Positions 1 to 34,254 of a stretch of DNA of 34,254 nt are shown here, piece after piece. Source of the DNA: Natronomonas sp. CBA1123 (lineage in GTDB: Archaea > Halobacteriota > Halobacteria > Halobacteriales > Haloarculaceae); contig NZ_WPCC01000034.1 in assembly GCF_009741925.1 (NCBI RefSeq), positions 1 to 34,254 of the forward strand, in the 5' to 3' direction. The notes beneath the pieces were generated by a model. The model searched no databases, was not told the DNA's origin, and saw only the letters and a list, made by a program, of their open reading frames with translations. Both the position numbers and the translations under genes were made by a program. Position 1 is the stretch's first letter, and every line of letters begins with the position of its first letter.

Positions 1-468
1 GACGCCATCGCCGCGAAACGGACCGACTCCAAGACCTCCGGCGACGCCGAGGTCCAGCGGACGATGATGCAACTCCTCTCCGAGATGGACGGCTTCGAGG
101 ACCGCGGCCAGATTTCGATTATCGCGGCGACGAACCGCTTCGACATGCTCGACCCGCGCCATCCTCCGGCCCCCGGCCGCTTCGACCGCCTCATCGAAGT
201 GCCCAAACCCGACGCCGAAGGTCGGGAACTCATCTTCCAGATTCACACCCGTGATATGAACGTCGCCGACGAGGTCGACTTCGCGGAACTCGCCGAGGAG
301 ACCGAGGAGGCCTCCGGCGCCGACGTGAAGGCCATCACCACCGAGGCCGGCATGTTCGCCATCCGCGATGACCGCAAGGAAGTGTGGATGCAGGACTTCC
401 TCGACGCCTGGGAGAAAATCAAACAGACCGAAGAGGAAAGCGACGAAGTCTCGAAGACGTTCGCCTGA
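1..468 (+). CDS. pan: Proteasome-activating nucleotidase PAN, C-terminal part (5' end outside window)
   Basis: AAA+ ATPase ring that unfolds substrates and feeds them to the 20S proteasome in the cytoplasm. The frame is open from base 1. It begins just inside the Walker B region (DAIAAKRTDS), continues through the sensor-1 strand (IIAATNRF) and the GRFDR of the second region of homology, and ends with the AAA lid helices. The last residues (SKTFA) are hydrophobic-aromatic, as expected of a tail that docks in the proteasome. Odd point: between LD and GRFDR the sequence reads PRHPPAP where the family has a PAILRP-like segment. The expected residues AILRP are found one base out of frame at 158-172, so three extra bases (about 157 and 170-174) shift and then restore the frame. 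This removes the conserved arginine of the second region of homology. A five-T run at 472-476 directly follows the stop. Family certain; native sequence of the 151-180 segment doubtful. Confidence 0.93.
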   Translation, partial: DAIAAKRTDSKTSGDAEVQRTMMQLLSEMDGFEDRGQISIIAATNRFDMLDPRHPPAPGRFDRLIEVPKPDAEGRELIFQIHTRDMNVADEVDFAELAEETEEASGADVKAITTEAGMFAIRDDRKEVWMQDFLDAWEKIKQTEEESDEVSKTFA

Positions 469-471
469 AAC

Positions 472-476
472 TTTTT
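472..476 (+). terminator. Oligo-T terminator candidate after PAN
   Basis: Five T residues begin 4 nt after the PAN stop codon. They are followed at 481-497 by a weak GGTCG/CGACC stem. Archaeal termination commonly uses oligo-T runs with or without a stem. Inferred from position only. Confidence 0.35.
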
Positions 477-657
477 GCACGGTCGCCAGGGACGACCGGC
501 AAAAACGTTCATGAAAAAGACACGGCGGCCCTCCCTCAGGAAGACTCCTTTCGGTCGTCTTCCAACGCTCCCGCTCACTTCGTTCGCGGGACCTACGGTC
601 GGGCCTTGGTCCTGTGCGTGGCGGCCTGCGGCCGCCACGACAGTTCGGTTGCGGTGA
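477..657. repeat. Intergenic stretch with serial hairpins, no gene
   Basis: No convincing gene lies between PAN and the small ORF at 688. ORFs here would encode basic, Arg-rich products unlike haloarchaeal proteins. The stretch instead holds successive inverted repeats. 539-545/557-563 is GGAAGAC against GTCTTCC. 569-574/586-591 is TCCCGC against GCGGGA. 618-625/631-638 is an 8-bp perfect stem with a 5-nt loop. Such serial stems resemble dispersed intergenic repeats or a structured 3' end for PAN mRNA; which one cannot be decided here. Confidence 0.5.
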
Positions 658-687
658 TTTTTCCGTCCTGAGCGCAGAGACGAACGC

Positions 688-834
688 ATGACCGACAGCG
701 ACGCAGTCGAGGCGTTCCTCGAACAGGCCGATTCGACCTACGAAGAGTACGAACAGGGCTACGCCGACGCGGACGCGACGCTACGACGACTCAAAAAGCA
801 CATCGAGGAGTTGCGGAACGCTACTCGCGAATGA
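688..834 (+). CDS. Small acidic hypothetical protein (48 aa)
   Basis: Unrecognised. Starts MTDSDAVEAF and ends IEELRNATRE. It is highly acidic with Tyr/Glu-rich middle and a C-terminal helix with Leu/Lys/Arg heptad character (TLRRLKKHIEEL), so a short coiled coil or amphipathic helix is likely. A T-rich element (657-662) lies about 28 nt upstream, fitting a leaderless transcript that starts at this ATG. Its 3' end overlaps the convergent ABC ATPase gene by 14 nt. The acidic composition is typical of real haloarchaeal proteins. Function unknown. Confidence 0.6.
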   Translation: MTDSDAVEAFLEQADSTYEEYEQGYADADATLRRLKKHIEELRNATRE

Positions 835-1586
835 GTCCCAGCACGCGCTCGTAGTAGGCGCCGAAGTCGGCGTCGGACCGCGACCGGGGGCGCGGAAGGT
901 CGACCTCGATGACGTCCCGGATGCGACCCGGTTCCTTCGCCATCACGACGACTCTGTCGGCGAGTTTCACCGCCTCCTCGACGTCGTGTGTGACGAACAG
1001 CACCGTCTTGCCGGTCTGCTCCCAGATATCGAGCAGTTCGTTCTGCAGCATTTCGCGAGTCTGTGCGTCGACGGCCCCGAACGGCTCGTCCATCAACAGG
1101 AGGCTGGGGTCGGTCGCGAGCGCCCGTGCGATGGCGACCCGCTGTTTCATTCCACCGGAGAGTTCTTTCGGATAGCTATCGGCGAACCCCTCCAGTCCGA
1201 CGAGGTCGACGAGGGAATCGACGCGCTCGCGCCGCTCGGCCGCCGAAACGCCCCCCCTTCTCCAGGCCGAAGGCGACGTTGCCCCGGACGGTCCGCCACG
1301 GGAAGAGGTGGTACTCCTGGAAGACGACGCCCATATCGGCGGTCGGTCCCGCGACCCGCTCGCCGCGCAACCGGACCGACCCGTCGGTCGGTTCCTCGAG
1401 TCCGGCGATGATGCGAAACAGCGTCGTCTTCCCACAGCCGGAGGGCCCGACGATACAGACGAACTCGCCGTCCTCGACGCCGAAGGATACCTGTGAGAGG
1501 GCGTCTACCGGACCACCCTTGCCGGCGTACTGTTTCGAGACGGCGTCGACGCTGACCTGTCTCCCGGTGGGGTCGTTCAGCGCCAC
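821..1586 (-). pseudogene. ABC transporter ATP-binding protein, SsuB/TauB/NrtD type, frameshifted
   Basis: Cytoplasmic ATPase of the importer encoded with the next two genes. The first frame (from 1586) carries Walker A GPSGCGKTT (residues 47-55) and the Q-loop VFQEYHLFPW, typical of nitrate/sulfonate/taurine ATPases. It then runs into nonsense after FGLEKGG. The second frame, ending at 821, carries the rest: GVSAAERRER, signature LSGGMKQR, Walker B LLLMDEPFGAVD and the H-loop FVTHDVEEA. The break falls on a run of seven G in coding sense (plus-strand C run at 1251-1257). Removing one G restores a normal protein of 254 residues. The start overlaps the permease stop by 10 nt, as in translationally coupled operons. 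Either a one-base sequencing error or a real knockout; the rest of the gene is well kept, which favours an error or a very recent mutation. Confidence 0.9.
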
Positions 1587-2383
1587 GCCAGAACCCTCCG
1601 TTGGACCGCACGGAACGCCACGTCGACGAGCAGGAACATCAGGCTCAACACGAGGATGTAGGCGATGACCACGTCAACCTGCAGGTTCTGGCCGGCGCGC
1701 AGAATGCGCCGCCCGATGCCCGGAACGCCGAAGATTTCGGAGGCGACGACGAGCATCCAACACCGGCCCAGTCCCGTCCGGACACCGGTGAGTATCTCGG
1801 GGGAGGCCGCCGGAATGACGACCGACCGGACCAACTCGAGGTCGCCTTCGACGCCGAGACTTCGGGCGACATCGAGCAAATCCTCGGAGACCCCTTCGAC
1901 GCCACCGTAGGCGGCGTAGAAGTTTATCCAGAACGCGCCGACGGCGATGATGAACGCCGCGCCCGTATCGCCGATGCCGAACCACGCGATGGCGAAGCCG
2001 ATGAGCGCAAGCGGCGGGACGGGTCGGAGAAGGCGGACGACCGGTGCCGAGAGGTCATCGAGGAGGCGACTCCACCCGAAGGCCACGCCGGCAGCGACGC
2101 CGAGCGTGGTTCCGACGATAGCTCCCGGTAGCCAGTGACGCATGCTCTGTCCCAACGCGACGAGCATCTCGCCGCTTTCGGCCTCCGCGCGGAACGTCTC
2201 GCCGACCGCCAGCGGCGAGGGCAACACGTACGACGGCTGGAACAGCGAGGCGACGTGCCAGAGCGCGAGGAACCCGGCGACGCCGAGGATACCCAACAGG
2301 GTACCGCGAGCGTCGACACTCGACAGCGGGAGGTCGGCACTCTCGGTCACGTCTTCGAGTTCCCGTCGGATGTCGGTCGCCAT
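1577..2383 (-). CDS. ABC transporter permease, SsuC/TauC/NrtB type
   Basis: Membrane subunit (268 aa) of the importer, forming the translocation path with the ATPase downstream and the lipoprotein upstream. After a roughly 25-residue acidic cytoplasmic N-terminus there are about six hydrophobic segments. The stretch with RSLGVEGDLELVRSVVIPAASPEILTG (broken here by no gap in frame) holds the coupling-loop motif EAA-type, with the characteristic VIPAASPEI of this family. A ribosome-binding site is visible: CCTCC on the plus strand at 2392-2396, 8 nt before the start, as expected for an internal operon gene. Substrate cannot be read from the sequence. Confidence 0.92.
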   Translation of the reverse strand: MATDIRRELEDVTESADLPLSSVDARGTLLGILGVAGFLALWHVASLFQPSYVLPSPLAVGETFRAEAESGEMLVALGQSMRHWLPGAIVGTTLGVAAGVAFGWSRLLDDLSAPVVRLLRPVPPLALIGFAIAWFGIGDTGAAFIIAVGAFWINFYAAYGGVEGVSEDLLDVARSLGVEGDLELVRSVVIPAASPEILTGVRTGLGRCWMLVVASEIFGVPGIGRRILRAGQNLQVDVVIAYILVLSLMFLLVDVAFRAVQRRVLAWR

Positions 2384-2402
2384 CTATCGTCCCTCCATGG
2401 TT

Positions 2403-3425
2403 TCAGAGCGAGTCGTAGACGCCGTAGTCGAATATCTGCTCGCGCGACAGTCGCTGGTCTATCTGGCCGTTCTCGTTTGCGAACCGAGAGAAGATGTCGG
2501 CCCCGTTTTCGATTTCCCGCGGGTCGGTGACGAAGTTCGAAAGCGGACCGTCCAGCGCCTGCCGGGCGAGGTCTGCGTCCATGCCGATGCCGCTCTCGAC
2601 GATGTCGGCCGTCTCTCCGGGGTTGGCCTGGATGAACTCCGTCGCGCGGACGTGTTGTTCGAGGAACTCCCCCGCGCGTTCCGAATCCCGGACTTCGTCG
2701 CTCATGAGCGTGACGGCGGCGGGTTGTCCCGGCATGATTTCGGCGGCCGTCCGGAAGGTGCCGACCGGCGAATCCGTGCCGTCGACACGGGTCGGAACCG
2801 GTTCCATGATGGACGTGCCGTCGACTTCGTCGTTGACGATGGCCTGGAACACGGCGTTTGCACCGCCGATTTCGATTATTTCGACCGCCGACTCGGGGTC
2901 GACGCCCACCTCCTCGGAGAGCCAATACCGGAGCAACACGTCCGGTACCGACCCCTGTGGGAACGTTCCGAAGCGGAACGGTTCGCCCTTCTCGTCTTCC
3001 CAGACGGCGAAGGCGTCGGCGCCGTGTTCGTCCCACATCGCCCGGAGGTCGTCGTGGACCATCACCGCCATCGGCTCTTTGATGTTCGCGGCAGTCACCT
3101 TCGCGGGGATACCGCGGTCGATGACTATCATCGACGGAACGATGCCGAACATCGCGATATCGATTTCGCCGCCGCCGTAGGCCTGGATGATAGCCGGCCC
3201 GTCGGTGAACTCCTGGCCGTTGATTTCGGCACTAATCTCGTCGAAGTACCCCTGTTCGTCCATCACGAAGTACTGCAGGTCGGGGAAGATGGGCATGTAC
3301 GCGACGGACAGTGCTTCGGTGCCGTCGTCGCCGGAGCCAAGACAGCCAGCAAGCCCCGCCGTCGCGGCGGCGCCGGTGCCGGCCAGATACGAACGCCTCG
3401 AGAGCGCGAAGTCGTACTCGGTCAT
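2403..3425 (-). CDS. ABC transporter substrate-binding lipoprotein, NMT1/SsuA-like
   Basis: Extracytoplasmic substrate-binding component (340 aa) and first gene of the importer operon. The N-terminus has a Tat-type signal with RRSYLAG (R10, R11), an Ala-rich hydrophobic stretch and a lipobox LAGC (C28), so it is a membrane-anchored lipoprotein. The mature part fits the nitrate/sulfonate/thiamine-precursor binding fold: an MPIFPDLQYFVMDEQGYF opening followed by a GGGEIDIAMFG segment. The ORF is open up to 3605, but the Tat signal and a minus-strand TATA-like element at 3448-3453, about 25 nt upstream, place the start at 3425. Substrate unknown: sulfonate, taurine, nitrate and pyrimidine precursors all use this family. 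Confidence 0.9.
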   Translation of the reverse strand: MTEYDFALSRRSYLAGTGAAATAGLAGCLGSGDDGTEALSVAYMPIFPDLQYFVMDEQGYFDEISAEINGQEFTDGPAIIQAYGGGEIDIAMFGIVPSMIVIDRGIPAKVTAANIKEPMAVMVHDDLRAMWDEHGADAFAVWEDEKGEPFRFGTFPQGSVPDVLLRYWLSEEVGVDPESAVEIIEIGGANAVFQAIVNDEVDGTSIMEPVPTRVDGTDSPVGTFRTAAEIMPGQPAAVTLMSDEVRDSERAGEFLEQHVRATEFIQANPGETADIVESGIGMDADLARQALDGPLSNFVTDPREIENGADIFSRFANENGQIDQRLSREQIFDYGVYDSL

Positions 3426-3447
3426 TGGAGGCCATATGGGTGGCCGG

Positions 3448-3453
3448 TTTATC
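3448..3453 (-). promoter_or_regulatory. TATA-like element of the ABC operon
   Basis: Reads GATAAA on the minus strand, centred about 25 nt before the lipoprotein start. The 8-bp palindrome CCATATGG (3432-3439) lies between it and the start and could be an operator. Confidence 0.5.
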
Positions 3454-3628
3454 CCCGACAAGGTGCGGGTAATTTGGGCCTCCCTCGTTGACAGCGAGTC
3501 AGATGGTAAAAATCGACTACCGTATGTCGGTTTTCGGCTTCGGTTCGGGAGCATGGCTGTCCCATATGTCGGCAACATAACCCGCAAAGTGCGTGAAGAA
3601 CACACCCGATTCCGACGACATCCAGCAG

Positions 3629-3634
3629 AATTAA
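3629..3634 (+). promoter_or_regulatory. TATA-like element of the aminotransferase gene
   Basis: AATTAA centred about 28 nt before the ATG at 3660 in otherwise GC-rich sequence, consistent with a leaderless transcript. Confidence 0.5.
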
Positions 3635-3659
3635 CCCCCCAGCGGACGCCGTATCTGCC

Positions 3660-4781
3660 ATGACGGAGTTCTCATCGCGCATCGAGAAAGTGTCCATCAG
3701 CGGTATCCGCGAGGTGTTCGAGGCGGCCGGCGAGGACGCCATCAATCTCGGCTTGGGACAACCCGACTTCCCGACGCCCGACCATGCCCGGCAGGCAGCA
3801 ATCGAGGCTATCGAATCCGGGGAGGTCGACGCCTACACTTCGAACAAGGGAACCCTCGAGTTGCGGGAGGCCATCGCCGCGAAACACGACCGCGACAACG
3901 GCTTCTCGGTCGACCCCGAGGACATCATCGCCACCGCCGGGGGCAGCGAGGCGCTCCACATCGCCATGGAGGCCCACGTCGATTCGGGCGACGAAGTCAT
4001 CTACCCCGACCCGGGATTCGTCTCCTACGAGGCGCTAACACACATCGCAGGCGGGGAGCCACGTCCGGTCGAACTTCGCGAGGACCTCACGATGGCGCCC
4101 GAAGCAGTCGAGGACGCCATCACCGACGACACCGCGGCCTTCGTCGTCAACAGCCCCGCCAACCCGACGGGGGCGGTCCAAAGCGAGGCCGATATGCGCG
4201 CCTTCGCCCGCATCGCCGAGGAACACGACGTGCTGTGTATCTCCGACGAGGTGTACGAACCGTTCGTCTTCGACGGCGACCACCACTCGCCGCTGTCGTT
4301 TACCGACTCCGGCAACGTCGTCGTCGTCAACGCCTGCTCGAAGGCGTACTCGATGACCGGCTGGCGGTTGGGGTGGGTGACCGGCGCCTCCGAGCGCATC
4401 GAGCGGATGCTCCGGGCCCACCAGTACGGACAGGCCTGTGCCGCCGCGCCGAGTCAGTACGCCGCCGAGGCCGCCCTGACCGGCCCACAGGACCACACCG
4501 TCGAGATGCGAGAGGCTTTCGAGGAGCGCCGGGACTTGGTCGTCGAGGAACTCGAATCGATGGGACTGGACGTGCCGACGCCGAAGGGTGCCTTCTACGT
4601 GATGCCCCGGGTGCCCGAGGGGTGGGTCGACGAGGTAATCGACCGCGGCGTCGTCGTCGTTCCCGGCGAGGCCTTCGGCGAGGGGGGCGCCGGCCACGCC
4701 CGCATCTCGTATGCGGCGAGCGTGGAGACGCTGGAGGAAGCCCTCGACATCATGCGGGAAGCGACCGAGGCACTCCGGTAG
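3660..4781 (+). CDS. Class I/II pyridoxal-phosphate aminotransferase
   Basis: Cytoplasmic PLP enzyme (373 aa, normal length) that transfers amino groups between amino and keto acids. Visible signature residues of fold-type I aminotransferases: an N-terminal LGLGQPDFPTP, the N168 of SPANPTG, D196 and Y199 in SDEVYE, the Schiff-base lysine K228 in NACSKAYSMTGWRLGW with phosphate-binding R236, and a C-terminal arginine in HARISYA that binds the substrate carboxylate. The best match by pattern is the aspartate/aromatic aminotransferase subgroup, but substrate cannot be assigned. It is transcribed away from the ABC operon, sharing a 234-nt promoter region, and is followed 80 nt later by the UbiA-family gene. 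Confidence 0.93.
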   Translation: MTEFSSRIEKVSISGIREVFEAAGEDAINLGLGQPDFPTPDHARQAAIEAIESGEVDAYTSNKGTLELREAIAAKHDRDNGFSVDPEDIIATAGGSEALHIAMEAHVDSGDEVIYPDPGFVSYEALTHIAGGEPRPVELREDLTMAPEAVEDAITDDTAAFVVNSPANPTGAVQSEADMRAFARIAEEHDVLCISDEVYEPFVFDGDHHSPLSFTDSGNVVVVNACSKAYSMTGWRLGWVTGASERIERMLRAHQYGQACAAAPSQYAAEAALTGPQDHTVEMREAFEERRDLVVEELESMGLDVPTPKGAFYVMPRVPEGWVDEVIDRGVVVVPGEAFGEGGAGHARISYAASVETLEEALDIMREATEALR

Positions 4782-4861
4782 CAGCCGCCGACCCCGGAGA
4801 CGAACCCCCGACAGCCTGCCGACGGGAGTAGAGTAATGAGACTCGCTACCGTACACCACGT

Positions 4862-5710
4862 ATGGAAATCGCACGGCACGGCACTGGGCTGCGGGCCGAC
4901 GTTGGGGCGTTGGCCTCCCAGATTCATCCGGTGTTCATGCTGCCGCCGGTGGCCGCCTCGGCGTTCGGCGCGGTGCTGTCCGGACGACTGGACGTGACCC
5001 TGCTGGCCCTCCATCTCGTCGCCGCCTTCGCCGCCCTCTATACGGCACACATCAAGGACGGCTACGTCGACTTCCACGGCCGCGGCGAGGACGACGACCA
5101 CCCGCTGACAGCGTCGGGGTGCCGATTCGCGCTGGCGGGCGCGTCGACCGTCTTCTTCACCTGTCTCCTCGCCATCGGCCTGCTCGTCGACGTGTGGGCC
5201 GCCCTGCTGACCCTTCCGGGGTGGGTCATCGGCTACCTCCACGCGCCACAACTCGACCTCAATCCGGTCGGTGCGACCGCCGGCTACCCCGCCGGCATCG
5301 CCTTCGCACTGCTGGGTGGCTACTACGTGCAGGCGACAACCCTCACGACCGCCGTCGTCGCCTTCGCCGTCGTCTTCCTCCTCGTCCTTTCGGGCATCAA
5401 GACCATCGACGACGCCAAGGACTACGAGTACGACCGCTCCATCGGCAAGCGAACCGTCGCGGTCGTGTTAGGGCGGCGCCGCGCGCGTTTGTTCGCCTAC
5501 GGCCTGATGGCCGTCGGGATGGTAGTCGTCGTCGCACTCGCCGTCCTCGGCGTGTTCCCGCCGGCCAGCGTCTTCGCACCCGTCGTCTTCGCCGTCGTCG
5601 CGGCCTTCGCGTGGCGGGCCGGCGAGGACGCTAGTCTGGCGACGAAACTTCTGATTCGGGGGTCGTATCTCTTCCTCGCGGTGCTGGTGGCTGCGGTGTG
5701 GCTCGGGTAG
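4862..5710 (+). CDS. UbiA-family membrane prenyltransferase
   Basis: Integral membrane protein (282 aa, about eight or nine hydrophobic segments) of the UbiA superfamily, which moves isoprenyl groups from polyprenyl diphosphates to acceptors such as quinone rings, hemes or glycerol phosphates. Both Asp-rich metal-diphosphate motifs are present in variant form: HIKDGYVD (D66, D70) in the first loop, followed by DDDHPL, and DDAKDYEYDRSIGKRT (D183, D184, D187, D191) in the second. The motif-1 variant separates it from canonical menaquinone (MenA) enzymes, so the acceptor is open. It ends directly against the convergent YchF gene (5711), with no space between stop codons. Confidence 0.88.
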   Translation: MEIARHGTGLRADVGALASQIHPVFMLPPVAASAFGAVLSGRLDVTLLALHLVAAFAALYTAHIKDGYVDFHGRGEDDDHPLTASGCRFALAGASTVFFTCLLAIGLLVDVWAALLTLPGWVIGYLHAPQLDLNPVGATAGYPAGIAFALLGGYYVQATTLTTAVVAFAVVFLLVLSGIKTIDDAKDYEYDRSIGKRTVAVVLGRRRARLFAYGLMAVGMVVVVALAVLGVFPPASVFAPVVFAVVAAFAWRAGEDASLATKLLIRGSYLFLAVLVAAVWLG

Positions 5711-6892
5711 TTATTTCGCCGTCGAGACGATTTTGATGACGTCACCCTCCGATAACTCGTGGTCTTCGCCGATACGGCGGCTCTCGCGGGCGTCGACGGC
5801 GTGGAGATACCCCTCCCCGATGTCGGAGTGGACGGCGAAGGCGAGGTCCTTCGGCGTCGCTCCCGTCGCGAGCAGGAAGGCGTCGGGGAGGACGTTGCCC
5901 TGCCCGTCGGTCCACTTCGTGTCGTTCTGGACCGGATAGACGGTGATGCGGTCCAGCAACTCGTACACCACTTCGTCGAGCGCATCTTGCAGGCCGGTGC
6001 CGCCGAACTCGCTCATGACGCCTCTGATTCGCTCCAGCCCCTCGGCTTGGGCATCCGAGAGGTCACCAGTAATCTCGAAGTCCTCGTCGCCGGGGTCGTA
6101 GTCGACGACCCCCGCCTCGACGGCCTGTCGGAGGGCGAGTTCGCCCTCGGCGGTACAGGGGACGACGCGGTCGGCGGCCTCCTTCAGTCGCTCGACGTTG
6201 CCCTCGGGGGCGATGTCGGCCTTGTTGGCGACGACGACGATGGGTTTTGTTCGCTCCCGAATGCGGCGAGCGAGTTCCTCGCGGTCGCTGTCCTCCCATG
6301 CGAAGGGGTCGGCGGAGTACTCCATCGCCCGCAGGACGCCCATCACGTCGTACTCGCTGGCACCGACGCCGGTGAGCATCTCGGTGAGCGCCTCCTCGAA
6401 GTCGAACTCCGGTGACCGGGACTGCCGTTCGACCGTCTCCCAGTTGCGGTCGATGATGCCGGCAATCCAGAGGTCCATCTCCTCCTCGATGAACTCAACG
6501 TCGTCGACGGGGTCGTAGCTACCGACCTCGACGGGTTCGCCCTCGGCGTTGGTGCCGCCGGAGGCGTCGACGACGTTGAGGATGGCGTCGGCGTTGGTCA
6601 ACTCGTCGAGGAACTGGTTTCCGAGGCCCTTCCCCTCGTGGGCGCCGGGAACGAGGCCGGCCACGTCGAGTAACTCGATTGGAACGTACCGTTTGCCGTC
6701 ATGGCAGTTGTCGTTGCCACACCGGGAGTCGAGGTCGAGACAGGGACAGCGCGTCCGGACGTGGCTGACGCCGCGGTTGGCGTCGATTGTGGTGAAGGGG
6801 TAGTTCCCCACGTCGACATCGGCCATGGTTGCGGCCTTGTAGAACGTCGATTTGCCGGCGTTGGGCTTGCCGGCGAGCGCGACCGAGAGCAT
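5711..6892 (-). CDS. ychF: YchF/OLA1-type nucleotide-binding protein with TGS domain
   Basis: Cytoplasmic P-loop NTPase (393 aa) of the Obg family, generally ribosome-associated and linked to stress responses. Order of features: G1 GKPNAGKST (residues 8-16), the G2 region NYPFTTIDAN, G3 DVAGLVPGAHEGKGLGNQFL, the G4 position NKAD, and a C-terminal TGS domain (FLLATGATPKDLAF to EGDVIKIVS). The archaeal CPC/C.N.C cluster (residues 50-65) follows the G2 region. The ORF is open to 7072, but this Met directly precedes the P-loop. It also has a GGAG ribosome-binding site 7 nt upstream (6900-6903 on the plus strand), so the start is well supported. Confidence 0.95.
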   Translation of the reverse strand: MLSVALAGKPNAGKSTFYKAATMADVDVGNYPFTTIDANRGVSHVRTRCPCLDLDSRCGNDNCHDGKRYVPIELLDVAGLVPGAHEGKGLGNQFLDELTNADAILNVVDASGGTNAEGEPVEVGSYDPVDDVEFIEEEMDLWIAGIIDRNWETVERQSRSPEFDFEEALTEMLTGVGASEYDVMGVLRAMEYSADPFAWEDSDREELARRIRERTKPIVVVANKADIAPEGNVERLKEAADRVVPCTAEGELALRQAVEAGVVDYDPGDEDFEITGDLSDAQAEGLERIRGVMSEFGGTGLQDALDEVVYELLDRITVYPVQNDTKWTDGQGNVLPDAFLLATGATPKDLAFAVHSDIGEGYLHAVDARESRRIGEDHELSEGDVIKIVSTAK

Positions 6893-6939
6893 GCCCCATC
6901 TCCGGCGAGCGGGCCGAATTGCCTTTCGGTCTTCGCCGT

Positions 6940-7191
6940 TCAGTAGGCGGTCGCGAACCGGACGCCGCCGAGAACGAACGCCCAACCGACCGCCAGCGAG
7001 AGGAGCATCTCGCCGAAGTACGCGACGGGTGCAGGGACGGCGGTGTGGGCCTCGCCGGCGGCGTAGACCCACACGTCGTACGCCCCGGAGACGAGAAACG
7101 CCGTCCCGACGGCCGCAACGAAGCCGGCAACGGCGAGCGCTACGATGGTCGTAAACGTGTCGTCGGGTTGGGTGGAGGGGCCCGTTGCCAT
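6940..7191 (-). CDS. Small membrane protein, two predicted helices (83 aa)
   Basis: Unrecognised. Starts MATGPSTQPD, then two hydrophobic segments (about residues 15-40 and 52-80) separated by a short loop. This predicts a two-helix inner-membrane protein with a polar N-terminus. A minus-strand CTTTTTC element near 7214-7220 sits about 26 nt upstream of the start, indicating its own promoter. It lies between the YchF and bactofilin-like genes on the same strand; a role with either is speculation. Confidence 0.72.
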   Translation of the reverse strand: MATGPSTQPDDTFTTIVALAVAGFVAAVGTAFLVSGAYDVWVYAAGEAHTAVPAPVAYFGEMLLSLAVGWAFVLGGVRFATAY

Positions 7192-7233
7192 ACGCCGGCG
7201 TTCAGTATGCGTCGAAAAAGACGTTGTGGCTCA

Positions 7234-8445
7234 CTAAGCGTCTTCGGCTTCGGCGATGACACCCGAGATACCATCGTCGTCATCAGAATCCTGCGTCCCG
7301 TTCTTTGCGTTCCCGGGGGTCTGTCCGTCGCCGACCGACTCCCAGTCGAGGTCACTTTCCTCGGCCGGGACGATGGCCGCCGTCGGGTCGGGTTCGGGGA
7401 GCGTTCCCTCGCCGAGCGGGACGATTGCGGGGGTCGGTTCGGCGTCGTCCGCTTGCTCGGACTCCGATTCGGCAGTTTCGGTATCCGCAGTATCCGCCCA
7501 CTCGAAGCCGTCTCCCTCGGTCGTCTCTTCTTCGGTCGTCGCCTCCACGGCATCCCCGTCGGTTCGTTCCGGCTCCGGTTCCGCCGACTGCTCCGCGTCG
7601 GCCGCCGGCGCCTTGTTGAAGCTCATTTCGCCGCGGGCGCGAATCGCGCCGTCGACGTCGGCGGCCTCCGAGAGTTCACAGTCCTCACAGGAGATGTCGC
7701 CGCGGACGGACGCTCCGGGTTCGATGACCACGTCGCCGCCTTTCGTCGTCACGTCTCCGTGGACGACGGTCCCTTCGCCAACCCGGATGTCGTCTTTCGC
7801 CCGGAGGCTGCCGAACACCTCGGTGTCGGTGCCGACCTCGATGGACGTCGCGCGGATGTTCCCGTGGAGTCGGCAGTCGTCGCCGATACTCGCCGGCGTC
7901 GAGACGCGCCAGGCGTCGTCGGAGACGCGCGCACCGCGCGGTATGAGTACGGGGTCGGCCTCTCGCTCTTCGGTCAGGAATTCGTCTGCGACCTCCTCTG
8001 CGGCCTCCTCCTCGCCGATGCGGAGCAACTGCGAGAGGTAGACGAACAGGAAGACGATGGTCGGCATCGGGTTGCGGATGACAATCCAGCCGTTGGCCTC
8101 GAATCCCTCCTCGATGTCCACGTCGTCGCCGGCGTCGAGGTCACCGGAGACGATGAGTTGGCCGGTGATGTGGACCCGCTCGCCGAGGTAGGCGTTGTTG
8201 CCGACGAGGACGTTGCCGTCGACCTCACACCACATGTCGAGTCGGCAGTCGCCGTCGGCCTCGATGTCGCCGCCGAATCGGACCCGCTCGCCGGCGATGA
8301 CGGTCCCGCCGCGGACGCCCAACTCGACGACGCTCTGGCCGCCGACGAGCACGTCCCCGTCCGTGACGAGGTCGTGCTCTTGGACGTGGGTGCCGTCGGG
8401 CACGGCGAGTTCTTCCAGCGGGTCCGAACCAAGCACGGTGTACAT
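7234..8445 (-). CDS. Bactofilin-like polymer-forming protein with acidic tail
   Basis: Predicted cytoskeletal filament-forming protein (403 aa). Residues about 20-125 and 165-275 are two blocks of short beta-strand repeats with regular G/D turns (for example GGDIEADGDCRLDMW, VFGSLRAKDDIRVGEG), the right-handed beta-helix pattern of bactofilins. Between them lies a hydrophobic stretch (residues 126-143, NPMPTIVFLFVYLSQLLR) that could insert in or lie on the membrane. Residues 281-403 are a disordered Asp/Glu/Thr-rich tail. The ORF is open to 8748, but the repeat fold starts here. The TATA-like TTTTAATA (8460-8467) lies only 19 nt from this ATG, so a GTG start at 8436 is a real alternative. From memory, haloarchaeal bactofilins (halofilins) shape cells; whether this is an orthologue is not shown. 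Confidence 0.82.
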   Translation of the reverse strand: MYTVLGSDPLEELAVPDGTHVQEHDLVTDGDVLVGGQSVVELGVRGGTVIAGERVRFGGDIEADGDCRLDMWCEVDGNVLVGNNAYLGERVHITGQLIVSGDLDAGDDVDIEEGFEANGWIVIRNPMPTIVFLFVYLSQLLRIGEEEAAEEVADEFLTEEREADPVLIPRGARVSDDAWRVSTPASIGDDCRLHGNIRATSIEVGTDTEVFGSLRAKDDIRVGEGTVVHGDVTTKGGDVVIEPGASVRGDISCEDCELSEAADVDGAIRARGEMSFNKAPAADAEQSAEPEPERTDGDAVEATTEEETTEGDGFEWADTADTETAESESEQADDAEPTPAIVPLGEGTLPEPDPTAAIVPAEESDLDWESVGDGQTPGNAKNGTQDSDDDDGISGVIAEAEDA

Positions 8446-8459
8446 CTGCGTGGCACGGC

Positions 8460-8467
8460 TATTAAAA
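8460..8467 (-). promoter_or_regulatory. TATA-like element of the bactofilin-like gene
   Basis: TTTTAATA on the minus strand. Its distance to the ATG at 8445 (19 nt) is short for a leaderless start; its distance to the in-frame GTG at 8436 (28 nt) is normal. Confidence 0.5.
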
Positions 8468-8596
8468 CCTCCTCGGGCGTCAGACGGCCGGCAGACATTT
8501 GTCAGATGAGCGTGTACTCCCGTCGGGGCCGTCGGTGCGCCACAGCGCGCGACCCCATGCGACGGGGAGGGGAAACCTCGTCGCGTTCTCGTGGCC

Positions 8597-8602
8597 CTTA
8601 AA
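8597..8602 (+). promoter_or_regulatory. TATA-like element of the 65-aa protein gene
   Basis: CTTAAA centred 26-27 nt before the ATG at 8626; leaderless spacing. Confidence 0.5.
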
Positions 8603-8625
8603 CCGTTCAGTCGCCAACCCGGTGT

Positions 8626-8823
8626 ATGACCGTTCTCTCGTTCGACGAACAGGGTGTCGAAGTTATCTACGAAGGCACCGAATTCCGACTCGACAAGGAC
8701 CTCATCGAGGAGGCGACCCGGAAGGACTACCCCGACGTGACCGACCACGAGGTGCTGCAGCTCATCGAGGACGACCCCGCCCTCTCCGGGGAGCCCCGAC
8801 GAATCCAGGATATTCTGAACTGA
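8626..8823 (+). CDS. Small acidic haloarchaeal protein (65 aa, DUF5800-like)
   Basis: Cytoplasmic, acidic, no membrane segment or cysteine. Starts MTVLSFDEQG and continues with a short beta hairpin (EVIYEGTEFRL), followed by helical segments (DLIEEATRKDY, DHEVLQLIEDD). From memory it matches the small haloarchaeal family DUF5800; this should be confirmed by profile search. It has its own promoter (8597-8602). The alcohol dehydrogenase gene follows after 67 nt with a separate promoter region. Confidence 0.78.
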   Translation: MTVLSFDEQGVEVIYEGTEFRLDKDLIEEATRKDYPDVTDHEVLQLIEDDPALSGEPRRIQDILN

Positions 8824-8850
8824 CCGCCCCGGCGACCGCCGAACCTGTCA

Positions 8851-8874
8851 GTACCCCAAACGCTTTGGGAGTAC
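8851..8874 (+). promoter_or_regulatory. Dyad operator candidate on the alcohol dehydrogenase promoter
   Basis: GTACCCCAAA, a three-base centre, then TTTGGG-A-GTAC: ten complementary pairs with one bulged A. It is centred at 8862, where the TATA box of the gene starting at 8891 should lie (-28). Binding here would block promoter access. Confidence 0.4.
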
Positions 8875-8890
8875 CACGTCGTCTCGACCC

Positions 8891-9886
8891 ATGCACGCGG
8901 CGCGTTTCTACCCTAACGACGGACTGCGCATCGAAGACGTTCCGAAACCCGAAGTAGGCCCTGGTGAGGTACTCGTCGAGGTCGCCGCCTGCGGCGTCTG
9001 TCACTCCGATTTGCACGTCATGGACGGCGATTTGCCGCTGGTCGAACCGCGGACGCTCGGCCACGAAGTCGCTGGGACCGTCGCCGAAACCGGCGAGGGC
9101 GTGGCGCTCGATGTCGGCACCGATGTAGCGGTGTTCGGCGGGTGGGGGTGTCGGGACTGCCCCGTCTGTGCCCGCGGCGACGACCAGTTGTGTAACCTGA
9201 CGAACTGGCTCGGCATCGGCAACGACGGCGGTTACGCGGAGTACCTCCGCGTGCCGACCGCGGAGTACTGCATTCCGCTGGAAGGACTGGACCCAATCGG
9301 GGCCGCCCCGCTGACCGACGCCGCCCTCACCGCCTACCGGGCGCTCCGGAAGGCCGACCTCGAACTCGGCGACAGCGTGGCGGTTCTCGGCATCGGTGGC
9401 TTGGGCGAGTTCGGCGTCCAACTCGCTCAACTCTCCGGCTATCGGACGGTCGCGGTCGACCGCGATTCGGCGGCGCTCGACCGCGCCGAAACGCTCGGTG
9501 CGGACGCGACTGTCGATACCTCCGGGTCAGTGCCCCGAGAGATACGTACTGCTGCGGGCGGAGAGGTCGACGCGGTCGTGGATTTCGTCGGCGTCGACGA
9601 GACCCTCCAGTGGGGCAGCAACGTCCTCGGTCCCGATGGCCACCTCGTGTTGGCCGGCATCGGCGGCGGCGCCATCGACTTCTCGTGGAACCCACTGGTC
9701 GGTAGCGAGGTGACCTACCGAACTGTCCAGTGGGGCACACCCGAGGAGTTGCGGACGGTACTGGACCTCGCCCGACAGGGACGACTCGAGACGACCGTCG
9801 AGGAAGTCTCCCTCGGAGACCTCCCCGAGACGTTCGAGCGCCTCGAATCGGGTGACATCGAGGGGCGGGCCGTGGTCGTCCCCTAA
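8891..9886 (+). CDS. Zinc-dependent alcohol dehydrogenase (MDR family)
   Basis: Cytoplasmic NAD(P)-dependent oxidoreductase of alcohols/aldehydes (331 aa). Catalytic zinc ligands are visible: C34 and H38-adjacent motif CGVCHSD, and H58/E59 in LGHEVAG. The structural-zinc lobe has four cysteines (C87, C90, C93, C101) with the classical spacing. The Rossmann fold has GIGGLGEFG, and the acidic residue VDRD at the end of the second strand suggests NAD(H) preference. The promoter region holds a dyad (8851-8874), so regulated expression is likely. The substrate is not deducible. Confidence 0.92.
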   Translation: MHAARFYPNDGLRIEDVPKPEVGPGEVLVEVAACGVCHSDLHVMDGDLPLVEPRTLGHEVAGTVAETGEGVALDVGTDVAVFGGWGCRDCPVCARGDDQLCNLTNWLGIGNDGGYAEYLRVPTAEYCIPLEGLDPIGAAPLTDAALTAYRALRKADLELGDSVAVLGIGGLGEFGVQLAQLSGYRTVAVDRDSAALDRAETLGADATVDTSGSVPREIRTAAGGEVDAVVDFVGVDETLQWGSNVLGPDGHLVLAGIGGGAIDFSWNPLVGSEVTYRTVQWGTPEELRTVLDLARQGRLETTVEEVSLGDLPETFERLESGDIEGRAVVVP

Positions 9887-9933
9887 TCGGTCGGTAGCGG
9901 TACACCTAAGGGAACGCGCTCGAATCGGCGGAC

Positions 9934-10077
9934 ATGGACACCGCTGAACTCAAAGAGACCTACAGCCACGACGCGTGGCTCACGGCAGCGGGCACGTTCG
10001 CCGCCTACGGACTGATTCTGTTGGCGATGACGCTGCTGCTGTTCGGAGTGCCGTACGTCATCTTCTCGGTGCTGTAG
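9934..10077 (+). CDS. Tiny membrane protein (47 aa)
   Basis: Unrecognised. A charged N-terminus (MDTAELKETYSHDAW) is followed by a long hydrophobic stretch (residues 15-47), enough for one long or two short membrane helices. CTAAGG at 9906-9911 lies about 26 nt upstream, a weak TATA-like element. It sits 47 nt after the alcohol dehydrogenase gene and 112 nt before a second tiny membrane protein. Likely real because of its composition and start context; function unknown. Confidence 0.55.
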   Translation: MDTAELKETYSHDAWLTAAGTFAAYGLILLAMTLLLFGVPYVIFSVL

Positions 10078-10189
10078 TCGCTGCAGAACGACGGACACCG
10101 GATACTCGAAGGGACCCGTCTTCTCCAGTAGCGTTACGCGCCGGTTGCGTACCCCACTCAGTTTTATGTCAAGCCAGCTAACAGGCTCC

Positions 10190-10309
10190 ATGGCTGGCGG
10201 CACCGGGACGACAGTTAAGCGTCATCTCGTCGCACTGGTCGTCCTTCTCGTCTTGATACTCGCCGCCCTCTGTTGGCTCGCGTGGCTGTTCCTCCAGTCG
10301 CTTCTGTGA
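10190..10309 (+). CDS. Tiny single-helix membrane protein (39 aa)
   Basis: Unrecognised. Starts MAGGTGTTVKRH, then one hydrophobic helix (LVALVVLLVLILAALCWLAW) and ends LFLQSLL; the positive N-terminus predicts an inside-facing start. TTTTAT at 10162-10167 is centred about 26 nt before this ATG. An in-frame ATG at 10166 would add eight residues but would overlap the promoter element, so the shorter form is preferred. Function unknown. Confidence 0.5.
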   Translation: MAGGTGTTVKRHLVALVVLLVLILAALCWLAWLFLQSLL

Positions 10310-10391
10310 CCGCTGTCCGGTTACGACCGCACAACGATTCTCGTGGCGGAGCGAAAGCGGATAGAACGCAGGGTTACCGAATCGGCCCGTC

Positions 10392-11360
10392 TTACATGTA
10401 GCCGAGGTCCCGAAGGCGCTCCATCAGGTCCTCTTTGTCCTGTGCGCGGCCGGCGCGCTCGGTGGTGTTGTCGAGGTCCTGCAGCCACGCGGGCTCTTCG
10501 TCCGATTTCTCCGTCGAAATCTCGCTGCCGAGCGAGCGGAAGCCGGCGAAGTACTTCGGCGAGACGGGGATGTCGGCATGTGTGAGGTCGTTCGGCAGGT
10601 CGTCGTAGTCCTGCGGGACGTAGCCGTCGTCGGGGAATTCGGGAACCGTCTCGGGGACGACGTAGAACCAGAAGGCGTCCCACACGTCGGCCTCGTCGAA
10701 CTGCAGAATCGGCTGGATGCGGTCGTGGGGCGGGTAGATGTCGGGGTCGTGTCGCGGCGAGAAGAACGTCTCGTCGGCGCGGGCTTCCTGTTCGTCCCAG
10801 CGGATGCCCGAGATGATGCCGTCGATGTCGTGTTCTTCGAGGGCGCTGTTCAGCGCGACGGTCTTCAGCAGGTGGTTGCCGACGTAGGTGTCCAGCAGGA
10901 ACGGGAACGTGTCCTCCTCGTATTCGAGGATGTTCCGGACGTGGTGTTGATTGTTCTCGTCGAGGTCCTCGATGGGGATGTCGTCGCCCGGCGTGAGGTC
11001 GTGTTCCTCGACGTAGGCGCCGATGTCCTCGTTTCGCGCGAAGATGACCTCGAGGTCCCACTCCTCGGCCCAGCGGTCGACGAAGTCGAGCAGCTCGTCG
11101 AAGTGCTGGTAGTGGTCGATGAACACCGCCGGCGGGAGGTCGTAGCCGTACTGCTCGGCGACCTCCTTCACGAAGTACAGCGTGAGCGTCGAGTCCTTCC
11201 CACCGGTCCACATGATGGCGGGGTTCTCGTACTCTTCGAGCCCCGTCTTGACGACCTCGATGGCCTTCTCGATTTTGTCCTGAATGCTCGGGTAGTCCTC
11301 GGGGTCTTCGCCTTCGCCGTCGGTGTAATCAACGTCGACGTACTCCGGGAATTCGCTCAT
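10392..11360 (-). CDS. CysD-like PP-loop protein (PAPS reductase / ATP sulfurylase small-subunit family)
   Basis: Cytoplasmic adenylylating enzyme family member (322 aa). The PP-loop reads WTGGKDST (residues 51-58), binding the ATP pyrophosphate. The C-terminal segment FRSLGSEISTE, followed by TTERAGR and a closing RLRDLGYM, parallels the C-terminus of CysD (sulfate adenylyltransferase subunit 2) rather than of CysH. It lacks the CysH C-terminal Cys motif. No cysN, cysC or sulfite reductase gene is present in the window, so a complete sulfate-activation operon is not seen. The protein may act on another sulfur or nucleotide substrate. A minus-strand CCTTTACG (11387-11394) and a palindrome at 11365-11374 form the promoter region. 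Confidence 0.88.
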   Translation of the reverse strand: MSEFPEYVDVDYTDGEGEDPEDYPSIQDKIEKAIEVVKTGLEEYENPAIMWTGGKDSTLTLYFVKEVAEQYGYDLPPAVFIDHYQHFDELLDFVDRWAEEWDLEVIFARNEDIGAYVEEHDLTPGDDIPIEDLDENNQHHVRNILEYEEDTFPFLLDTYVGNHLLKTVALNSALEEHDIDGIISGIRWDEQEARADETFFSPRHDPDIYPPHDRIQPILQFDEADVWDAFWFYVVPETVPEFPDDGYVPQDYDDLPNDLTHADIPVSPKYFAGFRSLGSEISTEKSDEEPAWLQDLDNTTERAGRAQDKEDLMERLRDLGYM

Positions 11361-11364
11361 AACG

Positions 11365-11374
11365 TGTAATTACA
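11365..11374 (-). promoter_or_regulatory. Palindrome TGTAATTACA upstream of the CysD-like gene
   Basis: Perfect 10-bp palindrome 5-14 nt before the start codon, around the expected transcription start; operator candidate. Confidence 0.35.
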
Positions 11375-11517
11375 TCTCATTAGAAGCGTAAAGGGTCTTT
11401 TGGGTTCGGCCAGTGTAGCGTCGAGCGTTGACGCTCCGTTGGAGAAACCAGCAACAATTGCTAGTTCCAGGTGATACTGCCAGAAGCCACTTCCGGGAGG
11501 TGTCCGTATGTCCGACG

Positions 11518-11727
11518 ATGCCCGAGTGTCGGAACTGCGGTGTCGAACTCGAACCGAAACCGAGCGGACTTACCGCCGTGCTGTCTCGGTCGAGCGCCGA
11601 GGGCTACGAGTGTACTGGCTGTGGGGCAGCACTGTGTACGGAATGTCGACAGGAGATGTCCATTAACGCCTTCGGTGGCGGGGAGGTCACGTGTGGGACG
11701 TGTGGCGGAACGTGGGAGCCGCGATAA
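11518..11727 (+). CDS. Small zinc-ribbon protein (69 aa)
   Basis: Cytoplasmic. Opens MPECRNCGVE and contains four cysteine pairs (CRNC, CTGC, CTEC, CGTC), enough for two zinc-binding ribbons. No other domain is visible, so it may be an adaptor or nucleic-acid-associated protein. The ORF is open upstream to 11428, but the added residues look non-coding. A GGAGG at 11496-11500 is 17 nt upstream, too far for a usual ribosome-binding site; it is better spaced for an out-of-frame ATG at 11508, which leads only to a basic shadow frame. No clear TATA element. Function unknown. Confidence 0.68.
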   Translation: MPECRNCGVELEPKPSGLTAVLSRSSAEGYECTGCGAALCTECRQEMSINAFGGGEVTCGTCGGTWEPR

Positions 11728-11790
11728 TTCCCGTTCCGGACGGACCGACCGCTATGAACTGTCGCAATCGAATACGTAACGGAGAAGTGT

Positions 11791-12438
11791 TCAGTCGTCG
11801 CTGATGAACTTGTTGTCGCGCCAGTTGACGGTGTTTTCGGCGTCCCGTTCCCGTGGGTCGTCGATGACTTCGATGCTCGCCGAACGCTCCTCGCCATCGA
11901 CGATGCGTGTCGCCTCGAGTTCCTCGTCGACCGCCGCGATGGCGGTGAGCGTTCCCTTCTCGGCGAACTTCGCGAGGTCACACAGTACCTCGAACATCGG
12001 GTACTGTAGGGCGGTGTTCTGCAGGACGGTCTCGCGGTCGCCCTTGAAGCAGGCGTACTCGACGAGTTTGGAGTTTATCTCGACTTCCTCTTCCTGCATC
12101 TGGCCGCCGCTTCCGAAGCTTCCCCACTGGGGGCCGTCATCGTCGTCGTCATCGCTGCCACCGGCTGCCCCGTTCTGTGGGTCCGGAGGCGTCTCCTGCC
12201 ATCCGTCTTCCGTCTCGTAGAGACGGTTCTCCGTCACGCTCGCCTTCAGTTGAGCGGTTGGCGTGTACTTGGAGATGTTGTCTTCGGCGGCGACGGCGCT
12301 CACGATGAGCGTATTGTTCCGTCTGGTTACTTCGACGTCCTCGATTTCGACGGGTAGGTCGTACTCGTCGAAGAACTCGTGAACGTCGTCTAGTTTCAGT
12401 TCCAGGGTCGAGTGAAGTCTGTAAACGCGGCTGGTCAT
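11791..12438 (-). CDS. Conserved-looking haloarchaeal protein of unknown function (215 aa)
   Basis: Cytoplasmic, acidic. N-terminal part (about 1-75) starts MTSRVYRLHS and is a predicted alpha/beta domain ending in TAQLKASVTENRLYE. A linker with a run of seven Asp and Gly-rich sequence (about 88-112) follows. The C-terminal part (about 120-215) has NSKLVEYACFKGDRETVLQ and a helical body. From memory similar to the haloarchaeal family DUF7110; not verified. A TATA-like element lies at 12510-12515, about 74 nt before the start, implying a leader of some 45 nt, unlike its leaderless neighbours. That leader contains two competing hairpins (12444-12471). Confidence 0.8.
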   Translation of the reverse strand: MTSRVYRLHSTLELKLDDVHEFFDEYDLPVEIEDVEVTRRNNTLIVSAVAAEDNISKYTPTAQLKASVTENRLYETEDGWQETPPDPQNGAAGGSDDDDDDGPQWGSFGSGGQMQEEEVEINSKLVEYACFKGDRETVLQNTALQYPMFEVLCDLAKFAEKGTLTAIAAVDEELEATRIVDGEERSASIEVIDDPRERDAENTVNWRDNKFISDD

Positions 12439-12443
12439 AGTAT

Positions 12444-12471
12444 CCCTGTCCCACAGGGGGCAGAGCGCCCC
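12444..12471 (-). promoter_or_regulatory. Two overlapping hairpins in the leader of the 215-aa gene
   Basis: CCCTGT/ACAGGG (12444-12449, 12453-12458) and GGGGC/GCCCC (12457-12461, 12467-12471) share two bases, so only one can fold fully at a time. They lie 6-33 nt before the start codon. Possible RNA-level control; inferred from complementarity only. Confidence 0.3.
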
Positions 12472-12509
12472 TGACGCGAGTGGTCCGGTTGAACGTAAGG
12501 GTTCCTCAC

Positions 12510-12515
12510 TTATAT
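12510..12515 (-). promoter_or_regulatory. TATA-like element of the 215-aa gene
   Basis: ATATAA on the minus strand, predicting a transcription start near 12485 and a leader of about 45 nt. Confidence 0.4.
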
Positions 12516-12564
12516 CACCTGTCCTTCCGCATGTGCCGCATTACCACGGTTTCCGCGAGCGGAA

Positions 12565-12909
12565 TCATTCGGCGTTCAGCGTCGCCGCCAACTCCCCTCG
12601 TTCGTCGAGTTCCTCCAACACGTCGCTCCCGCCGACGAACTCGCCGTCGACGTAGGCCTGCGGCGTCGTCGTCCAGCCGCTGTGTCGCTCCAGGGCGGCC
12701 CGGAACTCGTCAATCGAGGTCAACACGTCGACATACTCCACGTCCTCGCGGTGTCGGCGGATGTGGTTGAGTGCCTTCTCGGAGTAGCCACACTGCGGTG
12801 CCATCGCCGTCCCCTTCATGAACAGGACGACCTCGTTGTTCTCGATGACTTCGTCGACCAGTTCGTCGACCTCTGCCTGTGGAAGCCCTTCGTCTATTTC
12901 GAACGACAT
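12565..12909 (-). CDS. Glutaredoxin family protein (monothiol, PICOT-like)
   Basis: Cytoplasmic thioredoxin-fold protein (114 aa). The active-site segment MKGTAMAPQCGYS corresponds to the KGTxxxPxCGFS motif of monothiol glutaredoxins, which have a single active-site Cys and usually handle Fe-S clusters or low-molecular-weight thiols. The conserved WTTTPQAYVDGEFVGGSD (TxPQVFI, GGxD) substrate or thiol-binding region is present. The ORF is open to 12987, but this Met starts the domain. It diverges from the thioredoxin-reductase-like gene across 120 nt, which suggests shared redox physiology. Confidence 0.9.
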   Translation of the reverse strand: MSFEIDEGLPQAEVDELVDEVIENNEVVLFMKGTAMAPQCGYSEKALNHIRRHREDVEYVDVLTSIDEFRAALERHSGWTTTPQAYVDGEFVGGSDVLEELDERGELAATLNAE

Positions 12910-12998
12910 ACCCGGTGTAAGGGCCGGTCTCGGAAAGCCGTTGTGTCGTCGCCCCCCCTTTCGGAGAGATGTATCGACACGACACAACCGACCCGGGA

Positions 12999-13004
12999 GT
13001 TAAG
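12999..13004 (+). promoter_or_regulatory. TATA-like element of the thioredoxin-reductase-like gene
   Basis: GTTAAG centred about 28 nt before the ATG at 13030; leaderless spacing. Confidence 0.45.
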
Positions 13005-13029
13005 CCGATGGGACGGCTACTGGATTTCA

Positions 13030-14064
13030 ATGACGGACCACTACCAAGTGACGGTCGTCGGCGGTGGACCCGCCGGGTTGACGGCGGCGTTGTACACGAC
13101 ACGACTCGGCCACGACACCGCAATCATCAACCGCGGTGGCGGCCGGGCGGCGATGATGCTCGACACCCACAACGTCATCGGCGTCACGGAGGACGTTTCG
13201 GGCAACGAGTTCCTCGCGACGGCGACCGAGCAGGTACAGTCCTACGGCGCCGACTACTTCCAGGACTTCGTCACCGATATCGAACCGACCGACGAGGGCT
13301 ACCACGTCACCGCCGGTAACATCGAGGTGACGACCGACCACGTCGTCCTCGCGACGGGTTTCTCCGACGAGCGGCCGGACCCGCCGCTGCCCCGAACCGG
13401 CAAGGGACTGCACTGGTGTCTGCACTGTGACGCCTACATGTTCGTCGACCAGCCCGTCTACGTGATGGGAACGGGCGATTCGGCGGCCTACGTAGCGATG
13501 ATTATGCTCAACTTCACGCCCGACGTGGACCTCCTGACCCGCGGCGAGGAGCCGGAGTGGTCCGAGGAGACCGCGACGATGCTCGAAAACCACCCCGTCG
13601 AGGTCATCCACGAGGAGATTACGGGGATGGAGAAACGCGAGGACGGCTGGCTGGAGGGCTTCGAGTTCGAGGACGGGAGTTACCGGGAGTACCGTGGCGG
13701 CTTCCCGATGTACGGCTCGAACTACAACACCGACCTCGCGGAATCACTCGGCGTCGAGTTGAACGACGACGGCACCATCGCCGTCGACGACCACGGTCGG
13801 ACGAACGTCGACGGCGTCTTCGCCGTCGGCGACGTGACGCCCGGACACAACCAGATTCCGACCGCGATGGGCGAGGGCGCCCGCTGTGGCATCGGTAACC
13901 ACTACGACCTCCGGAAGTTCCCGCGGTCCGTCGAAGAAATCGAAGCCCAGGGAGCGGTCACCGAAGCCGACGTGCCGGGGAGCTCCGAACGGCTCCGCGA
14001 GAAGGCCCGCAACCACGAGAGTTGGCCGGGTATCGAAAAACAGGCCACCGCCAGCGACGACTGA
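13030..14064 (+). CDS. FAD-dependent oxidoreductase, thioredoxin reductase-like
   Basis: Cytoplasmic flavoprotein (344 aa) with the two-domain plan of low-molecular-weight thioredoxin reductase. The FAD site has GGGPAG (residues 11-16), ATG at 108-110 and the C-terminal VFAVGDVTPG. The redox-active cysteines are C130 and C133 in WCLHCDAY, corresponding to CATC. The pyridine-nucleotide half has MGTGDSAAYVA but lacks the HRRxxxR motif that binds the NADPH 2'-phosphate; TRGEEPEW stands there. Its electron donor may therefore not be NADPH. An extended C-terminal tail follows the FAD domain. The upstream ORF extension to 12682 is non-coding shadow; promoter spacing fixes the start. Confidence 0.88.
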   Translation: MTDHYQVTVVGGGPAGLTAALYTTRLGHDTAIINRGGGRAAMMLDTHNVIGVTEDVSGNEFLATATEQVQSYGADYFQDFVTDIEPTDEGYHVTAGNIEVTTDHVVLATGFSDERPDPPLPRTGKGLHWCLHCDAYMFVDQPVYVMGTGDSAAYVAMIMLNFTPDVDLLTRGEEPEWSEETATMLENHPVEVIHEEITGMEKREDGWLEGFEFEDGSYREYRGGFPMYGSNYNTDLAESLGVELNDDGTIAVDDHGRTNVDGVFAVGDVTPGHNQIPTAMGEGARCGIGNHYDLRKFPRSVEEIEAQGAVTEADVPGSSERLREKARNHESWPGIEKQATASDD

Positions 14065-14140
14065 GTTCGCGTTCTTCCTGTCGAACGGTATCGTTTCACA
14101 ATATAATGTTTTGTCGTTCAGTTGGTGCCCATATAGTGAG

Positions 14141-14148
14141 TATTAATA
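14141..14148 (+). promoter_or_regulatory. TATA box of the PhoU-family gene, within a palindrome
   Basis: TATTAATA centred 26-27 nt before the ATG at 14171. It is the core of a perfect 12-bp palindrome (14139-14150), so the same bases could bind a dimeric regulator. The 100 nt upstream are markedly AT-rich for this region. Confidence 0.6.
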
Positions 14149-14170
14149 CTTCGGAGCGCGAGGGGTAGAT

Positions 14171-15205
14171 ATGGAAACGCGTAAGGTACAGCGACTGGGG
14201 CCGTCGACGCTGGCGATGACGTTGCCCGCGGAGTGGGCGAAGAAACAGGACGTCGAGAAAGGCGACGAGGTGTCGCTGCGGATGGGTTCGAAGGGAACGC
14301 TCACGGTGATGCCCGAGTCCGTCCAACAGGAGGAAAGCGAGGCCGTCATCCACGCACAGAACCTCGACGCCGACGCCGTCGAGCGCGCCATCGTCGCCCA
14401 GTACGTCCTCGGTCGGCGTATCATCCACGTCGAAGTCGAGGAGGGCGGCACGCTGGATTCGGCCCAAATCAACGCCGTCTACAACGCCGAAACGCAGTTG
14501 ATGGGACTCGGCGTCATCGAGGAGACCCCGGAACGAATCGCCATCCGCTGTTCGGTCGACCCCGAGGACTTCACCCTCGACAACCTCCTCGAACGGTTGG
14601 AGTCGACCGGGTCGACGATGCGAAACGAGGCCATCAAGGCACTCGCCCACGGCAACCCCGACCTCGCCCAGCGGGCGCTCAACCGCGAGCGACAGGCGAA
14701 CAAGATTTTCGTCCTGCTGCTTCGCCTCATCTTCACGGCGTATCAAAACCCCAATCTCGCGCGTGCGGTCGGCCTCGATTCGGGCTTTCCGCTCATCGGC
14801 TACCGCTCCATCGCGAAGAACCTCGAACTCACCGCCGACAACGCCGAGGACATCGCCGAAATCGTCCTCGAAACCGAGGGCCACAGCCTCAACGTCGAGG
14901 ACAGCACGATGCGCCGCATCCGGGAGTTCACCGACCAGGTGAACGAAATCACCGAACTCGGCGTCCGTGCCGCCGTCGAACGCGACTACGACATGGCCAT
15001 CGAGACCCGAGAGAAGTTCGCCGAGGTCCGCAACCGCGAGATAGAGATTCTCAACGACCTCGACGAGATGCCCAACGAGGACCTCCTCCGGGTTCGTGAG
15101 GTACTCGTCAGTCTCGGTCAGACCGCCCAGTACGCCGTTCGAAACGCCGAAATCGCGACGAACCTCGCGCTCAACGAGGAGAGCGAACACGTCACGATTC
15201 AGTAA
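14171..15205 (+). CDS. PhoU-family regulator with N-terminal AbrB-like domain
   Basis: Cytoplasmic, 344 aa. Residues 1-48 form a SpoVT/AbrB-type swapped-hairpin DNA-binding domain: METRKVQRLGPSTLAMTLPAEWAK, broken here as METRKVQRLG then PSTLAMTLPAEWAK. Residues about 115-335 are two PhoU-type three-helix bundles with repeated Glu/Asp-rich metal-binding faces. Archaeal members of this architecture are annotated as phosphate uptake regulators. No pst or other phosphate transporter gene is adjacent, so the regulated target is not shown by context. Its promoter is palindromic. Confidence 0.88.
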   Translation: METRKVQRLGPSTLAMTLPAEWAKKQDVEKGDEVSLRMGSKGTLTVMPESVQQEESEAVIHAQNLDADAVERAIVAQYVLGRRIIHVEVEEGGTLDSAQINAVYNAETQLMGLGVIEETPERIAIRCSVDPEDFTLDNLLERLESTGSTMRNEAIKALAHGNPDLAQRALNRERQANKIFVLLLRLIFTAYQNPNLARAVGLDSGFPLIGYRSIAKNLELTADNAEDIAEIVLETEGHSLNVEDSTMRRIREFTDQVNEITELGVRAAVERDYDMAIETREKFAEVRNREIEILNDLDEMPNEDLLRVREVLVSLGQTAQYAVRNAEIATNLALNEESEHVTIQ

Positions 15206-15221
15206 GAAAGCGGTCCTGCGG

Positions 15222-16373
15222 TTAGATACCGATTCCGTCGTCGGTTTCCGTCGGCGTTGCCGTCTCCGATTCCGTTGCCGGCTCCTCCGTCACCGGGGTG
15301 GGCGTCTCGAGGACACCGTCATCGGTGGGTGTCGGCGTCGTCGCGGGCGTCGGTGTGCCGTCACTCGGTGTTGGCGTTGGCGTCGACTGGCTCCCGTTCG
15401 GTGCCGTACTCGCGTTCTTGTTGCCGAAGATGTCCGTCTCGATAGTCTCCCTGTAGGTGAGTTCGTCCAGCGGGACGCGAACGTCGGAGACGAGTTCCTC
15501 GCCGGAGACCACCGCGTAGAACTCGATTTTGAGTTGCGTGCGCTGGTCGTTCTGGAGGTGCGTGACCCACCACTCGTCGAGGTTCCCGTTGATGATGGCA
15601 GCGTCGGTCCGAACCGTCTCGGTCGCCCCGGGCGGAATGGCAGCGATGTCCTCGGTTTGGCCCTCCCCGACCAACACGCCGTTCATCGTTATCTCGTAGC
15701 CGAGCTCCGAAATCGTGTACGGGAAAGTTTGGGGGTTGTACAACTGGAACGCCATGTCGATAGGCGTCTCCTCGCGGGTGACGGTCCCCCAGTCGGCGCT
15801 GGTCCGGTTGACGTACAACACCGGGTTCGACATGACCGGCGGCGGGTCGTCGGCGTTCACCGGCCGCGTCTCCTCGGAGTTGAACTGCCCGATGAGGTCC
15901 GTCTCGACCTCCCGCTCCTGTGTGATGTCGAACTGCCGTTCGCCGAGTATCGACGTTTGGACCGTCGCGTTGATGGTGACGACGGTCCGCTCGCCGTTCT
16001 CGACGTGGGTCCGCCACCACGGCGGAATCTGTTCGTTGTCCATCGCCGTCTGGAAGGCCAGCGTCGAGTTGCCCTGTTCGAGGTCGACACCCGTCCGGTT
16101 GCCCTCGGCTATCGGCACGCCGTTCATCCCGACGGTGTAGTTGATGGTCGTGTTGCCGAGTTGGATGTCGATGGGGTTGGGGTTGTTCACGACGAGGTCG
16201 GTGTGGATAATCGTTGTCTCGTCGGTCACGTCGCCGAACCGGTTGTCGACGCCCTCGACGGTCGGGGCGCCGACGGCGCCGAGTGCGACCGCGCCGACGA
16301 GCAACGCGACGACGACGCCGAGAACCGCGGCAGCGATTTTCAGTTTGCCGAACGCGAGAATGCCGGACGCCAT
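15222..16373 (-). CDS. LEA type 2 / WHy-domain membrane-anchored protein
   Basis: Extracytoplasmic protein (383 aa) anchored by an N-terminal helix (about residues 12-35). Two successive LEA2/WHy-type beta domains follow. Each has the NP-rich strand pattern: VVNNPNPIDIQLGNTTINY in the first and QLYNPQTFPYTISELGYEI in the second, with the repeated element of a named variable, MNGV, next to each. WHy domains are tied to desiccation and stress tolerance in plants and bacteria. The tail (about 325-383) is Thr/Pro/Glu-rich with TPTP repeats, like a cell-surface stalk that may be glycosylated. Several NxT/S sequons are present. It is tail-to-tail with the PhoU gene. Confidence 0.82.
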   Translation of the reverse strand: MASGILAFGKLKIAAAVLGVVVALLVGAVALGAVGAPTVEGVDNRFGDVTDETTIIHTDLVVNNPNPIDIQLGNTTINYTVGMNGVPIAEGNRTGVDLEQGNSTLAFQTAMDNEQIPPWWRTHVENGERTVVTINATVQTSILGERQFDITQEREVETDLIGQFNSEETRPVNADDPPPVMSNPVLYVNRTSADWGTVTREETPIDMAFQLYNPQTFPYTISELGYEITMNGVLVGEGQTEDIAAIPPGATETVRTDAAIINGNLDEWWVTHLQNDQRTQLKIEFYAVVSGEELVSDVRVPLDELTYRETIETDIFGNKNASTAPNGSQSTPTPTPSDGTPTPATTPTPTDDGVLETPTPVTEEPATESETATPTETDDGIGI

Positions 16374-16437
16374 TTGTCGGGCCGATGCGCCGAGAAAGCA
16401 AATAGGCTGTGGCCTGGTTCCGGCGGAGACCGTCGGG

Positions 16438-16445
16438 ATTTATAA
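16438..16445 (+). promoter_or_regulatory. TATA box of the 62-aa membrane protein gene
   Basis: ATTTATAA centred 26-27 nt before the ATG at 16468; a strong element with leaderless spacing. Confidence 0.6.
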
Positions 16446-16467
16446 TCGCAGTGCCGTAGGCGTGGGT

Positions 16468-16656
16468 ATGGAGACCGCTTCAGCTACGGACAAACGCGTC
16501 GGCTTCCCGCTTCTGTTCGCCGTCGTCGCCGGCCTCGGCGCCGTCGGGATGGCAGTGTTCGGCATCACGGGCGACCAGGCCGCATCGGGCGCGGCGTTCG
16601 GTGTGGCGATGTTGGCCGGCTCGCTCGCCGTCGCCGCCTACCACGTCTTCGAGTAA
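16468..16656 (+). CDS. Small two-helix membrane protein (62 aa)
   Basis: Starts METASATDKRVG, then two hydrophobic helices (about residues 13-33 and 38-58) rich in Gly and Ala, and ends AAYHVFE. No catalytic residues. From memory similar to haloarchaeal family DUF7525; not verified. The strong TATA box at 16438-16445 fixes this ATG against the much longer open frame that begins at 16141. It is followed after 38 nt by the next small gene, which has its own promoter. Confidence 0.72.
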   Translation: METASATDKRVGFPLLFAVVAGLGAVGMAVFGITGDQAASGAAFGVAMLAGSLAVAAYHVFE

Positions 16657-16665
16657 AGGAAGGGC

Positions 16666-16671
16666 CTTAAG
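16666..16671 (+). promoter_or_regulatory. TATA-like element of the 74-aa protein gene
   Basis: CTTAAG centred about 26 nt before the ATG at 16695 but only 17 nt before the upstream in-frame ATG at 16686; supports the shorter protein. Confidence 0.45.
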
Positions 16672-16694
16672 CCGCTGCGTGCCCAATGGAGCAT

Positions 16695-16919
16695 ATGAGC
16701 GAACTGAGCGACGAAGACGAGCGTATTCTCGGATACCTCCGGGAGCGCGCCCACGGTGGTGACCGCTATTTCCGCGCGAAACACATCGCGGACGCCATCG
16801 GCCTCACCGCCAAGCAGGTCGGTGCACGCCTCCCGCGCCTCGCGGAACACTCCGAGGACGTCGACATCGAAAAGTGGTCGCGGGCGCGCTCGACGACCTG
16901 GCGCGTCACACCGGAATGA
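16695..16919 (+). CDS. Small winged-helix-like protein (74 aa, DUF7123-like)
   Basis: Cytoplasmic. Starts MSELSDEDERIL. The order helix (RILGYLRERA), helix (YFRAKHIADAIG), recognition-type helix (TAKQVGARLPRLAEH), then beta wing (DIEKWSRARSTTWRV) is that of a small winged helix-turn-helix. From memory it matches haloarchaeal family DUF7123. DNA binding is inferred. Promoter spacing favours this ATG over the one at 16686, which would add three residues. Target genes unknown. Confidence 0.72.
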   Translation: MSELSDEDERILGYLRERAHGGDRYFRAKHIADAIGLTAKQVGARLPRLAEHSEDVDIEKWSRARSTTWRVTPE

Positions 16920-16947
16920 CCCCCACGGGACGGCCGCAACAGTCGCT

Positions 16948-16954
16948 CTTTTAG
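16948..16954 (+). promoter_or_regulatory. TATA-like element of the SRPBCC gene
   Basis: CTTTTAG centred 26 nt before the ATG at 16977; leaderless spacing. It likely also serves the overlapping hydrolase gene. Confidence 0.5.
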
Positions 16955-16976
16955 TGGCCCGCCACGTCGGTTCGAT

Positions 16977-17399
16977 ATGACCGTCCGCGTCGAACGCGTC
17001 TTCGAGTTCGCCGCCCCACCGGAGGCGGTGTGGGAGTTCATCGCCGACCCCGAGCGGCGCGCCCGCTCGATTAGCGTCGTCGAGGAGTACGAAGTGACCG
17101 GCGCGGACACCGCGACGTGGCACGTCCGCCTGCCGATTCCGCGGATGAACAGGACCATTGCCGTCGAGACGGAGGAGCTCCGACACGACGAACCACGCTA
17201 CGTGAAGTTCATCGGTCGCTCGAAGGCGATGCGCGTTCAGGGCGAACACACCCTCGAACCGAACGACGGCGGCACTCGACTGACGAACCGCTTCGTCGTC
17301 GACGGGAAAATCCCGGGCGTCGAGCGATACTTCAAGAAACAACTCGACGGAGAACTGGAGAACCTCGAAGCCGCCATCCGACGTGACCTCGACTTATGA
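16977..17399 (+). CDS. SRPBCC (START/polyketide cyclase-like) family protein
   Basis: Cytoplasmic 140-aa hydrophobic-cavity protein. It shows the fold pattern: first strand VRVERVFEFAA, PPEAVWEFIADPERR (the helix after strand 1), a central sheet (TWHVRLPIPRMNRTIAVETE), and a long C-terminal helix (GVERYFKKQLDGELENLEAAI). Proteins of this family bind lipids, isoprenoids or similar ligands. Stop and the next start overlap as ATGA, so it is translationally coupled to the nitrilase-family hydrolase. Ligand unknown. Confidence 0.85.
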   Translation: MTVRVERVFEFAAPPEAVWEFIADPERRARSISVVEEYEVTGADTATWHVRLPIPRMNRTIAVETEELRHDEPRYVKFIGRSKAMRVQGEHTLEPNDGGTRLTNRFVVDGKIPGVERYFKKQLDGELENLEAAIRRDLDL

Positions 17400-18202
17400 G
17401 ACTCGCACTCGCACAACTGGAAGTCGAGGCCGCGGCGGTCGATTCGAACGTCGACCGCGCGGTCGATGCCATCGAACGCGCCGCCGAGGAGGGCGCCGAC
17501 TGCGTCGCGCTCCCGGAGATATTCGACGTGGGCTACTTCGCCTTCGACGCCTACGCCCGCAACGCCGAACAGCTAGGTGGCGAGACCCATCGACGAATCA
17601 GTGCTGCGGCGGCCGAACACGACGTATCTGTCCTCGCGGGGACGGTCGTCGAGGACCTCGCGGCCTCCGCCGACGCGGGGGAGTCGGTCCCCGCAGAGGA
17701 GGGGTATGCGAACACCGCGGTGCTGTTCGATTCCGACGGCGAGCGGCGACTCGTCTACCGGAAACGCCACCTCTTCGGCTACGATTCCGCGGAAGCGGAG
17801 CTGCTCGTTCCGGGCGAGGGCCTACAGACGGCGGAACTCGGCGGCCACACCGTCGGCGTGACGACCTGCTACGACCTCCGATTTCCCGAACAGTACCGCC
17901 AGCTCGTCGATTCGGGCGTGACGCTGGTGTTGGTGCCGAGCGCGTGGCCCTACCCCCGCGTCGAACATTGGAAACTCCTCCCGCGTGCGCGAGCCGTCGA
18001 GAACCTCATCTACGTCGGCGCGGTCAACGGGTCGGCGACCTTCGAGGACGCGACACTCGTCGGCCGCTCGACCGTCTACGACCCCTGGGGGACGACGCTC
18101 GCGTCCGCCGCCGACGACCCGACTATCGTGTACGCCGACTGTGACCCCGAACGCGTCAAGGCGGTTCGAGAGGAGTTCCCGGCACTGGAAGACAGACGAT
18201 AA
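17396..18202 (+). CDS. Carbon-nitrogen hydrolase (nitrilase superfamily)
   Basis: Cytoplasmic amidase (268 aa). The Glu-Lys-Cys triad is present: E41 in LPEIFDVGYF, K123 in YRKRHLFG and C158 in TTCYDLRFPE. The cysteine motif matches the omega-amidase/Nit-like and related branches, which hydrolyse small amides such as omega-amides, deaminated glutathione or N-carbamoyl compounds. It starts within the stop codon of the SRPBCC gene (ATGA), so the two are co-expressed. Precise substrate not deducible. Confidence 0.92.
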   Translation: MRLALAQLEVEAAAVDSNVDRAVDAIERAAEEGADCVALPEIFDVGYFAFDAYARNAEQLGGETHRRISAAAAEHDVSVLAGTVVEDLAASADAGESVPAEEGYANTAVLFDSDGERRLVYRKRHLFGYDSAEAELLVPGEGLQTAELGGHTVGVTTCYDLRFPEQYRQLVDSGVTLVLVPSAWPYPRVEHWKLLPRARAVENLIYVGAVNGSATFEDATLVGRSTVYDPWGTTLASAADDPTIVYADCDPERVKAVREEFPALEDRR

Positions 18203-18233
18203 CGTCTGACGTACGTCGGCCGGCAAACGAGGG

Positions 18234-18240
18234 TTTATAA
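18234..18240 (+). promoter_or_regulatory. Orphan TATA box
   Basis: TTTATAA, one of the best promoter elements in the window. It predicts a start near 18264 with no convincing protein gene downstream on this strand. Confidence 0.5.
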
Positions 18241-18263
18241 GACATCCCGGCTTACGATGACTT

Positions 18264-18407
18264 GCCTGAACGACGCTTTTCTCGTCGTGACGGCAGAACC
18301 AACGTCCGCCGCAAACCCGTCCACCCACCTGCGCCGGATTTGCCCGGTGTCCGGCGCCACCACCCCCCTCGTTCCGTCTTCGACGAACTACACCCCGAAA
18401 GTGACGG
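18264..18407 (+). ncRNA. Candidate small RNA convergent with the aldehyde dehydrogenase gene
   Basis: Lies downstream of an orphan TATA box. Contains two perfect hairpins: 18270-18275/18283-18288 (ACGACG with CGTCGT) and 18331-18337/18351-18357 (GCGCCGG with CCGGCGC). The only ORF (18257-18424, 55 aa) is not acidic, and its ATG lies before the predicted transcription start. Transcript end unknown; it could run antisense into the 3' end of the dehydrogenase gene. Inference only. Confidence 0.3.
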
Positions 18408-19919
18408 CTATTCTTCGGTCTTGATGTCCGCGGAGAGGCCCTGTGCCATCTCGATGTCTCGAGAGTTGTTCAGCGTCCACGCCGTCCGCTCGGTGACCGC
18501 CTCGATGACCTCCCGGGCGGATGGGTAGCCGTTGCCGGATTTCTTCACGCCGCCGAACGGCAACTGCACCTCCGCACCGATACACGGGAGGTTCCCGTAG
18601 GCGAGCCCTACCTCGGCGTGGTCGCGGTAGTAGTTGATTTGGCGGTAGTCCTCGCTGATTATCGACCCCGCGAGTCCGTACGGCGTGTCGTTGTGAATCT
18701 CGACGGCGCGTTCGATGCCGCCGTCGTACTCGACCAACGCGACGTGAGGCCCGAACACCTCCTCGTTGAGACAGCGCAACTCGGGGTCGTAGTCGATTTC
18801 GTAGACGAACGGGCCGACCCAGTGGCCGCCCTCGTGGCCGTCCGGAATCTCGTCGGCGGCGAGTTCCTCGCGGTCGACCAACACGTTCGCGCCCTCCTCG
18901 CGAGCGAGGTCGCTGTACCGGCCGAACTTCTCGACTTGGTCCTCGTCGACGACCGGGCCCATGAACGTCCCCTCGTCGAGTGGGTCGCCGACCGCAACGG
19001 ATTCCGCGAGGTCGACGAAGCGCTGTTTGAACTCGTCGTACACGTCGGTGTGGACGATGAGTCGCTCGCTGGACACACAGCGCTGGCCCGTCGTCTTGAA
19101 ACTCGACATCACCGCGGAGTGGACGGCCACGTCGAGGTCGGCCTCCTCGGTGACGACGATACCGTTCTTGCCGCCCATCTCGCAGGCGGCGAGTTTGCCG
19201 GGCGTCCCGCCGACCGTATCCGCGATGGAGTGACCCACCTCGGCGCTGCCGGTGAAGAGAACGGTGTCGACGCGCTCGTCGTCGACGATTGCGGCGCCGG
19301 CGTCGCCGAACCCCTGTACCATGTTGAAAACGCCGTCGGGAATCCCGGTATCGTCGAACATCTCCGCGACGATTTGGCCGCACCATGGCGTCTGTTCTGC
19401 GGGTTTCCAGACGACGGTGTTGCCCTCGACGAGCGTGACCGCCATGTGCCAAAACGGGATGGCGACGGGGAAGTTCCACGGCGTGATACACCCCACGACG
19501 CCGCGCGGTTTCCGGCGCATGTAGGCGTCCTTGCTCGCGATTTCTGAGGGAACCACGTCGCCGTGGGGGTGGCGTGCGTTGCCCGCCGCCCACTCGACCA
19601 TGTGCCACGCTTCGGTCACGTCGGCTTTCCCCTCCGAGATTTCCTTACCGCACTCCTTGGTGACGATTTCGCCCAACTCTTCGTGGCGGTCACGGAGTTC
19701 GTGGTAAATCTCCCAGAGGTACTCCGCGCGGTCGATGTACGAGAGGTTCCGCCACTCCTCGAAGGCGTCATCGGCCGCCGAAAGCGCCCGGTCGACCTCC
19801 GAGTCGGTGCCCCGGGGAAAGGTCCCGAGCATCTCGCCGGTCGCCGGATTCTCGCTTGCGAACTCGTCGCCGTCGCCGCTCACCCACTCGCCGCCGATGT
19901 AGTGGTCGTACTCGGCCAT
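18408..19919 (-). CDS. NAD(P)-dependent aldehyde dehydrogenase family protein
   Basis: Cytoplasmic oxidation of an aldehyde to the acid (503 aa, usual length). Key residues: N149 in CITPWNFP, K172 in WKPAEQTP, E247 in ACEMGGKN (general base) and C281 in TTGQRCVSS (nucleophile). The ending with NEEVFGPHVALVEYDG and PFGGVKKSGNGYP is typical. The ring-type PWNFPVAIP/GQRC spacing fits the broad substrate class of succinate-semialdehyde, aminoadipate-semialdehyde or piperideine-6-carboxylate dehydrogenases. The frame is open to 20144, but this Met starts the domain. A minus-strand CTTTTTC at 19945-19951 is 29 nt upstream. Confidence 0.93.
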   Translation of the reverse strand: MAEYDHYIGGEWVSGDGDEFASENPATGEMLGTFPRGTDSEVDRALSAADDAFEEWRNLSYIDRAEYLWEIYHELRDRHEELGEIVTKECGKEISEGKADVTEAWHMVEWAAGNARHPHGDVVPSEIASKDAYMRRKPRGVVGCITPWNFPVAIPFWHMAVTLVEGNTVVWKPAEQTPWCGQIVAEMFDDTGIPDGVFNMVQGFGDAGAAIVDDERVDTVLFTGSAEVGHSIADTVGGTPGKLAACEMGGKNGIVVTEEADLDVAVHSAVMSSFKTTGQRCVSSERLIVHTDVYDEFKQRFVDLAESVAVGDPLDEGTFMGPVVDEDQVEKFGRYSDLAREEGANVLVDREELAADEIPDGHEGGHWVGPFVYEIDYDPELRCLNEEVFGPHVALVEYDGGIERAVEIHNDTPYGLAGSIISEDYRQINYYRDHAEVGLAYGNLPCIGAEVQLPFGGVKKSGNGYPSAREVIEAVTERTAWTLNNSRDIEMAQGLSADIKTEE

Positions 19920-19980
19920 GCGGCAATATTTGCACGCCGGGCGTGAAAAAGATGGTCGGCGAACGAACTGCAGCGAACCG

Positions 19981-19986
19981 CTTACG
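19981..19986 (+). promoter_or_regulatory. TATA-like element of the DUF5787-like gene
   Basis: CTTACG centred about 27 nt before the GTG at 20011; supports the GTG start. Confidence 0.35.
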
Positions 19987-20010
19987 TCGCCCCGGTTCCC
20001 ACCGCCGAGC

Positions 20011-21039
20011 GTGAAGGAGTTCGGCTTCGAGTTGCGGGTGTGTGCGTGGGCCGAGCGGAACTGGCCGCCCGTGGGTGCCGCAGGCGAGGACGCCACCGCA
20101 CTCGTCGCCCGGCAACTCGGCACCAAGCGGCGCCGCTGGGACACCGTCGTCGTGGAGACGACCGAGGCGGGCCTTGACGGACGCGCGCCGTTCGGCGAGG
20201 ACCGACTGGATTCGGATTTGCTCCACGTCTCCCGGAACGCGCCAGCCTCCTGGACGTACTACCGGGAGGCGCTTCCGGACCCGGGCTACCCGTGGCGCTA
20301 CGTCCGGGAGGCAGTCCACAGGGCGGCCGACCGCGGGTTCGTCGAGACCCGAAAGGACGGCAACCGAATCGAGTTACGGCGGCGCTACCGATATCCCGGG
20401 TGGGTCGACCGCATCGTCGCCATCGAGAACAAACCGGACCTCGACGCCTCGGCGGCCCGCGTGCTGGCCGAACAACTCGAACACGACGTGGCGCTGGGAC
20501 TGGCCGACGAGGTGTGGCTGGCGACGGAGGCGACCCGCGAGGAGGTCGAACCGGCGCTACTGGAGGCGATACCCGTCGAGGTGGGCATCCTCGCGGTGTC
20601 GGAAGGGCCAGAGGGCTGGCGTGCCGAACCGGTGTGGAACCCCCGCTCGCTTTCGGTGTCCGGGCCGGGAACGCGAATCCTCGACCGACCTGAGGGGGGC
20701 GAATACGACGCTTCAGCGGCCCGCTTCGAGTACGCCGACCCCGACTGGAAGCGGCGCAAACGACTCGAAATCGCCGAGCGGGCCTACGAGCGTGGCTGGC
20801 GCTCATACGCCGACACGATGCGACCGGACTGCCGGCACTTCGAGGTGGCCGAGCCAGCGGGACCGTTTCCGCGGTGTGCGGCGAAGGGACGCGAACAGAC
20901 CGCCGCGGAGTGTTCGGCCCGCTGTCGGTCGTTCGAACCCGAACCGCCCGTCTGGCGCGCGAAGGAGTGGCCCATCGGTGGCGGGCCGGGAGCGGCGATA
21001 AAACGGCTGCTCGCGGAAAAGCGACGACGGCGCCGTTAG
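20011..21039 (+). CDS. DUF5787-like protein, possible PD-(D/E)xK fold with C-terminal Cys cluster
   Basis: 342 aa with a GTG start chosen because promoter spacing fits and the N-terminus KEFGFELRVCAW then begins the conserved-looking domain. From memory it matches haloarchaeal family DUF5787. Residues 131-170 read as a nuclease-type core: D133, then IVAIENKPDL (E139, K141) on a strand, a helix with Q155, and ADEVWLAT on the next strand, the order of PD-(D/E)xK enzymes. Four cysteines near the C-terminus (C274, C289, C301, C305) could hold zinc or an Fe-S cluster. The nuclease reading is inference. Its stop overlaps the convergent next gene by 4 nt. Confidence 0.78.
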   Translation: MKEFGFELRVCAWAERNWPPVGAAGEDATALVARQLGTKRRRWDTVVVETTEAGLDGRAPFGEDRLDSDLLHVSRNAPASWTYYREALPDPGYPWRYVREAVHRAADRGFVETRKDGNRIELRRRYRYPGWVDRIVAIENKPDLDASAARVLAEQLEHDVALGLADEVWLATEATREEVEPALLEAIPVEVGILAVSEGPEGWRAEPVWNPRSLSVSGPGTRILDRPEGGEYDASAARFEYADPDWKRRKRLEIAERAYERGWRSYADTMRPDCRHFEVAEPAGPFPRCAAKGREQTAAECSARCRSFEPEPPVWRAKEWPIGGGPGAAIKRLLAEKRRRRR

Positions 21040-21521
21040 CTCTCGACTGGGTCTGCCAGCACTTCGACTTCGATGGTGTCGCGCTCGACGGCGAGTCGGA
21101 AGGTGGGAACGGTCTTGCGGACCAACGAGACGATACCTTTGTCTTTGAGACTGCGCAGTCCCGACCGGACCGCGTCGGGGTCGCTGTCGACGCCGACATC
21201 ACGGAGGTCGTGGAGGACGGAGACGACGCTTTGGGAGTCCTCGTCGGGGCCGGCGAGTACGTCGATGATTCGGGCCTGCAGTTCGGGCACGCGGACGATT
21301 TCCTCGCTGTCGTCCATGCCGACCAGGGCGGCGGCCTCCGGCGTCGCCCGGATGAGGCTGTCCTCGTCGCGGTAGTAGTACTCCTTCAGTTCGTTCTCGA
21401 GGTACTGGTGGACCTCGCTGCCGCTGTCCATGCCCCACCGCTCCTGTAACACGCCGTTCTTCGTCGGCTGGAGGGCGACGATGTCCGCCAACCGGGATTC
21501 GGCCTCCTCCGAGAGGGTCAT
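21036..21521 (-). CDS. Small acidic protein, DUF5797-like (161 aa)
   Basis: Cytoplasmic. Starts MTLSEEAESRLADIVALQPTK. The N-terminal part looks like a winged helix (NGVLQERWGM, then EVHQYLENELKEYYYRDEDSLIRAT), and the C-terminal half like a second one (VVSVLHDLRDVG, then GLRSLKDKGIVSLV and a wing). A transcription-regulator role is thus plausible. From memory it matches haloarchaeal family DUF5797. The frame is open to 21599, but this Met is preceded by a T-rich element on the minus strand near 21551-21557. Targets unknown. Confidence 0.82.
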   Translation of the reverse strand: MTLSEEAESRLADIVALQPTKNGVLQERWGMDSGSEVHQYLENELKEYYYRDEDSLIRATPEAAALVGMDDSEEIVRVPELQARIIDVLAGPDEDSQSVVSVLHDLRDVGVDSDPDAVRSGLRSLKDKGIVSLVRKTVPTFRLAVERDTIEVEVLADPVES

Positions 21522-21612
21522 GTGGAGTGGGTAGGTGCCGACTCCTAGAAAAAGGGTCGGAGTCGTCCCGGACACGTCTGACACCCGACCGAACACCACG
21601 AGAGACCGTGCC

Positions 21613-21643
21613 AGCCGGTACGAGAACAGCCCGCAAACCGGCT
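21613..21643. repeat. Inverted repeat upstream of the HMG-CoA reductase gene
   Basis: AGCCGGT at 21613-21619 against ACCGGCT at 21637-21643, with a 17-nt loop; begins the 234-nt gene-free stretch that turns AT-rich from 21653 on. Confidence 0.35.
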
Positions 21644-21720
21644 CATTCCGGCTAATTAAGCGATATAGCTGAATTGACAGTATTTATTCATTTAGGTGAT
21701 AGTATGTTTTCTACACAATC

Positions 21721-21744
21721 TTTTTTACAGTATGCTCGGAGCAT
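21721..21744 (+). promoter_or_regulatory. Promoter region of the HMG-CoA reductase gene with palindrome
   Basis: TTTTTTA (21721-21727) is a TATA candidate about 32 nt before the start. ATGCTC-G-GAGCAT (21732-21744) is a perfect 13-bp palindrome between it and the expected transcription start; operator candidate. The surrounding AT-rich stretch also holds TATTTATT at 21681-21688. Confidence 0.4.
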
Positions 21745-21755
21745 GAGGCACGCCC

Positions 21756-23375
21756 ATGGTTATACCAACGCCAGACAGTGGGATTCTGAAGCGCATCTAC
21801 GCCAACATCGTGGGGTCGGGTGGATTCGTCTCCCTCGACATTCCCGAGAAGATACTCAAACGACTGTACACCTACGGGAGTCTGAAAGACACCGACCGGG
21901 GTGTCGAGTTCGAGGTGAAAAACCGGCTGCAGGACGCGAAGTTCGCCGGCATCAACCGCCTCGTCATCAACGGCGACGAGGTCGACTCCGAGCGGGTCCG
22001 ACTGGTGACCGCCGACGGCGACTCCTTCCAACTCGACGAAGTCACCGAGGACAGTCCGATTCAGTTCCCGGTTGGCCGAACCGTCACCGTCGTCGTCGAG
22101 GACATGAACCTCCCGACGGGCGACCACGACATCCACGTCGACTTCGTCGCCGAACCGTTCGGCGAACTCACGCTGGAAATCGGCGACACCATCCGCGGGG
22201 AGGACGCCATCCCCGGCATTCCGCGCTCGGACGACGACAACTACAGCGAAGAGGCCATCGCCGAACGCCACGAGTACCTCGAGGAGAAGACCGGCGCCGA
22301 ACTCGAACACGTCCCGGAGTTCTCCTTCGACGCCGCCCGCGGCGAGGGCAACATCGAGAACTTCATCGGCGTCGCTCAGATGCCGCTCGGCCTCGCCGGA
22401 CCGGTCAAAATCAACGGCGAGTACGCCGACGGCGAGTACCCGATTCCGATGGCGACCACGGAAGGGACGCTCGTCGCCTCCTACAGCCGTGGGATGAAGG
22501 CCATCAACCTCTCGGGCGGCGCGAAGACCACGGTCGTCAACGACCGGATGAATCGCGCGCCCGTCTTCGTCTTCGAGGACGCCCGCAACGCCCGTGACTT
22601 CCGCGATTGGGTGTTCGAGCACTACGACACGGTCAAGGAGAAGGCCGAGGAGACCTCCAGCGTCGCCGAGTTGGTCGAAATCGAGGACTACATGACCAAC
22701 AACTTCGCCCACCTGCGGTTCAGTTTCCAGACGGGCGACGCCGCCGGACAGAACATGGTCGGAAAAGCCACCTTCGCGGCGTGTAACTGGGTGCTGCAGG
22801 AGTACCCCGGTTACGTCGAGAACTTCTATCTCGAGGGCAACTTCGCAACCGACAAGAAGGCCTCGAAAGTCAACGACATGATGACCCGCGGCAAGCGCGT
22901 CACCGCCGAAGTGACGCTGGACCGCGACACCTGCATCCACCACCTCGGTGCCGAACCCGACAGCCTCGCCCACCACAGCAAAATCGCGACCATCGGGTCG
23001 TTCTTCTCCGGTGCGAACACCAACGGCGCCCACCCGGCGAACGGACTGGCTTCGCTGTTCATCGCTACCGGGCAGGACGAGGCCAACGTCGCCGAATCCT
23101 CGGCTGCCATCCTCAACACGACGCTGCTCGACGACGACTCGCTGCACATCTCGGTGACCATCCCCTCGCTCATCGTCGCCACCTACGGCGGCGGGACGGG
23201 AATGGCGACCCAGCAGGAGTGTCTCGAAATCCTCGACTGTGCCGGCCCCGGCAACGTCAACAAACTCGCCGAAATCGCCGCCGCAACCGTGCTTGCTGGC
23301 GAAATATCGCTCGGTGCCGCCATCTCGGCGTCGGACTGGGTGACCAGCCACGAGTCGCTCGGTCGGAACCGATAG
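21756..23375 (+). CDS. HMG-CoA reductase, bacterial-type with N-terminal extension
   Basis: Reduces HMG-CoA to mevalonate, the committed step to isoprenoid lipids, in the cytoplasm (539 aa). All four catalytic residues are visible: E236 in MATTEGTLV, K367 in NFATDKKAS, D441 in GQDEANV and H532 in SHESLGRNR. The catalytic part (about 165-539) differs greatly from the roughly 400-aa enzyme usual in haloarchaea. It resembles, from memory, a bacterial group with an N-terminal extension of about 150 residues that starts ILKRLYTYGSL and includes KNRLQDAKF. The sequence is still acidic, so any transfer is old or well adapted. Preceded by an AT-rich promoter region with a palindrome. Whether a canonical hmgA exists elsewhere is unknown. 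Confidence 0.9.
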   Translation: MVIPTPDSGILKRIYANIVGSGGFVSLDIPEKILKRLYTYGSLKDTDRGVEFEVKNRLQDAKFAGINRLVINGDEVDSERVRLVTADGDSFQLDEVTEDSPIQFPVGRTVTVVVEDMNLPTGDHDIHVDFVAEPFGELTLEIGDTIRGEDAIPGIPRSDDDNYSEEAIAERHEYLEEKTGAELEHVPEFSFDAARGEGNIENFIGVAQMPLGLAGPVKINGEYADGEYPIPMATTEGTLVASYSRGMKAINLSGGAKTTVVNDRMNRAPVFVFEDARNARDFRDWVFEHYDTVKEKAEETSSVAELVEIEDYMTNNFAHLRFSFQTGDAAGQNMVGKATFAACNWVLQEYPGYVENFYLEGNFATDKKASKVNDMMTRGKRVTAEVTLDRDTCIHHLGAEPDSLAHHSKIATIGSFFSGANTNGAHPANGLASLFIATGQDEANVAESSAAILNTTLLDDDSLHISVTIPSLIVATYGGGTGMATQQECLEILDCAGPGNVNKLAEIAAATVLAGEISLGAAISASDWVTSHESLGRNR

Positions 23376-23397
23376 GCGAAACCGCGGCGCCGTCTCG

Positions 23398-24681
23398 CTA
23401 ATCGCCGCCGGGAACGAAATCCGGAACGACCGCGCCTTCGAGCGTTTCTTCGACCTGTGTCGCGACCAAGACGAGCGCCGCCAGCGCCAGCGCCGCCCCG
23501 AAGGCGAAGGGGACGACGAAGCCGTAGCCGAACAGGACGCCGGAGGCAAGCGGCCCGATTGCGGTACCGAACCCGAAGGCCATCGTCAGCACCGACAGCG
23601 TCGTTCCGGACTGTCCCTCCTTGGCGAGGTCGCCGGCGACCGCCAGCGCGGGTGCGAACACCATCGCGACCGCAACCCCGTGAGCGAGGCGGGCATAAAG
23701 CATGTTCAACGGCGAGGTGACGAGTCCCTGTGCGAGCACCGCCGGCGCGAGGATGACGAGCCCGCCGACGAGGAACGGTTTCCGACCGATGCGGTCGGCA
23801 GCCCAGCCGATAGGGACCTGGAGGACGACGTTGGCGATGACGACCGCCGAAAACTGGATTCCGAACCACGTCGAACCCTGACCCAGTCGGGCGTTGACCG
23901 GCTCCTGCAGCGTCGCGAACAGCGCAATCGAGATGGCCATAAACAGCGTGCCGACGCCGAGGACGAACACGGGGTCGAACAGTCTGTCTTCGCCCAGCAC
24001 CGACACGGAGAGGTCGTCGGAGGCGTCGGCCTCCGTACTCGGCGGGTCACTGATGAGCAGCGTCACCAGCGTGAAACTGACGAGCGCGCCGACGACGGCG
24101 ACGCCGAAGGCGGCGTTGAACCCCGACAGCGTCACGCCGGTCGGAAGCGCGTATGGGCCACCTTGGACGACGAGGCCGGCGACGACGGGCCCGAAGCCGA
24201 AGCCGATGAGTCGGAAGGTGTTGAACACGCCGAAGTTGCCGCCGCGTTCGGCGTCGCTGCGGGCGAGGTCGTTGACCAAGGCGATGGTCGTCGGGATGAC
24301 GAAGGCGCCACCGAGCCCCTGCAGCGCGCGGACGACGAGCAGCGCCTCGTAGCTGTCGACGACGGCGTAGGCGACGGAGGTGACCGCAAGCACCGTCAGC
24401 CCGAAGAGGATGTAGATTTTCCGGCGGCCGGTTCGGTCCGAGAGCCGCCCGGTGAAGGGCTGGGCGAAACTGTTCAAAAAGCCGAACAGCGACAGCGCCA
24501 CGCCGATGAGCAACTCGATGGTGAGCGGGATTCCGAGCACCGAGATGCCTTCGAACCCCGGCAGGGCGAGTTCGCCGCTGGCGATGTACAGCGGCAGGAC
24601 GATGATGAGAAACGAGTTGGCGACGGCGTCGGCCATCCGCGCCAACGCGAGCACGATGACCCGACGGTCCGTCCCGAACAT
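23398..24681 (-). CDS. Major facilitator superfamily transporter (12 predicted helices)
   Basis: Membrane transporter (427 aa). Twelve hydrophobic segments in two halves with a central acidic loop (PPSTEADASDDLSV). The loop 2-3 signature is present: GRLSDRTGRRKIYILFG, and its half-repeat GWAADRIGRKPFLVGG after the middle. RALQGLGGAFVIPTTIALV (motif in helix 5 region) and the general pattern fit drug-type proton antiporters, but substrate is not deducible. Convergent with the HMG-CoA reductase gene, 22 nt between stops. A weak minus-strand GATAGG near 24704-24709 lies about 26 nt before the start. Confidence 0.9.
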   Translation of the reverse strand: MFGTDRRVIVLALARMADAVANSFLIIVLPLYIASGELALPGFEGISVLGIPLTIELLIGVALSLFGFLNSFAQPFTGRLSDRTGRRKIYILFGLTVLAVTSVAYAVVDSYEALLVVRALQGLGGAFVIPTTIALVNDLARSDAERGGNFGVFNTFRLIGFGFGPVVAGLVVQGGPYALPTGVTLSGFNAAFGVAVVGALVSFTLVTLLISDPPSTEADASDDLSVSVLGEDRLFDPVFVLGVGTLFMAISIALFATLQEPVNARLGQGSTWFGIQFSAVVIANVVLQVPIGWAADRIGRKPFLVGGLVILAPAVLAQGLVTSPLNMLYARLAHGVAVAMVFAPALAVAGDLAKEGQSGTTLSVLTMAFGFGTAIGPLASGVLFGYGFVVPFAFGAALALAALVLVATQVEETLEGAVVPDFVPGGD

Positions 24682-24767
24682 CTACCGAATCGACGGGGAG
24701 GAGTCCTATCACCCTTCCGAAGACGGAACGCCGACGGAGTTTTGCCCACAGCGACCGGAGTGTATTC

Positions 24768-25025
24768 ATGACACGAACTGTCAAACTGAGCCGCATCGAC
24801 GAACCGCTGGAGGCGTTGTCGTATCCAGTGTCGCGCGAATCGGCCACGACCGAACTGGACGACGTGACGCTGGAGTACGCCGATGGCGAGACGAACCTCG
24901 GCGGCCTCGTCGCCGACGTGCCGAGTGAGGCGTTCGACTCCGCCGCCGAGTTGCGCGACGAGTTGTTCGGCTACCTCCCGGAGGAAGCGCTCGGCGAACC
25001 CGGCCAATCCGAGGGAGACGCTTGA
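24768..25025 (+). CDS. Small acidic haloarchaeal protein, DUF5789-like (85 aa)
   Basis: Cytoplasmic, acidic. Starts MTRTVKLSRIDEPLEALSYP, then SRESATTELDDVTLEYADGE and a helical C-terminal part ending in GEPGQSEGDA. From memory it matches haloarchaeal family DUF5789. GTTTTG at 24739-24744, centred about 26 nt upstream, is a weak TATA-like element. It precedes the transcription factor S gene by 41 nt, but the latter has a strong promoter of its own. Function unknown. Confidence 0.78.
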   Translation: MTRTVKLSRIDEPLEALSYPVSRESATTELDDVTLEYADGETNLGGLVADVPSEAFDSAAELRDELFGYLPEEALGEPGQSEGDA

Positions 25026-25034
25026 ACCCCGCCG

Positions 25035-25042
25035 CTTAAATA
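25035..25042 (+). promoter_or_regulatory. TATA box of the transcription factor S gene
   Basis: CTTAAATA centred 28 nt before the ATG at 25067; strong element. Confidence 0.6.
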
Positions 25043-25066
25043 CGGCCCGTACCGTCACACACGGAT

Positions 25067-25393
25067 ATGGAGTTCTGCGACGAGTGCGGCTCGATGATGC
25101 ACAGCGAGGACGGCATGTGGGTGTGTCAGTCCTGCGGCTTCGAGAAGGCCCGCGACACCGAAAACGAAGCGAGCATGACGACGACGGAGGGCCAGGACAC
25201 CGACAGCGGCCCGGTCGACATGTCCGAAGTCGACGACGCCGAAATCGGCCCGACGACGAAGGTCAACTGCCCGAAGTGTGGCCACGACCGCGCTCGCTAC
25301 GAGATGAAACAGATTCGCGCCGCCGACGAGTCCGAGACCCGCTTTTTCACCTGCGTCGAGTGCGACCACAAGTGGCGCGAGGACGACCACTGA
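25067..25393 (+). CDS. tfs: Transcription factor S (TFIIS-like RNA cleavage factor)
   Basis: Binds RNA polymerase and stimulates cleavage of backtracked RNA (108 aa, usual length). The N-terminal zinc ribbon has C4, C7, C20 and C23, as in RPB9-type ribbons. After an acidic linker, the C-terminal ribbon has C68, C71, C96 and C99, and carries the catalytic D87-E88 pair in RAADESETRFF, which reaches the polymerase active site. All ligands and the acidic pair are intact, so it should be active. The stop codon overlaps the first base of the 79-nt hairpin element that follows. Confidence 0.96.
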   Translation: MEFCDECGSMMHSEDGMWVCQSCGFEKARDTENEASMTTTEGQDTDSGPVDMSEVDDAEIGPTTKVNCPKCGHDRARYEMKQIRAADESETRFFTCVECDHKWREDDH

Positions 25394-25471
25394 TACGGAT
25401 TGTTGTAACGATGTACCGGTCAGCGCCGGCTCGTCTGGCGCTGCTCGGTACAAGACTACAACAATCCGTAT
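25393..25471. repeat. 79-nt long inverted repeat between convergent genes
   Basis: Outer arms are a perfect 15-nt inverted repeat (25393-25407 and 25457-25471). Inside them lie GTACCG/CGGTAC (25413-25418, 25446-25451) and CAGCGCC/GGCGCTG (25421-25427, 25437-25443) around a 9-nt loop. The whole folds as one stem of 28 paired bases with two symmetric internal loops. It fills the gap between tfs and the M20 amidohydrolase. It may be a bidirectional transcription end, or a miniature mobile repeat (MITE-like); no oligo-T follows it, and no target duplication is evident. Confidence 0.75.
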
Positions 25472-25479
25472 GAACGGTT

Positions 25480-26754
25480 CTACGGTCGCTCGTGACTGAC
25501 GGACTCGATGGCCTCACTCAGCACGTCGACGCCGATTTCTAGGGAGTCCTCGTCTACGTCGAACGTGGCGGTGTGGTGGCCGCCGGGGTGGTCGGTTCCG
25601 ATGCCGACGTAGGTGGCGAGTCCGCCGTTGTCCTGGACGTACTGCATGAGGAAGGTCGCGTCCTCGCTACCGCCGAGTGAGCCACGGCGAGTCGGCTGTG
25701 TCACCTCGGGGTGCGTCGACGACACCGAGTGAACGACGTCGACGAGCGCCTCGTCGCTCTCGGCCGAGGGGGCTTCCCCTTCGATTTCGATGTCGACCTC
25801 ACAGTCGTGGGAGATGGCCGCGCCCTCGAAGACCTTCTCGGCGCGTTCGAAGGTGTAATCACGTATTTCGGTCGTCTCGCCGCGGACCTCGCCGTGGACG
25901 AACGCCTCCTCGGGGATGATGTTCGTCGCCGTGCCGCCGCCGACCCGGCCGGCGTTGACCCGCGAGGCGCCCTTGCTGTGACGGGGAATCCCGTAGAGGT
26001 TCTGGACGGCCGTCGCCATCGCTTGCACCGCGTTGCGGCCCTCCTCGGGGCGTGCGCCGGCGTGGCCCGGATAGCCGCTGAACTCCGTGTAGAACTGCGT
26101 GACTGCGAGCATGTCGCCGATGCCAGCGACGACCTCGCCGGTGGAGAAACCGAGGCCGACGTGGAGCGCAAAGAGGTACGCCACGTCGTCGAGATGGCCG
26201 GATTCCGACATCGGCTTGCCGCCGCCGATGACCTCCTCGGCGGGTTGGAAGAACACCTTCAGCGTCCCCGAGAAGTCGCTTTCCTTGATGGCCTCGATGA
26301 CGCCGATACCGATGGTGGCGTGGGCGTCGTGGCCGCAGGCGTGCATCGCCCCGGTCTCCGAACGGAACCCCTCGCGTGCGGGGTGGTGGTCGTCGTCGGT
26401 CGACTCCTCACGCGGGAGGCCGTCGATGTCGACGCGCAACCCGACGACAGGACCGTCGCCCTGTTCGATGACGGCGACACAACCGGTCCAACCGCCGGCC
26501 ATCGACTCCAGCAGTTCGGGGTCGGCGCCGGCCTCGCGGGCACGGTCGGCCCACTCGGCGAGTTCCGTCTCGTCGGGTACCGAGAGGCGTTCCTCGCCGA
26601 GGGCGTCGCGGCCGACGTACAGTTCGTCGACGCCGACGGAGCGCAGTTCCTCGACGATGCGGGAAGTCGTCCAGAACTCCGTCCATGCGGGTTCGGGGTG
26701 GCGGTGCAGTTCACGGCGCAACGCGACCAGACGACTGCGGCGGTCAGTGCTCAT
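25480..26754 (-). CDS. M20-family amidohydrolase (AbgA-like)
   Basis: Cytoplasmic metal-dependent hydrolase of amide bonds in N-acyl amino acids or related compounds (424 aa). Metal site motifs: RVDIDGLP (first Asp), HACGHDAH, and QPAEEVIGGG with the bridging glutamates. HPEPAWTEFWTT near the start and the dimerisation lid (about 200-330) are typical. The layout with an insert around residues 45-95 resembles aminobenzoyl-glutamate hydrolase subunit AbgA more than a simple IAA-amidohydrolase. The frame is open to 26817; a TATA element at 26778-26783 sets the start here. Confidence 0.9.
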   Translation of the reverse strand: MSTDRRSRLVALRRELHRHPEPAWTEFWTTSRIVEELRSVGVDELYVGRDALGEERLSVPDETELAEWADRAREAGADPELLESMAGGWTGCVAVIEQGDGPVVGLRVDIDGLPREESTDDDHHPAREGFRSETGAMHACGHDAHATIGIGVIEAIKESDFSGTLKVFFQPAEEVIGGGKPMSESGHLDDVAYLFALHVGLGFSTGEVVAGIGDMLAVTQFYTEFSGYPGHAGARPEEGRNAVQAMATAVQNLYGIPRHSKGASRVNAGRVGGGTATNIIPEEAFVHGEVRGETTEIRDYTFERAEKVFEGAAISHDCEVDIEIEGEAPSAESDEALVDVVHSVSSTHPEVTQPTRRGSLGGSEDATFLMQYVQDNGGLATYVGIGTDHPGGHHTATFDVDEDSLEIGVDVLSEAIESVSHERP

Positions 26755-26777
26755 ACCGGGACGTGGGCCCCCGCGAG

Positions 26778-26783
26778 TATAAG
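26778..26783 (-). promoter_or_regulatory. TATA box of the amidohydrolase gene
   Basis: CTTATA on the minus strand, centred 26-27 nt before the start at 26754; leaderless spacing. Confidence 0.55.
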
Positions 26784-26847
26784 CCTCCGCGATTGGGTCG
26801 CCGACGGGACGCGACACCCTCTTTGAGTCCCGGCGGCTACGTCGGGT

Positions 26848-27282
26848 ATGGACGTGTCACGTCGGCGGGCGCTGACCGCAGTCGGGGTCGCCGTCACCGC
26901 CGGATTGGCCGGCTGTGGCGACCCCGGTTCGCGGCGAACGTCGACACCGCTTTTCGTCACCAACGAGTCCGACACGGAGCTCCGGGTGACGCTTCGAATC
27001 TACGAACTGCCCGAACCGAGCGACGGCGAAAACGCGACCGAAACCACGAGAACGCCGGCGACGAGCGACCTCGAACAGATACTCGTCGAGCGGACGACGC
27101 TCAGCGCGGACGGGGGTGCGTTCAGCCTCGCAGCCGGGTCCCTCCCGAACGCGCCGCTCCGGGTTCGAATCGCGACCGACGACGGACCGACCGACAGCTA
27201 CGACTGGTACCGGCCGGACGCACAGTCGACGCTGGACGTTCGGATACGGAGGGGGTCGATTCGGTTCACCGAGTTAGCCTAA
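26848..27282 (+). CDS. Small Tat-type lipoprotein (144 aa)
   Basis: Exported and lipid-anchored. MDVSRRRALTAVG carries the twin arginines, followed by an Ala/Val/Gly hydrophobic core and a LAGC lipobox (C23). The mature part is a predicted all-beta domain (TPLFVTNESDTELRVTLRIYE, broken here as TPLFVTNESD then TELRVTLRIYE), then SLAAGSLPNAPLRVRIATDD and a closing strand. This is the outline of a small immunoglobulin-like surface lipoprotein. No function recognised. It diverges from the amidohydrolase gene and ends overlapping the convergent S10-like gene by 4 nt. Confidence 0.8.
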   Translation: MDVSRRRALTAVGVAVTAGLAGCGDPGSRRTSTPLFVTNESDTELRVTLRIYELPEPSDGENATETTRTPATSDLEQILVERTTLSADGGAFSLAAGSLPNAPLRVRIATDDGPTDSYDWYRPDAQSTLDVRIRRGSIRFTELA

Positions 27283-27608
27283 CGGGAGCCGGGTGCGGAG
27301 ACGCGCTCGACGTCGACGTCGATGTGGACGCCGGCCGGGAACTCCTGGCCAGCGGTGTTGCGGGCGAACTCGTCGTGGCCGACGATTTCCATGGTTCGCG
27401 TGTAAATCGTGTACCGCCACGAGCCGAAGGCCGCTGCGTCGGCGTCGAGACGCTTCGACTGCGGCACCGAGCGGTCGTCGGGCGACTCGGCGTGTGGCCC
27501 ACGCAACTCGACGCCCTTGCGTTCCGCACGCTCCTTGATGTCCCCGGCGACGCGTTCGAGGACGTCTCGGTCCCCGCTTTGGAGCGTCAGGGTGGTGACG
27601 AAGGGCAT
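27279..27608 (-). CDS. uS10-like ribosomal protein paralogue
   Basis: 109-aa protein with the S10 fold pattern: strand FVTTLTLQSGDRDVLERV, helix GDIKERAERKGVELRGP, the loop region with Ser/Asp-rich hairpin PDDRSVPQSKRL, strand GSWRYTIYTRTMEIVGH and closing VHIDVDVERV. It is far from any ribosomal operon, so it is a paralogue of S10 rather than the main ribosomal copy. Its role could be ribosome-related or in antitermination (S10/NusE has both). The frame is open to 27635, but a minus-strand TTTTTG element near 27632-27638 is 26 nt before this Met. Confidence 0.78.
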   Translation of the reverse strand: MPFVTTLTLQSGDRDVLERVAGDIKERAERKGVELRGPHAESPDDRSVPQSKRLDADAAAFGSWRYTIYTRTMEIVGHDEFARNTAGQEFPAGVHIDVDVERVSAPGSR

Positions 27609-27718
27609 GTAGCCTACTGCACGCTCGACACTCAAAAACGCATCTATCGGTTCGCAGTGGGCGGAGGTGGAGCCTACGGTCGCTGTCGGGACGTGACACC
27701 GTCGAGGCTCCGATATTC

Positions 27719-27724
27719 CTTTAC
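27719..27724 (+). promoter_or_regulatory. TATA-like element of the NUDIX gene
   Basis: CTTTAC centred 27 nt before the ATG at 27749 but only 6 nt before the ATG at 27728; supports the downstream start. Confidence 0.45.
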
Positions 27725-27748
27725 GTAATGACCGACTACCCCGAAGTA

Positions 27749-28183
27749 ATGATAGAGGCCACGAGCGCGGGAGCCATCCTCTTTCGCGATACGCGTGGCC
27801 GGCGCGAGTACCTGCTGCTCAAGTCCCGGCCCGGCGATTGGGAGTTCCCCAAAGGCGGCGTCGAGGGCGAGGAAGAGCTCCAGCAGACCGCCATCCGCGA
27901 AGTGAAAGAGGAGGCCGGAATCGAGGACTTCCGGCTGTTAGACGGCTTCCGAGAAGATTACGACTACGTGTTCGAAGCGAACGGCAACACCATCCACAAG
28001 ACGGTCCACCTGTTCGTCGCCAAGTCCTACGAGGCGTCGGCGGAGTTGTCCTCGGAGCACCGCGACCTGCAGTGGCGCGACTACGAGCAGGCCATCAACA
28101 CCATCACACAGGACGGACCCCGAGAGATACTCGAGGACGCCCACGACTTCATCGACGAGGCACTCGAGGACGACGAGGAGTGA
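27749..28183 (+). CDS. NUDIX hydrolase, Ap4A-type (bis(5'-nucleosyl)-tetraphosphatase)
   Basis: Cytoplasmic cleavage of nucleoside diphosphate derivatives (144 aa). The NUDIX box is complete: G-x5-E-x7-REUxEExGU from GGVEGEEEL to REVKEEAGI. The sequence EFPKGGVEGEEE preceding it and the tail with the conserved YEQA segment fit the asymmetrical Ap4A hydrolase branch. The start was placed at 27749 (MIEATSAGAILFR) because the TATA-like element at 27719-27724 is correctly spaced for it. An in-frame ATG at 27728 would add seven residues but lies too close to the promoter. Tail-to-tail with the kinase gene, 6 nt between stops. Confidence 0.92.
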   Translation: MIEATSAGAILFRDTRGRREYLLLKSRPGDWEFPKGGVEGEEELQQTAIREVKEEAGIEDFRLLDGFREDYDYVFEANGNTIHKTVHLFVAKSYEASAELSSEHRDLQWRDYEQAINTITQDGPREILEDAHDFIDEALEDDEE

Positions 28184-28189
28184 GCCGCT

Positions 28190-29002
28190 TCAGGCGGCCA
28201 GCTTCTCGATTTCGCCCTTGACGAGCGCGCCGTCGAAGTCGTGGTCCGGCCGCATCTTCACGAAGTCGAGGAACTCCCGAGCGGCGAGCAGTTGCTCCGC
28301 CGAGTAGAATTCGCTGGCCGCCTCAACGGCCACCGTCGCGCCGATGTGTGGCGCCAGCGACGCCAGCGCACACGCGAGGTCGTAGGCCGTCGCGTCCTCG
28401 ATTGCTTCCGCCCGAACCCGGGTCGCGTCGATGAAGTACAGCGCCTCCTCGCCGTCCTCGTCGGGTGCGACGAGGACGTTCTCCTCGCGTAAGTCGCCGT
28501 GGGCGAGGCCCGCCTCGTGCATCCGCGAGAGGTTCTCGAACAGTTCGGGCGCGAACGACTCCGCCTCCTCGGGAGGCAGTTCGTCGAGCGTCCGAAACGA
28601 GGGGAGATACTCCAAAACGAGGACGCCGAAACCGTCGTGTTCGAACGCCTCGATGGGGACGGGGGCGTTGATGCCGAGTTCGTGCATCCGACTCGTCGAT
28701 TCCAGTTCGTGTTCAGCCATCTCGTAGGGCGTCGAGAAGCGCTCGAAGAACCCCTCGGTGCCCGACGAGAAGGCACCGAGGTTCCGCCCTGTAGTCAACA
28801 GGCCGTGAAGCAGGGTGTGTTGGTCGGCGATGACCTTCACGAACCATTGCTCGTTGACGACGAGCGGGACCGACAGCCAGTTGTCGGCATCCAGCGACTC
28901 GTACTCCGCCGACGACTCCCCGTAGCGGGTCGCAACCTCCTCGGCGACCGCTTCCAACGCCGAATCCGGGACGGTCGCCTTGAGGAGTCGTCGGAATGCC
29001 AT
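28190..29002 (-). CDS. RIO1-like protein kinase
   Basis: Cytoplasmic kinase-like protein (270 aa). The catalytic loop HGDLREENVLV (Asp base, Asn metal ligand) and a following metal-binding FIDATR (in place of DFG) match RIO-type and Bud32-like kinases; these lack the canonical activation loop. An N-terminal WFVKVI strand supplies the ATP-site lysine. The tail (VKMRPDHDFDGALVKGEIEKL) is helical. The family acts in ribosome maturation. It is shorter than eukaryotic RIO1, as usual in archaea. A minus-strand ATTTATC at 29028-29034 is 29 nt upstream. Could also belong to a haloarchaeal RIO subgroup of unknown target. Confidence 0.85.
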   Translation of the reverse strand: MAFRRLLKATVPDSALEAVAEEVATRYGESSAEYESLDADNWLSVPLVVNEQWFVKVIADQHTLLHGLLTTGRNLGAFSSGTEGFFERFSTPYEMAEHELESTSRMHELGINAPVPIEAFEHDGFGVLVLEYLPSFRTLDELPPEEAESFAPELFENLSRMHEAGLAHGDLREENVLVAPDEDGEEALYFIDATRVRAEAIEDATAYDLACALASLAPHIGATVAVEAASEFYSAEQLLAAREFLDFVKMRPDHDFDGALVKGEIEKLAA

Positions 29003-29093
29003 TCACAGTCGGTACGGCAGCGAGCGTGATAAATGATTTCGCTCTGCAGAGTGCCGACCACATCGACGCGAGAGGGTTGCTCGTGGCGGCACG

Positions 29094-29099
29094 TTTATT
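29094..29099 (+). promoter_or_regulatory. TATA box of the acyl-CoA dehydrogenase gene
   Basis: TTTATT centred 26-27 nt before the ATG at 29123 within a longer T-rich run. Confidence 0.55.
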
Positions 29100-29122
29100 T
29101 TTGCGCCGTCGAAGGTGTGTGT

Positions 29123-30265
29123 ATGGACTTCACACTGCCTGACGAACATCGGATGATTCGGGAAGTCGTCCGGGACTTCTGTGAGGCGGAACTCGAACCC
29201 ATCGCACAGGACATCGAGGACGAACACCGCTTCCCCGAGGAGATATTCGAAGAACTGGCGGACCTCGATTTGATGGGCGTTCCCGTCCCCGAGGAGTACG
29301 GCGGTGCCGGCGGCGACTACCTCATGTACGCCGTCGTCGCCGAAGAACTCGGCCGTGTCTCCGGGTCTGTCGGCCTCTCGTACGTCGCCCACACCTCGCT
29401 GGGACTGATGCCCATCGTCAAGTTCGGGACCGAAGAACAGAAGCAGAAATGGGCCCGGCCGCTGGCGGAAGGCGAGGGCATGGGGTCGTGGGCGCTCACC
29501 GAACCCTCCTCCGGGAGCGACGCCTCCGATATGGACACGATGGCCGAGAAGGACGGCGACGAGTACGTCATCAACGGCACCAAACAGTTCATCACGAACG
29601 CCAGCGTCGCGAACAGCGTCCTCGTGAAGGCCGTCACCGAACCCGGCGCGGGCTACGACGGTATCTCGACGTTCATCGTCGACCCCGAAAACGACGACGG
29701 CTTCGAGGTGTCGACGGTGTGGGACAAGATGGGACTGAACGCCTCACCCACCTGTGAAATCCAACTCGACGACGTTCGGGTTCCCGAAGAGCGCCTGCTC
29801 GGCGAGGAGGGCGAGGGGTGGAACCAGACGAAGAAGACCTTAGACGGCGGTCGTATCTCCATCGCCGCGCTGTCGACCGGCCTCGGCGTCGGCGCCTTCG
29901 AGGCCGCACGGGAGTACGCCACCGAACGCGAGCAGTTCGGCAGCCCCATCTCGAAGTTCGACGCCGTCCGCGACATGGTCGTCTCGATGGACCGGAAAAT
30001 CGAGCGGGCGCGCCTGCTCACCCACAAGGCCGCGACGATGTACGACGACGGCGAAGACGTCACCCGCATCTCCTCGCTGGCGAAGCTCGACGCCTCCGAA
30101 ATCTGCCGCGAAATCGCCGAGGACGCCGTCCAGGTCCACGGCGGCTACGGCTACACCACTGACTTCGCGCCCCAGCGGTTCTACCGGGACGCGAAGCTCA
30201 TGGAAATCGGCGAGGGAACCAGCGAAATCCAACACCTCGTGTTGGGTCGGGAACTCGGACTGTAA
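29123..30265 (+). CDS. Acyl-CoA dehydrogenase
   Basis: Cytoplasmic FAD enzyme (380 aa) that introduces the alpha-beta double bond in acyl-CoA, passing electrons to an electron-transfer flavoprotein. The N-terminal helical domain (MDFTLPDEHRMIREVVRDFC, 20 residues), the FAD strand motif WALTEPSSGSDASDM, the middle beta domain, and a C-terminal helical domain with QVHGGYGYTTDF are in order. The catalytic glutamate sits in IGEGTSEIQHLVLGR, as in short/medium-chain enzymes. The upstream open frame to 29033 is not coding because the TATA box (29094-29099) lies inside it. Chain length preference is not deducible. Confidence 0.94.
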   Translation: MDFTLPDEHRMIREVVRDFCEAELEPIAQDIEDEHRFPEEIFEELADLDLMGVPVPEEYGGAGGDYLMYAVVAEELGRVSGSVGLSYVAHTSLGLMPIVKFGTEEQKQKWARPLAEGEGMGSWALTEPSSGSDASDMDTMAEKDGDEYVINGTKQFITNASVANSVLVKAVTEPGAGYDGISTFIVDPENDDGFEVSTVWDKMGLNASPTCEIQLDDVRVPEERLLGEEGEGWNQTKKTLDGGRISIAALSTGLGVGAFEAAREYATEREQFGSPISKFDAVRDMVVSMDRKIERARLLTHKAATMYDDGEDVTRISSLAKLDASEICREIAEDAVQVHGGYGYTTDFAPQRFYRDAKLMEIGEGTSEIQHLVLGRELGL

Positions 30266-30280
30266 AACCGAGCCGCCCGA

Positions 30281-31003
30281 TTACATGTAGGCGGCGTCCC
30301 AGCGGGTCGGTTTCAGCTGGTTGCCACAGGAGTCACACTCCAGTCGCCCCATCGAGTCCATCGACGTGACGAGCGATTCACAGGAACCACAGTAGTACCC
30401 GTACTTGTTCTCCCGGTCCTCCTCGGAGTAGACGGTGTAGAAGGCGCCTTTCGAGCCACGGTCGGAGTCGCTTCGGTCGACGTACAGTTCGCGGTCCTCG
30501 ACGACGATGGGCTGTATTTCCGAGCCCTCGTGGTCGACATAGATGTTCTCGACGAAGGCGGTGCCGTCGATTTCGACGCTTCCTTCCCCGACTTTCGTGA
30601 GTCCGCGTTTCTCCCAGAACCGGTTACCCTCGGTGTTGTCAGCGAGGACGAGTCCGCGGATGGTCTCGGCGCCGGCGTCTTCGAGGCGCTGGCGGGTCTC
30701 CTCGTAGAGAGCGTGTCCGATTCCCTGTCCACGGTACATCGCGGCGACGTGGAGCCAGTGGATGTCGCCGCGACTGTCGACGAGGACGCTCTCGGAGAAC
30801 GCCACCGGTTCGCCGTCCTCCTCGGCGATGAGGAGCTGTACCTCGTCGTCCTCGAGTTTCTCGGCGAATTCCTCGACCCCGTACCACTGTCGAATCGCCC
30901 CCTCGATGGTGCTCGGGCTCAGTGAGTACGACGCTTCCATCGACCGGAGCGCCAGAGACCGTACCGTCGGGCCATCGTCTGCCGTTGCTTCGCGTACCTC
31001 CAT
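30281..31003 (-). CDS. GNAT-family acetyltransferase fused to a zinc ribbon
   Basis: Cytoplasmic, 240 aa. The N-terminal part (about 1-155) is a GNAT domain with the acetyl-CoA motif A, AAMYRGQGIGHALYE, and the following NTEGNRFWEKRGL of motif B. The C-terminal part (about 195-240) is a zinc ribbon with two cysteine pairs (CGSC and CDSC) and ends RWDAAYM. Such ribbons often bind nucleic acid or protein, so the acetylation target may be ribosomal or DNA-associated, which is inference. A minus-strand GTTTTATG at 31029-31036 is 29 nt upstream. Tail-to-tail with the acyl-CoA dehydrogenase gene. Confidence 0.88.
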   Translation of the reverse strand: MEVREATADDGPTVRSLALRSMEASYSLSPSTIEGAIRQWYGVEEFAEKLEDDEVQLLIAEEDGEPVAFSESVLVDSRGDIHWLHVAAMYRGQGIGHALYEETRQRLEDAGAETIRGLVLADNTEGNRFWEKRGLTKVGEGSVEIDGTAFVENIYVDHEGSEIQPIVVEDRELYVDRSDSDRGSKGAFYTVYSEEDRENKYGYYCGSCESLVTSMDSMGRLECDSCGNQLKPTRWDAAYM

Positions 31004-31116
31004 ACACGCGAGGTACGACCCGCGGTGTCATAAAACCGAACGCCGCCGCTAAACGTTGCACGGATGTTCACTGGCGGTTCGGGTAGCGGGACGAAAAGCC
31101 GATTCCGAGCGAAGCG

Positions 31117-31722
31117 TCACTTCACCGCGTAGCGCTCGGGCACGTAGGCCGCGAACGGTTCGGGGACGTACCGGAACACTCTCGGCGCGAGGTCGGCGAG
31201 CCGGCGCCGTAGCGTAACGTACGCCGCTGCCACCCCGAGGGCGGCGGCGACGGCCCACGCGAAAGTGCCGTCGAGGACGACGAAAAGCGGCACGCCGACG
31301 GCGGCCGACAGCGCGAGGTCGCCGGGCGAGCCGTCGTAGGCGACCGCCCGACGGGGAGCGAGCCACTCCTTGCGAGTGTGGTCGTACACCGCCCGCTCGG
31401 AGGTACCTTCCCACGGCCGGAGTTCGAGGCCCCCACCGTAGACGTCCATCCGACAGTGGAGTGCCGCGCCCAACAGGAACAGGGCGACAGCGACCGAAAT
31501 CGGTCCGGTCCAGACGAACGCCGCGAGGGCTGCCGGCACCGCCGCAATCGGGTACAGCGTCGGGTAGTGCAGCGTCTTCCGGTGGCCCGAGTACAGGTCG
31601 AGGTCGGGGAAGATTCCGCCGAGGAGCCCGCCGAGAAGCGCCGCTGGCGCCAGCTCCGGGGCGTACACCGCAAGCGGCGCCGCGAGCGCGAGCCCGACGA
31701 GCGCGTGAGTCGGCAGCATCAT
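31117..31722 (-). CDS. Membrane-bound metal-dependent hydrolase (YdjM/DUF457-like)
   Basis: Integral membrane protein (201 aa) with about four or five hydrophobic segments. The family fingerprint is present: a Met-Leu-Pro-THALVG start (histidine ligand), GGIFPDLDL, HRKTLHYPTLY (histidines) and HCRMDVYGGG. These supply the metal ligands in loops on one membrane face. The second half has RKEWLAPRRAVAYDGSPGD and a basic-Pro tail. The frame is open to 31848, but the family starts at this MMLPTHAL. A minus-strand CTTATAC element (about 31749-31755) lies about 30 nt upstream. The substrate of this family is poorly known. Confidence 0.82.
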   Translation of the reverse strand: MMLPTHALVGLALAAPLAVYAPELAPAALLGGLLGGIFPDLDLYSGHRKTLHYPTLYPIAAVPAALAAFVWTGPISVAVALFLLGAALHCRMDVYGGGLELRPWEGTSERAVYDHTRKEWLAPRRAVAYDGSPGDLALSAAVGVPLFVVLDGTFAWAVAAALGVAAAYVTLRRRLADLAPRVFRYVPEPFAAYVPERYAVK

Positions 31723-31849
31723 ACGGTCGAAAGAAGGCGGTTCGGTCGTATAAGCACATCGGGGGGTTCGACACCGTATCCCGTACCCCTCGACACGCTG
31801 TGACATTGTCGTAAGCCTAAAGAGTCGAACCTGCCTTTTTTCGGGCAAG

Positions 31850-31900
31850 ATGACCGACGCATTCGACTCTTTCGTTCGGAGGGGGATACATGGGTGTTGA
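31850..31900 (+). CDS. Possible leader peptide ORF (16 aa)
   Basis: Reads MTDAFDSFVRRGIHGC and ends 11 nt inside the HD-domain gene, in another frame. Its ATG lies about 29 nt after the CCTAAAG element (31816-31822), the normal distance for a leaderless start, so a ribosome would meet this ORF first. It spans the ribosome-binding site of the HD gene. Translation not proven. Confidence 0.35.
   Translation: MTDAFDSFVRRGIHGC
31878..31882 (+). promoter_or_regulatory. Ribosome-binding site of the HD-domain gene
   Basis: GGAGG with 7 nt to the ATG at 31890. This is unusual here, where most genes look leaderless, and it decides the start. It lies inside the 16-codon ORF at 31850-31900. Confidence 0.6.
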
Positions 31901-32588
31901 AATCAGGGAATCGCCCGTCTCCGATGACGAGTTCGAGGAGATGAAGCAGTTCGTCCACGATTACCTCGCGGCGAGCGTCGAGGGCGAAGACGAGGGCGGA
32001 CGGATGCGGTGGTACCCGTGGCACTCCGCGGAGTACCGGTACAACCACATCCTCAACGTGACCGAACTCGCCATCGAAATCGCCGAAAAGGAAGGGGCAA
32101 ACGTCGACGTGACCCGTGTCGCGTCGCTGTTTCACGACATCGCGAAACTCGAAGCCGACCAGGACGTCCACGCCGAGGCGGGCGCCCGCGTCGCCCGCGA
32201 GTACCTCCGCTCGCGGACCGACTACCCCGAATCGTTCATCGAGCAGGTGTGTGACGCCGTCGAGACCCACTCCTACGAGGGTGACCTCGAGAACGTCCCA
32301 CTGGAGACCCAGTGTCTCATGGAAGCCGACCTACTCGACAAGGTCGGCGCCAACGGGACGACGCTGATGTTGCTTCGGATGGGCTATGAGGCCCGGACCC
32401 ACATGGACGCAAACGAGATGGTCGGACGCGTCCTCGAACGCGGCGAGGACGCCATCTCCCGGGTCCGGTCGGACACCGCCGAGAGCATCGCCCACCAGCG
32501 CATCAAGCGCGTTCGGTGGTTCAAGGAGTGGCTCGAAGGCGAAATCGCCGAGATGGAGCCGCCGGACCCCGACGCCGACCTCTTATAA
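31890..32588 (+). CDS. HD-domain phosphohydrolase
   Basis: Cytoplasmic metal-dependent phosphohydrolase (232 aa). The HD metal site is visible: H53 in YNHILNV, H82-D83 in LFHDIAKLE, a histidine in VETHSYEGD, and a distal Asp in EADLLDKVGA. This is the H...HD...D order of the family. Its LFHDIAK and LMEADLLDKVGA motifs are close to a group of archaeal HD proteins annotated as hydrolases of unknown nucleotide substrates. It has a ribosome-binding site and an overlapping short upstream ORF, so translation may be coupled. Its stop overlaps the convergent LysE gene by 6 nt. Confidence 0.9.
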   Translation: MGVEIRESPVSDDEFEEMKQFVHDYLAASVEGEDEGGRMRWYPWHSAEYRYNHILNVTELAIEIAEKEGANVDVTRVASLFHDIAKLEADQDVHAEAGARVAREYLRSRTDYPESFIEQVCDAVETHSYEGDLENVPLETQCLMEADLLDKVGANGTTLMLLRMGYEARTHMDANEMVGRVLERGEDAISRVRSDTAESIAHQRIKRVRWFKEWLEGEIAEMEPPDPDADLL

Positions 32589-33248
32589 AAGGAGGGCGTC
32601 GGCGAGGAAGTACACGCCGAACCCCGCGAGGACGGCCGCACTCCCGTAGGCGATAGCCGGCGCCAGCGACTCCATCCGCTGGCGGGCGGCCGTCAGCGTC
32701 GCGGGAAAGCCGGTTATCCAGATACCGATACCGCCGAACAGCCCGGCGAGCAAGACCGGACTCCCGGTCTCGACGACGACGAGGCCAGCCAGCGCCTCGC
32801 TGGCGTAGGACAGCACGTCGACGGTGCCGGGTGTCAGAAGCGCCGTGCCCGCTGTGACCCAGAACAGTATCTGATAGGGATTCGTCAACGCGAGGACGAA
32901 CGCCTTCGAGAAGCCACGGCTATCCTCGTCGCCGGGCGTCTCGGCGGCCCGAAAGCTCTCCTGTGCGCCGCGGGCGGCGCCGTAGGCGAAATACAGCATC
33001 AACAGCCCACCGACCCCGACCATGGCCGACTGGAGCGTCGGCATCTCCTCGATGGCGGCGACGACGCCGAGCAGCGCCAACCCGAGGAAGACGGCGTCGG
33101 CGGTCATCGCGCCCAATCCGGCGCGGAACCCGGCGGTCCACCCCCGCAGGACCGATTCCTCGGCGATGACGGCGTTCATCGGCCCCGGTGGCGCCGCCAA
33201 CGCCAACCCGAACAACACGCCCGCCGAAAGCGTCGAAAGGAGGGTCAT
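32583..33248 (-). CDS. LysE-family amino-acid exporter
   Basis: Membrane exporter (221 aa) of basic or neutral amino acids, or related solutes. Six hydrophobic segments are visible; the first carries the family motif ALAAPPGPMNAVI, and the LTNPYQILFWVTAG segment matches the conserved NP of helix 4. RxG-type polar loops separate the halves. The promoter (33271-33279) is flanked by a perfect 8-bp inverted repeat (33260-33267, 33283-33290), pointing to a dedicated regulator. Its transported substrate is not deducible. Confidence 0.9.
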   Translation of the reverse strand: MTLLSTLSAGVLFGLALAAPPGPMNAVIAEESVLRGWTAGFRAGLGAMTADAVFLGLALLGVVAAIEEMPTLQSAMVGVGGLLMLYFAYGAARGAQESFRAAETPGDEDSRGFSKAFVLALTNPYQILFWVTAGTALLTPGTVDVLSYASEALAGLVVVETGSPVLLAGLFGGIGIWITGFPATLTAARQRMESLAPAIAYGSAAVLAGFGVYFLADALLL

Positions 33249-33259
33249 CTCCCTGCAGT

Positions 33260-33290
33260 ATCACGCCGCTAAATAAAAGCGTGGCGTGAT
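33260..33290 (-). promoter_or_regulatory. LysE promoter flanked by inverted repeat (operator candidate)
   Basis: ATCACGCC (33260-33267) and GGCGTGAT (33283-33290) are perfect complements spaced by 15 nt. The TATA box (CTTTTATTT on the minus strand, 33271-33279) lies between them, centred 27 nt before the start codon. Dimeric repressor binding would cover the promoter. Confidence 0.5.
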
Positions 33291-33343
33291 GAGAGTTCGT
33301 GACACGGTTCGTGGTGGCGGTCACCGAGGACGCCGACGAACGC

Positions 33344-34254
33344 CTACATTCCCCGACCCATCAGCCGACTGCGGACGATGTCGGCGTCCTTGTTTCCGGT
33401 TCCCGTGTTGAGGAGGACGACGGTGTCGTCGGAATCGAAGGCGCCGTCATCCGCGAGGTCCCACGCGCCCGCGGCGGCCGCTCCGCAGGCGACGCTGACC
33501 TCCAGTCCCTCGTGTTGGGCGACCGTCGCCGCGCTGTCCAGCAGGTCCTCGTCGTCGACGGCGACGCCCGACCCGCCACTTGCCCGGATGGCCTCAACGG
33601 CTGGCAGTCCGCCAGCAGGGTCGGGCACTTCGAGGCTCCCGACGACGGTGTCGGGGTACTCCCACGGTTCGGGGTCGTCGCCGCTTTCGACGGCCTCGAC
33701 GACGGGCGCACAGCCGTCCGGTTGGGCCGCGTACAGACGGGGCGTCCCGTCGACGAGGCCGAGTTCGTCGAACTCCCGGGCACCCTTCCAGAGCCCCGAG
33801 ACGGTCGCCCCGTGGCCGACCGGCACGACGACGGCGTCCGGAGCGGTCCACTCGAGGTCCGCGGCGAGTTCGTGGTACACCGATTTCATCCCCTCGTGGC
33901 GGAACGGCGAGTCGAATGCGGCGGCGGGGAACCACTCCTCTTCGTCGGCCGCGGGCAGTTCCTCGCGTTCGCGCTCGTAGGTCTCGCGGGCGTCGTCGAA
34001 GCGCCCCTCGACGACGCGCATGTCGCCGCCGTGGACGTTTATCATCGCCTTGTTGATGAAGTTCGCACGGCTGGGGACGAACACCCGCGAGAGCAAGCCG
34101 GCGCGGGCCGCGTAGGCCGCAGCGGACTGTCCACCGTTGCCCGTCGTCGGCAGGGCGAGCGTGTCGGCGTCGGCCCGGCGGGCGGCCTCGGCGACGACGG
34201 CGAGGCCGCGGTCGGTCACCGTCCCCGTCGGGTTGTGCGCCTCGTTTTTGATGT
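33344..34254 (-). CDS. Threonine-synthase-like PLP-fold protein, C-terminal part, lysine missing (5' end outside window)
   Basis: Fold-type II protein of the threonine synthase/serine dehydratase group; the N-terminus lies beyond the window. The frame is open to the last base: IKNEAHNPTGTVTDRGLAVVA stands where functional enzymes have KxExxxPTGSFKDRG. The Schiff-base lysine is thus replaced by threonine. The phosphate-binding loop TGNGGQSAAAYA and the C-terminal STGTGNKD-like LNTGTGNKD are kept. Without the lysine, normal PLP chemistry is not expected, so the protein may have another role. The GTG at 34219 is not the start. No companion Thr/Ile pathway gene is in the window. Confidence 0.85.
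   Translation of the reverse strand, partial: IKNEAHNPTGTVTDRGLAVVAEAARRADADTLALPTTGNGGQSAAAYAARAGLLSRVFVPSRANFINKAMINVHGGDMRVVEGRFDDARETYEREREELPAADEEEWFPAAAFDSPFRHEGMKSVYHELAADLEWTAPDAVVVPVGHGATVSGLWKGAREFDELGLVDGTPRLYAAQPDGCAPVVEAVESGDDPEPWEYPDTVVGSLEVPDPAGGLPAVEAIRASGGSGVAVDDEDLLDSAATVAQHEGLEVSVACGAAAAGAWDLADDGAFDSDDTVVLLNTGTGNKDADIVRSRLMGRGM

Follow-up and report, generated by a model that had tools for sequence, protein, structure and literature searches.

Among described proteins, the one that most resembles the haloarchaeal protein considered here is threonine synthase (ThrC; TIGR00260, NF006050/PRK08197). The two share a fold, a four-cysteine N-terminal domain, and many motifs on the substrate side of the pocket, and ThrC supplies the closest solved structures. 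They differ in that the haloarchaeal protein lacks the Schiff-base lysine and the phosphate loop, and a near-identical protein from Natronomonas gomsonensis falls below both curated cut-offs. The nearest published concept that we found is the plant TSB-like protein, a relative of tryptophan synthase beta that, in the accessible part of its description, is a pseudoenzyme and an allosteric activator of TSA (PMC12727527). The same text confines it to core eudicots and traces it to a gene duplicate that underwent two residue changes, E190 and D386. It is similar to the haloarchaeal family in being a relative of fold-type-II PLP enzymes that lost its activity and was kept for another role; it is unlike the haloarchaeal family in that the latter appears to have lost the lysine and the phosphate loop, many times and partly at the same locus. 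PDX1.2, a pseudoenzyme of vitamin B6 synthesis, is likewise a relative without catalytic function that persists next to active members, as far as the accessible text goes (PMC6829848). The tryptophan synthase beta mutant K87T (PDB 2tys) has the same fold and carries a Lys-to-Thr exchange at the Schiff-base lysine, but it was made in the laboratory from an active enzyme and does not stand for a natural family. We take the chemistry of K87T to be that of a stable external aldimine, and we take PDX1.2 to differ from the haloarchaeal protein in fold and pathway. To our knowledge, pseudoenzymes have mostly been described as single events after duplication.

Has such a loss been noticed in haloarchaea? 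Judged by titles and the openings of abstracts, searches of the literature on haloarchaeal threonine synthase and on PLP or haloarchaeal pseudoenzymes turned up no description of a lost lysine or pocket. A transposon mutant of Haloferax volcanii thrC3 had its growth restored by threonine, glycine, and serine, according to the part of the report available (PMC4300041). The available part of PMC12172450 deals with a ThrC that also deaminates threonine and is not a lysine-less case, and a term search of the text available for PMC10211241 returned neither PLP nor pyridoxal.

A ThrC-like gene and its altered pocket

The gene lies at one end of the window, the whole stretch of 34,254 nucleotides analysed, which is contig C46 of the draft genome of Natronomonas sp. 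CBA1123. Its 3' part, residues 91-392 and the stop, occupies 33344..34254 of the minus strand, with the stop at 33344-33346 and the frame open at the contig end; these last 302 residues read IKNEAHNPTGTVTDRG.... Another contig of the genome, C37, carries the first 90 residues. Window positions 33964-34254 are identical over 291 bases to C37:1-291 (copy L039), the gene being split over two overlapping contigs that the assembly left unjoined. Completed from C37, where the ATG is at position 559, the full gene encodes 392 amino acids. The protein begins with a four-cysteine, zinc-ribbon-like N terminus, for which the nearest Pfam domain in the N. gomsonensis protein is RUBY_RBDX, just under the cut-off. 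That protein (L059) is the closest named relative among the matches listed, with 98.7% identity over the window part. The window part itself matches PF00291 (PALP, fold type II) with 200.1 bits against a cut-off of 35.

In PLP enzymes, the Schiff-base lysine sits in the motif NPTG[ST]FKDRG. Aligned to this site is NPTGTVTDRG (34205..34234, minus strand), and the codon of Thr103 (34214..34216, minus strand) stands at the position of the lysine, which 113 of 248 relatives possess, as do all 20 canonical ThrC genes checked as a control. An earlier note on this DNA had placed a threonine here, correctly: phmmer aligns Thr103 with Lys69 of Mycobacterium tuberculosis ThrC and Lys61 of Thermus ThrC. 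With the Schiff-base lysine gone from the sequence, normal catalysis would not be expected, as the note had also suggested. Its account of the phosphate loop needs revision. The motif GNGGQSAAAY, which it took for that loop, is indeed kept, but it aligns with the STGN (Asn) loop of ThrC, represented here by PTTGNGGQSAAAY (34112..34150, minus strand) and by SAGNAGQ in the lysine-bearing relatives. The true phosphate loop is PVGHGATVSG (33794..33823, minus strand), in which Gly237 has become His; the corresponding sequence is PTGGGVGLVG in lysine-bearing relatives and PVGNAGN in canonical ThrC. The roles assigned to the two loops are those we assume for fold type II enzymes from knowledge of the family. 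Compared with ThrC, the window protein therefore keeps the PALP domain and has Thr103 in place of the lysine and GHGAT in place of a glycine-rich loop; judged by alignment, the covalent and the phosphate anchors of PLP are both gone.

A further segment, FINKAMINVHGG (34025..34060, minus strand), is kept whatever the state of the lysine, with Lys158 in 112/113 lysine-bearing and 134/135 lysine-less sequences. The segment SPFRHEGMK (33884..33910, minus strand) includes position 212, which is Lys in 106/113 lysine-bearing versus 1/135 lysine-less sequences, and Arg208, which is found in 132/135 lysine-less sequences (it is missing from two Halarchaeum sequences and one other). Arg208 aligns with Arg160 of Thermus ThrC, presumably a ligand of the substrate phosphate. 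Near the C terminus, NTGTGNKD (33386..33409, minus strand) lies at the position of the ThrC motif TGxGxKD.

Could the missing lysine be an error of assembly or reading? This was ruled out by orthologues from the same genus. Eighteen were fetched, one of them identical to the N. gomsonensis protein, and all 17 that cover the site are without the lysine (12 Thr, 2 Val, 2 Ala, 1 Leu). Orthologues thus share the absence of the lysine in full and the threonine itself in 12 of 17. The 291-base contig overlap agrees with the missing lysine, as evidence that is not independent. More distant, lysine-bearing paralogues occur in six genomes of the genus. What about a lysine elsewhere taking over? A comparison of the lysines in 65 lysine-less and 62 lysine-bearing sequences found no replacement or shifted Schiff-base lysine: those present in more than 30% of the lysine-less sequences (positions 92, 158, 213, 246, and 378) are equally common or commoner in the lysine-bearing ones. 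A separate, normal thrC with its lysine, for which the earlier note had proposed to look, is present in the same genome (G000:C47:9801-11111), which is one of the 58 of 60 genomes in which canonical ThrC was found.

Lysine-bearing and lysine-less relatives

The survey comprised 248 distinct haloarchaeal sequences, 72 and 175 from two genome sets plus the window protein. The relatives are a sample, including 80 of 295 from the first set and, from the profile listing, 100 beyond the 30 given as loci. Identical sequences, sequences more than 99.5% alike, four outgroup sequences, and L158 had been dropped, as had those of fewer than 340 residues (L021, L023, L065, L066, and the partial window copies L005, L009, and L039). 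The lysine is present in 113 of the 248 and absent from 135, in which its place is taken by Leu (36), Thr (30), Ala (27), Val (10), Arg (10), Gly (8), Phe (4), Asp (4), Glu (2), or by Gln, Ser, Ile, or Tyr (1 each). By genome (161, from 75 genera), the sequences fetched are lysine-bearing only in 54, lysine-less only in 84, and of both kinds in 23, where "lysine-less only" genomes may hold unseen lysine-bearing copies and the reverse. Across an archaeal class, enzyme-like and non-enzyme-like forms of one family thus alternate; close sisters can differ in state, and some genomes carry both. The group is tractable, and the alternation allows a direct test of why a protein persists after its catalysis has gone. 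Nine of the 113 lysine-bearing sequences have the motif NPTN, mostly from a separate paralogue group; L147-L149 and L151-L153 form such a lysine-bearing group, which has NPTNTFKDRG and occurs in some of the same genomes.

The lysine does not go alone. Gly237 of the phosphate loop is present in 110/113 lysine-bearing versus 3/135 lysine-less sequences, Ala127 in 109/113 versus 8/135, and Gly303 in 109/113 versus 0/135. Among the three lysine-less exceptions at position 237 is L088, which has a nearly intact loop, PTGGGVALVG. When 134 columns were tested on 8 independent pairs, 11 of them, position 103 included, changed with the lysine in at least 5 pairs on average, against 0.5 for the median column; columns 30 and 342 are outside the pocket list, yet change with it about as often as pocket columns do. 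Lysine with an altered pocket was seen in 4 of 245 sequences, L081, L111, and L209 of the Natrinema group and L032 of genome G029, so the lysine can stay or return. A protein identical to L032 occurs in Halomarina (L133).

Might PLP still be bound, without a covalent link? The lysine-less proteins would then be PLP carriers or hold a stable external aldimine, like the tryptophan synthase beta with the Lys-to-Thr exchange, whose solved structure (2tys) is among the fold matches. The Asn loop fits this idea to a degree, in that Asn129 is kept in 93/135 lysine-less sequences (112/113 lysine-bearing), a less clear-cut contrast than at the other positions. The phosphate loop does not, for Gly237 is replaced in 132/135 lysine-less sequences by His, Thr, Ser, Asp, Ala, Glu, Ile, and others, and acidic or bulky residues here should repel or block the PLP phosphate. 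We regard non-covalent PLP binding as improbable, and the earlier note's suggestion that the protein may bind PLP without the lysine becomes the less likely reading now that the true phosphate loop is seen to be lost.

The main rival is that the pocket was rebuilt to serve a new enzyme activity independent of PLP. Replacements do recur: among the 135 lysine-less sequences, 74 have Thr and 49 have Pro at position 127, 80 have Ala at position 212, and these replacements occur in separate lineages, which suggests that an emptied pocket was refilled in similar ways. Polar residues are retained too: Lys158, His164, Arg208, and Gln267 are each found in 132-135 of the 135 lysine-less sequences and Lys213 in 125. 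Lys92 is likewise found in at least 132. The central positions, however, are highly variable, which is easier to reconcile with a relaxed site than with a newly catalytic one. The entropy among lysine-less sequences is 2.85 bits in the lysine column and 2.75 bits at position 237 (97th and 95th percentiles of 330 columns), against 0.2 bits at position 237 in the lysine-bearing sequences. An unsystematic look at the lysine-less sequences noticed no new invariant catalytic residue. A new enzyme is, on balance, unlikely, though it deserves to be kept in mind.

How are such proteins annotated? The N. gomsonensis protein scores below both NCBIfam equivalog cut-offs (PRK08197, 284.2 versus 303; a second model, 146.1 versus 167.1), and the lysine-bearing L069 passes PRK08197 (386.1) and misses the second (163.0 versus 167.1). 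PRK08197 is passed by two of the three lysine-less proteins scanned, at 344.7 in Halococcus and at 343.7 in Haloglomus; the score is therefore independent of the lysine. Lysine-less proteins are therefore probably being annotated as "threonine synthase" enzymes, an NCBI cut-off for that name being passed by two of the three. Even the lysine-bearing members may not be threonine synthases. At positions 125-137 and 234-243 (window protein numbering), they have SAGNAGQ and GGGVG, which recall motifs that we associate with threonine/serine dehydratases, SAGNHAQ and GGGG.

Separate losses within the class

Patchiness of this sort could also come from one ancient paralogue that lost its lysine once and was then spread unevenly by differential gene loss, transfer, or gene conversion. 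Paralogy does occur, as the 23 genomes with both kinds of member attest. To the contrary, the trees place sequences of opposite state side by side. A maximum likelihood tree was made from 72 of the first 137 sequences with the pocket columns removed (those left out of the trees had been picked after the alignment was inspected); it left out 12 outgroup or long-branch sequences and those at least 80% identical to a kept one, 13 chosen sequences always being kept. In it, Haloglomus (Asp) is sister to a lysine-bearing relative (support 100/100), Halarchaeum (Asp) is sister to Halobacterium (99/94), two Halococcus sequences (Thr) join two lysine-bearing ones within a lysine-bearing group (99/93), and two Natrialbaceae archaea that differ in state are sisters (99/95). 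Deeper forks are partly without resolution. Still with the pocket columns left out, a single clade of lysine-less sequences was rejected by the AU test (p 1.4e-5), as was a clade of these plus three lysine-bearing sequences with altered pockets (p 5.1e-5).

Gene order and residue choice add to the case against a single loss. The same FAD-oxidoreductase gene lies upstream, on the opposite strand, in Halococcus, in Haloglomus, and in lysine-bearing members of their groups, so the pocket losses in these two probably happened in place; and the residues replacing the lysine differ between lineages. A one-time loss in an old paralogue accordingly seems very unlikely to us.

How many losses were there? 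A second tree (FastTree) covered 245 sequences, three long ones being omitted, and two outgroup sequences, with canonical ThrC as the root. By parsimony, the altered pocket requires 8 losses and 1 regain on this tree, rising to 12 losses with regain disfavoured, of which two lie on weak branches (support 12 and 59). Counted for the lysine itself, the figures are 8 losses plus 4 regains, rising to 21 losses with regain strongly disfavoured.

Retention and a possible role

If the chemistry is gone, is the gene on its way out? Decay in the lysine-less lineages, an already disfavoured idea, can point to dN/dS, which is somewhat higher in 8 close lysine-less pairs (0.096-0.295) than in 7 lysine-bearing ones (0.050-0.177) and indicates weaker constraint. 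Against it, none of the 248 sequences as extracted has an internal stop, and 55 same-genus pairs give dN/dS of 0.086-0.385 by a simple counting estimate. Each of the 145 class genomes, none less than 90% complete, matches the family profile with E 1e-75 or better, a level to which canonical ThrC may contribute matches, and 143 of them match it with 1.9e-126 or better. In both lysine groups alike, 42 columns reach 95% conservation or more. Decay is hardly credible on these numbers. Thirteen columns, including Gln132, Arg152, Met160, Cys271, and Arg384, are conserved in both groups and rare in 20 canonical ThrC proteins.

The fold appears intact as well. AlphaFold2 gives the N. gomsonensis protein a pLDDT of 93.0 and a pTM of 0.93, and the best structure match of the model is ThrC 2c2b (Z 47.0, rmsd 2.4 A over 383 residues), a lysine-bearing relative matching the same structure with Z 49.7. 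Two marks of a pseudoenzyme are thus found here, a missing catalytic residue in a predicted fold that is kept and purifying selection.

We hold, with moderate confidence and from sequence comparison, that this is a family of pseudoenzymes in which PLP chemistry was lost repeatedly and in parallel and whose retention is due to a PLP-independent function, probably the binding of a ligand or a regulatory one. The sequences show that the family descends from lysine-bearing, PLP-type proteins. In several separate haloarchaeal lineages, the Schiff-base lysine, the phosphate loop, and neighbouring pocket residues were then lost together, the gene meanwhile staying intact under purifying selection with its predicted fold unchanged. 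In a lysine-less protein, PLP chemistry would be gone and the usual PLP binding probably so; the PLP-independent function for which it was retained might, more tentatively, be common to the lysine-bearing members. What could that function be? Because Arg208 aligns with Arg160 of Thermus ThrC, the presumed phosphate ligand, our first guess is that an anionic ligand is bound without a cofactor in that half of the pocket which formerly took the substrate, where Arg208, Lys158, and mostly Lys213 are kept. With such binding, the likeliest function would be that of a sensor or partner protein of amino acid metabolism. Several observations speak against the pseudoenzyme reading: the four lysine-bearing sequences with an altered pocket, the three lysine-less ones that retain Gly237, the three that have lost Arg208, the weaker constraint in lysine-less pairs, the behaviour of columns 30 and 342, the weak support of some loss branches, and a neighbourhood that points to no pathway.

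A bolder version of the pseudoenzyme reading, which we offer as a possibility that falls somewhat short of probable, is that the ancestor was bifunctional, being both a PLP enzyme and the bearer of a PLP-independent role. Since it would be the second role that preserves the gene across the class, at least eight lineages could have shed the PLP half in parallel, partly at the same locus and partly with the same pocket replacements. If true, the family would be a natural replicate experiment in the passage from enzyme to non-enzyme.

Do neighbouring genes help? At the 67 loci compared, they indicate no pathway or partner, and no candidate partner enzyme of the TSB-like kind stood out. Just downstream of the gene, on the same strand, is a LysE-type translocator (32583..33248, minus strand); a LysE gene of the cluster to which it belongs lies at 5/67 loci, so the link is not a conserved one. 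An HD-domain protein (31890..32588, plus strand) is a syntenic neighbour at 20/67 loci, and the FAD oxidoreductase is found at 23/67; Natrialbaceae have other syntenic neighbours.

The window also encodes a PAPS-reductase-like protein (10392-11360), a LEA_2-domain protein (15222-16373), an HMG-CoA reductase with an additional N-terminal domain, PF25653 (21756-23375), and a small RIO-like kinase (28190-29002). At the opposite end, positions 1-468 hold the C-terminal part of the proteasome-activating nucleotidase Pan1. At about 151-180, around DPRHPPAPGRFDR, the protein departs over a few codons from what we take to be the usual one, DPAILRPGRFDR, as if two small frame shifts cancel.
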